DNA of 64,000 bases. It comes from Lobosporangium transversale (Eukaryota; Mortierellomycota; Mortierellomycetes; Mortierellales; Mortierellaceae). The DNA lies in contig NW_019029014.1 of the NCBI RefSeq assembly GCF_002105155.1, positions 124,001 to 188,000 on the forward strand, given 5' to 3'. A model generated the notes under the pieces. It ran no database searches, was not told the DNA's origin, and was given only the letters and a program-made list of their open reading frames with translations. Below are positions 1-64,000 of the stretch, piece by piece (the first letter of the stretch is position 1; each line of letters begins with the position of its first letter). A program made the translations under genes and the position numbers.

Positions 1-271
1 TATGAGTTGCAAGAACTACATAAACATATTTTGAGGATAAAAAACACATTTGATTTTGTCATATCTATATTGTCGCTGTTGTATTGTTGATATCATATTT
101 TCTGGTAAAAAAAAGCTTTGCCGCGATGAGCTTTGCTGAGACAAACATAAAAAAATATAATCTAGATTGGGGGCTGTTTTAGGAAAGAAATAGGTGCGAT
201 CCATGATGAGTAGCAGAGAAATATCCTGCTTGCTTTTTTTTTTTTTTTTTTTTTTTTACACTGTCTGGTTT

Positions 272-1847
<1,576 letters not shown>

Positions 1848-2069
1848 GATGGCGAGAACGAGAGTGAAAGATCAGGAAGAGATCAATTAAACTCCCGAAG
1901 CTCTCTTTTTCTTGTCGGATGAAGTGTTGACGTGGAACTGAACGTTCGATGCGGATTTAATTGGCCCAGTGTGCCTGACCAAGCCAGACATGTCCCTTCC
2001 TGTCCAATGAAAAAATATTTTACATGTGTTTATTGGGAAAATATCAATGGTGCGGCCTGTGATATCTCA

Positions 2070-4670
2070 TCAGTCACAATAACTAATACAGGTGATGTTA
2101 TTCGTGACCTCGATTGAATCCGCAAGCCAAGGCGCCGGATCTCTGCACTCTTTATTTATTACACGTACTCCACCCCTTGATCCTACCTCTCCACACAGCG
2201 TCGGGCTTGAACTTCTACCAAAATCCAATTCCTCGCCTGCTTCTGAAACGATTCCTGTTGTTGTGATAGTCTCGACGGGTGGACTCTTTGTTTCTGTTTT
2301 TATACGATCTGTGGATAATCGGCCAGCAAACAGACCTGAAGTCTGTTTACCAAACCCACCCCATATCCGTGACAATAGCGTAGTCGTCGACTTTGATCCG
2401 TCTGTCATGGAGGCTGACCTTGTTATAGATGACGTTGCAGCTGCCTGAGGGCTATTTGTAGTTGTAGCCATTGCTATTGCTAATTTAGAAGTACCTAACG
2501 TCATATTGTTTTTAGACGCCTTAAACTTCGCTCCCATGTCAGATGTGCTTATTGATGCTTTCTCTTTGCCTTTGTAAGTCATCATATCTCGACTCTTGCT
2601 CTTCCTCAGCCGACCTTTTCCTCTGATTTTGGAAGATATGCGGAACATAATGGGTGATGAGCGTGTTCCGCGTGAGCTGGAGACATGAGGCCGCGTACCC
2701 TCGTTTGCTTCCTTTTGAGCTGAAGGTTGAGATTCTTCATACTTGTGAACAGCTCCAGTCTCTTCTTTAAGTAGTGTTGATAGAGAAAGAGCACCGTCCG
2801 TCAGCGATTTCGAAACTTCAGGGGTATTTACTTGTTCCGAGTCATCCTCCGCAGGTGCCATAATGGTGGATATTGATGAATGGGAGCGATTTTCATCCAT
2901 CTCTCCATCTGATTCATCATGGTATGAACGGGATTCGTTGGCTTCTTCTGGTGCAGAAGGTTTAGATTCTCCTCGCTCAACGTCTGCGTGACTTGGATGG
3001 ATAGCGCTCTCAAACGATGCTATCAGTGTTGGCTTTGTACTTATTGTTGCAGAAGAGGCGCTTGCTTCAATATAGTTTTGATCCAATATGACTAATGGGG
3101 ATGTTGCTGGACTAGATCCAAGATACAGGCGACTAATAGGCCTCAAAGGGAGGTTGAGACATTCGTCGAATGGTTGAGGCTTCAATGGTAGCGTACTTCC
3201 ACCTTCAGCGTCAATAATGCACTGCTGTGCAGCATTGGAAAAAATAGACTTTGTTTCAACAGAAAACACTTCTGTCGGAAAATGTCCGCTGTCTCTCAAA
3301 ACTATTGCTTTTTCCTTTTCTCGTGTTGCGAAGGTAATAGTGTTGCTTTCTGCCTGATCGTTTTCTATTGTGCTATCCGCTCGAGTAGATAAGGAAGAGG
3401 AAGAGGAGCTACGCTCAGGGTCTTCGAAAAAGATAGATTTTGATGCCATAAATGGACTGGTATGTAGAGAAGTTGTCGACAGAGTTGGCTCCGCCGCCGC
3501 ATAACCCAGATGAAAACGCGGACGCCTCCTCAGCACTTGCTGAGGGGAGGTTGATGATATTTCTTCTAAATTCACAATCATGGCATTATTCGACTCAGTA
3601 AGGTCGGTAGCTGTATTGAATGACTCCGATATTGTTTGGGATGCTTGTAAAATGTGATCGAGACCCATTCCTTGAAAACGAAGATTGGAGACAGAAAGGA
3701 ATCTCGCATCATCATCGTCGCTGAATTCATCATCTTCAATGTTTTCATCCTCTACATCATCGGATTCAGAGTCACCAACAGATTCACTACCATTGCTATC
3801 GTCGTCTTGCAAGACTCTTCTTACTCCAAGTCGCTTTTCTTCCTGATTTGAAAAGTCATGTAGGGAACCCGTTGAACTTTCCAATGGTTGAAAGGCGTTG
3901 AGGGCCATTTCGAAGTTAAACTTTTGTTGTTCTGCAAGGACACTTTCCATGAACTTCGTTTTCAAGCAAACCTGCCGAAACTCTTCGTTCATGCACTCAA
4001 TCGTTTTCTCCTTTTGCGCCAAGATATGCTTCAGTGCCTGCACAGTTTGCCGACAGTGCTGGATATCCTTATTAAGTGAATTATTTTGATTTAAAAGAAA
4101 TGCGTTTTCAATTTCAAGACGGTTGAGAGTATGTGATTGAGAACGACTCGCGTCTCTATCCACTTGCTGTGTACAATATGATGCAGCCTTAGGAACAGCT
4201 AATCGACTAGGCCTTGAAAGTAGTTGTGAACTTCCACGATTTGGAGGTAGGAGTGGCTGCATATAATTAACTTCTTGTACTTGCTGTTGTTCCTGCCCTC
4301 CTTGTTGCCCTTGTTGGTGTGTACATTGTTGTAGGAGCGACGAGACAACTTCGAGTTCCGGATTTGTGTCATGCAGTGCAGGCGAAGGCTCCTGTAATGA
4401 TAAATCGCCAATATGTGTATCAAAATCTTGTTCTTCCTCTATTGCAATGTTATTAAATATCCCTTCCAAGAGACTGCAATGATCGGTCGCCTCTACAGAT
4501 TGGGTAAGATGTTGTTCCTGTTGGATGGTATCATTGTAGATGTATTCGATGCACTCAATAGACATGTACTGTTGGTCTGATACCTGCATACCCATTTCTG
4601 GATCACGTTCGGATGTGACTATCTCGGAAATGTGGACAGTCGGTATTATTGGTATTATTGATGCAGGCAT
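2070..4670 (-). CDS. Hypothetical 866-aa acidic coiled-coil protein
   Basis: One uninterrupted ORF from ATG 4670; family not recognised. Residues 1-180 are Gln-rich and apparently disordered. Residues about 181-260 (from LNRLEIENAFLLNQNNSLNK) have the heptad-like Leu/Ile spacing and charge of a coiled coil. A strongly acidic block with runs of D/E follows near 290-325 (ESDDVEDENIEDDEFSDDDD). The remainder is Ser/Thr-rich low complexity with basic patches (KIRGKGRLRKSKSRD) and no evident enzymatic motif. There is no signal peptide or transmembrane segment. The C-terminal stretch ends in an unremarkable way, so a spliced extra exon cannot be excluded. It could be a scaffold or nuclear regulator, but that is only a guess from composition. 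The upstream neighbour is transcribed the same way after a 1.4-kb spacer. Confidence 0.72.
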   Translation of the reverse strand: MPASIIPIIPTVHISEIVTSERDPEMGMQVSDQQYMSIECIEYIYNDTIQQEQHLTQSVEATDHCSLLEGIFNNIAIEEEQDFDTHIGDLSLQEPSPALHDTNPELEVVSSLLQQCTHQQGQQGGQEQQQVQEVNYMQPLLPPNRGSSQLLSRPSRLAVPKAASYCTQQVDRDASRSQSHTLNRLEIENAFLLNQNNSLNKDIQHCRQTVQALKHILAQKEKTIECMNEEFRQVCLKTKFMESVLAEQQKFNFEMALNAFQPLESSTGSLHDFSNQEEKRLGVRRVLQDDDSNGSESVGDSESDDVEDENIEDDEFSDDDDARFLSVSNLRFQGMGLDHILQASQTISESFNTATDLTESNNAMIVNLEEISSTSPQQVLRRRPRFHLGYAAAEPTLSTTSLHTSPFMASKSIFFEDPERSSSSSSLSTRADSTIENDQAESNTITFATREKEKAIVLRDSGHFPTEVFSVETKSIFSNAAQQCIIDAEGGSTLPLKPQPFDECLNLPLRPISRLYLGSSPATSPLVILDQNYIEASASSATISTKPTLIASFESAIHPSHADVERGESKPSAPEEANESRSYHDESDGEMDENRSHSSISTIMAPAEDDSEQVNTPEVSKSLTDGALSLSTLLKEETGAVHKYEESQPSAQKEANEGTRPHVSSSRGTRSSPIMFRISSKIRGKGRLRKSKSRDMMTYKGKEKASISTSDMGAKFKASKNNMTLGTSKLAIAMATTTNSPQAAATSSITRSASMTDGSKSTTTLLSRIWGGFGKQTSGLFAGRLSTDRIKTETKSPPVETITTTGIVSEAGEELDFGRSSSPTLCGEVGSRGGVRVINKECRDPAPWLADSIEVTNNITCISYCD

Positions 4671-6037
4671 ATTGTTAGCTATTGTGTTCTTGTTGCTGTA
4701 GTGGTTACTGATGTGATGTTATTATGAAGCGAACTGTAAAGAAAGAAATGTGAAAATCAATCGATCAGCTTTCCAAAAGATCAATTGTCTACTACCGTGA
4801 ATAGACTGGCACACCTCCTTCTTTCTTCCTCCAAAAATAATAATAAAAAAAAAACTGGTTCAACAGTTGGATGTGGCTACAGAAGTTTACATGGCCATGG
4901 TCCTACCAAAAAGATTTATGTGCGAGTGTTTTTCTGTGTGGTTTTTTTGTACGATGACGAACGAACAGGAGTTTTTTTCCTTTTCGGCAGATCCCTGTGT
5001 CTATCTGGAATGCTTTTGAAGAGTGAAGATATTCACGCGATAGAGGTCTTAATGCTGACACCAATAATAAATGCCCTTGATACCGATGCTGATGAAAATG
5101 CTATAGTTGGTGGAATTGGAAATGAGTGAATAAGAAAAGGAAAAAAAAAAGGGGCAGGGATAAGGATCAGGAGGAAGAGGAAGAGGAAGAGGAAGAAGAG
5201 AGAAAAAGGGGTAAATTGAAAGAACAAAAATACTAACCAGTGGTTGTTGGTGGTGCATGTACTTTTTTTAAACACAAAATGTGGAAAGTGTGTTTTGGGT
5301 CCAGAATGACTAACATGTATGAATATAGACAGTTGACTAACGGCAAAAGATGACTGAGGCTTTAATGACAGGTATCATTGGCCTTGGATTTGAACAGGGA
5401 CGGGGGAGCAATGGTCAATTCAGGGGCAAATTCACTTTTACGCAAATGTATCCTTTTATGGTCATTTTTATGGTCTTTATTTTTTCCCGCCAAAAAAAAT
5501 AAAAAATAAAAAAAAAAAAAAAAGTGATACATATAATCCTACTACAAACAATACCTGGAAGTAAATATTAGCACAGAAGTGAATGGGAAAAAAGTGACAA
5601 GATGACATATTTTATTTTATTTTTTCCCGCAACCTTCGAAGCTCGGAAGGAAGTCTTTCGATAAGGTTGTGTCCCGACAGGAAGAAGGCGAACAGACCGC
5701 TAAAATCTGTCGCATTATGACATATAACACATATGCCTCCATATTCCAATGCCTAGTTGTATTGGAAAACAAAAAGGCGAAAGGAGTTTATACCAATTTT
5801 TGATAAAATAAAATAAAATAAAAAAAAGGGCCATCCAGGGGATAGACGAAAATAAGGAGAAAAGGTGGTTCTGCCGATTGTCCAATTTTTTTCAACGATC
5901 GAAAGTTGAGCCATGGAACTTTTAGTTTAGCCAATAATGCCGGTAATGGTTGACTGATCGATGAAAAGAGACAATCCGTATCATGAAATGTCCCCGCCAT
6001 ATATATTTTTCTGTGTTGCACACAAGTTTTTGAGGCT
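4671..6037. other. Intergenic spacer, no gene seen
   Basis: About 1.4 kb between two minus-strand genes. It holds purine-rich runs (GGAAGAGG tract near 5165-5205), an A-rich run near 5490-5523 and AAATAAAAT-type sequence near 5800-5825. The ORFs here are low complexity. It should contain the promoter of the coiled-coil gene and the 3' end of the F-box gene. Confidence 0.5.
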
Positions 6038-8196
6038 TCAACTTGACGAAGCAGGACCTTCTGAAACACCGACATCTTTCCTTTGCCAGATATGCTTGTT
6101 AATCTCGAGACAACTTAGACTCATGTGGGTCGCAAAAGTCCTTCTCACTAGCTCTGAAACATCGTCGCTACCAACATCTACCCACGGGAGACCTAGTGTA
6201 ATGTTCTCTAGTGCACTTGAGCATATTTCAGATGTCACAGGATTCAATGCATTTGATAGATTCTATACCATCATAATGGGTTCCAACCAAACTAGCTTAT
6301 TAGCACTTCATTCATAAAGAAAAAAAACGCCATTGCTGTTGGACTGATTGAAAAACATATTACCTCCATGGAGCATTTAAACAAACGGACGTTCAAGACT
6401 CGCAAGGTTAAAAACCAGCACTCTAAGGCAGCTTTAAGTATAGGTAGGGATACCCAGTGCTCGATCAACACTAGTGTCTCCAACCAACGTATCCTCTTCG
6501 TGTTGTTCTCTCTGTGCATTAGTCCTGATACAAGTCGATCGCCTGTTGATATGACCATGCTCTGACCTATTTCTTGACAGCGAGAACAAGCTCTGCTAAG
6601 CCTAGATGACGGGTGCTTTTCCGCCTTGAGGTTGGTCCTTGTACGCCAACAGGATTTCCTGTCCACAACGAAAACCTTTAGTCTAGGCCCGCATAGATCC
6701 AGTAGACCCTCCACTGTCACCTGTGATCCATAGTACGAATCCAGAAGCTCAATCTCCACCAATCCTTCTCTCTTCTCGCTACCGTCCCAGCAAGGTTGAA
6801 AGTCGGCCAATGAGTCGTCCGAGAGCCAAGTAAGATGTTGCAACCGAAGGCGTGCTAAATGTGCACAGTGGTGGCTAAGCTCTTTGAGTGCTAAATCAGT
6901 CCTGGATTCAACATCTACTTGCACTGAGATGTTACTGCCCAGTGCAACCGTCGCCGAAGGAGTTATTACTGGTGCTTCTGGTACGCTAAGCTCGCTGACA
7001 TTGCTCTCTGCTGATCCTTCTGCTGTATCCACAGTACTGAGGCTGAAGCATTGTGAACAGATGTGACATGATCCCTCCATTTCCGCATTATCATAATTAT
7101 TACCGGCATTATTATTGCTATAATTCTGATTGCTACCATTATCCCAGTCCGCAGGACCATCGACAGGAAAGAGCGAGTGATTACCCATGGGCCTGATCGT
7201 GATAGGCTGGCGGATCTCCAGTGTCCTTAATGACGATCCACAAGATCGAGCAAGCTGTGTAAGAACAGTATTACCTGCTGCCTGACAGTGGTCGAGTGTT
7301 AAGGACCTAAGTTGCTTGGCCCGGCCAAGAATCTCAGCTACAGCCATAAACTCGTTATGCCTTGTAGGTGGACGCGAAAATGTCAGCTCTTGAAGATATG
7401 GCAGATTCATTTCAAGAAGCTCCAGGAGTGGAACTTTTAAAAGCCACTTGTAGTAGAGCCGTTGCAATTTCATCCCAGGGACTTCGCGAAGAATCTCATG
7501 AATTGGATCTGAAATGACTCTGGATACATCCAGTAGCATAACAACAGGCCCTGGTGGCGGTAATGACCTTTTCTTTCGCCGTTGTAGGACAGGCTTAGTA
7601 GAGGTTGGTGGATGTGTAGATGTAGTAATATTCAATGATTCAGAAGGAGTTGTAGAAGCTGTTATGTTAGATAAAGGCAAAATAGATGTTTTTGGACCAG
7701 TTGGGCTCAACAAAGCCGAAGCAGAGGAGGACGAAGAAAAGCCAATCCTTGAGAAAGCAGGCGCTGTCCAGAGAAGTGCCTGTAGATCCCAAAGTTGGAT
7801 CAAGTCCTCCTTGACAAAGTCGTCGGGGCCAATGATGCGGCAAGGTTTTTTAATAAGAGAGCGATAGTCAATGCCAAGGTTGTGACGCGCATGAGGAACA
7901 GGCGGTTGTGTATCCCAGAAGATTGTTTCGCCGTTGAGTCTATCTTGGAGTGAAAGGGTTGTAATGAAAGCATCGATTGAGCTACGAGACAAAACAGGCT
8001 GCTCATAGAGGAGTTCGAGAGCAAGGCGAGCCCAGGACTTGCAGAGAGTCAGGATGGGCCAAAGGACACTTGGATGGTCATGGTAAGGTAAGAAAGAGAG
8101 AATATGGAGGGTTATCTCGGGGGCTAATCTGGCTACTACTTGACGTGAGTGTGGTAACTTAGGCGCTGGGGCTTGTGGAGGGGGTAGCGGCGGCAT
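6038..8196 (-). CDS. F-box-like protein with leucine-rich region
   Basis: Two exons: 6364-8196 and 6038-6262, joined in phase 0 across a 101-nt intron (donor GAG|GTAATA, acceptor TATAG|AA), giving 685 aa. Start chosen at ATG 8196 (MPPLPPPQAPAP...), because the upstream in-frame codon is TTG. Residues about 27-65 (LAPEITLHILSFLPYHDH... LCKSWARLALELLY) match an F-box-like helical motif. The rest contains irregular Leu-rich segments such as LRSLTLDHCQA, LRTLEIRQP and LETLVLIEHW, as in degenerate LRR F-box proteins that are very numerous in Mortierella-type fungi. The usual role is substrate recognition for an SCF (Skp1-cullin) ubiquitin ligase; the substrate is unknown. An internal Cys cluster (CHICSQC) is present, of unknown meaning. 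An Asn/Ser-rich linker with Thr/Pro stretches interrupts the repeats. Confidence 0.82.
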
Positions 8197-8914
8197 AGTG
8201 TTGATGATCAAAATATCCTAAAAAGACACAAGTATGTCGCCAGGGAAAAAAAAGTAGGGAAACAGAAGAAAATGAGTAAGGAATGGAAAGAAGAAGAGAA
8301 CGATGGATAGATGGATGAGTGAATGTATGAGATGAAGAATGATCAAGAAATGATTGTGAATGACAGCATGTTATCTCAAACTGACGATTTGTGAAAAAGT
8401 GCATATACAAATGACTCACTTGGGTACAAATAAACTATCCCAGCAGTTGAGAAGCCATTGTCACATGAGGGTGCCATCTGGTCTGTGCGTACGGGCGACA
8501 TCATGATGGGTGTATATTATACATACACATATTTTGGGCCCGATAACACACTTTTCAAATTGATCGCGAAGACTAGATTAGGTGTTATTACAGCTGATTA
8601 TTAACTGCTTCATGACCCATAAGTAACTGTGTTGTTTGAACATGATTCAAGCTTCAAGGAAACATCAACCAAACTATATCTTTTGTAATAATGGAGTAAT
8701 GTCTACAAGCTGTGAAATAATTGCAAATGCAGCACAGCATGATAGTGAGAAACTGGATGTGTCAATGAGCATGCCGCAGTCTCCTCAAGTAAACAGGACT
8801 TTTAATAATAAATATTTTTATAAAATTCTAAAGTGGTTCATGTCAAAGAACAGCTCACGAGGGACGACCACCATGACCCCTAGCGATCTTGTCTATAGAT
8901 GTCTCTTTCCATGT
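8197..8914. other. Spacer between chitin deacetylase 3' end and F-box gene start
   Basis: About 0.7 kb, taken up by the F-box promoter/5' UTR (purine-rich near 8240-8330) and the chitin deacetylase 3' UTR. The plus-strand ORF reaching into this area is the antisense shadow of the deacetylase's last exon. Nothing else seen. Confidence 0.5.
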
Positions 8915-10366
8915 TTAGAAGGCGGCGAGGACAGTGCCAGCAATAGCCACAATCGCCATCAAAACACCACTGTTCATCGTAAGAGCATTGGCACCACCAC
9001 CGGGGGGAAGGACAGAAGGACCAGAAGGTTTGCCGGTTCCACTAGGCGAACCATGTGTCTTGGTGGTGTTGGTAGGGAGGTTGACGCTGTTCTGGTAGGG
9101 ATTAGCATCACCGAGGCAGTCAGCAACAGAGGTAACCTTGAGCTTTGCCTGAGCACCCACAGGAACAATAGCCTGGGCAAATTTGATGGTGACTGGGTAA
9201 AGATCATGCTCAAGGGTGATGATACCTTTGGCACCAGGGTTTGCACCATAGGTCATGAGATTGTTGGTCATCCTACGAAGAGCTGCATCAAGGCCTGAGG
9301 GATTGGCATTCAAGGCAACGTCCCTAGAATCATAATCGTCGCTTGTCCTGTAAGAACAATAGACGTGGTATGTTAATGATAAGGAAGCCTGTCTTTGTTT
9401 TTCCGGACATTCTCTTACCATGGCATGAATGAGCCGACAGCTGGAGTAAAAGACGAAAAGACGCAAAACAAAACGAAAACACATACCAATCAACAACAAT
9501 GTAACCCAGCTTCTTGACAATAGCACGGACACGATTGTCAATATCGCCATATGGAGGACGCATGTACTTCATGCGCAGACCAGTGATATCAAAAACGGCT
9601 TTCTCAGTCCACTTCAACTCCGCGACGATTTGCTGGTTGGAGAGGGTGGTTAGAGCGTGATGGGACCAGGTATGAGAGGCAATATGGTGACCTTCAGCAA
9701 CCTCCCGCCTCAATACTTCTGCATTGCGGACGACGTTACTTCCCATGACAAAGAATGAGGCCTTGATATTGTTAGTCTTAAGGAAATCCAACAGAGGTGG
9801 TGTTTCAGGAGTTGGGCCTGTTAGTCGTTAATAAGAGAAGTTAAGTAATTAATATGAATCACCAAAACAGGATGCAGGGGGCATATGAATGTCAAACAAA
9901 GACGTTGGCCATCACTGTAACTGACATTCACAACTGCTGATGTACACCACACTGAGATGATGCTTATTCAAGCGTGCTCAAAGATATCATTAAGCAAGAG
10001 CGAGGACAGGAAAAAGAAAATACAAAGGCTCAATAATAACAACTGTACTGTCTTACCATCATCAAAAGTAAGACCCCATGTCCCAGGCGTGGGACAAGAT
10101 TCAATATCATCAGCGGGGCAAGTTTGACATGTCCACCAGCACTGGTCAGCAGGGATTTTATCGATTGTAGGGCATATAGGTGGATTTCCAGTGTGCGTAG
10201 GGAAGGTGGGGACATCAGCAAAGGAAATATCCTTGAGCCACTGCTTCATTTGAGGCGAGTCGATTGGGGGCACTTCATTGACAGGAGGGAAATCTGTAGG
10301 GTTGAATTGAGCTGTGGCGGCAGTAGCTAGGATGGCAAATGCCACAGTAGAGAAAACGGCCTTCAT
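8915..10366 (-). CDS. Chitin deacetylase, GPI-anchored (polysaccharide deacetylase/NodB fold, CE4)
   Basis: Removes acetyl groups from chitin to give chitosan at the cell wall. Three exons, 10057-10366, 9487-9817 and 8915-9347, give 357 aa; both introns have GTAAGA/GTATGT donors and CAG acceptors, and the splices rebuild family motifs. Signal peptide: MKAVFSTVAFAILATAATAQ. CE4 motifs in order: TFDDGPT (across the first splice; metal/catalytic Asp), HTWSH (metal-binding His pair), RPPYGD, and VVDW at the second splice. The C-terminus is Ser/Thr/Gly/Pro-rich and ends in a hydrophobic tail (SGVLMAIVAIAGTVLAAF), as expected for a GPI attachment signal. A Cys-rich segment precedes the catalytic domain (CPTIDKIPADQCWWTCQTC), typical of fungal members. 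All catalytic motifs are present, so the enzyme is probably active. ATG 10366 is preferred because it starts the signal peptide. Confidence 0.95.
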
Positions 10367-12248
10367 GATGTTTAGAGCTACTTCGTAACTGAGCACAAGG
10401 TTAATGTGGATGTGATGAAATGGGATGAAAGGGTAGAATTATTATATCAGTGTGTGTTCAGACAGGAGACCCGCTGTTTGCGTTTTGTAGGATTGAGAGA
10501 GAAGGTAAAGGTGAAGAAGGAATAAACTGGCGGGTGAAGAAAAGAAAGAAAGAGAAAAAAAAAAAAAAAACTCAAACAAGCGCTTAAATCTTCAATCTTT
10601 TGAAAGGATCTTTGATGTTGAGCTGAGTTTGGTCGAACGGTCCCTTTTATTTTAATTGTTGCATTATCAAACAAAAAGTGGGGTGGCCAAGAGAGGCCTT
10701 TTACTGTCTGGAAAATAGCCCTAAGAATAGAAAAAATACATTCATGAATGAATATGCAAATGCACAATTCAACTGACTAACCGACTTATCAAACTGGGAA
10801 GAAAAATAATGAACACATCCATTGTTTGTGAAAGGCTTTTTTTTTTTTTTTTTAGTTGTGACCCACCCTCCCTGTTCCCCACACTGCCCCGGCTAGCGCC
10901 TGTTCACTCTCGCACCCCTCTTTAATCATTCTTCTTGAGAATCCTATGCCTTGCCTTGCCTTGCCTTGTCTTGTCTTGCCCTACCTTTTTTTTAACAGAG
11001 GTTAGCTAAGATAAACGTACACACACCAACATGGTCGTTGCCAAAAGAAAAAGAAATATTGTGGTATTGTGTGGTGTGTGGGTATATTTCATCAATTCCA
11101 ATAATGAGCATTGAGAGCATTTTTCATAACATAAGGTTTCTTCCTTTTCCTTTTTCTCTTTCCTCTATGACAATTACCCGGTAACAGCGATGGTGCGGCA
11201 AAAGTAGACTTCATTTATATCTGTGGAAGAATACATTACAAAATATATATTTGCGAATAAAGAGTGTTTTACACTAGCGCCATATCATCAATAGGTTAAA
11301 GGGAAAAGGAAGAATTCCTAGCCTTTAAACATTCAAGGGGTGCAGGTGCAACACTAAGAAAAAAATAGTAACTAAGACCTATTAGTAGAGACCATTAGCC
11401 CTTTGGTCCTGCGTATTTTCAAAGGTCTGTGTTTATCGTATTGTAATATTGTAAGCACGGAAACAACGACAACGACAACAATATCGGCACACGCAAACGC
11501 ACAGGCCGAAGGACAAAGGCTGAAGGACACAGCCATGAACGCTTGAACATTTCAAGAACCCAAATGCCAGCTTGCTTATGCTAAGTGGCTTATTTAGGCC
11601 ATATCCACGTGACTTGACCAAATTCAAGAATCAATGTGTGTGTATTTGAGTCTGCTGTAAGCCATTTGTGGTTTGCTCCTTCTCTAAATCATTCTCGGCT
11701 ACAATGGTATAAAGATAAAAAAACGATTGGGACACATCCATCCATTCTTTATCTATCCATCCATCCATCCATCCATCCATCCATCCATTCACGGTTGGTT
11801 ATGTATTAGATGATGGATAGCATTCCAATACACTGCATTACATTACATTGGATTCACAGTTATATGTGCAATACCTATCATTGATGGTTTCTCATTCACA
11901 TTCAGTTCATGGAGCAATTTGGGACGGATCATGACATTTTCGCTTTACCACAATAATATCTGGATAGACCGACTAAATCAGAATGGAAAACTTCTTTTAA
12001 CGAGCAATGCATGGCCAGCAACCTTGTTACATTTGAGTATTGATCCTAGAGGCATGAACGTTAAGTCGATACATCCCACCAATCTGCTTGATATATTATT
12101 ATGGCCTTAGGGATCCTTTTCTATCAATCATTCGGACGCCAGCAATATCGAAACTGCATAGTATATTTCTATTGAAGCGCATTGGCTGACCTAAGACCTG
12201 GATGTTTTTTTTCTTTCTGTGTGTATATACGGCATTTCATATAATTAG
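10367..12248. other. Long spacer / divergent promoter region and uL3 leader
   Basis: About 1.9 kb between the divergent chitin deacetylase and uL3 genes. It contains an A run near 10557-10570, a T run near 10838-10854, CTTGC-type short repeats near 10948-10980 and a tetranucleotide repeat near 11755-11790. The uL3 coding exon opens right after a TTAG acceptor at 12248, so the initiator exon and leader intron must lie here. No credible ORF seen. Confidence 0.55.
11755..11790. repeat. (CATC)n tetranucleotide microsatellite
   Basis: Roughly nine tandem copies of CATC on the plus strand, with a shorter copy just upstream near 11736-11745. It lies within the presumed leader intron or promoter of uL3. 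Confidence 0.9.
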
Positions 12249-13409
12249 TCTCACCGTAAGTTTGAGAGACCTCGTCACGGTTCCCTTGGATTCTTGCCTC
12301 GCAAGCGCGCCGCTCGCCACAGAGGAAAAGCCAAGTCCTTCCCTAAGGATGATCCTTCCAAGCCCGTGCACTTGACCGCCTTCATGGGTTACAAGGCCGG
12401 CATGACCCACGTTGTCCGTGACTTGGATCGTCCCGGCTCCAAGATGCACAAGAAGGAGATTGTCGAGGCCGTCACTATCATCGAAACCCCTCCTATGGTT
12501 GTTGTTGGTGTTGTCGGTTACGTCGAGACTCCTCGTGGTCTCCGCTCTTTGACCACCGTCTGGGCTGAGCACTTGTCTGAGGAGCTCAAGCGCCGCTTCT
12601 ACAAGAACTGGTATCGCTCCAAGAAAAAGGCCTTCACCAAGTACGCTAAGCAGCACGCCAACGGTGCCAAGCCCATTCTCCGTGAGCTCGAGCGTATCAA
12701 GAAATACTGCTCAGTCGTTCGTGTCATTGTCCACACTCAGGTCCGAAAGGTCAAGATTGGTCAGAAGAAGGCCCATGTCATGGAGGTTCAGTTGAACGGA
12801 GGCTCCGTCGCTGATAAGGTTAAGTTTGCCTACGAGCACTTTGAGAAGACCGTTGACGTTAGCTCTGTATTGGAGCAGGATGAGATGATTGATGTCATTG
12901 CTGTTACCAAGGGTCACGGTTTCGAGGGTGTTACTCACCGTTGGGGTACCAAGAAGCTTCCTCGCAAGACCCACAAAGGTCTTCGTAAGGTTGCTTGTAT
13001 CGGAGCTTGGCATCCTTCCCGTGTTATGTTCTCTGTTCCCCGTGCTGGTCAGAACGGTTACCATCACCGTACTGAGGTCAATAAGAAGATCTACCGCATT
13101 GGCAAGGGCGAGGACAAGTCCAATGCTAAGACTGACTACGATTTGACTGAGAAGGCCATCACTCCTCTCGGTGGCTTCCCTCACTACGGTATTGTCAACG
13201 AGGACTACGTCATGATCAAGGGATGCTGCGCTGGTACCAAGAAGCGCGTCGTTACTCTCCGCAAATCTCTTTTGGTCCACACAAAGCGCTCTGCTTTGGA
13301 GAACGTTCAGCTCAAGTTCATCGATACCTCCTCCAAGTTCGGTCACGGTCGCTTCCAGACCCGCGATGAGCGTCAGCAATTCCAAGGCACCTTGAAGAAG
13401 GATCTTTAA
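12249..13409 (+). CDS. RPL3: 60S ribosomal protein uL3 (RPL3), main coding exon; start codon in an upstream exon
   Basis: Core large-subunit protein near the peptidyl-transferase centre. The reading frame opens at TCT CAC CGT AAG immediately after TTAG and reads [20 protein letters not shown], the conserved uL3 N-terminus lacking only Met. With Met the protein is 387 aa, exactly the yeast length. Other hallmarks: [41 protein letters not shown], the W loop [23 protein letters not shown] and [11 protein letters not shown]. Codon use is strongly C-ending, unlike its neighbours, as expected for high expression. The exon carrying only ATG is not settled: ATG 11704 (followed by GTATAA) or ATG 11883 (GTTTCT) fit the frame; ATG 11031 has the better initiation context but a poor donor. 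An AATAAA-like signal lies near 13468. The long antisense ORFs are shadows. Confidence 0.97.
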
Positions 13410-13617
13410 AGGAAAATATTTCTTTTTCGGTACCGTGGAGCTTTGCACGGACCGCGTGAGATGTTTGTAATAAAATGATTTCTGCGCCCATGCATGCAAT
13501 CTAAAACCCCGTGTTTTTGTTTCTTGTAGAAATGCGTATGAGTATTTATTAATTTTTAAAAGGATATGTAGAAATGATTAGTCATGATTATGGGTTTATG
13601 GGTTTATGGGTTTATGA

Positions 13618-14427
13618 TTACATGAAAGTGTCTTCCTGTTGACTTTTGTAAAGCCTAGCTGAAATCTTTTGCTTGTAAGCCTTGCTTGTAGCTCTGTCCT
13701 CAACAAATGGGAGGAAAGAAAGTTGTGGTCGGTTATTGTTAAATTTGTCATTAGCTGCGTTGAGACCCAAGGCAGCACTGAAGATTAGCTTGCGCATCAT
13801 GCCCGCAAGGAATCCTTGGCTGTGAAGAACTTTGTCCAAGTGGTTGGTGTCGTCGATAGACATCTTGACCACTGTGCTTCGCTTCATCTGATACTTTTTA
13901 AATGTTTTGTTGATCTCGTTCGGAGTGTTGTGTTCCATGTCATAGAGTAGGTTGACTAAACACACATTATCCAATAGACATTGGATCGCTCCTTGGCCTC
14001 CAAACACCAGTTGCTGATGGCACGCATCGCCTACAAGAACAATGCGACCATGATGCCAAGTCTTGTAAAGGCGTTCCTCTATATCGATTCGGGTGATATG
14101 CTTCCGTGGTGTATGACTCAAAAAATCACGTACGCTCCCCACGCCCATTGCACAGCGTGCGTTGAAGAGTTCTTGAAATTGCTCTTCAAAATCTGGCGCA
14201 GGAGCGAGCCAGTCATCGTAGATTTTAGGCTGTGGTGAAGGCGTATCATCGTTGTTGCCATAATTGGACGATCGTTGTTTAGATGATGGCAGCAATCCAT
14301 TGATACCCCAAGCGACACGGTCACCAGGCACTGGCGTGTACCAGAACTAGAAAGAGACAAATAATTATACATGTGTATAGAAATAAGGTATTAATATGAT
14401 TGTTGTTGAATGCATCGAAAGAAAGCG

Positions 14428-14463
<36 letters not shown>

Positions 14464-15341
14464 GCTAGAGCGTGCAGCTCATGTCCTTATCTCGCTTCAC
14501 CTACAGAGTAAGGTTGTTCCTTTGTATAGATCACTCTGAATTCTGAACATTCATCCGACACAGTGGGATAGTTACTCTGGCTAAGTGGATCTGAGAGGCC
14601 GGTGATGCAAATGTGTTCGTAGGTGGATGGTACCATATCAGCATCAGGCAATTTCCCTTGATCTGCTAATTGTTTAAACATGCATTGGCGAGTCAGACTT
14701 TGGGCGCCATCGGCGCCGACCACAATGTCACCATAATAGGTTGATCCATCTGAACACTTGCAAGAAACGCCATTAGGATTTTGAAGCGTTTCTACCACAA
14801 CCTTGCCTCGATGTAAATTTGTTGGAGGAACCCTTGACAGCAAAATCTTGTAAAACGCAGGTCGAGTCATGATCCGAAATGGATATCCATATCTCTCTTT
14901 CTCAGGACTTTCAATTCGACCTAGCTTTCGACACTCGCTATCGACAACACTCAAGCCTGAGATTGGCTTCGACGCCCTTTCAATTTGTTCTAGAAGGCCC
15001 ATTTGATCCAATAACCGCAGTACGGGCGGGCCCAGAGCAAGAGCTGCCCCTCTCCCAGCTTCGTCTTCGCTACAACGCTCCAAAATCTCATATTCAATAC
15101 CTGCTAAATCCATCATAATGGCGAGAGAGAGACCAGCGATACCACCACCCACAATCAAGGCTTTAATGGAATTGACATCTTTGCGGTGAGATATAGTTAG
15201 GATAGACATGTCAAATGGTGTAGCCTTGGACGGGTCCTCACACGCTTGCGGTGCGTGCGCTGGTGGAAGTGGCTTTAGCTTCGTACATTCATCGGATCCT
15301 AATGTGGAAGTTGATGCGTGTGCTTGAGATCGCTGACTCAT
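13618..15341 (-). CDS. FAD-dependent monooxygenase (aromatic-ring hydroxylase type)
   Basis: Flavoprotein hydroxylase of the PF01494-like group. Two exons, 14505-15341 and 13618-14346, join in phase 0 (donor TCT|GTAGGT, acceptor TTTCTAG|TTC) and give 521 aa with QPYS|FWYTPVPGDRVAWG at the seam. The dinucleotide-binding motif ALIVGGGIAGLSLAIMM sits near residue 62, followed by the acidic end of the second strand (EILER). A DG-type motif appears as DIVVGADGAQSLTRQ. The second FAD motif is GRIVLVGDACHQ, with Cys where GDAAH is usual, followed by GGQGAIQCLLDNVCL. No signal peptide is seen and the substrate is unknown; in fungi such enzymes act in aromatic catabolism or secondary metabolism, but no cluster partners are nearby. 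The intron carries a 32-A run (14428-14459). Confidence 0.9.
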
Positions 15342-16036
15342 TTTGAGATGAGTGAAGATCTACTTGTCTTTAGAATAGTTTGGTCGAGACGTATAGGAAG
15401 AGTCGAACAAAAAATAATAATATGTTGCAATTGTTTTTTTGGATGAAGAATTCAATTAATGAGAATGGGTTACTTTGTTTGCTTGCTGAGCAAAAATAAA
15501 TATTCACAACCGAGCGCAACATATTTATTGTCATTGTTGAATGCAATGCTCTCATGCTCACTAACAGTACTACGTATGGTACTTTGCTCAAACAACATGC
15601 ATTTCTCAGATGATTCTTTATTTCTGCTTCTCTTGAGCTTTCATTTATACTTGCTATTTTTTTAATATTAATGTATTTTCCGTTTCACATCTGAACGGCA
15701 ACATGAAGGTGGTAGTGTAATCAAGATAGGTGTAACCATTGATGTGATACACCATGCAATTGAGGATTGTGCCATGCGATCAATTTTTTTTTAGCTATTA
15801 CTCTTACTTTTCATGGGAATGTTCCACACTGAGGGTTATTAGGTTTTACCACATCGTGATAGTCTGTGTATTTGTATTGTATAGTCCGTCCCATTAAAAA
15901 ACGAGACATTCCATCTAGTGTTAAAAGAAGAAGTGTATTAGAACAAAGAAATAAAAAGTATTATCAAGCCAATACTTACAATTTTTTTAAGACGAAGGCC
16001 TTTCTGGACCTAGTCATGTTTGTAGTAGATTGTGTC
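15342..16036. other. Downstream flank of the Fanzor gene; possible guide-RNA region
   Basis: About 0.7 kb of AT-rich sequence between the monooxygenase start and the Fanzor stop codon. No ORF is convincing. In characterised Fanzor/TnpB elements the guide (omega) RNA derives from the region overlapping and following the nuclease 3' end, which here would be this interval on the minus strand. I could not identify a conserved hairpin or element terminus by eye, so this is only a place to look. Confidence 0.3.
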
Positions 16037-18716
16037 CTACTGTTGTTGCCGGCTTGTCTTTCCCCCTCCTCCTGGACCCAGCAAAGGTCCTTTCGGTGGT
16101 CTTGATCCCTCTACTCCTCCTCCTCCTTCATCTGAAAATTTCCTTTTTGTGGGTCTGCTACTACCACCACCACTGCCACCACTGCCACCACTGCCACCAC
16201 TACCTCCACCGCCGCCACTACCGCTAGAAGCTTGGCCTTGAGTTCCTCCGTCCGGCGGCATATATTTTGCAGGTCGTTTTTGCTCTCTTATCTGCGACTC
16301 ACAGACCCTTGCGATGTTCTCAGCACCAACAGCATCTCGATCAAAGTATGCTTTACAATTTCGACAGTACTTGGATCGAAAAGGAACATTCTCCAATATA
16401 CTGTCACAGTGAGGCCGTGGACACTTGGCAGATGTGTAGTATTCATGACAACCTGCAATGGGGTAGTCTAGAGATTTTGCCTGCTCGAGCCAGATTTAAT
16501 ACTCGTTAAAAAAGAGACTCAAAAATTAAATGTCATTGATCAAGGGATTTTTTTTTTTTTTTTACCTTTTCAACAAGCTTCTTCATCAATATCCCATGAT
16601 CCAAGCCCAATACAGATCACCGCATTCGTATTGGCATCTCTTCTTCTTCCATTGCTTCCGCCCGCAAGCTTCAGAATTGCCTTGATCACATAATCAACGC
16701 ATCTGTTCTGTGCTTTTCTAATATCCCAGCTATTCCGAACAAACCACCCGTCATTATAGAAATCGACAAGCGTCCTATATATAGTCTCCCTATTGTCGTC
16801 ACTGGTCCCAGATCTCTCTGCTCCACTACTACTACTGACCCTAACCCCACTACCAGAGAAACTACCTCCAGTACTTGATGGAGCTTGATTTGGCGGCAAG
16901 CTCATATAAGCGAAATACTGTGTTAAAGTAGGCCTTGAGAATGACGGAATATTGCTTTCAATCTCTGTAATTCCTCTTCTAAGCTTTCGCCTCTCTAGCT
17001 CGCCCTGAAACTTCTTGGATGGTTTGTAAAGGTACGCTCTAAAAATCCGGAGGATCTCACGTTCGTTAGGTTTCCTTGGATCCAACTTTGCAATTGTCAT
17101 CGAGTACCTCTCGCCTGGATCGATCCCAATACTTTCGGGGGGAGGGCATGCTGCCTGAGTGTCATATTTAACTTCTACATTCTCGAGGAGACGCGATCTC
17201 TGCTTCTAGTTGATCTCACGCTGGGGACTGGGACTCACCGGGGACAGTGGATTTGTGCTCGATGTACCTTCTTCAGCTGCTTCTTCTCCCTCGTTGCCAT
17301 CTAAGAATGGTTCATCGACTTCCAGCAAGTCAATATCGCTGATACCCAGCAAGATATCGTCATCTTCATTTCCGTCGTCGTCTCCATCATCACCACCATC
17401 GCCTGCACCATGGCCTGAAAACGAGGACCCCTGCTGAGCACTTGAAGAAGCCTGGACTGCTTGAGATCTTTGAGTATCCGAAGGTTGGGCAGCTTGCGAA
17501 CCTCTACCTCTTTTTTGCTTCGATGTGTCATAGGCAAGAAGTGTTAGGGTAAGGCCGTTTGTAAAGAACGATGTCCGTAGTTTCCTTCTAGGGCCATCAT
17601 CAGATTGCAGTCCAACGTCCTTGTATCCTTTCAAGGAAAACAGCTCCTGCAACAATATCCCCTTGTGGTTAAGGATCTTGTCCTCAGCAGCCCCCTTGGT
17701 ACTCATGTTTAGTTCCAACAATTGGACTATTTCCTCTCGAACTGTTGGGTTAGACGATAATATATCCAGGAGGCAGGCTTCCGTTAGGCAGAGAGACCAA
17801 GGTGAGAAAGCAGACGTAGGGAAATCCAGATATTTTTTGGCAGTTGCATTTTGCTCAAAAAAGAATTGGATGGAGCTTCTTCCATCGCCTGGAATATCTA
17901 TGTCAAATTAGACATTATATTGAAGAAATGATTAGGAACATTTCTATAAACATATTATAAGATAACCTCAAAATATTATAATATTATATTTTCCTGCGCA
18001 TTCCGATAGTGAGACCTTAGCGCTGCTTGAACAGGGACCATGACCATCCGATACGACTTGCTGATCACCAAATCGGGATAGATCTGGTTTAAAGGACCAA
18101 GCCCTGTCTTTGCATAGAAGTATTCGTATGCTTTGAGCTGGGACGGCTTGGCTACGTTCCCTTCGCCTTTTTTCTTCACTTCCCTGCTATACCTAGATAA
18201 TGGACTCATCACTCCGTGATACAACAACGCAGCAAGGCCGTAAATAAAGTCCCTGCTATCAAGAACTTCATCTAGGAGTTGTGGGAGATCAGCTGGATTG
18301 GATGGCCCAGTGGTAAGCAGGTTATCGATCCACAAGGCGCAGGCCCAGAAAGCTCGAATCCGTGCCTCATTCAACATTTTAATAAATGATTGAATGAGCC
18401 CTTGAATTGTTGCAGCAAGTTGCTCGGGATTGAGATTGGGATCGAAAGTAGAGTCCAGCTTGGCAACTACACATGTCTTTAACGTGCCCAGAGTTAATGC
18501 AACAGTGGGGTGGGCCCTCTTCAACCGTCGGTCCTCGGCAGTAGCCTCCTTCACTTTCCTGGTCTTATCAGTCTTTCTGTTATACTTGACCTTCCCTTTG
18601 TTCTTCTTTTTTTTCTTCTTTTCCTCCTTAACCTCCTCTTCTTTCTCATCCTCTTTTTTTTCCTTTTCCTTTTTTTTTGGGGGACTTTCTTTGACGGCTG
18701 GAGCTGACGGGACGGT
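16037..18716 (-). other. Fanzor (eukaryotic TnpB-like RuvC nuclease) half of the fusion gene, decayed
   Basis: Fanzors are RNA-guided DNA nucleases carried by eukaryotic mobile elements. Segments: about 17976-18716 (N-terminal, AHPTVALTLGTLKTCV...), about 17239-17900, 16566-17154 and 16037-16480. RuvC-I is IGIDPGERYSMTIAKLD, with its catalytic Asp. The C-terminal zinc ribbon reads GCHEYYTSAKCPRPHC... KYCRNCKAYF and runs straight into RuvC-III DRDAVGAENIARV with its Asp. A Gly/Ser-rich tail with a basic KRK patch ends the protein. An in-frame TAG at 17206-17208 is explained by an 84-nt intron (17155-17238, donor GTGAGT, acceptor ACTCAG, both phase 0). Upstream of the last intron, the frame that splices properly (ATGAAGAAGCTTGTTGAAAAG on the minus strand) is shifted from the GLGSW frame, which would otherwise hit TGA. 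The RuvC-II region is thus damaged. The junction between 17900 and 17990 lacks a clean donor in the right phase. Confidence 0.85.
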
Positions 18717-19874
18717 CGTGTTGTTTGCAGTTGGTCAGGTCATTTTTCTTAGGGGAAAGTTCCTTTTTCTGGGTGCGATTCGGCTTTGCGCATTTAGGGA
18801 TATAGAATCTAATTAGGAACAACAATGTCAAGGGTTACAGGGGTTAGATGACTTTTTTTTTTTTTTTTTTTTTTTTTTGTATATGCTTTGGAAAATGTTC
18901 ATTTGAAGGAGCTTACCTGGGTTGAGGTTGATTATTTTTATTCTGGTACCTAGCAGCTATCGCAGTCCTCATTCTATCATGGTAATGAAGTAATCTTTCA
19001 GCGGTTGGTTGCTGCGAGGCCTGGGTTTGGATCCCACCAAAGAAAACATTAATTGAATGGTCAAACTGGCCTTCTGCAGGAGTTCGACGGCTACGGGCAT
19101 GGACCTCACGAACATATGATACCGTCAACTTTTCGGCATCAGTGTCAGTGAGCGCGGAGATAATCTCAGCATTTGTAGCAAGACCAAAGGTTGGGATATT
19201 TGGGGTGTAATCGTTATCGGATATAACGCCATAGACCAGGAGTTGACTGTCCCTTGAAAACCCAAGGGCTTGCAGGACCTCTTGTTTCTCATAGAGTGCA
19301 AACATGTGATGGCGACGAGGGATTGGACGAAGAACTCCTTTTATAGAAGGATAGATGAGAAGGTCAGAGTCCCCAGACACAGCGATACTGGTTGGTGTAC
19401 ATTTGGCGGCAATACACACATCAGCCTCATTTCTACAATGGCAAATCACAAAGTTATTGTATCGACCGAATGGCGCCGCGAGCTCCCTCTTCTCGTTATG
19501 ACTGAATGTGAAGAGCTGTCGAAGATTCTTTTTAATAGCAATCATATGGCTTCGAGATTCCCATTTGCCTTCATTGGACTTGGTTTCCATGTTGGCTATG
19601 AGCGTATCGAGTTTTGCATCCGCTGCTGTACGCTTAGCATCTCGGTCCCTATAGGCGCGCGTTTTTTCTTCGCAGCGAGGCCCATCAATGTGTATCGTCA
19701 CTGTGGCAAGAGGACCAAAGATTTTTCGAATGATACTAGCCATAGCATGGCCGCAGGCAGTGAAAGAACTCTGCCGGCTGAATCTCCTTAGGATGATATT
19801 ATGTATATCGCTGTGGAAAGTGCCAAGCAGATCCAGCTCAAAAGATGAATGGGGTTCAGCAGCAAGCTCATGTA

Positions 19875-19903
19875 CAGTCACCTAAAACAAAGATTGGACA
19901 AAA
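19875..19903 (+). repeat. Left terminal inverted repeat of the Tc1/mariner element
   Basis: Starts CAGTCACCTAAAACAAAG and continues to GGACAAAA. It mirrors 21179-21207 with three mismatches. Read on the minus strand it ends TTTTAG|GTGACTG, which looks like a 3' splice site just inside the element. Confidence 0.95.
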
Positions 19904-19995
19904 AAATAAAATATTGAAATAGTTACGTAGGGAAGCGTTTCCTTCAATCTCTTTCCTTCCTGTTTTTCACATACAAACAGCTTGAGTAAACCACC

Positions 19996-21006
19996 ATGGC
20001 GAGACACTTAGACATTGAGAATAAAGGTATCATCGTTGGAATGCACCTCGCGGGCATGAAGGCTGCAGAAATCGCATTGCAACGCGGTGTACCCCGAACC
20101 TCTGTTATTAATATTATCAGGGTGTACCAAGAAAGAGGCACCACTGCTTGCACTCCGATCCCAGGACGGCCCAAAGTACTAAGTGAACGGGACCTCAGGA
20201 GCATCGTTCGCCATACTAAGCAGAATAGAAGGTGTACTCTTAATGATATCACTAACCAATTGCCGAACAAAGTTTGCGAGAGGACAGTTGCGAAGGCATT
20301 GCATTCACTGGGTATTTTCAGCCGGATTGCAGTAAAAAAACCATTCTTAAAAGAAGGACATATAAAAAGGAGGCTGCAGTTTGTCAAAAAATATATGAGT
20401 TGGTCCATGGAAGACTGGAATCGGGTAGTTTGGACTGACGAATCATTTGAAGTTGGTGAGCATTTTCGTCAAATAAGAGTTTGGCGTAAAGTAGAGGAAA
20501 AGTACGATCATGATTGCCTCGCACCCACTTTCAAAAGTGGTAGAACAACTCTGATGGTCTGGGGGGCGTTCACAGCAACCAGAAAGTCTCGGTTGGTTGT
20601 ATTTGAAAGAGGTCGTAAAGATGGACGGTGTTTCGTGGAAGATGTATATCAAGGCGAGCTAGCCAGATTTATGGCTGAGGTAGGGGATGGCATACTTATG
20701 GAGGATAATGCTCCAGTTCATACTTGTAAGATTGCAAAAGAATGGCGCGAAAAAAACAGCATCCCGAGGATTCCAGACTGGCCTTCATGCTCCCCAGATT
20801 TGAACCCTATTGAACATGTATGGTCACTTCTTGCGGATGCACTCGATAGGCGCGCTAAAGGGCCAAGAGATCTTCCCACTCTCACACGGGCTCTTATCGA
20901 AGAGTGGAATAATTTACCGCAAGAGAGGCTGGCCAGCCTTGTCGCTACCATGCCCGAAAGGCTGGAAGAAGTGAATGGGGTCGATGGTAGGAACACTCAC
21001 TATTGA
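19996..21006 (+). CDS. Tc1/mariner-family transposase (DDE)
   Basis: Cut-and-paste transposase of 336 aa, single exon, ATG 19996 in a good context (CCACCATGG). The N-terminus has two helix-turn-helix units (MKAAEIALQRGVPRTSVINI, then CTLNDITNQLPNKV...) separated by a GRPK motif, as in Tc1 paired-like DNA-binding domains that bind the terminal repeats. Catalytic residues: D148 in WTDES, D237 in MEDNAPVHT and E273 in SPDLNPIEHVW. By my count 35 residues lie between the second Asp and Glu, one more than the canonical Tc1 DD34E. No stop or frameshift is seen, so the protein should be functional. It lies inside its element with short 5' (121 bp) and 3' (201 bp) noncoding flanks and carries its own start. 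Related fossil sequence lies near 60.6 kb. Confidence 0.97.
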   Translation: MARHLDIENKGIIVGMHLAGMKAAEIALQRGVPRTSVINIIRVYQERGTTACTPIPGRPKVLSERDLRSIVRHTKQNRRCTLNDITNQLPNKVCERTVAKALHSLGIFSRIAVKKPFLKEGHIKRRLQFVKKYMSWSMEDWNRVVWTDESFEVGEHFRQIRVWRKVEEKYDHDCLAPTFKSGRTTLMVWGAFTATRKSRLVVFERGRKDGRCFVEDVYQGELARFMAEVGDGILMEDNAPVHTCKIAKEWREKNSIPRIPDWPSCSPDLNPIEHVWSLLADALDRRAKGPRDLPTLTRALIEEWNNLPQERLASLVATMPERLEEVNGVDGRNTHY

Positions 21007-21178
21007 ACCTACATGGCACTTTTGCTACTCTAACAATGCCGTCTTCAAAACCCCAATAAATAACAGTATTGACCTCTTTAGTGAGCATGTAAAATTTCAT
21101 GTGTATTGATGAAGTCTTTATGTATGTTGCATATGAGCTGTTTGTCCAGGTTGTTCAAAAAAAAATCAAGAAAATCCA

Positions 21179-21207
21179 TTTTGTCCAAACTTTATTTCAG
21201 GTGACTG
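21179..21207 (-). repeat. Right terminal inverted repeat of the Tc1/mariner element
   Basis: On the minus strand it starts CAGTCACCTGAAATAAAG and continues to GGACAAAA, pairing with 19875-19903. The adjacent TA (21208-21209) is the target duplication. Confidence 0.95.
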
Positions 21208-21273
21208 TACATCAATCTCCTTTGGTGGCAGGTCTCTCCTTGAAAGGTATGAATAGACTCCTTTAATACCCAT

Positions 21274-23419
21274 CTAGAGAAAGTATAGTGTAAAACAGTG
21301 CAAGCAATGTTGGTTTAAGCGGCTAAAGATTGAAGCTGAAGTTGTTAGAGTAGAGATAGTTTACCTTTAAGAAAGCAAAAAGTTATGATCTATGCGGGGA
21401 TGAGGGTGTAAGAGTACGGGTGAGAGCGCGAAAGCAATGTCGTTGTAAAATGAGAGAGAGAGAGAGGGAAAAGAGAGGGAGGCAGGACGTATTTATAGGT
21501 GTATGAAAGAGAACGAAACAAAAGGCTGATGAATTTGGAACAACTCGAAACAACAAGATTCTCAGCGACAAGTTTTAACTTTTTGGATTTCGAGTATTGT
21601 TTACAGCTCTTCTCCAATCATCTACATTTACCAAATCAAGCCTTCGCCATGACAATCAACAAGAAATAAAAAAAATAAAAAAAAATAAAAAAAAAAAACA
21701 GACTTCCTTACGTCCCCCCTCGGTATGTGTATCTGTCTGAACACGTCCTAACTGACATCCTCTCGACAACCCTTCCAAGGCTGCAGTGTTTGAATGTGTA
21801 CAGGGAACAAAAGAGGTCTAGATACAGGCTCTCTTTGTGACATTGAAGGAGATCGCATGTTTCATGGCTATCAAGACAAGGTACCCCTACAGGCACAAGA
21901 CAAAGGTATAACTCGGCTCAAACTCAAAGGAACGATTTTACCAATGGCCTTGTTATGAATCCACTTGCCTATGACACAGTCCAGACGAAGAGACAGCAGC
22001 AGTCTGACGTAGATGAAGAAGATCTCAGCCAGGAATTGAAACTTTCTCAAGGATTCCTTAACACGGCGTGTTTTAAAGGCAGCCGGTGAAGACCTGACAG
22101 ATGAAGACTACGCAAACATAAACTGGAAGAGGAGCCCCAAACTTCTTGAAAACGTTGGACTCATATTCCATGAGCTAGGGCGATGCTCATCTGCAAATAC
22201 CACAACTACCGTCTAATGCGATCCTGGTATTGTTAATGCCCTTACGTTTCTTCGCTAGATCGTCACAACCCTGACCTGCATCAAACGGTGAAGGTGAGAA
22301 GTAGGCTCGTCAACAGCCTGTGTGCCTTATATGCGTTGCACCAATGCTCACTGACAGGTTGAGTCCAAACTCGAGATATCAAAATAGCCTTCGTTGAATC
22401 CATGGGGAGGAAAGACACCAAGCCGGCAACAACAATAGGATATGATCAGTTGCATATTTCACAGTACACGTGTTACATGAAAATTTATACAGACATACTA
22501 ACAGCTCTATGCCCCATGGTGTGGTGCCCGAGACAAACTTGCAGTTTTATTTTGATACAAATTTGGATAAATGCCCCATGGATGTGATGTGTGAACCCAC
22601 ATCCTATTCTCACTTCTGCTCCCTGGTTACTATTTGTCTGTCTAAAATTTTTCATGAGCTACTACAAACATGACTAGGTCGGGAAAGGCCTTCGTCTTGA
22701 AAAAGTTGTAAGTATTAGCTTGACAGTGCTTTCTTGACTAATCTCTTTATTTCTATGCTTGGTCTAGATGGTGTTTTTTTATGGGGAGGACTATTTAGAC
22801 AACATATAGACCCCACATATCTTAATCATAATAAATTGGTTTGGTGGCATTGTTGTAAAAAATATCTTTGCTTAAGGGACAGAAAGATAGACACAATCAG
22901 GAAAAGGCAGGACAAAGAGTGTCAACAAGATTGACAAGAGAAAATAGAGTCAAATAACCTTGACTACAAACAGCGCCATAGAATGTCAAAAGAAAAGATG
23001 GGAGCTTTATAGGTGAGCTCACAAACTGAGTTACCGGAAGACAAATGCTTGTTGTGAAAAGGGGAAAAAGATAAATGGCAAGATGAACTGCGGGTGAAGA
23101 ATAAGACATGTGGGGAAAACTGAAGACTTTATTAAGAAGGAAGTTTCTTTGGCTTTTATACTCGGTAGTTTCTAGGTGAGGCGGACCCGCCTATGACTAC
23201 AAAGGGCTTTGCGCAAAGATTCCTTTAAGCTGGTTCGACAGATTAGTGGATACAAAATAAACTGAAGTTAATTTTAATGACCAGTCACACCACTTGCAAT
23301 AACAAGCGAGTCAATTGGCTGCCAATACATTTAAGAGTATTCAAAAAATATAAGGGATCGCGACGGGCTGTATATTTTTCCACTAACATGACAATATGTA
23401 GAATGAAGCTAAATTGAGA
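21274..23419. other. Gene-poor spacer upstream of the XPG-Fanzor gene
   Basis: About 2.1 kb. It includes GA-rich sequence near 21440-21480, A-rich runs near 21665-21700 and the coding-like remnant listed separately at 21954-22215. The rest is AT-rich without a credible ORF. The proximal part should hold the promoter of the XPG-Fanzor gene. Confidence 0.45.
21954..22215 (+). pseudogene. Possible decayed coding remnant of unknown origin
   Basis: ATG 21954 opens 44 codons reading MNPLAYDTVQTKRQQQSDV... then stops. The next frame continues with protein-like composition (EDLTDEDYANINWKRSPKLL and ENVGLIFHELGRCSS) to a stop near 22215. Two adjacent frames with coding-like content suggest an old gene broken by a frameshift or a missed intron. 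No family recognised, so confidence is low. Confidence 0.25.
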
Positions 23420-25218
23420 TCAGACCATACCAACACGTTTTTTTTGTCGTATACACATAGCAATGCTCAATATGGTGCTCAGTGTGCAGGCTAAAAATGA
23501 GATAAAAAGGGCCAGACGGAAACATCCGTGCCCTTTACATTCCTGTGGCTCTCCATCGACAACTGGTCGTGAAGCATCCATGACAATGCCAAACATAAGA
23601 TTGAACAATATACCACCCAATGCTGATCCCCAAGAGAGCCATCCCCTGTATTCACATGAAGCCGCAACCAACGAAGTATATGATAAACGAGTCAGTATCA
23701 TAGTTGTTCATTCGATTTCTGTAATATTTATACAGAGGCATGTAACTTACCAATTTTGCCCACAGACCTCAGTACCCCAGAGCTCTGCAACAATGGTGTT
23801 TGCGACTCCAAAGAACCCGCCATAGGCTAATCCTGCTAGGATTGAGCACAAATAAAACCAATTCAGCGATGCAAACATGCCTACGATTTGGGCTAGAGCC
23901 ATTACGACTGTTGCTGCAGGTATGAAGTAGATACGATGGGCACCATAACGACGGATGGCAATATCAGATCCAAATACTGAAATCATGCGTCCTATATAGC
24001 TTGATATGCTAATCAGCGCAACGTTAGCAGCCCTTATGGACGCGATAGGGCTCTTGTCGTCCGCGATACGGGTATGAGAAGTTGGTGAAGGGTATGAGAG
24101 CTCGGATCTCGCTACAGCATCAACCATGGCAGTAATAGAGTAAATAATCATCAACCCAACTCCCGAAAAGAACATCTTCGTCGCAAAGAATGCCTGTGCA
24201 TCTTTATCCAAGAAGAAATCCTTTCCACTGACAGCTATAACCTCATGTCGCCGAATATGGTTTGGTGAGCTATGAGCATTCGTGCTTATATCTTGAATTT
24301 GATCGTCCTGCAGCAATGGTGTCCGCTCATCCCTATTATGTCGGATCGGACCTGATTGCTGACTGTTATACGAGCTGCTCGTCTGTACGACTTCAACATC
24401 CTGGGTAAATTGCACATCTTGTCCTAAGTATATGGTCCGGGGTTCAGGCACAATTTTCAAACCGAAAGCTGCGAGGCCGTTAATAAGGCCTCCAGCAATA
24501 CCAAGGAAGAATAGAAACCGAGCCACATCCAACTCCAATGTCTCTTGCCAGATGCTCAGCTGCTCCTTGATTTTGATCATGAAGAATTGCTGAGAGATCA
24601 AAGTGAGTATTGCTGCAGACAGACCAAATAGACTGGAAACAATGCCTATCGAGCAGTTATTAGGGATGAGCGGATGAGAATGGATTGTGTGACAAAGTAA
24701 CATAAGTTCTTAGATTGCTAGAAGACATGTATGCGGATGGGCGTTGACAAACCAATGGCTATTCCGCGAATTTGCTTAGAATTCTTGGCTACAGCCGTAT
24801 ACGCTGCCATGTAGCTGGCGCTACAGCCTGCTCCTACCAAGCCAAGACATAGTGCCATGAGTAGGAAATGAGTGGGGGACTGACCCTGCTTGACTCTCTC
24901 GACACCAGTGGAGTAGCTTAGAGAGAGAAGACAGTATCCGAAAATAAATAGAAATCCGGCGATAAGAGAAGTCAAACGAGGACCAACTCGATCCGCCATG
25001 AAGCCACAGATAGGTCCCACACCATACATGCCAGCTTCACCAAGCGCAATGGTAGTGCTAATTTGGACTTGTGTATAGCCGAGGTGATGTGTGAAGTAGA
25101 ATGAATAGAGCCCAAATAGAAAAACTGAGCCGGCGGCCAACATGTTGAGGCATGCGCAGATGAAGGCCACTGCTTGGAGGAAGGGTATGCAGGCAGCAGA
25201 GAGATTTGGGATAGTCAT
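23420..25218 (-). CDS. Major facilitator superfamily transporter, Mch1/nodulin-like (NFD4) type
   Basis: Multi-pass membrane transporter. Three exons, 24753-25218, 23751-24645 and 23420-23645, give 528 aa; the last two introns have donor GTAAGT and acceptor CAG or donor GTTTGT and acceptor TAG. Start at ATG 25218 (MTIPNLSAACIPF), since the longer frame upstream begins with TTG. About 12 hydrophobic segments are split in two halves by a hydrophilic loop (residues about 240-320, with RDERTPLLQDDQ, a motif resembling acidic dileucine sorting signals). The N-half motif GFMADRVGPRLTSLIAG matches MFS motif A (G-x3-D-R-x-G-x-R). The overall plan resembles yeast Mch1-like transporters of unproven substrate, often placed at the vacuole, so the substrate should be called unknown. 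No partner genes are adjacent. Confidence 0.88.
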
Positions 25219-25593
25219 CCGGAAGGGAAATATGAGAATGTGGGGAAGAGGAAAAGGAAGGGAGAAATTGATTATTGCATATTGCTGCAATGGTCTATTT
25301 AAGGCTAGAGACCAAGATCAAGATAGAATCAACTCAGAAAACACATGGCGACAAGGATAAAAGGAGGGTGTGGCAAAGGAAGAAAGGAGGAGAATCAGAA
25401 ACGAATGAAGCCATGAAGAAGTAGCTCAGTTTTGAATGCTTTCACTATTAAACTATTGCATTATATGCAGTAATGATCTCTTAGATATTTTTGTACATGA
25501 TTATATATATATATTATATGCTATCTAGAACAAAAAAATAAATTGCAAGCGTAGGTATTATGGGTAGTAAAGAGATCACTACGATAGTAATGA

Positions 25594-28500
25594 TCATGTA
25601 GATGATGTGGTTGCCTTGGCTTTTTTCATCAGCTCGGAAGAGCCTTGAAATAGATAACGCAAATCCTCCAGTCGTCGCTTCATCACCTCTTGTTTCGATA
25701 GCTTCTCTGCAAATGTCATCTCTGAGAGCTCCGTCTTGCGTTTCTGTAGTTCTAAAATGTTCTCTTCAATGGATCCCTATACCACGTGTATTATTAATAT
25801 TAAATAGGGGAATAAATAAATATATAAAAAAAGGTAAGCAACTTGCTAATGCTCCGCTATGCTTGCATTGGTTTATTCACTTTACCTTGATAATAAATCG
25901 CACCACATCCACAGGCTTGGTCTGACCCAGTCGATGAATACGGTCGATAGCTTGACTTTCCACGGAAGGATTCCTAGTAGTGGCAGTACAAATCGTATCA
26001 AAACTCCACGTTAAAGAATGATTCAAACTGAAAGAGCCGTCTATATTATCCTGACCGATCATATTAAGTCAGCTTGCTTTCTTCCTTACCAATGAGGATC
26101 CATGAGGTATACACGTTGTGCTGATGTCAAATTCAGGCCAACCCCTCCTGCTTTAAGACTGATCAAAATTACGCTGACATCAGATCTTTCTTTGAAGCGC
26201 ATCATTGCTGTTGTACGATCACTCCGCTGCATTGTTCCATCCAGACGCGTAAACTTGATTTTATTCTCGCGAAGACCATCCTATAGCAACAATCAATAGA
26301 GTATAGATAAACAGCGAATGAGTCAAATCAGTTGGTAACTGATCATTGCCATAGTCATAAAAGCTCATGAAAGAATATCAAAGCCTAGTCTCTATACCTC
26401 AATCAAATCCAACATGCTTGTCCACTGAGAGAACACAACACTCTTGACCATAGGCTCACCCGTTCTTTTCGCAATTTCGCCTGCTTGCGTCAAGTCATCC
26501 ATTAAAGCCTTGACCTTAGTGCTGTGGATAAGCATGCCGTTCTCGTCTGTGCGCGTATGTGTTTGACGTCCTCCAATAGCTGTTGCAGCCACTTTGTCCT
26601 CGGTATCATCTTGGATCTGAATCAAGTCCACAGGCCGCAGTATAGTTGTGCACTGTGGACATGCGAATTCTGATTTGAGTTCTGAAGCCACGCTGACATT
26701 ACTATTTCCTTTCTGAATAAGCATAAAGGCAATTGGATTGAGACGCTTGATACACTCGGGGCAATATATATGTTCACAACGGGTGACAATCGGTGTTAAC
26801 GTCGATCCATTGAAGCATAGGTTACATTGGTCATTTCCAGAGTCTTGTAGCAATGTTAAAATAGCGGACGCTTTGGCTAGATTGAATTCCCCTGACATAT
26901 CGAGATCATCGCCCATATCCTTGACAAGTGCATAGTGTGCGCAGATCTGGCGAAGTTTCAAGATGGCCTGAAGGATATGGGCGTAATTTTTCATAATCTT
27001 ATTCTCCTGCACAATTTGGTCCACCGTTTGCTTAGCGTTGGACTCCATACGCTTGTACATTTGTTGTTCATTCAAGCTGAGCTCTAGTACACGCATATGA
27101 TCAGTTCTCGGCGGAAGCTGCAATAATGGCTTGCCATTCACCATTTGTGTCTTGGTACGACGAAGTGTAATGACTTTCATTAGAGTTTGTAGTCTCGTAA
27201 TGCCGATCGGATTCGCGGCTTTAATAGGTTTTGCGATATAGTGAGCCCAATGTATCTTCTCGTCAAAAGGCTGCATCCTGAGGAACTTGACAAGGGCATA
27301 CAGATCATCCAGCTATCGAGCACACCAATGCAGGAATGAGTTTTCCCAAAAAAAAAAAAAAAAAAAAAAAAAGTCTGAAGGGATTTCAAAGTAATATAAA
27401 TTCTTGGGAGGACTGTGCAGAAGCCCTACCTTATTTTGAATAGGAGTTCCACTCAAACACCAACGACGTTCGGCAGTGAGGGCACAGGCTGCTTTACTTT
27501 GGACCGTACTAACTTCCTTAATGATGTGAGCTTCATCTAAAACAACTCTGAACCAGTCAATATGTTGCAAGACGCTGGGAAATCTAGAAGGTCCAGCCTC
27601 AGTATCCCGCCCTTTGCATTCCTTCGAATACTCGGTGCCTAGTAGATTGTATGTTGTAATGACTACATCATGCTTTGCTAGATATCCAGGATCAGATACG
27701 CGCTGCCCTCCGTGATATACATATACTTGCAGCGAGCCATTACGGACGTGCGCCTCGAATTGTTCCTCCCAATTTTGGACCGTAGACAAGGGACAAATGA
27801 TAAGTGTAGCATGCGATTTCGTCCTGAAGTTTGTTAACCGCTTTTTTAATACTGGTTTTTTAGGAGCTGTTGGCAGAAGAGGCCGAATAGTGGGCGATGG
27901 AGGAGAATCATATTCTGTCACTTGATCTCCAGAGTTCAAAAAATCCGGTGCTGTAGTTGCTGATGGCGGTAAGGATGGTCCTTTGTTAATCCTCGATTGT
28001 GCATACATACTCCGATTAAGTGTCGATATGATGAGGGCTATAACCGTGATAGTTTTTCCTAATCCCATCTAAAGGATATATAGTAAGATTTTTGTTTACG
28101 GTAGGATCACAAATAGATGAGTGGCGGATGTTTAATAGCGTGAATACAACCTGCGTTAGAGCCCTTTACACCTTTACAACAAGCTATGCATTTTGCAATG
28201 ACTTACATCATCGGCCAAAATCCCTCCTCGCATACTAATCGGTTTCACGGTAGTCTCCTGACTTGTTACGACATTAAGGTATGTTGGATGACGATGGAGT
28301 TGTTGCCTGACACGCCAAAGAGATGTGAGCTTATTCTTCTCATTATCCGAGTAGTCTTCTTGTTTCTCACGTTCCAGAAGAAAGTAGAGGGCCTGTTTTT
28401 GATGACGATACATAGTCGTGGTCATTATCGAGGGTGACTCCACTTCTGGGAGATCAGTTGCGCTTCGAAGCCCTTTAAAGACGCCATCGATTTGATTTTT

Positions 28501-30082
28501 AATCTCTTCTGCAGTACGAACACCTGAACCATGGTACCCTGAATAGCCTGAATAACCTGAATAGCTGAATCCACTTGTAAATGTAGATGGCTTGGTGACC
28601 CCACGCCATTTATCGTATGGAGACAGAGTCTCTCCTGCGGCAGGTACCAGGGGATTGCAGTATCGTGTTCGATGATCAAAAGAAACTGGATCTTCTAAAC
28701 TGACTTTTCCATAGAGTATCTTTGCCACTGCCATTTGGAATTCAGATCGACCGTAAAGGATAATGTTGATTGGGGCACTAACATTCTATCCAAAATTAAT
28801 ACAGAAAGTTTTAGATAAGTATATCCGAAAAGATAAATGATCTGCCTTTTTTTTTTGAACTTAAAAAAGGATTGTTCGACATACATTTTGCTTCTTCTGT
28901 CTAGGGACATATGCCTCCCACCAGATCATATTGGCATCTACTAGAGGTACAAGTGTCTCTGCAAGCTCAGATACAATATAGCCATACTAGAGAGAGTACA
29001 GTTAAAATGATGAGTGTGTTAGTCGAAAGCGGAATAAGTTTCCTCTTATCTAAATAAATAAATAAAAAGCTTACAAGCCCTGCTTCATGCTCCACGGCTA
29101 AACTGGCTTTGTTATTTGTGATGGAGCGCTTGATAATGACCCTATCTGATTTTCCTTCAATGTATTCAAGATGACGAGGATATAGCGTAACCACAAGTGA
29201 TCGAATCATGCCAAAGCACATGTGCCTATTCTCCACGGCCGTAGTTCTGGACTCATCGATCATCACCTCATCATCTGAGATGACGGCTGGCTCCTCTTCA
29301 GTTAGATCGATCACCTTTTCAGCGACTTTTGGTGTAGATGAAGATGTTGAAATCATAAATGAGGTATTTGGGGCGATCGAACATGGTTGTTCAGGGATAT
29401 TATGGGACTGGAAAGGCTGAGATTGTGACAAATGTTGTCTCTGTTGCTGAAGATGATTATAAACAAGACTGGCTGTACTTGATCTGGGATCCATGACTGT
29501 AGATTGTTGCTGTTGCTGCTGTCGTTCCTGCGATAAGGCTTTAATCCCTGAGGTATTTGTGTTGAGGTTGAAATGAAGAAAGTCGCTTGGGGTCATGAGC
29601 GGCGGCTTTCTGTCCTGAGACGAAGATCCACCATGAGTTTCTTTTCTAGATGTAGAAATGTTGGAGTAGCCCGCTAGACCAGAATTTATAAGATTTGCAA
29701 CAGCTTCAAGTTTCGTTCGTTTAGTTTGATGGTCATCCTGATCAGTCTCCAGCAAATGAGCTTTTGGGTGTTTTTTTTTTCTTTCCAACACTGATTGTCC
29801 TTCTTTAACTGCTTCAAAGGGGCAAGTTGACATATTATGGTTTTTGCTGTCATTAGGATCCCGAGCATGATTAGTATCACTCACGTCGCCATTACTTTCC
29901 AAGTCACTGTCAGATTCTTCGTCATCGTCAAGCTGCGTGCTGCCAATCTTTTGGAAGAATCGTGAAGCAAATCCGAGGGCGTCTGTAAGCTGGGGTGAGT
30001 TCGCATTTCCGTTAGCCTCAGTCTTAGCTGAAGTGACGGATCCAAGAGCCCCATTGGTGCTGTTGCTTGTGTCCCTGGACAT
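25594..30082 (-). CDS. Rad5/HLTF-like SNF2 ATPase with HIRAN and RING domains
   Basis: DNA-dependent ATPase/E3 ligase of the Rad5-Rad16-HLTF group, which in yeast and human promotes PCNA polyubiquitination and fork reversal. Eight exons: 29075-30082, 28885-28986, 28207-28785, 27430-28068, 26398-27312, 26090-26280, 25886-25973, 25594-25776; sum 1,234 aa with all phases consistent. Disordered N-terminus with a SUMO-interaction-like [14 protein letters not shown]-like region about 285-400; Walker A ADDMGLGKT near 562-570; DEAH near 741-744; C3HC4 RING from about 939 (CNLCF... [10 protein letters not shown]... CPQC); C-terminal helicase with [22 protein letters not shown] and [15 protein letters not shown]. 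The RING inside the helicase is diagnostic. Rad5 versus Rad16-type assignment rests on the HIRAN and is less certain. A 25-A run sits in the 27313-27429 intron. Confidence 0.93.
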
Positions 30083-31088
30083 TTTTGCTTTCTAGTCTTT
30101 CTTTATCTGGTTTTCTGAGCAGCGCCTCTGCCCAGGATGGAAAATAAAGCGACAAGTATAGAGAGTGAAAGATGGTGACAAGGAAGGAGATTGCGATTAA
30201 AGGAGAAAGTCTGAGTATCTTAATATCTCGGTCGTATTTGTCCTCTGTATCAAAAGTCAAGTGTGCATTTAACAGTTATTATTACTAATACATCAGAGAC
30301 ACAAGAAGAATGAGTAGTTGTCAAGAGCAGCGAACAGAAACAGCACCATCCACTATAATAAAGAGTATGTGCCAATGGATGATTTGTCATAAAAGACAAT
30401 AGGGAAACTTTGCCCTTTTCAGACAAAGCTGCGCGGTGGTGGCAGTGTCCAAAGCATCTTGCGTTTTACAGGCGTTTAATGGGTACATTGTTTTGCCACT
30501 AACATGTGGCTTTATATTTTAACTTATCAAAAGCCACACGAATAGCCCGCTTTCAATTGAGCATGGAATGGTGCTGTTTTACCTGTAATGATATGCAGTG
30601 TCATTGATATATTACTATTAATCAGAGACGCGACCATATTGTAGTTCGCTGTGACGAACACCTAATAAACTCCAGGTACTCTTCGTATGTAGAGAAGGAT
30701 GAGGATTGCCGACTCTCCAAGCTAACAACATTGCTTGTATCTGCCTTCAAGATTGTAACTAGGGATACATCGCGATAGCATCGGGCGAATAACAGCATTA
30801 AAAGATAAAAGACGCCTCCCATAGCTCTCCTGCCTGCAAGCACTAAGCCGCACGCTGCGCCCACAACAGTTTTTCGATAATGATCATTACAAGCTTTTGG
30901 TATTCGAATTTTCGGCCGTAGCCTACATTCCATGGCAAAAAAATAAAAAATAAAAAAATAAAATAAAAAAATCTACTTGACTGTATACTTTTTCTGTCTG
31001 CCTTTCTGTCTACTTATTGTGCTGCAGCAAGACCTGCTTCGCCGTTAGAAGTAGTACACAAAGCAATTATCAACGCCATATGGTAGTC
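30083..31088. other. Spacer between Cyc8 3' end and Rad5-like promoter
   Basis: About 1 kb. Contains the Rad5-like promoter/leader and the small doubtful ORF listed separately at 30622-30933. An A-rich AAATAAAAAAT stretch lies at 30935-30970. Nothing else recognised. Confidence 0.4.
30622..30933 (-). CDS. Doubtful small ORF, possible membrane protein
   Basis: ATG 30933, 103 aa. It has one hydrophobic stretch (AMGGVFYLLMLLFARCY) after a basic N-terminus and a Ser-rich soluble tail. Composition is more protein-like than most shadows and it does not overlap another gene, but no family is recognised and it may be chance. Confidence 0.25.
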   Translation of the reverse strand: MECRLRPKIRIPKACNDHYRKTVVGAACGLVLAGRRAMGGVFYLLMLLFARCYRDVSLVTILKADTSNVVSLESRQSSSFSTYEEYLEFIRCSSQRTTIWSRL

Positions 31089-31729
31089 CTACTTTTCGTC
31101 CTCGCCTTTTGATCCATCCTTACTCTGACCCATCGCTCCAACTGCACCAGAGCTCATCACTTCGTCTTCATCCTCACGCACTTCGCCTTCCTCCATCTCC
31201 GTGTCTTCGTCCTCGTTTATGCCACTAGATCCTGTCTCAGAAGCCTGTGCTGTTCCAGATGAGCCTGCTCGAACACCTGCGCCTGCTGATAATGTGGTTT
31301 CTGCAGCGTCTGTTACTAAATCTCCTGAATTCGATGTTGAAGCTGCAATCGACGGTGTAGTCGTCTCACCTGCCTCTGCTATCGTTCCCCCTACAGAGCT
31401 TTCATGCCCATTGCTAGATTTCCTCATTAAAACAGATGCATTTTCCAAGGATTCTGATGACGACGTTGCATCTACTCCTTGACATTCGTCATTGGTTGCA
31501 GATGGATCCGCAACCTGCGCTGCCTCGGATAACGCATTAAGTGCGCTAGTCGACTGTAGTTCGCTTTCATGATGTCCTGGTGAAGTTGCTCGTGCCTGGC
31601 TGCCCGATACAATAGGCGTCGGCTGAGACGGGCTGTTCGGGCGCATGGGTGTTTCTCCACCCTGACTCTCACTAAGAATCTCTCGATCCATGTGCTCTTG
31701 TACTGGCGGTTGTTGGTGCTGATGCCCCT

Positions 31730-31774
<45 letters not shown>

Positions 31775-34700
31775 TCGACAACGAAGTAGGGCGAGATGGC
31801 TGGTACTGTTCCCGTACATCCAACGATGATTGCTCTTCAAGGGACGATGGTGGACGTTGTGAATGTGGCGGATGTTGCGAATGCTGTGGGTGTTGCGAAT
31901 GTTGTAAATGTTGTGGGTGCTGTTGCTCACGACCATGCTTGAGCTCGTCTTCACCCTCAAGCATTGGTTCACGACGACCTTCAGAGGACACCGGCTCTAC
32001 CTCTTGCATATCATAATCTTCGTCTTGTGTGCGATGAGCACCATGACGATTTGGGCCTCCTTTACCACTGAGTGACACTAATGACGCGGCAATATCTTCC
32101 TGATCTTGATCCTCCACACGGTAACCGCCACCACTATTCTCCTGCGAATGCCAGTTTGACTGATTTCTGCCATCTTCTGGATAACTGCTAGTAGGTTCAT
32201 ATTCTCTGGGTCGAACTTGATGTTGATCCTCATAACCTCCGCCTTGCAACCTAGAATCTTTCATACCCGGATGCTCGGCGCCAGAACGGGGATAGGACGG
32301 GCTATGATGTTCACTTGCACGCTGATCTCTTCTATCTACGTCTGGACTATGAGGTTGAGGTTGGGGTTGCGACATATCATTCCGCCCTGGAAATGTTTCA
32401 GGACCAGCAGCATTTCGAGGAGCGCCTTGCCCACGGTCAGTCCCAGGTTGCAGACGGGACAAGTCTCGACCTTGATCGTCTGATGGGTGGCGTCCATGCG
32501 GACCAGGAGCCCAGCGCTCATCAGGACTGTGATGAGATGGCGGCATCTGTTGACTATAACCGGATCCTGTCATGGGTCCGCGGCGATCTTCTCGAGGGGG
32601 TGATGGGGCATGAGCATGAGGATCAGATGGATGATGACGTTGAGGATGTGGGACTCCATGACCTTCGTCCATGGGTCCAGGTCTTGAAAGGTCTCCCGAA
32701 CGCTGACGATGATGGTGGTACGGCTGAGGCTGCTCAGGTTTTCCCCTAGCACTTGGGTCTTGTCGTTCATACCCTTGTGGAGGAGGGGGGCCATTATGCA
32801 TCATGTTGTGGGTAGGTGGAGGTCCATGACTATAAGGGTATTGAGGCGCATAGTGAGGGTCATGGCCATGCCCGTTACCAGGATGGCTCATACCTGGAGA
32901 GCCGGATCGTGCATATCCTCCCGGACCTTCAGGTACAGGACTCTGAGGTAGTCCACGTGAAGGGCGAGTGTGTCCTGGACCAGAAGTGGGAGGTTGCTGA
33001 GGTAGTTCCTGCACGCGATCGCCGGATATCATTTGGGGCATAGCACCAACAGGTGTAGGCGGTCTTGGACCGCCATTGTTAATCCCTGGGATATGGGGTT
33101 GTCTGTCTTCACCCATATATCCTGGTGATCCCAAAGTTTGTCCGTTGCCATTACCTGGAAGAGGCAAGTCTCGTCCTGGATGTGAATGTTCCCCGTTCAT
33201 GGCGGCGCTCTACAACGATTAAACAAAAAAAGACACGTATTCAAATTCATAAGGTTAACAGAGCACTCATCATCCATTCAATAGGGCTAAGATATTGATC
33301 ACAGCCCTGGCTTCATACTAGAGGGGCTGGAGGTCCTTGATGGCGTCCTGTGTAACCTTGCATGCCGGTAGGCGGACCCTGAGGAGCCACCGTGGATCTC
33401 TGAATATGGTTTCATATTATCAGATCCATGCAAAACGAAAAAAAGGTGAAAGTCAGCTGCATAGCGCTTTATCTTTGTTTTGCTACGCCTGACAATACAG
33501 GTTATATAAAACGATCTGATAAGAATAGCAAAAGATTTGTGTAGTACATCGAGTAGCAAATGGAGGACAAGTCAAAAGGAAAGAAAACTAAATTAAAAAG
33601 TTACCTGACTAAACGAGTGCTGACCTCCAGGACCTCCCGAGGGAGGATAGGCGTTCGGATTCATCTCCTCGGGAAGAGGGGGAGGAGGTACGCCGCCTGG
33701 TGCACCATTGTTTTGACGCAAATATGCTAGACGCTGCTTAATGCGCTGGTTGTCTGGATCGAGATCAGAAGCGCGTTGATAAGCGTCGATCGCATCACTG
33801 ACTTGATTATTGCATGACTCATATAGGGTACCAAGATCGTACCAGACCTCACTGATGTTGGGATTGATGCGAATAGCCTTGCTATAGGCATCAAGTGCAT
33901 CTCTGTATTGGTTGATTTGGAAGTAAAGCAATCCAATGGAGCACCAAAATGTCGGATTTCGACTATCACGGTAAACAGCCTGCTGATAGGCCTCGTATGC
34001 CTTATTGTACTTTTGTTGAGCCATGTAACATCGGCCCATTAAATACCATGACTGAGCATCCGTGTTGTCACTCTCAATCGAGCGAGTTAAGAACCTGATA
34101 GCATGGTCCTGATTCATGAATGCCGCATTCGGTTGATGGTAAAGCCAGCCAAGCTGTTGCAGAACTTTAGCATGATTTGGATTCTCGGCTAAAACACGCT
34201 CATATGCCTCTTTGGCACTCGTATACTACAGTTATATTTGATGCAACACAATTTCATTTAATTCTGAAAACTGCAACAATCCGATATCCATCAAATCATT
34301 CCATGATTCTAGCCTGCCTACCTCCTTTTGTTGCTCGTGTACATGACCAATTTGGAACCAGATATCGGCCTCAGTCAAGGGACGCGGAGGCGTGCGTAAA
34401 ATATAGCGGAAGCACTAATCCACGACACAAAATTTTAAGACGAATTGGTATTGTTGATAAGCTTCTCACTAAAACGCTCACATAAATGAGCCTATAATGT
34501 ATTTGATCCATTACCTCTAAGCTTTGAGAATATTTCTGCTGACCCTTGTAGATGATGCCTAACCGGAAGTAGATCTCATTTGCCTTCTCATACTTGGGAT
34601 CCATTCGCATCACCGCTGAAAAAGCTTCCTCGGCATGCTCCACTGATCCGTAACGGTCATAGAGAATACCAATACCATACCAAAGCTTAGAAACCTATTG

Positions 34701-35421
34701 AATTAGCGCGAAAAGAGGTACAAGCGGTAGTGGCTCAGTTATCCATAAATTCTTATCGTCATATCTCACATCAATCCTGGGATCATTATCGTTGTTATTA
34801 TTGCTATTATTTTGCCAGTATTTCGTTTAGCGTCTTGAGATTGAGATAAGACGCACCTTTGGATTTGGCAGATGATGTAGAGCATTTTGATACGCGTTGT
34901 AAGCTTTCTGAAGCTCATCCATCATCAAGTAACAGTGTCCAAGTGAGCCCCAGACCTCGCCGCTTGCGTTATCAATTTCGAGGATTCTTTGAAAGTATTC
35001 AGCAGCCTAAATGAAAGGATAAAGTATAGGAAATTTGTATTTGAATATTAAAATGGGATGAGTCTAGGTGCATTCTAGATTTGCACACATCATAGTTGCT
35101 ACATCATGTTGTTACCTTCGGAAAATTCTCGCGCGAGCGGAACAGCTCAGCAATCAGATTAAGTGCATTGACCGATTGATAGTTATGTCGAAGGGCTGAT
35201 TCATATGCAGCCATCGCGCGATCGTACTCGCCCATCGACTCTGCAAGCGACCCGAGTTGAAGCCAGACTTGTTCATCAATAGCATCAAGACGTTGTGCAG
35301 GCGAGTTGACGATGGGTGTAGAGCCTGGAGCAGTAGGCACAAGGCCAGGGCCAGGACCGGGGCCAGGACCAGAACCCACATTGGATCCGGGTACCTGCCC
35401 TGGGGCGTTATTAACAGCCAT
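31089..35421 (-). CDS. Cyc8/Ssn6-like TPR transcriptional co-repressor
   Basis: Partner of Tup1 in general repression. Seven exons: 35116-35421, 34857-35006, 34515-34694, 34322-34414, 33605-34225, 33319-33399 and 31089-33209; total 1,183 aa, all junctions phase 0. Start ATG 35421, followed by a Gly/Pro-rich segment (SGPGPGPGPGLVPTAPG). About ten tandem TPRs occupy residues about 45-430, e.g. EVWGSLGHCYLMMDELQKAY, KLWYGIGILYDRYG, AQSWYLMGRCYMAQQKYNKA and EVWYDLGTLYESCNN; this order is characteristic of Ssn6. The last exon is a long disordered tail rich in Pro, Gly, His and Gln, with a poly-Gln tract (codons near 31728-31772) and a repeated HSQHPQ-type stretch, then acidic toward the end (EDEDTEMEEGEVREDEDEV). 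No frameshift seen. The Tup1 partner is not in the window. Confidence 0.95.
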
Positions 35422-36703
35422 GTGAGAATAGGAGTATGGGTTGAGAAAAGTGAATTAGGGATGGCGAAGTGAGATGTAGCTCAATACGCCCTAAAACAGG
35501 ATCAAAGCAAGAGTCAGCTGCTTAGACAGACCAGTAATTGGGGTTAATATCGTAGAGATGGGAGATGATGGCGTGGATGTGTTTTTGGGAAGGAAAAGGC
35601 GATGATGACGAAAAGTCTTCATGAGGGCATTTGAGCCACACTCTTGATTGTCTGTTTGTCCTGTCCCTTGCACTTGCATGTCTGTGTTTGTTTGTGACCA
35701 TCAAATTTGAGTCCTTTTTATTTTTTACACTAAATGGATCCGTTGATCAAACATTAATCCTGTAGATCCCCATGAGTGATGTGCGCAATTTACGAAGTCT
35801 TCTGGCACATTAAGTCGTCACAGATTCAACCTATCTCCGCCACCGCAACGTGCGTTTGAGATTCCTTACAACGCAATTTACGCGATCTTATAAAAGCACT
35901 TTGTGCGAGATTCTTGACCCACCCAAGTGGCAACGGAATCCACGACCCTCAAAGCCGTAAAAGATCAGCCAGACCATCGTTAATAATATTATTTTCGAAC
36001 GGTCAGAGAATTGGGTGTCATGTCCGCGAGGACCATTGCCTTTGTGCAGGTCCGATGCAGTTCAGGACAATATTCTCTGGCACATGCCTTAAACAAATTT
36101 TGCTGAATTCACAAATGCATTAAAATCATGTATCTGTTTTTTTTTTCTTTTCAAATCCAAGCAGCAGTTACGGATATCTAATCTGTGTGTTTGCATTTAT
36201 TCAATGGCAATCTACGAGAATATATATATATAAATCAATGTGTACACAAAGCATATAAAATAAGTGGAGCGTGGCTTTCAAACTCAGATTGCCATCGCTT
36301 CCAGCCCTTCTTTGTAACCTGTAAACAAATCAGGAAAGAAAACAGTCGTGCACCCATCAAACTGATTTGCTCGTTTGCTTCATTATGCTTCTCTTTTCCT
36401 TTTCGTTCAAGCTGTTTCCTCACCTCTAACAGCTCACATCGTCCCAAACTCTGCTTCACGCTCAAGCGCAAATTTATTAATTGTAGCAGCCCTTCCTTAC
36501 AAGACTCATTCGATTTGTTATTCTGCGTGGATACCAATTGCACGCTGTTGCATTTCTCGTTTGCATATTCCCACGCTACGTTCAAAGCACGAATGTATCT
36601 CGACATCATTATCATAGCCACTATTTCCTTTTGTAATATTACGACACGCATACCTCCTACTCCCTCCACACTGCACTGACACCGTTGCGTCTGTTGATAG
36701 AAG
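35422..36703. other. Divergent promoter region between Cyc8 and the membrane-protein gene
   Basis: About 1.3 kb between two divergently transcribed genes. It includes a T run near 36139-36149 and a short TA stretch near 36221-36230. ORFs on both strands here are Cys/Ser/Ile-rich and look like noise. Promoters for both neighbours must lie here; no specific operator was recognised. Confidence 0.45.
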
Positions 36704-37666
36704 ATGCTCTTAGCTATATTGATTATTGTGGCGTCTGTCACCCTCTTCTTGTTACTCTTCATCTATCTCTTTCGAGTTTACAAGAGCCTCAAGGTACGGC
36801 ATCAGAAACCAATCATATCTCCTGATGCTATCCCACCAGAGTTAGAACAGCATCATGAATTAGCCTTCGTCCTTGCTCATGGCGTTGAGGCCTACAACGA
36901 ACAAAGACGAGAGAGACAACAACAACAGAGACAACAGAGACAACAAACTAGACCTCAGTCGGGAACAACAGGGGAGCATGATGATGACACTGCAAGCGCT
37001 CAGAGTAGCCAGCCCTCCATCACTCCACTTCCACCATACTCACCTACTCCTACCAATGGTGATATTGGTTATGGCTGGATAGCCACCAATCCTGGTCTCT
37101 TTGACACGCCAGTCCTGATAAGCGATCCATCGGCAATATCTGGGCCCATGCATCCCTTGGAAAACTCTCTTCCACCCATGTATATTTATCCGGCACCTAA
37201 CACTCGGTCGTCTGCTCAGACTGCACTTCTGACCACAGATAACTCACCTTCCGTGACTGTAACAGCGCCATCTGCCTCCAGAAGCAACCCATATTGCCCC
37301 CAATCCAATCGACGAGAAACCCGGAGGCGGAGCGTCGCCAGTGGGATTCTTACTCGAAGAGGTAGAAGCCAGAGCAACCAAAGGTCCATGTCATTAACCT
37401 CGGTTGTGTCTGCACCCCTATCCGCAGCCAGCTTAACAATAGAAACACCTGACACAATGACAGCCACAGCTCTTTCGTTAGTGCCAACATCATCATCACC
37501 AATTCCCTCTCCCTCAGTTCAACATTCACCTAGAAACTCGGAAAATATTGCTTTATCTTTGTCTTACCGTGCACAGGCTGCACTAATAGCAGAAACATCA
37601 CTATCTAGTGCAGTGAATGACCCTTCAACTACGCTTTCCTTAGAGACACCATCCATAGATACTTAA
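36704..37666 (+). CDS. Hypothetical single-pass membrane protein, Ser/Pro-rich
   Basis: Single exon of 320 aa from ATG 36704. The N-terminal 26 residues form a strong hydrophobic segment (LLAILIIVASVTLFLLLFIY), then a basic patch RVYKSLKVRHQK, suggesting a signal anchor. Next comes a Gln/Arg-rich segment (RRERQQQQRQQRQQTRPQ) and a long Ser/Thr/Pro-rich tail with two PPY-like short motifs (LPPYSPTP, LPPMYIYP) that could bind WW domains of Nedd4/Rsp5-type ligases; that is inference. A basic RRRSVASGILTRRGRSQS stretch resembles kinase target sites. No catalytic domain or family recognised. AATAAA-like sequence near 37707 may serve 3' processing. The gene converges on the DUF3759-like gene at 37823. 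Confidence 0.75.
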   Translation: MLLAILIIVASVTLFLLLFIYLFRVYKSLKVRHQKPIISPDAIPPELEQHHELAFVLAHGVEAYNEQRRERQQQQRQQRQQTRPQSGTTGEHDDDTASAQSSQPSITPLPPYSPTPTNGDIGYGWIATNPGLFDTPVLISDPSAISGPMHPLENSLPPMYIYPAPNTRSSAQTALLTTDNSPSVTVTAPSASRSNPYCPQSNRRETRRRSVASGILTRRGRSQSNQRSMSLTSVVSAPLSAASLTIETPDTMTATALSLVPTSSSPIPSPSVQHSPRNSENIALSLSYRAQAALIAETSLSSAVNDPSTTLSLETPSIDT

Positions 37667-37822
37667 AGTTGTATATAAAGTGAGCAAAGTGACCAGCTAT
37701 TCTATCAATAAAGCACAGTTCGCTCAAGGGATCTGCGGATGAATGATTTTGACGAGAAATGATCAAAAATGTACTGTGTGATATATTATTATTATTACTA
37801 TTATTATTATTAAATATGGGTA

Positions 37823-39371
37823 TTAACGTAGGAGCTCAAAAAGCTTAAGCGCACAAGAGCCGGCTTCCGCTACTGTTTCATCCCTTTCGTTCCCGTCCTC
37901 GCTGTGCCGTGATTCCAGCAACTTAACAGCCTCAGCCATAGCCATCCCTGCAAGAACAGCCTTCATCTCTCCATGCGATACTTTTTTGCCTTTACGGGAC
38001 TTGTGCGCATGGTACTCTTTAACTGCCTCATATGCGGCTAGTTTAGTGAATATAACAAGAATGATGGTATGAATGATCAGTAATCTGTCGTTGTCTAGTG
38101 AGCATAATTGAAATGTTAAAAACAAGACAGAAAAAAGATTTTACTTTACCAGCAGCTGCAATAGCCTGCCGCCTCTTGGCTGCTGCCTTGCGATCATTTG
38201 GGTATCCACTTTTGCTGTGCATTATCAGAGCATCAGTGTCTAGCGACTTATGTTTCCACCATGTTTTCTGGTCATTTACATGAGCCGAAACTACACCGTC
38301 CTGCTTACATAGGCTTTGTATCTTTTCCTTCTTGTTCTTGGGTACATCAATAATTTCCCATTCACTATCCAGGTCCTCCTCAATTTGCTTCTCTGCTTTG
38401 GACCGCTTTGGGCACCAATCCCACCATAAACCGAAAAGTGTTCGACCCTCTGAATCACTGCTAATTTCACGGTGGTCTTCCTTAGTGTTATAGATAATCT
38501 GATGGGCTGCCTTCATCCCCTTTAGATCTACCTTTGGTACAAATTGTGTTTGATTTTGTTCTCTTTCTTGCTCTTGCCGTTGCCCTACATGGTATGGGAG
38601 GAAGTGAAGATGAAGAGCATGAAGATACTGCCTTAGTTGATGGCGATGGTGATGCTCACTGTGGTTTGGGTCATGGGAGGGCTGTGATCCATTGCTGTCT
38701 TCGTCCTCATTTTCATTGTCGCTTTGGGCTACAGAGATGGTGGATGCAGTAAAATCCATGATTCCACCTTTGAGCTGAGCATGTTTGCTAATGTTGCTGC
38801 CATCCTCCTCAAACTTTTCTTTACATCTGACAGCCATTCTCTTAAAATAGTTTTTTTTGTTTTGCAGTTCACTATCTTCTTCCTGGACGCCCAACCGCCT
38901 TAAAGCAGCTTCTGCAGGGACGTCGATCGAGACAATGTTTTGGTTAGCCTCTTCATTGGTGGTATGATTATGGGTCGCTGTAATACGCTGAATAATCTTG
39001 TCCCATATGGAATGGTCCACGTCTGTCTCTGTTTCTATTTCTGCTTGTAAAATCGCCAAATTGGCGGTTTTGACAACCCATCTTTCGTCTTTCGGAGGAA
39101 CTGGTTGTAGGATAGAATAATGACAGTACAATATTAGTACCGTGGAAACCAATAGAAAGGGCTGAGAGTTGACTAAAAGTGATTTGACCACTATCTAACA
39201 TTGAACTTCCGCTCTGCGCGATTAGGAATTAATGAATATACCTGGTGGTGGAGTTGTCCCACGTAAATGAATGGCTTCTTCGAATGAATGCCATGCTTGG
39301 CAGAATATATTTTCCTGATAATGAGGGGCACGGGTATCATTTGGTTGAGGAGTAAGGACTGTTGAAAGCAT
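37823..39371 (-). CDS. Hypothetical protein with C-terminal DUF3759/CipC-like domain
   Basis: Three exons, 39242-39371, 38150-39100 and 37823-38037, give 431 aa; splices are GTATAT...CCAG and GTAAAG...CTAG and the phases fit. Start ATG 39371 (MLSTVLTPQPND). The last 75 residues, KVSHGEMKAVLAGMAMAEAV preceded by AAAYEAVKEYHAHKSRKGK, resemble the DUF3759 fold of CipC-type stress-induced fungal proteins (AxFEAMK...GKPxSHxxAKExLAxxAxxEV). The middle is hydrophilic, with a His-rich stretch (SEHHHRHQLRQYLHALHLH), a Gln/Glu-rich stretch and a Trp cluster (LFGLWWDWCPKRSKAEKQ). No signal peptide. The exact role of DUF3759 proteins is unknown. The gene model is well supported; the domain call is moderate because only the tail matches. 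Confidence 0.78.
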
Positions 39372-39773
39372 GGTGATGTGGTACTTTGGTAATTGTAACT
39401 TTTTTTTTTTTTTTTTTTTCCAAGAGAATGAAAGCTATTAAATAAGGAAATGTCCTGCTGCGGCCATTACGGTGGCAGTGCATACCAAATCCAAAAATAA
39501 AAAATGACGTTGTATTCCGGTTCAAAAAGGAATAGTCGGCTTTTTTCTAGAAATACTCATGACCGCTGACATATTATACCTTTCTACGCCAGATTTAAAC
39601 ATAAAAACCACATTGTTGAAAATAATTACTCGACGAAGGCATTGTGAAGAGATGGCGGGAGGCCTTTTCCTTCAATTTGCTCCAAATCACTATTCTGCCC
39701 TTCATATCTTTCTCCTATACATTTGCCGCTCCGGGCACTGTCAGGAATCATCTTATGCTTAGAGCAATCTCGT

Positions 39774-40290
39774 TTATTTCCCGCAACGCCTTGAACCCCT
39801 TTTAAAAAAATGATTCAGCTCAATAGAACAATTATCTCGTACCTTGATGTGTTGTGCAAAACAAAGATTCATGCCTAATAGTGACAGTAAGCTGCTCCAA
39901 ATTAAGAGTGATCCAGTTTGCTTGCCGTATACTCTTCTGTAAAACGTCTTTTCTATCAATTCATTGGGGCTTGGTTTTTCAATAACTTGGTCGGTTGTGT
40001 CTTCAGCTACGTCCCGCACCAAAAGTCTTCCTTCTCACTCTTCGTAGTCTGTCTCATACTTCGCAATTTGAAGGCAGAATGCAGAGTGCTGCTTGTGATA
40101 TAGCTTTACCAGCCTTTGCTAGGTTATTCTTGGGCAAGGTAACGCTAGCTCTGACGATATAAGCTTTACTAAAGTCAGTGCCTAACGTTTTAATATTATC
40201 TGTTTTAGAACCCTAAATGTCTTTAGCACCTTGACTGGTCTTTATATCATGTTTCGCGCCATCAATTGTGGATGCAGTTTGCATTTTAGA
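39774..40290 (-). pseudogene. Decayed gene, unknown family, with one hydrophobic segment
   Basis: Coding-like reading on the minus strand in two frames. The upstream frame (from ATG near 40288) reads MQTASTIDGAKHDIKTSQG, hits TAG, then continues LGTDFSKAYIVRASVTLPKN and AKAGKAISQAAL. After a stop and frame change the other frame reads VRDVAEDTTDQVIEKPSPNE then KTGSLLIW-type hydrophobic sequence (GSLLIWSSLLSLLGMNLCFA) ending at a GTACGA donor-like site. At least two stops and one frameshift separate the parts. Composition is clearly protein-like, but I recognise no family. A missed intron could account for some of the breaks. Confidence 0.4.
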
Positions 40291-40360
40291 GTGATATCTC
40301 ATACGAGCCGACGGAAAATAATTGACCTCCAAGTTTGCAGGAGACAAGGTGGAACTGAAA

Positions 40361-40485
40361 CCAGAGGGTCAAGCTTGTCACTCTTTTTGGTTAGCCCTTT
40401 TCAATTATAAGAATTTTGTTAAGTAAACCATTTATATTTGAAAGAGTCTAGCCAAAAAGAGCGACAAGCTTGACCCTCTGACTGG
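40361..40485. repeat. Palindromic MITE-like element with ~40-bp inverted arms
   Basis: The left arm starts CCAGAGGGTCAAGCTTGTCA and runs to about 40402. The right arm (about 40441-40485) is its reverse complement with a few mismatches and a 3-nt insertion, ending GACCCTCTGACTGG. The arms are separated by about 40 nt of AT-rich sequence. This is the shape of a short non-autonomous DNA element. Its ends start with CAG, as in many Tc1/mariner relatives, but differ from the 1,333-bp element. Confidence 0.7.
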
Positions 40486-41100
40486 AACTCGTTTGTCTTA
40501 ATTGTGACATGTATATATCAGATATATGCTAACAGTGGTTAATATTGTGATAGGTGGTCATTTAAGAGACGATCGGCCCTGATTCACTTCACATGATCAC
40601 TAAGATCACCCTGACTTTGCATCCGTAACTCATTTAGGAGTATTAGAAGAAGAAGAACTGACTAGCTTGGGGGCCTCAAGCTAACATTATGGAGCCAATG
40701 AAATACACGTTCGCATGATGGAAGACATAATGTCGAACACGAATGCTAATCATCTGAGTGCATATCTATTTGTGTTGTCACAGCGACAACAGTAACAGGA
40801 GAACATTATGACAGAAAAGGCAAAGCCGATTATTTACTTGTTTGCTCCCTTTATTTTATATTGCATTGAATACCCTTCCTTTCCATGGACTATCACTTGC
40901 TCTTGTTCATGCATATTTGTTTATGTTGTCTGTCTTGTGAATAACAGGGTCGAGACTAGTGCAGACAAGATACCATATCTCATGTTACACAAAGAGCTCA
41001 ATACCATTTTGCGCCGTGGAACTCTTTTTCCTCTCTTCCAGTCTCTGTCCTTTGCAGGAGTGCTCTCACTACTTTTCTTGCCCATGTTGTATTCCTGACT

Positions 41101-44017
41101 GAGACGCTTTGCCTCATCTTTTTTTTTTTTATTACTTTCCTTTCTAATGCTTCGCCTTTTACCTGGTCCTTTTTTTTTTTTCCTCTCCGAATACGTATGC
41201 CAAAAAGCTTTTTAGATGTACCCATGCTATGTCATGGTAAGTTGATGTCATTATAGTGACCATCAATTGTTTGCCATTCATACACGCACACACCTGAATA
41301 CTTTTTGAACACGATAATATTTGTCCTAGTATGCATCAGAGTATAGTTGCTTCTTCTGCCTCCAGGTCATTATTCCTATACTCCTTCGTAAGGTCAACCA
41401 ATAGAACAATAACCACTGCTCATATTGTGTATCTCCATGACACATAACCTGAACTGCAAAACACCACAATGTCTTCTAATAGCCTGTCTTTGCATTTTCC
41501 CCTGTATTCTCCCCCCAACTAAAGCAACAAAAGTATTATATATAAACAACAGCAATACATAAATAAATAACAATGCTTAAGATGTAAAAAGATTTCATAT
41601 CTTAAAAAATGAAGGGACAGATTCTCTTGAAATGAATACGCCATGATCTCGGCCTATACTCAACAATTCTACACATAAACAAACAAACATGGCGCAACAT
41701 AAGCTCGGCCAACAGATGTCATTAAATATCAACCAGAGGCCCGAGATAACCTAGTCTAGACAGCTGTATCACGGACATCTTGTGAGAAGACGACTTACTA
41801 CGAACATTCAGCAAGTAGTAAGTGTATACACATGTCTTATATACTACACTAATGTTGGAAAAAAGTAGACTGATAAGCTGTTGGAGAACTTCCATGCAGC
41901 CGCTGCATGTATATTCTCCAAACAGAACTCTTTTTTATGTGTTTTGTAGCGCCCAACCAGTCTTTTTTGTATCTTTATAGCATGCATAGTCTATGTCTGT
42001 CTTTTTTTCTTCTGTTAAAACGATATCATATCATTATTCAATAATAGTAATGAGTGGTAACATTACTGACTGATAATGCACTTGAACCAATCATAGGCTA
42101 GCTAACCTGTTAGCTTCTCATTGTTTTTTTGTTTTGTTTTTTGCTTCACATTATATATATATATATATATATATACATATGAATATTGTATATTTATACA
42201 CTTTTTTTTTTTTTTTTTTTTTTTTCTTTCCTCTGTTTATTTAGAAGGGCTGACTCTCCATTGGTAAAAGATAAAAAGAAATTCAGGGTGATCGAGAGGT
42301 TGGCATGGATTATGCTTTATCTTGCTTTAGATACCCATGACTCTGGATGCAGGGCTTAATTAGTTTCATTAAATTAAACACAAGATATATGAATTGCAAT
42401 ACACGTAAAGGATTTCCAATAGTTCAGAGCAGAGCCAAGGTTGTATGGTTTAATTTATATATATATATAATATACTGTTTTTGTTATCGTTGCTGCTATT
42501 GTTGTTGTTGGTGGTGATGGTGGTGTTTTTATAGTTTTTTGCTTTCATTCCATACAACCCTTATTGAACTTTTCTGTGGTTGTTTAGATATGCGCCAAGA
42601 GTTAGAGTTAAAAAGGAGTCATTGTGGACCCAAGTCATGCCACTAAACAAACCTGCAAGGTTTATGCAAGGTACAAAATGAGGTTCAGAGCTTCTCAATT
42701 GCCTGTCGAGAGCAGCTGGGCGTGGAGCTGGACTGGTACAAATAAGAGCGATGATGGGTTATCTTTCGAGCCTCTTTAACCCTTGCCCATGGTTTGCTTT
42801 CCACCCCACAAAACTTTAACGGACACACAAAGAGCCTCGTTCTATTCCTCTCAAAGTTATCTCGAGTCAGACGATGACCTTGTGCAGCCTAAAGTTTTTT
42901 TGTGAGCCATTGAAGATGAACTAAAACGTGAAGATGACGAAAACAAGAAGGGATTTGACTTTTGCTGTGATATAAAGATTCTTTTTATTCTTTTAAAGAT
43001 TCAAACAAATATGAAATATGTCGAATTAAAGATAATTCATTTCATCTAAGACTTCGTTTCTTTTGTAATGCACATGTTTTACAAATATCAATACTACACA
43101 ATATATTATATTGATATTAATATATATTATAAATATATTTATTTACTATATATATATATATATTTCTACATGACCTCGTGGGTACCCGTCATCAAATTAA
43201 AAAAAAAAAAAAAAAAGTAAAAAAAAAAAAGCTATTATATATATATATATATATATATGATTCTATCTCTCGTAGAAATAGAGGAGAAACATGGTTTTAT
43301 CTACTACGCATACACATGGCGTAGTCTATGCAAGATATGGATAGATGAAACAGTTCCAGATAGTACTACGAGTCAAAGAGAATGTGTGTGCTAGATCTAG
43401 TGACGCCGTCTTCTTGGTGCAACCTGCCGTATGCATGCTCTATCTTTTTCTTCCTGGAGTATGCCTTTAGATCGTATACAGGGCAGGAATGTCTTTTTAA
43501 GCAAGAGTGAAGTGAGAAGTCCAGTTAATACAGTGTTGGTCCCAGACTGGTCTACGCAGATTGATTGTCTACTAATTTTACTTTGTGAGATTAAAATTAA
43601 TGCAAATTAAAACATGTCAATATTGAAATGTCGTCCCATTAGGCGGACACTCCCATGGACATTTCGAAGGATGATTGGTCAGAAATACGTTATCTTATCA
43701 CCCAAAAAGGGTTTGTGTGACGCAAGTAATAAAAAGCATATTCATTCATTTCATACATCACGTTTTATAAGAGAGCAACTTGTCTCAAACTGTAATAAAG
43801 TGACCATTGTTCATCTAAGAAAGCGTAGCGTATGCGGGCAACCTCTTATGACTTTAAGGATGGAGACAAGTACGTAGGCCCTCAAATTTACAAAAAAAAA
43901 AGAAAAGGAAAGGAGAACAAATGGTTGAGGGGGAGCAAGAGTATTATTTGCAAAGCATTCAGAAATGGTGCTAAACTGTGCTTTTACCACTGCTCCTTTT
44001 AAATAAATAAATTAATA

Positions 44018-44057
<40 letters not shown>

Positions 44058-45327
44058 AATAAAAAAGATCACTGCACCGTCTATAACTGAGGCTTCAGCA
44101 CCGAAGAATTATTCTTATGCTTTCAGATAGCCCAGGGCTTGGGACTGACAGTTCCTGAAGAGAGCTCGAGATATCTTGTATAATCCTAGTGGTGTTTAAT
44201 AAGCATGTGCTCTATCTAGTCCGTATTGAGTACGTTCCATCCAAAATTATAAGAGGCTGTCGATCGGAAACCGCGAAATCGCCGGCCAGATAGAGATTAA
44301 ACAGGTTCTTTGTGTGGGAAAAAAGTGTCTCAGAACGACTTTTTTCCTTAAGAAGTGTAACATATAATTTTGAAGAGTATTGAGACATTGTGATAAGCTT
44401 CGCTCGTAGAAACTGTTTTAGATATTAGAACCACGTTTTCTCTATTGTTTTTCCTTCTCGGAAGCTTAACGGATACAATATGTTTTATTAAATAAGATTA
44501 AGAACTTCGGTACCGAGATCCTGTTCCAAATGACCTTTTTTTGGGAGCCACTTGACTGGCTATGTGCGGCACATCAGACACTTTTGTACTCAGAAAAAGA
44601 ATAATAAGAAAAAAAAAGTTATGTCATGGCGAGTCCGTCTACCTGCCTGGATTAGAGACACTTATTTCTCTATCTCTAGAGCCAGCTAAGGCGTTGAGTC
44701 GGGGTGCGGGGCCAAAACAAGGTCCATTCACGGTAAGTCCGCAAGCGGATCAATGACATACCAAGGTCTTTTTGCTCCATGGATAGGATACCTTAAGGTT
44801 CATCCTGGCAGGCTGACAGATTTTTTTTTTTTTTTTTTTTTTTTTGTCAGCTTTTACAGGATGGATGTTTATTCTTTTTTTTTTTTTTTGCAGTTGTTGT
44901 TTGTGTAATTTTCAGAAATGTAAACTATGCAACAACACAACCCACACAAATAAACAAACAAACATGACAGAAGTGAACGGAAAGCATGCATGTAAATAAA
45001 AAGCGAGAGATTACAACAATCTTATTCAGTAGAATTCATTCATTGTGTTATATGAACTGAACCTTGTCCATAAACAAGCATTGCCATAATCTAACAATTG
45101 ATTCATTTCTTTCTTTCTTGCAACCCCTGAGCATATAAAACCCTCCCCTTTTCTCTCTTTCTTTTTGTTCATCTTTCTCTTCCTCCTTTTTTTTCTTTTT
45201 CTTTTTTATAGTCGTTAATAAACTATCCTTACTCCTGCTTCTACTCATTCATCTTCTTCCTCTTTCTCTTCCCTTTGCCTTACTTCTCTCTACTCCATAC
45301 TTTGCTTTCTTCACATCCATTTATTCA
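41101..45327. other. 4.2-kb AT-rich gene desert upstream of the GATA factor
   Basis: No credible gene. It holds dense simple sequence: T run 42202-42225, TA repeats near 42151-42175, 42456-42470, 43140-43163 and 43235-43258, A runs near 43198-43231, a TAA repeat near 44018-44053, and T runs 44821-44845 and 44876-44890. Pyrimidine-rich sequence near 45110-45320 precedes the GATA start and probably contains its leader. Long regulatory upstream regions are common for fungal GATA and developmental regulators. A noncoding RNA or long 5' UTR cannot be ruled out. Confidence 0.5.
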
Positions 45328-47170
45328 ATGGCCGATTTCTACGCAGGCATCCTCGAGATGCCATTTCTCTCTGACGACTACTGCTTCCCCTTCGACATCA
45401 CCACTACTTCATCCATCCCTTCCACAGCCGCAGTCTCATCCGCAGCAGTTGTCTCCTCACCCATCACTCCTACATCACCATCGGATTCACTTTTTAGCAT
45501 ATCTTCACCCCAGGACATTCTGATGACAATGCCAGAGATGTCCCAAGAACCCTTACTTGCATACGACGCGCCTGCCGCACTCCAGCAAAAATTCGTTCCT
45601 TCATCCCCTGTTACATCTATTCCTGAGATGTCTCTTGACGTTAACGTTAACTTTGGCAACAACGGCAATAAAATTATCAGTAGTGATGCTAACGTTAACA
45701 ATAACAACAATAGCTGTAGTAACAGCTGGATGACACCAGTGCGCCAGATTCCAATGCAAATGGCTCAAATGGCCTTTACACAATTCCAAGAATATCAGTT
45801 GGAACAAGATCCAGACGTCTTTGCTTTCGGTCCCTCGCCGACCTCATACCTGACGGCCGCCACACAAGCCCTGACTGGTGGTAACTATTTCAATCCTATG
45901 ATCCAAGCTAATGCCCAGCCTGTACAGCAGCAGCAACAGCAACAGCCAAGCCAGCACCAGCCCTTGTGCATCCAACCCAGGGCTCCACAAAGAGGAATGA
46001 TCTCTCCTCCAGAGACACCTTCCTCCACGCCTTCACCGGTTTGCCTCAAGCCCTTGGCGTCTCCTCCTCAGTATGCTCGCCAAATGTCTCCTCTTTCTCC
46101 GGTGACGCACTCGCCTATGGCTGAGATGTCCTTCCCTACTCACATCCAGACCGCGCTCGCGCCCGAGTCTCCTATGTGCATTATACCTTCTAGCCCTGTT
46201 GCAGCGACCCCTAACGGCTTGGTCATGTCTTCAGCTTCAAATGCTGTAACCTCGCCAGTGTCTTCTCCCACATTGATGCAAAACACCCCTACTACGACTG
46301 AGGTTAAGCCTATCAAGGTCACTAAGCCTCGCAAACCCTCTAAAGCTGCAATCAAGGCCGCGGCTGGTATGGGTGTACGTTGCCACAATTGTGGTGCAAC
46401 CGTAACGCCTCTTTGGCGTCGATCTGCTAACAATGAACCCCTTTGTAATGCTTGCGGACTTTACCACAAGCTTCATGCTTCGCATCGTCCAAAGCATCTG
46501 CAGCACTCTATGGGCCATGCTGGTGCTGGCGGAAAGGCTAAGTACGGACCTAAATCTTTGGGTCATTCGTCCGAGGAGCATGATGGTTCATCTGAAGGCA
46601 TGGGCGCGTCCGAATCTGGCGCGACTGGCTCTATGAACGTTTCTCCAGCTCCTCAGCCCATGTGTACCAATTGTAAGACGACATTGACACCTCTCTGGCG
46701 CAAGGATGATGCGGGTGAAATATTGTGCAATGCTTGTGGTCTTTACTACAAACTTCATCACATTCATCGACCCATCTCACTTAAGCGTAATGTGATCCGC
46801 CGCAGATCGCGTTATGAGAACGGCAAGGCGGCTTCGGCTGTGACGGGCTCGATGATGCATTCTGCTGTGAGCAAATCTCATGCAGCAGCGGGCCTTCAGG
46901 CACAATCAACCTTGATGCATGCACAAGCTCAAGCCCAAATCCAGACCCAGGCTCGTCTCCCCATTCAAATCCAAACCCATCCTCAGGCAAATGTCCATGT
47001 CCACGCCCACGCTCATGCGCAGGCGCAGGCGCAGGTGCAGGCACAGGTACAGGTACATGCCCAAATGCAGCAGGCTGCTTCCTCATCTTTTGGTGGTCCA
47101 CAGTCGATTCGTATGCATCCTTATCAAGCTCCTCTCCATATCGACTATGGTGCCCAGCAATTTTCGAGAT

Positions 47171-47172
<2 letters not shown>
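45328..47172 (+). CDS. Two-finger GATA-type transcription factor
   Basis: Single exon of 614 aa from ATG 45328. Two GATA zinc fingers of fungal type, both C-x2-C-x17-C-x2-[21 protein letters not shown]... [16 protein letters not shown] (about 352-390) and [20 protein letters not shown]... [16 protein letters not shown] (about 449-487), the second followed by basic [16 protein letters not shown]. The roughly 60-residue linker between them has no Cys, unlike the Cys-rich linker of the SreA/Urbs1 iron repressors, so an iron role is not supported. The N-terminus has Pro/Ser/Gln-rich, activation-like sequence and repeated TSPSD/PSSP motifs. The C-terminus has an unusual alternating Ala/Gln/His/Val tract (about 540-595). 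Binds HGATAR sites; target pathway unknown. The stop codon is followed directly by a 30-T run. Confidence 0.95.

Positions 47173-47202
<30 letters not shown>
47173..47202. repeat. 30-nt poly-T run directly after the GATA-factor stop codon
   Basis: T run starting on the base after TAA, so the mRNA 3' UTR would open with poly-U. One of the longest homopolymers in the window. Confidence 0.9.
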
Positions 47203-47507
47203 CTTCGGGAGAGTGCTATTTTCGTCCGCCTCTCTTTTTTCCTTTATTTGGTCCTATGTAACATCAATGTTTGCCCCTTCTTTGTTTGCAAGTGTTCAAG
47301 TAGCTTTTTTTCCTCTTCTTCGCCAATGTATCATATATCATATATCATCATCATCATTATTATTATTATTATTATTATTATTGCAGAATAAAAATAGCTA
47401 AAACAACGGTAACAAAACAATCAATTGGTTGTCCAAGTAGCTCATGTAGTATCATAGCAAAAACCTGTTTGGAGATGAAGGTTTTTTGTAGGGCAATTTC
47501 TACTGAA

Positions 47508-49001
47508 CTATTTCCTCCCAGATTTCCTGCCTTTGCTCTTATTCTTACTATTGGTGCTCGCGGATGCGGCGTCTGCAGAAGAGGCTGTTGGCTTGATGTA
47601 ACCACACTCATCCAGTAGTTGTCGAGCTGCATTGTTTATATGCTTGAATCGATCTGCACTCAAAGGAATGCCGCCATACCATCTATGCATAACAAAAGGA
47701 AAAGTAAACAAATATAAAAAAGCATGCAGAACCAATATAAGACAAGATACGGAGGAGACCTGTTTAGTATTCAGCATCCTGCAACAACGTCCCGTACGCT
47801 AATGTAATTGTGTTCACGTATTGCAGAGAAATGTTTACCTAGAGACAACGACAACGACATTTTTGACATCCAGGATCGACATGAGGTGAAGTAGCCGACT
47901 TCCAGCAGCAGTCTCACCGTCATCATCGTTGTCTATTAATGGAATGAAATGAGGGTTTAGCATTTAGCTTAAAAATATCTTTCTTTTTTTTCTGAGTTGT
48001 GGAGAGGAAAATAAAAAAAAATCGTGTAATCAGCAGGTCATACCTTGTGAAATGGCTCCATTTTCGTTTTCAACTCGAAAGGCCATGATGTTATGTGTGG
48101 CCTTGATAACTTTCTTGTTTTCCTGCTTCAGCTGCTGAATCATCCAGGGGACTTGACTAGGCTGCGTGATTGGTGCCAAATGAGCAACAAAGACGCTCTT
48201 GCGGTCGATAATCGGGGGACCTGATCGGATGTTAAACGTAGGGACAACAGCGCTACCAGCCGTCTTAATTGGCACTCGTGGACTGTGAGGATGGTCATGG
48301 ATAGATAAGGATGAGAGTGAGGATGAGGCTTCATCCATAGAAAAGTAGTCCGAGGCTGCTCTTAAACCCTCTGAAGTGTGGGAGTCATCAACATCATTTT
48401 CATCATTATCATCACCGCTGTCATCACCATCGATTCCATCAGCCTCCTCGTCACCACCATTCACTTGATCTTCGACTTCACCCAAAGCTCCGTCTTTGTC
48501 CTTTTCCTTTTCTTTTTCATTTCTTTCTCCACCATGCTCCATACAGATTTCGAGTCTCTCCAAATATGCTCGCAACCATTCAATCCATGAAAAAATCACA
48601 ACCTCTCCTTGGACGAAGCATTGCTCCAGTCCTTGATCAATTTCCTGGATCATAGCCTGTGTCAGACGCAAACTGCCATAATAGATACTCACAATCTCAT
48701 GGACAGGAGCCGTGGTGTTGGTATCTGGGTACCCTTCTGGAAAATAGATGCGAAGCTCAAGCTCTTTTTTGCTCTTGCTTACGATATTGACATGCGACAG
48801 GTTGTCCTGTTGTTTATTATTATTGTTATTGCTAATAGGATCGTAGTCAAAGTCGGGCTCCTCAAGCGAGACCTTGAGCGCATACACAGGTGGCGTGGCT
48901 GCAGTTGCCTGTTCGGATCCTGCAAGAGCGTAAAACGATGAAGGGCCGTAGATGGAAACAATCGCAAGGGCTTCCTCCTCTAGCGCTGATGAATTATCCA
49001 T
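47508..49001 (-). CDS. IMPACT/Yih1-like protein (RWD + UPF0029 domains)
   Basis: Homologue of IMPACT/Yih1, which competes for Gcn1 and so restrains Gcn2 activation in amino-acid starvation. Three exons, 48044-49001, 47839-47932 and 47508-47682, give 408 aa with consistent phases. RWD domain at the N-terminus (SSALEEEALAIVSIYGPSSF ... ELRIYFPEGYPDTNTT). An acidic linker of about 80 residues (DGDDSGDDNDENDVDDSH) is longer than in yeast. The UPF0029 domain reads RKSVFVAHLAPITQPSQVPW ... KVIKATHNIMAFRV, then DNDDDGETAAGSRLLHLMSI ... VVVVVSRWYGGIPLSADRF, with the conserved DDDGE and RWYGG built across the two splices. The C-terminal tail is Lys-rich. Soluble and cytosolic. The promoter is adjacent to a decayed gene. 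Confidence 0.95.
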
Positions 49002-49203
49002 AAGGCGCTCTTGAATTGAATTACAAAAGCAGAGGATGTTGAATCAATTGTCCCTTGCTAGTTCACCATGTTGTTTAAAGTGACTTCACAATCTATGATA
49101 GGGGCACGTGTCACAGAACGACCACATTTGTGTTCAAGTTCTTATAGAAGTAGAGAAAGGATTTTTTTTTTTTCTTTTTTTCCTATTTATTCTATAGACC
49201 TAG

Positions 49204-50112
49204 TTAGTAATGTGGATTATATGGAGGGTCTATCCGCTGCTCATCCTGATGATCTATGCGCAGTCGCTGTGGATTCACATAGGATGTACCTGAGTTAGGT
49301 CCTTCCATCAGACCTGCTTTCGAAGATGCTGGTCTGAACTTTGCCCGAGACGCGCCCCTGGTAGCTGATTTAGATGCATCTTTCAAGCCAACTCGAGACA
49401 TTTCTCTGGGTTGATGTATATGGGGCCTTTGTCGATATCACGTGGGTTTTAATGCTTTTTAGAACTCTCCTGAGCAGCAGAAGAATCCTCATGACATATT
49501 GGTATCAGCTCAATTTTATAACCAATGTCTATCAGCTGCTTATCCATCCGTATACTCCTTGGTGGCGTTGTAGAGCATGTTCCATGATTAATACCTTTGT
49601 TATATCACCGCTGAGTTGATTTCTCTTCATATTCATACTTGCCAGAAAGAGTTGAGCGTTCCGATATAGAATCATTGTCACCACTCATCGATATCCTTCA
49701 TAATTAGTCGAGGACAATGCTGGTGTCATCGAGCATCGAGTTCGTTGATGCTTATATACATGGATACCTGTAATAGAGTTGTTGACAATATCAAGGGATG
49801 GTGCCTTCTGAACCGGAGTTCCCGACTGCTCAGATTACTCGACCGCTTATGCACATACTTTATGGGCCGATTTATTCTTCTCTTGGCGATACAAGAGTAC
49901 ACCTGCGGTACTCATGTCCAACCCAATGAGTCCCAAGTGCCCAAGGCAAAACTATTGTTTCCTCCTCCTTCCGGATAAGCCGCTGGTTTAGAGGCAGCAG
50001 CGTTGGGCATCCTACACGTCGTGCTCCACTGCATCGTCGTAACATTAAATACCATAATAAGAGATCCTTCAAGAGCCACCAGGAAGGGATCTGTGGCATC
50101 TGCAGTTAACAT
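49204..50112 (-). pseudogene. Remnant of a kelch-like, membrane-anchored protein gene
   Basis: Coding-like pieces in order along the minus strand: ADATDPFLVALEGSLIMVFN and VTTMQWSTTCRMPNAAAS (kelch-blade style), a segment ending MSTAGVLLYRQEKNKSAHK (end of a hydrophobic helix plus basic tail), then MSGDNDSISERSTLSGKYEY, a stop, then DKQLIDIGYKIELIPI, a stop, NPRDIDKGPIYINPEKCLEL, and in another frame a basic tail ending RIDPPYNPHY. Several stops and frame changes separate them. The order (extracellular kelch-type blades, one membrane helix, disordered cytoplasmic tail) fits a type found repeatedly in Mortierella-like fungi. The family call is tentative. Confidence 0.45.
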
Positions 50113-50419
50113 TATGTTGAAATGATATCAGGAGACTGAATTACATAAAGCCTAGAATTATGCGTTGCGAATGACTGCGAATGAAATAACCTAAAATCTA
50201 TGTATAAATGTGTGTGGATGACAAGGCTGCCGACACTCCCGCTTTTACAGTTCACAGGGATTGTAGAATGGCTCATAAAGGCAGTTCACTTTTTCAATTG
50301 TTTGTCCCGTCCAGCAATAACAGCAAAAAATCTTTTGTGGTCAGCCAATAGGAGGTGAGATCCAAGAGAGGGTGCAATTACATAATTAGATGGCCCTGTC
50401 AAAAACTGAGGGTCCTTGT

Positions 50420-50454
<35 letters not shown>

Positions 50455-51689
50455 TCTGTTAAACCTGGATATAGCGCGGAAGGATTCCCAGGAGGGCAGA
50501 AGCATATAGATTTTGAGGCTGTCGGAGCCAAGCGTTGGGCTGAATACACATGAATAGATCGTCGCTGCAATTACACTACCATTCTTGTTTTACTGCAGCT
50601 GTGTAACTTGATCTTTATTGCCAGCAACGATGAGAGAGGCCAATTTTTAGACACCCTACAGTCTAATTGAGTTTAATGATTAAGCTTCGCCCAAAAAAAA
50701 AAAGTGTGCACTGTTTTTAGTCTAGCCTAGTTTGAAGAAAGCACGCATCTGGAAGCAACAATCTCCGTCATAGTATTTTTAATATTCATATCCCTAGACG
50801 TTAGCTTCAGGGGTAAAAAGACCAACAACAAGGCAAATATTATAGAATTGTGCCACAATTGATTTTCTTTTGCAAGGACGAAGGCAAGATAAACCTAAAG
50901 AATGACGCGCAGACTACCTAAAAAAAAAAAAAAAAAAAAAAAAAAGGTGATATTATATATTATATATTATATTATATATATATATATACAATATCATTTT
51001 TTTCTGGGACTGAATGATATGACATCATTCCCGTAAAGTTTATTTGGTCCTGTGCCTGGATCATATTTTTTTCTCCTTTTTATATTTTTTTTATTGTTGG
51101 TTGACTGATACGTAAAAGAGGTTCAAAGTAACGTCGATAGTTGATTCAATCAGCTCATGCACAATGAAGAGCCTTCATGCTGAGTGAGATAGGGAGTCAT
51201 TGAGGGGCTGGACGCAAGAAAGACATTTTTTCGAGCGTCTCGACTTTACAAACAACATCACAAATAGTAAACAAAAAAGCGTGCCTTTAAATGCTCCTTT
51301 TCTTTCTTGTTTTCTTTCTTTCTTTGTTTGTTTCTTTGTTTGTTTCTTTGTTTGTTTCTTTGTTTCTTTCTTTCTTCTCTCTTTCTTTTCTTTTCTTTTA
51401 TTTCTTTTTTTTTTTTTTTTTTTTTTTTTTTTGCGACTGTCCAATTCTATAGATTACAGAAATATAGACAGATACTGAGGCTGTTTCTCGGTGGAGAACA
51501 TAGTAATCATTATGATGCGAGATGTCATTTTAATGAGGGAACAATAGAAAGACAGTAAATAAATGCAGAATGACACAAGGAAGCAAAAAAAAAACAAAAA
51601 CAGAAACAAAAACAAAAACAAAGACAAAGCAAAAATAATAGGGAACTAAAATAGATACATATTGAAGGATTGGAAGAGGAAAGGCCATG
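50113..51689. other. Repeat-rich spacer without a gene
   Basis: About 1.6 kb: A run 50421-50451, A run near 50920-50945, TATA-type repeat 50949-50990, a TTTC/TTTG stretch near 51303-51400 and a T run near 51406-51432, then GACAAAAACAAAAA-type sequence near 51585-51635. ORFs here are encoded by the simple repeats. It may act as the boundary between the pseudogene region and the Nbs1 cluster. Confidence 0.5.
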
Positions 51690-52253
51690 TCAAACACGGT
51701 ATTGTGAAGTTAAGGGAAAGGCAATCGCAAAAGTCGGCGGGTCTCCTCCGAGGTATACGCGTGCCCTCGTAGCATACACAAAGTCCTCGCCTAAAATGTT
51801 GATATGTGCAAAATGTGAATCGGCGGGCGATCTAAGCACATGAACTAAGTACCCATTGATCAGAAGTGGTATGCGCATCGACTTTGTCTCGTCCATAACC
51901 TCGCCCACAACAACAATATCCTCTACACCAATAGACCTTAAAGCTTCATCCGACATATATGTTTGAGGAGATACGGCTAAGTAAAGGAAGTGCACATTAA
52001 CTGGCATGGGAGTACCAGACATGGTTGTAATCGCATCTGAAATCTGAACGTGTAGTGAAATGATCGGCCGTAGACTAGCACCCATAGTTGTACCCCTGAC
52101 AAGCTTTTGGCTCCTTTTATCGGTTACTTGCTCAAGATATTGTTTGCCTAGTAACTTTGAGGCTGTTCCTTTGAGATCCGCGGCTGCAATATCTTCAAAA
52201 TCTGCACATAAAGTATCAAAAGTCGAGTTGTCTGCCATGGGGATGAGGCACAT
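51690..52253 (-). CDS. Hypothetical small protein of about 187 aa
   Basis: Single exon. Two in-frame ATGs are plausible, 52253 (MCLIPMADN, 187 aa) and 52238 (MADNSTFDT, 182 aa); sequence further upstream is hydrophobic/Ser-rich noise. The N-terminus is helix-like and acidic (TFDTLCADFEDIAAADLKGT). The middle alternates beta-like strands (RPIISLHVQISDAI, VNVHFLYLAVS, SIGVEDIVVVGEVMDETKS, SMRIPLLINGYLVHVLRS). No signal peptide or known catalytic motif; family not recognised. It is transcribed divergently from Nbs1 with about 310 bp between the starts, so the two may share a promoter. Confidence 0.6.
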   Translation of the reverse strand: MCLIPMADNSTFDTLCADFEDIAAADLKGTASKLLGKQYLEQVTDKRSQKLVRGTTMGASLRPIISLHVQISDAITTMSGTPMPVNVHFLYLAVSPQTYMSDEALRSIGVEDIVVVGEVMDETKSMRIPLLINGYLVHVLRSPADSHFAHINILGEDFVYATRARVYLGGDPPTFAIAFPLTSQYRV

Positions 52254-52566
52254 GGGAGTAATATGATTAAAATAGTATTGAAAAAGAGAGAAGGAGAAAG
52301 AACATGAGTTGTGAATGTGGTGAATGGAGAGAATGAATGAGACCAATAAGAAATGAGACAAGACAAAATTGGAAAAAGGAGGCGAAACGTTGCATTCGTG
52401 TGTACAAAAATATACTTTCCTGTATTTAAAAATGGTGGCGTTTCTTTTCAGTGTCACCACAAAAGAGAGCTTTGTAATAACAATCTATCTTTTACATTGA
52501 CAAACCCATCTACCCATCTATCATTAGCAAGATCAAGGGTGTTAATGGTACATTCACCAAATTAGA
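52254..52566. promoter_or_regulatory. Bidirectional promoter interval between the small protein gene and Nbs1
   Basis: 313 bp separate the two divergent start codons. The sequence is AT-rich with purine-rich runs near 52280-52300. No clear TATA box or operator recognised; the role is inferred from gene orientation only. Confidence 0.4.
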
Positions 52567-55500
52567 ATGTGGTTCATTGTAGGACAAGAACGTTTAGCAG
52601 GTAAAACCATTGCATGCTCCTAGTCACAATGACAATCGGAATGATTGGAAATGGAAGTTATTTTTTTTGAGAGGGCTCATGTAGAATACTTTTTTTTTTT
52701 TTTTTTTTTTTTTTTCTGTATTTTTCCATTAGGCCTTCGCCTCTGGCTCAAACCAGAGGTTACTATAACAGTAGGAAGACAGACAGCTGGCAAGTGTCCT
52801 TGATACGTCTGTTTACAATGGACGTCTTTAAAACCCCTCGAGTCTAATAGTCCTATGGATTTTTTATGAATGGAGTAGATGACATCTTGTGTCTTGGAAG
52901 TGGGGATATTTCAGTTGGGAGGAGGCATGCAACCATCACTGTAGGCAAGCCTACGATGCAAAGTGTGGTAGGTATTTGACCATTGATTATGCGTTTCATG
53001 TTCAATCATCCTGTCTGTGAAGTCTGGTCTATTGAGGTGCTTTCCTACCAATATTCAAATTAGCGCATGCGAGGCGAGCATACAAAATTGATCATCCGTG
53101 ACTTGAGCTCCAAACACGGTGTCTATGTAGACAAAGAACGAATTGAGCCTGCTCAAGATGTAGAGGTCATCATTAAAGAAGATCACTTATGGACGACGTT
53201 GGACAATAGACATATTGCTGGAAGAGGTTATGGCGGCTATGTGAATGTAAAGATTGGCGATATGACCTCATTTAGATTAGAAAGAGTAGACTGGAGTTTA
53301 TGTTCTCAGGCATTGACTGCTCAAGCAAAAGTTGGCATCGTTGGTTTAGCAGCTGAGATTGGTAGGAGATAAAGCTATCTTATTATGACAAGACCTGCAA
53401 ATAGGCTGATAATTCGAAACCCTAACCAGCCTGAATTGTCACTCTTTATTTCTTATTTTTTATTTTTTTATACCAATGTTTAGACTGCAAAGTCGAAGAA
53501 TCATGGGTGCCCGGGGCCTCAACCCATCTTATCGTCGGTAAAGCCAACCGAAGCGAAAAACTTTACCTGGCACTTGCAGAAGGAGGCTATTTAGTGAACA
53601 CAGATTGGCTAAAGGCTGTGGAAGCATCGTTCAAAGACTCATGGGACTCAAAGGGTTTGAAAGATGCACAGACTCTTGAAACTTCTTATCCTGCGCCAGT
53701 TCCAGCTATTTTTCAACACTCGAATGTCCGATGGACACCAACTCATACGCGGAGAAAATTGTTTCGGCATCATCGCTTCATATCCGTCACTAAAGCAAAG
53801 GTTAGCCTCAAACACTGGCGGATTTTCATGGATTGCTGTTAAAGATGAATATATTTTAATACCGTGCAATTACTCTACGAAATTGCTACCACTGAGCTCA
53901 TAGTTGCTGTCTTCATCATGTGTATAGTATCAGAATGTGGACCAGGTGATTAGATGCGCTGGCGGAGACCTCACAGCCACGGATGCTGCGTCTTCCTTGA
54001 AATTGATTAACGAATGCTTGACATCAACGATGATTCCAGTGTTCTTACAGCCACATAAGGAAGAAGAAATCATTCAGAGCTTTTCCAAGTTAGATAGTAT
54101 TTTGAATAGGTAAGCTTTCATTAACATTACTAGTACTGCTTGCTCTTATTGAAGAGTTACCTTCCTCATTAACTGACACGGTGTACATGAACGAACTACT
54201 GTACAGGATGGGATATCGCTGGGTACGTGAGGATGAAATCGGGATGGCTATCATAAGTGCGTCAACTGAAAGATATTGTAACCCCAAGTATTTGGAACCA
54301 TTGCAGGCGATGGAGGTGATGGCATCCTTACATAGTACTCAATTATCCTTAAATGATTACTCATCAACAGAGGAGCCTCCAGTGTCGACAGCCTCAACTC
54401 TAAGCAGGAGCGGCTCAACGGTTGGCTTTAACAAAGAAGCCCCTCGCGTCATCGATAGTGATAACGATAACGACCTGGAAGCGTCACTCAGCTTTTCGCA
54501 ATTGATGGCCCCTACTAAAAAATTCAATCGCACGGGAACAATAGCGGCTACCAAACCTCAGGAGACTACCAAATCTGAGTCTCCAAAGCCTCCATCTTCT
54601 CAAAAGCCAGCCAAGAAAAAGGTACAGAGCCATATAAACATTCACGTTAAATAAGACGTTCGGCGTAATATAACTCTTGAAGCACTGTTATATCTAACTT
54701 GCTGGGATCTGAATTAGACCAAAACTGATCGTATGGCAATGTTTTTTGATGGACTGGAAGATGATGAGAATGTTATTGGCGTGGATACATCATCGGCTAG
54801 CGCTAGTGTGGCGGATTCCCATGGCATGACATCGAACGCGTCATCATCGGTCCTGGTTGAGTCAACGGATAGTGGCTATCGTGGGTCTGAGCTAGGAGAG
54901 CAGATTGACACTGACGAATCTGTGAATATCATTCCCGCCATTGATGAGAAAAAACACTACGAAGAGTCACAAGCGATGAAAAATGATAAGGCAGAAGAAT
55001 TAATTCAAAAGGAAGATCTGGAGACCAAACCCATGAGCAGGATTACGGCCGCTTCAACTAAGGATGATACCGCCATTAAGGTTGAGCCTAAGTCTCAATC
55101 ATTGTCGCTCTCAACCAAAGCGAGTTCTAATCCGAGCTCAAGTTCGAGAAGGAAACCTAGTACTTTTGATGGAGTCAGAGAGGACATGATGGCATTAAAG
55201 TTAGATACAAAAGTAGGGCGACAAAAGGATTTTATTGATGAGAAAGAGCGACAGAAATTATTAGAAGTCCAAAGATTAGATGAAAAGGCAAAAGGGGATA
55301 GAAGTAAGCTTATGCAATCAGAGTGGAGTGAAAATCTTACTAAAAGCAAGCGCCGCAAACTTGGGAAGAAGAAAGAAGGAGATCCTCCAGATAGCCTCGA
55401 GGTGAGTCGAGGGACGAGTCGTGAAGACAGATCAGCCAGTATTCAAATTTTAAGTGAAGCTGACAAAAAAGATTGGTCTGAACGATGGAAGAGTATGCCA

Positions 55501-55932
55501 AACTTTAAAGCTTTCCGAAAGGTAACTGATAATTGCTATATTGCTCATATGTCGATTTAATCCACCAGTATCCTAATCTTCGTTAATTGCTCGTGTTCAA
55601 TGCGCCTTAGGCTACCGTAGCAGGGGTACGTGTCAAAAGTCGGGGGCCGACGCCTCTCATGCTAGATGGTGAGATCGTAGTCAAACACGAAGAAACCATC
55701 AAAAAGAGTAAGTTGGATTGGTGGATCGCCGAAATTGATTATCTATCTAGGTACCATCAGATAGCTGGATGTACTAATTAAAGTACCGTTTACACCTACC
55801 GATGACTTAGTTGGCCAATACCTGAAGCGAGAGCCAAAAGAGCCAACAATGCCTTCAGTAAAGCCTCTGCGAAAGAAAGGCGAAGCCCAAATGGCAAAAG
55901 ACGATATCAAAATATTACTAGCGAATGAATGA
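52567..55932 (+). CDS. Nbs1/nibrin-like subunit of the Mre11-Rad50-Nbs1 complex
   Basis: DNA double-strand-break sensor. Ten exons: 52567-52600, 52733-52789, 52879-52967, 53064-53361, 53484-53800, 53928-54109, 54207-54621, 54718-55521, 55611-55707, 55784-55932; 813 aa, phases consistent. FHA domain at the N-terminus (VTITVGRQTADDILCLGSGD then ISVGRRHATI, DLSSKHGVYVD), then tandem BRCTs (GASTHLIVGKANRSEKLYLA ... GGYLVNTDWLKAV; VDQVIRCAGGDLTATDA ... RWVREDEIGMAIISAS). The exon 2/3 junction needs a GC-AG intron (52790-52878; donor CTG|GCAAGT), because GT alternatives break the FHA or hit a stop. The C-terminus carries the Mre11-binding-like MPNFKAFRK and a final acidic/basic helix ending KDDIKILLANE, matching the Tel1/ATM-binding tail of Nbs1 (ILxxLLANE). 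Intron 1 holds a 26-T run. Confidence 0.93.
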
Positions 55933-56075
55933 ATTTTTTTTTTTTTTTTTTTTTTTTTTCACTGAAAGTGTATAGTTTCGTCAAAGCATGGCTAAAAAAA
56001 AAAAAAAAAAAAAAATGAAATGCAGAGTGAATGGATGGCTTTATTTTATTATTAATTGAAAGGCTAGAAAAACTT

Positions 56076-57257
56076 TTAGAAACGGTTTGTTATTGTTGAT
56101 GAAGAATGCCCATAGACCGCACTGCTGCTACTTGAATAAGACTGCTGCCCACCATAGGTACTACTGGGAGTGTTTTGGTACTCATGTTCATGCGCACTTT
56201 CATGCGCATGTCCGTAATTACTATTCCTGCTACTTGGACGTGATACGGAAAATTCTGGTCTAAGCTGATTTTTCTCAGGGTTGAAAGATGTATAGACTGG
56301 TCCTGCAGTTGTTGTTGAGGATGAAGATGGAGAGAGAAAAGGAGTACCTGGACGACTCGATGATCCCAAGGAGCCAGCGAACCCAGAGTATTGGGGTGTT
56401 TCAACAACAGCTGGCAATACTGTATCCTTCTTGTTCAGCATAGCGCCAAAAAGAGATTTGAGAATACCATTCTTCTTTTGCTTACTATCTTGCTGCGATT
56501 TGTCAAAGCTCGGCAGCGCGTTGTCATTGGCACTGAGAGAGATAAAATAGGCAAATGGGACCATCCACACACAGATTCCAAAGAAACTGGCAATGCTGGC
56601 AAAGGTGTGGTAATGGCGAGAGAAGTACTGGAACCACATGAAATGATCAACTAGAACAAGAACTGATCCCCAATAGGTTTATAATAGATAACTCAGTCTT
56701 TATAAATCTGTTCCTGTCAAAATAAAATAAAATAAAATAAAAAAAAAACTTACCACAGCTGAGAAGGAAAGGAACGCTTGTAAGGCTAATGAAAGGAAAA
56801 TTGGTAAGATTAAAGCTGTAGACGGCATGGCATCCAAGCGAGAATAAGATTTTTGTGAAGGGCAGACCATCCAGAAGCCATAATGAGATGTGAAGGACTA
56901 CAACCACCTATTGGAATATCAATAAAAATAAGTTAAGTGTTCGCTGTTCCTGCTCTTTTCTTTTTCTTTTTCTTTTTCTTGTTTATTTTTTATTTACCAT
57001 TGTAAGGCCTTTGATAATCTTTTTTGTCCAAACTGTGTATTCTTCAACAAGCTCCGCCATGTAGTAAAGCCCACATGCTATCCAGTTGATAGATCGGTCA
57101 ATAAGTATATCGCTTTTGGTGTTCTTTTTTCTTTCTCCAGTGTTTCCGCAAGTTATCTTTTTGTTGGGAGAAACTTACCAAGCGACAAAGTAGTGAACAA
57201 AAAGGCGAGTACTGCTCCTGCAAAGGAGATCAGTGTGAAGGTGAAGCCAGTTGGCAT
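56076..57257 (-). CDS. Svp26/Tex261-family ER-Golgi membrane protein
   Basis: Cargo adaptor of early secretory vesicles. Four exons, 57179-57257, 56998-57077, 56754-56907 and 56076-56650, give 295 aa; donors GTAAGT/GTAAAT, acceptors TAG. Start ATG 57257. Four hydrophobic spans: FTLISFAGAVLAFLFTTLSL with ACGLYYMAELVEEYTVWTKK (family signature ELVEEYT), VVVVLHISLWLLDGLP, NFPFISLTSVPFLLSCVLVL (approximately), and FASIASFFGICVWMVPFAYF. VDHFMWFQYFSRHY matches the conserved NHxxWxxxF segment of the family. The C-terminal 130 residues are a cytosolic Ser/Tyr/Gly-rich tail with a KSLFGAMLNKK stretch, longer than in yeast Svp26. Confidence is high for the family and moderate for the first exon. Confidence 0.9.
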
Positions 57258-57936
57258 AATTGATGTAACTAAGTATAGATGAAGTTTGCTAATGTCGATC
57301 CTAAATCTATCCTTGTGCGCGTTTCAATTGTTTAATCTCTTTCCTTGCAGAATTTACATCAGGCACTGGAAAAAAAAAAAGAAACAGCTTTTGCACTGAC
57401 AAAGTCGTTCACAATGCTTCAGCACTGATTCACGATTTTGTGACTGATTTTTAAATCCTTTGAATAGGGGCGAGCACTTGGTTTGTCAGGAACCAGGAAA
57501 AGATGCGACAAAATATTTTGCGTGAGTTGTTTTCTGCTATGACTATCGAAGCTTTGATTACCTTTAAGAACCGCAGTGATTGATACTCTGTCATCATTAA
57601 GCGCACTGGGGTTGACTATGAGGGAGGATGGCTGGAGTTTATGCTCGCTCAACAGTGACAGATAGTGTGTGTGTTGCATTGCAACATGATCAATGCCCAA
57701 AACTAGAAAATGAAGGACTTTTATAACAAAAAAAAAAAAAAAAAAAAAGATATGGACAGACGTAGTCATTTTTCTATAAACTGGATGTTGGCAATCTCTG
57801 AACAGATATGTGAATTGAACTTTTCATGCAAACGTTTGTCCTACCACAAGAGAAATAGAACGTATTGCACATGATCGATCCGTGCGTGTGCTGAATAAAA
57901 GCGTGTCATCTTCGATCGTGCCAGTAATAATCAAAC
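57258..57936. other. Spacer between Svp26 and the F-box/LRR gene, with a doubtful small gene
   Basis: About 0.7 kb between divergent genes. Minus strand 57419-57711 reads VLGIDHVAMQHTHYLSLLSE ... RKQLTQNILSHLFLVPDKPS after a TTTCTAG acceptor-like site, and a possible first exon (ATG near 57870, MCNTFYFSC then GTAGGA) lies upstream across a 20-A run. That would give about 105 aa of unknown function. Very uncertain; it may be a remnant. Confidence 0.3.
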
Positions 57937-60375
57937 ATGGAAGACAATCATCAACGCGTCAGTAACGACGCTAACCGCGACAACAATGATAGCCCAAGCA
58001 GCCAGGCTAAGAATGGCAACCAAAGTGTCGCCAAAATCGATCCGCTTACCATTCCGGAGATCTTAATGGAAATCATGACATTCTTGGACAGGCCTTCGCT
58101 TTATGAATGTGCGGAGGTCTCACGTTTCTGGAGGCTCCATGCCATATCTATAATCAAACATACCTACAAAGCCCGTATTGAGGACCTTTGTACTCCTACA
58201 CCTCAATTTCGAGATGTCGATAGTTGCAATAACATCGACGACGACATCGAAGAGGATAAAGGAAATCACACCAACTCTGAAAAGCTACAAGAGTTTTCCC
58301 ACATCTGTCCCAACGTAGAAATTCTCGAGATAAATATGAGCTGTAATCCCCTGCTCGACCTTGATATGTGGAAAAGACACGAGAACCAGTTCATCTTTAA
58401 CCGTTTAGTCCGCCTCAACTTTTGTCTCTGTCTTGACCACCTACACGACGGATTTTTCAGTCTTTTGCCCTCGATTGTGTCCAAGGCTCGATGGCTCCGT
58501 GAATTGGAAATAATAGCAGAATTTTCTTGCAATGCTTATGACATGGACGACAATATTATGTCAACACTGAAGTCTACAATGGCCAGTGCAAGGTCTTGTT
58601 CTGGAACGGAATTACTTGGAGGGATGCGAAGGCCCTTGAAGCGATTTTTCACTTTTACGGATAAATTTCGTCACGACATATATCTTCCAATGATTTTTTG
58701 GGCGCTTTTAGAGACTACCGAGGATTCATTGTCGGATTCACTGTCGGATTCAGGCAGCAATCCCATGGATAGCAATGATAACACCTATAATATTGCCAAC
58801 ATAAATAACCACGGCGCTCTGGAGGAATTGAAAATTATCAGCACAAGAGTGCCTGAACCTTGCCGCTATCCAAAGCTGGATTTTAATCTTAGATACCACG
58901 GTCTTAGGAACACTAAATGTACTACAGTTGCATTGCGGTCACTCGTCATCATCAATTTTGAGAACCGTAACCTGTACAATCCCTATACAAACAACTTCTA
59001 CACCGTGAATTTTCCTCCTCCTGATAACGCAGCGCCAGAATCCAACTGCTCAATTCTCAGCATTCTAGGTCGATGTCCTTTACTAGAAAATCTATGCATA
59101 TCATTCGATCTTAGTCTTCTCAACAACAGAAGGCATAAGGCGTATGATATCCAAACGACTCTTCATGACCTTTTTTGTTTAAGTCACACTGAGAATTGGG
59201 TTTATACCTATGACAATTTTGTCGCAAAGATGCACGAGTACTGTCCTAGACTAAGATCGATTGATTTCGCACTCAAATACGATCTGACATCTGAACACTG
59301 GATCGAAATGATGGATCGATATGGACCTCAGCTGGAGTCACTTAATATCTTTGGTGTCCGCAAATTCACAGTTATGTCGCTCTTGACCTTGATTGGCCCT
59401 CCTATCAATCATCCTATCCGAACGTTGTCAACCGAAAACATGCACCGTCTGACATCGCTGAATGTCAATGGTAATAGCGAGCTGGAAAAGGGTGCCTTCA
59501 TGATCTTCAAGCATTTGAGGGCACTCAAGGCTCTGCATGCTCGAGAAATCTCCTTAGATGCATCCTTCCTAATTGGGTTTGACTGGGTATTCAAGGATAT
59601 AGAGACGCTTGAGATTCGTGTGGGTATTCCGGAACGACACAAGGAGCCTGACCACCCTTGTCAAAACTACACTTGGGATGATGATGAAGGCCACTGGTAT
59701 CAATGTGAGGATAGGTCGCATAGCTTTGTCGCAAATTTTCAAGAGAGATATGTACCAAGGTGGCGGTCTTGCAGCGGCATTTATGTGGATGATTTTATGA
59801 GGAGCCGTGTTCACGAGAAAGAAGAAGAAGAAAGTAACAAAGGATCCAATGACGACTTCGGCTTGAGCAAGCTGGGCCTAGAAGACTACCAAAGACATGT
59901 TCAGATCAAAATTTGTGAGCAACTCGGCCGCTTAACTAAGCTCAAGTGGTTGGCATTAGAAGGGTCAGTAAATAAGCGCTTCGGCTGTTTGGAACTGACA
60001 TTGGAGACTGGTTTGGATCGGTTGAAGCCTCTGCGACAGAACTTGGAAAGGCTCTATTTGTACCAACTTGACGAGAAGCTTTGCTTACGTAGAAAGGAGG
60101 TTGAGTGGATTGCACAGAATTGGATCCATTACAACAACAAAAGGTGGCTACGGGAACATGCTCCTGAATTACTTGCACTAGAAGATAGGTCTCCACCATA
60201 CAACGAGGGACGGGATTATTTCTTTCCATCTCCAAAATTGCAGTTACTTGCGGGTATCACGATAAAATGTCCTAATGATCCGTCCGGGGTTTCTAGGCTC
60301 TCGAATTTGGATTGGTTGTGTGCTGAATGCCCAGGACTCGAGATCATTACAGATACAGAAGACACAGACAGTTGA
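57937..60375 (+). CDS. F-box/LRR protein, 812 aa
   Basis: Single exon from ATG 57937. F-box near residues 36-75 (DPLTIPEILMEIMTFLDRPS ... CAEVSRFWRLHAISIIK) with the usual Pro and Trp positions. After an acidic stretch, the rest consists of irregular leucine-rich segments spanning about 110-800, e.g. ICPNVEILEINMSCN, LVRLNFCLCLDHLH, LRSIDFALKYDL, LTSLNVNGNSEL and LKALHAREISLD, ending LDWLCAECPGLEIITDTEDT. A short direct repeat, LSDSLSDSG, sits near residue 268. Presumed SCF substrate adaptor; the target is unknown. It resembles the gene at 6.0-8.2 kb in plan but not closely in sequence, fitting a large dispersed family. The 3' flank carries a 32-nt T/A homopolymer pair near 60506-60541. Confidence 0.85.
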   Translation: MEDNHQRVSNDANRDNNDSPSSQAKNGNQSVAKIDPLTIPEILMEIMTFLDRPSLYECAEVSRFWRLHAISIIKHTYKARIEDLCTPTPQFRDVDSCNNIDDDIEEDKGNHTNSEKLQEFSHICPNVEILEINMSCNPLLDLDMWKRHENQFIFNRLVRLNFCLCLDHLHDGFFSLLPSIVSKARWLRELEIIAEFSCNAYDMDDNIMSTLKSTMASARSCSGTELLGGMRRPLKRFFTFTDKFRHDIYLPMIFWALLETTEDSLSDSLSDSGSNPMDSNDNTYNIANINNHGALEELKIISTRVPEPCRYPKLDFNLRYHGLRNTKCTTVALRSLVIINFENRNLYNPYTNNFYTVNFPPPDNAAPESNCSILSILGRCPLLENLCISFDLSLLNNRRHKAYDIQTTLHDLFCLSHTENWVYTYDNFVAKMHEYCPRLRSIDFALKYDLTSEHWIEMMDRYGPQLESLNIFGVRKFTVMSLLTLIGPPINHPIRTLSTENMHRLTSLNVNGNSELEKGAFMIFKHLRALKALHAREISLDASFLIGFDWVFKDIETLEIRVGIPERHKEPDHPCQNYTWDDDEGHWYQCEDRSHSFVANFQERYVPRWRSCSGIYVDDFMRSRVHEKEEEESNKGSNDDFGLSKLGLEDYQRHVQIKICEQLGRLTKLKWLALEGSVNKRFGCLELTLETGLDRLKPLRQNLERLYLYQLDEKLCLRRKEVEWIAQNWIHYNNKRWLREHAPELLALEDRSPPYNEGRDYFFPSPKLQLLAGITIKCPNDPSGVSRLSNLDWLCAECPGLEIITDTEDTDS

Positions 60376-60504
60376 GGGAAGTTATTGGAAAAATAAAGTT
60401 ATAAAATGATCTATGTGGATGTGGCGAAAGCAATGTTCACCGCGAGGAAAGTAATCGTCTCCAATCTCTTTCTTTTCCGTTTTCCATTTATTAATGGGGA
60501 GGTT

Positions 60505-60545
<41 letters not shown>

Positions 60546-60587
60546 TATGCCCAAAACTCTGGACAGTACTCAAACCAAAGGTCCAGA

Positions 60588-60690
60588 ATATTATTAGGGA
60601 GGCACCGACGCTCGATGTCCGACTCTAGGACGGTCCAAAGCACTAAATGAACGGGATGTCAGGAGAATAATGTGCTAGACTTAACAAAGC
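60588..60690 (+). mobile_element. Fossil fragment of a Tc1/mariner transposase, same family as the 1,333-bp element
   Basis: Plus strand reads ATTATTAGGGAGGCACCGACG, then CTCTAGGACGGTCCAAAGCA, then CTAAATGAACGGGATGTCAG. These align with codons 38-70 of the transposase at 19996-21006 (ATTATCAGGG... GAGGCACCACTG... CCAGGACGGCCCAAAGTA... CTAAGTGAACGGGACCTCAG), with about 80% identity and a gap of about 12-14 nt after AGGG. No terminal repeats seen nearby. It is a small relic, lying next to an A/T run. Confidence 0.8.
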
Positions 60691-61003
60691 AGCGGAGCTC
60701 AAGGATTTATACTTGAGCTACTATGGGCTTGAAGAGTGCGAACAAATGAAACGATTTTTGTCTCCGCAGCATAAAAGCGTATGTGATTCTGGTATGTCAT
60801 CCAAAAAGGGGTATATATGTTAGTAAAACAGATGATAAGCTAAGCGAATCAGCTAAGCATTTAGGGCGTATTGGCTCTTGAAGGCCCTTTTTAGTACTCT
60901 GGCAAATAAAGGATGCCCTTGATTCCGATGACAAAAAACAGTTCTTTAATTTTCATTTGAATTAAGGTGTAGATGCTAAACTTTTTTCTGGGTAAAATTG
61001 CAT

Positions 61004-61931
61004 TTAGTAAACGTACTCCTGCATCTTTTTCCAGTAATTGAGCATGATTTGATCATCAAAGGCCTCCAAGATGCCTTCCTTGAAATCGTTGGGGGAACAC
61101 GAGTTGAACCACATGAAGCTCGCTCCAAGCACGAAATCTGCCCATCCAGCTGAATAAAATAAATCGCATGAGCGAGTGGCATCTTTTTTTTTTTTTTTTT
61201 TTTTTTTTAATATCGTATATTAGCATTAGCAGCAATATAATGACTTACGTTGGGGTCCTAGGATCCAGTCACCGGACTGTAGTGCTGTGTGGACCAATCC
61301 AAGACTTTCTTTGAGTTCTCTCAAATTCTGGTTACGGTCTCCTGCAATCAAATGGTGAGGTTGGCCAGAACTCTTCTCGCGAGATGTTCTAAAGTAGTCT
61401 GCGTTCTTTTCGTCCTGCATGCTATACATGTCGTTATAGACCATTCGTCGGATCGGTGGATGGATTTTGGATTGAACATAGGATTCGAAGAACCGCTGCA
61501 GGTTCTTCTCCGAGATGTTCTTGCCAAAGAGCAGCGGTCGATCTGGATATTGCTCTTCTATATACTCTGCGATCGCGAAACTATCAGGCAGTCCATTTCC
61601 AGGCTCGAGCTGCAATGTAGGTACTGTGGGTGATATCACGTTTGGACTGAAAGAGACATCGTCAATAGATGTGCAGGATAGGAAAAAAAAAAAAATTGTT
61701 TTTTTTTAGGTTTTGGAGTCAGGTTAAGAATCGCTGAAGGAGACAACCCTAATGTTATCCTTACCATGCAGCTGTAATGACAGTTGGGATCTCGAGAAAA
61801 GTAAGAGGTACAGATTCATATGTAATCTTCTTGTAGTTGAGCGCAAACTTGGCACGCCATACCGCTGGTGAAAAGGAAACCTTGCGAGTCTTGCTGTCCA
61901 CCAGTTCGAACAACTTGAGATCAACGGTCAT
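61004..61931 (-). CDS. Glutathione S-transferase (UstS/LigE-like group)
   Basis: Detoxification enzyme of thioredoxin-like N-domain plus helical C-domain. Three exons, 61765-61931, 61249-61646 and 61004-61149, give 236 aa; phases fit (donors GTAAGG and GTAAGT, acceptors CAG). N-terminal beta-alpha unit: LKLFELVDSKTRKVSFSPAV then WRAKFALNYKKITYE. The thioredoxin-fold signature continues as SPTVPTLQL (cis-Pro) and DSFAIAEYIEEQYPDRPLLF (glutathione-binding Ser/Glu-type motif). The C-domain has GDWILGP and WADFVLGASFMWF, as in fungal UstS-like enzymes. The substrate is not predictable. Small poly-A/T runs lie in both introns (61184-61208 and near 61683-61695). Confidence 0.92.
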
Positions 61932-61974
61932 GTTTTTTTCCTTTGGAGAGATCGTAAGATTTAAATGATGTTTG

Positions 61975-62008
<34 letters not shown>

Positions 62009-62343
62009 TTATTGAGCTTTTTTATATGAGTGTGTTGCCTGGAAGATGGAATGAAGAGAGGAAAAAAAGGAGGGCCCTTTTGAGGAGTAAGGAATAGGCA
62101 CACCGTTGAAGCTTTCCTCTCCCCCTTTATTGTTAAGGTACAGGGATGTCGATGAAGGGACAGATGAGGCTCGAACGGTGCTCTAGCCGAGGAGATCTTG
62201 TTAAAGTTGCATGAACGGGTATATGAATAAGGTATGTATGTATACATTTGTTTGCATGATAAATAATAAGGAATAAGGCCCCAAATCATTTCTTTGATAA
62301 GAAAAAAAAAAAAAAAAAAAAAGGTTATGCTGTAGATCCCTAC

Positions 62344-62852
62344 CTTCAATACCGCCTTTCAATTTGCCCCCTTCGCCGCCAGACCAAAACCCAGAGTCAT
62401 ATGCAGGTCCAGAAACATTTGCTCCTGATGCGGCCCATGAAGGTATTGAAACTTGGAAGTACTGTTTAATATCAGAAATGTCCGGCAAATAACACATCTG
62501 TTGTTGAACCGACTCAGCCAAAATGAAGACTATGGCAGCTATATTAACCAAGCTGGACATGATATGCTTGTGCAGTAGCGTCAGCGTCCTTTCCTGCATC
62601 GGCTTTAGGGAATCTTTCACCACCTTTTATAGAAAAGGAGGAGAAAAGATGATACTGATATCGTAGAAACAAGCCCGTAACTGCCTGGGTTATCTTCGGG
62701 CGCTTATGTGGAGGAATGTGCCCAATGGCCTCTATATACATCCTTTTTACTTCAAGAAGGCCTTGGACTTGTGCAAAGCCCAACAATGGTAATGTTACTA
62801 AAGCCGCTCTAAAGCTTCTCACAAACCGGTCATAGTTTAAGAAACAGTTCAT
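62344..62852 (-). CDS. Hypothetical small membrane protein, 3' end unresolved
   Basis: Exon 62682-62852 (ATG 62852, MNCFLNYDRFVRSFRAALVT) joins exon 62344-62623 in phase 0 across a 58-nt intron (donor GTTACG, pyrimidine-rich, acceptor AAAAG). The product reads ITQA|VVKDSLKPMQERTLTL with two hydrophobic segments (AALVTLPLLGFAQVQ and SLVNIAAIVFILAES) and a Gly/Ser-rich segment ending at a GTAGGG donor (phase 1). The last exon was not found in the poly-T-rich sequence below. The intron call is an inference, because without it the first exon runs on 39 more codons to a stop. Family not recognised. Confidence 0.45.
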
Positions 62853-63650
62853 AACTCGAGTCGAGTAAGAACCAGCTTTTTTTTTATCCTCAAGATACTA
62901 AAGATGTTCGTAGAGGCACCAGATGGTTGGCTACATTGGCTTCAAGTACCAAATCTCCACGCGTTGACTATAGCTCCTATTAGAGTATAGAGAACAGCTC
63001 TGCTACCGCAGCCCGGGTGTATATTGATCGCAACATCTACATATCTCAAATCATGACCTAGACCTCAGAAATCAGCAAGGGCCCGCTAGGCTCAAGCCGC
63101 AAGCAGCTGTTTCTGATGGGTTGGCGGAAACTAGCACATTTACATTTTTAAGCGACTGATTTCGCTTTGCCGGTGCAAGTAAATTATATACGACCTACTT
63201 TTAATTAATAAAATCGTTTTCCATTCAATGATTTTATGTAGTATGAATGTTATTAGCAGTTATAATAAAAAATTACAACTCCACGTTGCAGAAAATATTT
63301 TTCAGTCGTGTTGCCTCTAGGGGTCACACGTGTGCAAGGAATTTTGGTTTGACGTGTCAAAATAAACTGCCAGCATTACATGCGTAGCATATAAAGCAGC
63401 ATTTAAAAAATATCGTCGTGCCCCATCGATGCTACCTCTCTTCCTCACATTTGCCTTTCTCCCTTTTTTCCCTTGTTCCTTCTCCTCCCCCTAGCCCTTT
63501 GGACTGCAAATCTATATTATCCACGGGGAACCGTTAGTCACCACTATCAAGAAAATCATATCCCTTACATAAGTGTTAATAATTGATTAGTAACTAATAA
63601 CGCCATCTCTCTATCAAAGAAGCATTTTAAAGCACCTTATCAGTTCCTAA
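62853..63650. other. Spacer before the right-edge gene
   Basis: About 0.8 kb. AT-rich, with a pyrimidine-rich run near 63430-63495 that may be the promoter or leader of the gene beginning at 63651. No gene seen. Confidence 0.4.
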
Positions 63651-64000
63651 ATGATGATGCTACAGTACCAGCGCTTCCGGCTTGGTGGGCGGGTCGAGGA
63701 GATTGAAGTCGAAACCAATCCAAAGACGGGACAACAATATGTTCTTTTACGCGATGTACAGGATGTGTTCCCGACTGCATGTCGCTTCGAGTTAGATGGA
63801 CGACCCGTTAAGTTCCAAAGCGATGAGCAAGGGCATAGGTGGGTCTCATTACAGCCTCCGACCTTACCATCGCTCTCATTGGTGGTTATTAAAATCAAAA
63901 AGTTGTTTTCATCTACTAACGCCTTATTCGCTTTGTATCCAATGTTGAATTTCAAATGCGGTTGAAAAAGGTTGGAGCCGTGGCGAATCGCATGCCATTT
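63651..64000 (+). CDS. First exons of an unidentified gene that leaves the window
   Basis: ATG 63651 opens MMMLQYQRFRLGGRVEEIEV then ETNPKTGQQYVLLRDVQDVF, a hydrophilic unit of about 62 residues. A donor (CATAG|GTGGGT, phase 2) lies at 63838/63839, and a branch-like CTAAC near 63916 is followed by an acceptor AAAAAG at 63970, after which the frame reads RLEPWRIACH to the window end. The unit resembles N-termini of a large family of Mortierella-type proteins I have seen without known function. Incomplete at the right edge. Confidence 0.5.

Follow-up and report, generated by a model that had tools for sequence, protein, structure and literature searches.

Gene layout at the locus

The window (the whole 64,000-nt stretch that was analysed; Lobosporangium transversale, GCF_002105155.1, contig NW_019029014.1, positions 124,001-188,000 of the forward strand) carries a gene, read on the minus strand from 21273 to 16037, that joins an XPG/FEN1-like domain to a Fanzor (Table 1). 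Fanzors are eukaryotic RNA-guided nucleases. The initial annotation had placed an MGIKGVYSYL start, RuvC-I, a zinc ribbon and RuvC-III in this interval, and all four were found there: RuvC-I (IGIDPGERYS) reads from 17130, the block with the glutamate and the zinc ribbon from 16447, and DRDAVGAENI from 16342, ahead of a stop codon at 16039-16037. It had also described one phase-2 intron, and intron 1 is indeed of phase 2 with GT-AG borders, but three introns precede the stop.

The window copy is damaged in both halves. Exon 1 is split by a Tc1/mariner element flanked by a TA target duplication (21209-21210 and 19873-19874), the transposase frame of which is open and gives profile matches to HTH_Tnp_Tc3_2 (3.6e-15) and DDE_3 (2e-13). 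In exon 2 the junction motif is partly deleted and, as had been noted initially, the frame of the linker is broken. Intron 2 is mutated at both of its splice sites, which are intact in all 14 aligned relatives, and the last part of exon 3 has a small deletion relative to the related copy L013. The zinc ribbon of exon 4 matches PF07282 at 2.2e-6. Judged from the Tc1 insertion and the lesions in the linker, intron 2 and exon 3, the window copy is dead. Among the matches listed, the Tc1/mariner element has 22 further copies in the genome at 97-100% identity, a set that by this similarity represents a recent burst. A FAD-binding monooxygenase-like gene (PF01494; 13618-15359, minus strand) adjoins the locus and lies outside the element described below.

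Table 1. Features of the fusion gene and its element in the window.
Feature	Position	Strand	Description
Whole transposable element, window copy	15879..23370 (about)	-	Ends compared in 14 copies, both found in 11
3' non-coding end	15879..16036	-	Expected place of the guide RNA scaffold, by published Fanzor loci
Exon 4	16037..16480	-	Alternative RuvC-II glutamate, C4 zinc ribbon (TNB), RuvC-III (DRDAVG), Gly/Ser-rich tail, stop
Intron 3	16481..16565	-	
Exon 3	16566..17907	-	Fanzor core with RuvC-I; end damaged
Intron 2	17908..17993	-	Donor and acceptor mutated in the window copy alone (15 copies aligned)
Exon 2	17994..18808	-	Junction motif FYI...NCxQHDRP, Lys/Glu-rich linker, Fanzor N-terminal part
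Intron 1	18809..18916	-	Phase 2, GT-AG; between XPG domain and junction segment
Exon 1, remainder of XPG/FEN1-like domain	18917..19874	-	Domain identity taken from relatives
Tc1/mariner element within exon 1	19875..21208	+	Transposase ORF 19990-21006
Exon 1, first part	21209..21273	-	Start of XPG/FEN1-like domain, MGIKGVYSYL
Antisense family-B-type Fanzor relic	21797..22252	+	In element 5' region; 56% identity, stops inside

The gene is carried by a multi-copy transposable element

The element extends beyond the gene initially reported and is bounded by the terminal inverted repeat GTATAG[C/T]CCGT[T/C]CCATT, slightly damaged at the 5' end of the window copy. A DNA search of the same genome (42.7 Mb, 127 contigs) returned many copies at 90-97% identity, here called family A. 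Multiple copies and inverted ends agree with a feature of Fanzor1 proteins, carriage by a eukaryotic transposon other than IS607. Because the element holds no frame of more than 97 codons besides the fusion gene and the Tc1 insertion, it is presumably moved by the enzyme of another element; none of the six window frames scanned contains a recombinase domain. Published fungal Fanzor elements likewise have inverted repeats and lack a transposase of their own, but they carry MuDR-type ends and 9-bp duplications, whereas no such duplication was seen by eye in the 11 family A copies with both ends, so that a MuDR-type element is not supported. A TA target duplication is possible for the family A element.

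The family-B-type Fanzor relic that lies antisense in the element's 5' region recurs in other family A copies (24 rows in the genome search), and the family A element therefore looks like a composite of two oppositely directed Fanzor units.

Both nucleases are encoded in one frame in related copies

The window copy was aligned with the 14 other family A copies that retain the start codon, and these 14 were translated through the three introns with no base altered. Introns 1 and 2 are GT-AG in all of them; the intron 3 region has been lost in three (L017-L019). Exon 1 is intact in all 14, and 13 break downstream before RuvC-III. The exception, L013, reads for 1,209 residues with Fanzor motifs through RuvC-III, and only its tail beyond that point is frame-shifted. 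The linker is passed by seven of the 14 copies, with 944 residues reached in L018 and L019, 766 in L009, 657 in L023, 594 in L014 and 497 in L015. The remaining seven end at residues 370-431, six of them in or near the Lys/Glu tract and L012 earlier. Some of these frame breaks could be homopolymer assembly errors. The pN/pS ratio is 0.39 in exon 1 and 0.36-0.52 across both halves, a purifying signature in each, and 1.55 in the junction plus linker.

A second family, B, shares 31% identity with A over the XPG exon and 38% over the Fanzor core. Eight of its loci were retrieved (L027-L030 and L049-L052), four of which (L027, L049, L050 and L051) have a recognisable start and six recognisable splice sites. 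All introns in these four are GT-AG, and intron 1 lies at the homologous place in the identical phase, 2. L049 and L051 read for 984 and 955 residues before breaking near the end of exon 3, while L027 stops at 530 and L050 at 372. The initial annotation had proposed a search for single frames containing both halves, and in L028 one uninterrupted 509-residue frame runs from Met through the XPG domain and the linker into the Fanzor N-terminus. This copy lacks intron 1 and some of the junction, so that its XPG domain and Fanzor N-terminus lie in one continuous exon.

The segment of 39 residues directly 3' of intron 1 aligns between families A and B without a gap, with 17 of 39 positions identical; none of 20,000 shuffles scored as high, for a segment picked by eye. 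Such conservation between the families would be unexpected if the junction were non-coding or separately started. Consistent with the initial remark that the Fanzor part has no Met near its start, L013 lacks a Met between residues 323 and 491, with conserved Fanzor sequence from about residue 431, and L027 lacks one between 335 and 458, where residue 458 falls within the matching conserved block. In both families the first Met downstream of the XPG half stands inside conserved Fanzor sequence, and a Fanzor paralogue beginning at its own Met, which the initial annotation had named as evidence against a fusion, was seen in neither L013 nor L027.

Two further families, C (L041 and L042) and D (L043), are decayed and keep the XPG-linker-Fanzor order of A and B; L048 is another decayed piece, with an XPG part 47% identical to that of family C. 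Because four divergent families in one genome share this order, the lineage may be old. The single polypeptide, for which the initial annotation had wanted better-kept relatives, is supported by them within this genome, and no relatives encode the halves as separate genes with starts of their own. Two neighbouring genes were ruled out by the lack of a Met between the halves, the conserved junction and the one-exon copy L028, and an assembly chimera by the many copies on different contigs and in several families.

XPG and Fanzor loci are often paired across the genome

Lists of XPG and Fanzor loci were compiled by hand from the genome searches, leaving out second fragments of listed loci, cross-family duplicate rows and the 24 antisense Fanzor relic rows. 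Of the 93 listed XPG loci, 69 are followed on the same strand by a Fanzor no more than 4 kb away, and only three nearby pairs are arranged otherwise, which excludes chance adjacency. Conversely, an XPG lies upstream of 69 of the 111 listed Fanzor loci and none was found for 42; counting the 24 relic rows would add same-strand Fanzor loci without XPG, against a strict one-to-one pairing.

Nine of the 42 unpaired Fanzor loci were read and no XPG frame was seen in them; eight, all but L054, have no XPG match of any kind. L025 and L026 are family A copies with internal deletions; L045, L046, L053 and L055 have no Fanzor N-terminal exon in the stretch examined; L047 is decayed, and the contig that holds L054 ends within its exon 2. 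In the ninth, the decayed family C locus L044, part of the Fanzor N-terminal region survives with no detectable XPG half. With nine of 42 read, an intact XPG-free Fanzor elsewhere in the genome is possible.

The 24 unpaired XPG loci include four strong PF00867 loci, which we take to be host repair genes. The XPG loci of the fusions are separate from these four, and a host repair gene was accordingly ruled out as the identity of the XPG half. Two weaker PF00867 loci exceed the cut-off, C13:672316, which is family C, and C117:643640, which is unpaired. The latter (643640-643861, plus strand; XPG_I just over the cut-off) is related to the XPG half of the fusion, and no Fanzor was found nearby.

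The XPG/FEN1-like half

The XPG half has the fold common to the FEN1/XPG superfamily, at about 14% identity to known nucleases in structure alignment; the model is of moderate confidence (mean pLDDT 57.6, below 50 past residue 238). In Pfam, XPG_I scores 25.3 in family C, against a cut-off of 24.9, and falls below it in A (13.9) and B (15.9-16.5). The initial claim that all expected acidic positions of FEN1 are kept is right as to charge, since all seven active-site positions are acidic in L013, L027 and L028, but an Asp replaces one Glu: families A and B have Asp as the second acid of the E-x-E pair (E171-A-D173 in L013). FEN1, EXO1, XPG (Rad2) and GEN1 thus resemble the XPG half in fold and acidic site and differ from it in the Glu-to-Asp change and the tether to an RNA-guided nuclease. 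By family, the half is a candidate 5' flap nuclease or 5' exonuclease.

In the alignment, the DSD motif is unchanged in four rows of family A, in four of family B and in L041. Its second Asp is replaced by Asn in L049 and L050, and the Asp of HIDG by Gly in L030; L049 is among the best-kept copies of family B, yet has lost one catalytic Asp.

The Fanzor half

A DPG motif at RuvC-I is a Fanzor1 feature (PMC10711439, in the text available). It is present in family A (IGIDPGERYS), family B (GCDPGIV; ECDPG in the copy L029) and family D (GMDPGEV), and is not found in family C (GLDLGQ in L041). The alternative glutamate stands six residues ahead of the zinc ribbon (in family A, E, then YYTSAK, then C) and is invariant (E13) in a five-row alignment of the four families. 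The Fanzor motif given in the accessible part of PMC3627910, D-X(125,275)-[TS][TS]-X-X-C4 zinc finger-X(5,50)-RD, was matched in L013 as a regular expression. PF07282 exceeds its cut-off in A, C (1.3e-10 at the C-terminus) and D and falls below it in L027 of family B (23.9 against 26.3); the NCBIfam guided_TnpB match is below its cut-off. At the TDG position of the WED domain, A and B read TNG, C reads TDG and D reads TNE. In PDB sequence searches with the Fanzor halves, only the profile of the C-terminal exon gave a useful match, to the mimivirus TnpB-like protein L79 (6.9e-7); the core RuvC exon had none of note. The model of the Fanzor core has a pLDDT of 34.

The half shares DPG, the shifted glutamate, the zinc ribbon and RD with the Fanzor1 proteins SpuFz1, GtFz1 and PpFz1, which are likewise carried by eukaryotic transposons; unlike the fusion, these have no N-terminal XPG/FEN1 domain described in the passages available from PMC10432273 and PMC11423790. 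According to the same passages, PpFz1 has an extra domain, FRI, a RuvC insertion that binds cyclophilin and is not a nuclease, so Fanzors can carry an extra domain. By analogy with the published proteins, we infer that the Fanzor half is RNA-guided, with a guide from the end of the element.

What the fusion may do

Three things can be regarded as established at the level of sequence: the two halves are fused in one frame, a second, divergent family conserves this frame, and each half belongs to the family named here. EXO1-type resection or FEN1-type flap removal would favour homologous repair. In our judgement, the only recognised gene of this multi-copy DNA transposon probably encodes a single polypeptide of XPG/FEN1/EXO1 type and Fanzor1 type that acts in guided break repair. 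Its order would be an N-terminal FEN1/XPG/EXO1-type nuclease, the conserved junction motif with the Lys-rich linker, and a Fanzor1-type nuclease. Loaded with RNA from the 3' end of the element, with flanking DNA as the guide, the Fanzor half would cut the matching, element-free site. At the R-loop junction, or at the 5' end of the break, the XPG half tethered to it would then cleave flaps or carry out 5' resection in the manner of EXO1, in line with the processing of ends or flaps that the initial annotation had suggested. Repair would be steered toward homologous copying, which would restore or spread the element; transposase would be supplied by another element. A copy-back idea is discussed for Fanzor in the part of PMC10432273 available. 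More tentatively, the protein may be a two-nuclease RNA-guided machine whose built-in 5' resection or flap enzyme was selected for pushing guided breaks into copy-back repair.

Several findings weigh against guided break repair by the fused protein. Half of the 14 family A copies break at or before the linker, where pN/pS is high; L049 and L051 break near the end of exon 3 and the tail of L013 is frame-shifted; the XPG half falls below the Pfam cut-off in A and B, with an altered active-site Glu and a model of moderate confidence; and 42 of 111 Fanzor loci have no XPG upstream, L044 keeping its Fanzor N-terminal piece without one. The fusion was read from the sequence of a single genome.

The state of the active site bears on an unlikely alternative, that the XPG half, catalytically weak or dead, serves for docking: it would grip branched DNA (R-loop or flap junctions) and aid binding or unwinding by the Fanzor without cutting. 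The Asp in the E-x-E pair of both families fits it, as do the single losses of further acids in L030, L049 and L050, the well-kept L049 included; however, all seven positions are acidic in L013, L027 and L028, DSD is unchanged in the four A and four B rows and L041, and exon 1 is under constraint (pN/pS 0.39).

Retention of intron 1 might instead yield a free XPG nuclease and its splicing the fusion, with the halves working mostly apart. Frames close at the intron 1 donor in both families (after 341 and 349 codons), and exon 1 is intact in all 14 non-window family A copies, 13 of which are broken downstream. A phase-2 intron beginning GTAA, however, always yields a stop, with no selection needed, and the junction 3' of intron 1 is conserved between the families, so we regard two products as distinctly unlikely.

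Slightly less probable again is a service to the element itself, in which the XPG half would work not on target breaks but on the guide RNA, maturing its 5' end, or on intermediates of transposition. XRN1, an RNA exonuclease that shares the fold, is among the hits of the fold search, but the best matches are DNA flap and 5' exonucleases and not XRN, and an element with Fanzor1 alone makes its guide RNA according to the text available from PMC10711439. A chance joining in a decayed repeat, with the fusion a functionless passenger, would suit the broken state of most copies and of the window copy with Tc1 in exon 1, but is very improbable given that A and B, 31-38% identical, share order, intron place and junction, that the two more divergent families have the same order, and that both halves carry a purifying signature (pN/pS 0.36-0.52).

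If guided break repair is the function, the gene would offer a model from nature for joining guided cutting with end resection, a combination that genome engineers at present assemble themselves. That a Fanzor is naturally fused to a nuclease of the break-processing kind would point to repair steering as a role of Fanzors for transposons, and this role is directly testable. We found no relatives of the fusion in the viral and prokaryote contig collections scanned, and, in the literature searched, no paper joining Fanzor with XPG or with Mortierella, though an earlier mention elsewhere is possible. One label joins both names, that of 'Fendons', candidate 'Fanzor flap endonuclease homologs' on two animal-virus contigs (PMC11071296); the passage available gives neither domain order nor sequence by which relatedness to the fusion could be judged.

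3' non-coding ends and the candidate guide RNA

By analogy with published Fanzor loci, a guide RNA scaffold is expected in the 3' non-coding end of the element (Table 1). An Rfam scan of the window gave no match and a tRNA scan of it was empty. A 65-bp stretch of the 3' end recurs inverted near the other end of the element at 92% identity (22640-22800, plus strand; 15860-16042, minus strand), a pattern compatible with a conserved guide RNA scaffold and also with a sub-terminal repeat.

Past the stop, families A (window about 15900-15980, minus strand) and B (L027 4272-4358) each have an intron-like stretch with GTAAGT, a branch-like CTAA and AG. In L027 it ends 11 bases before a sharp 3' end common to four family B copies. 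In nine other loci, four of which belong to family A, the pattern occurred twice over 102,618 bases (both strands), and its donor is absent from two of 11 family A loci (L009 and L011). Splicing of this stretch could place the element end and its flank beside upstream RNA.

Short hairpin-like repeats were also seen in the 3' non-coding end of family C (GCGTGT..ACACGC in L041 and L042) and right past the stop in family B (GGGTG..CACCC in L027-L030), with a pairing-preserving G-U change, by eye, in L042 and L030.
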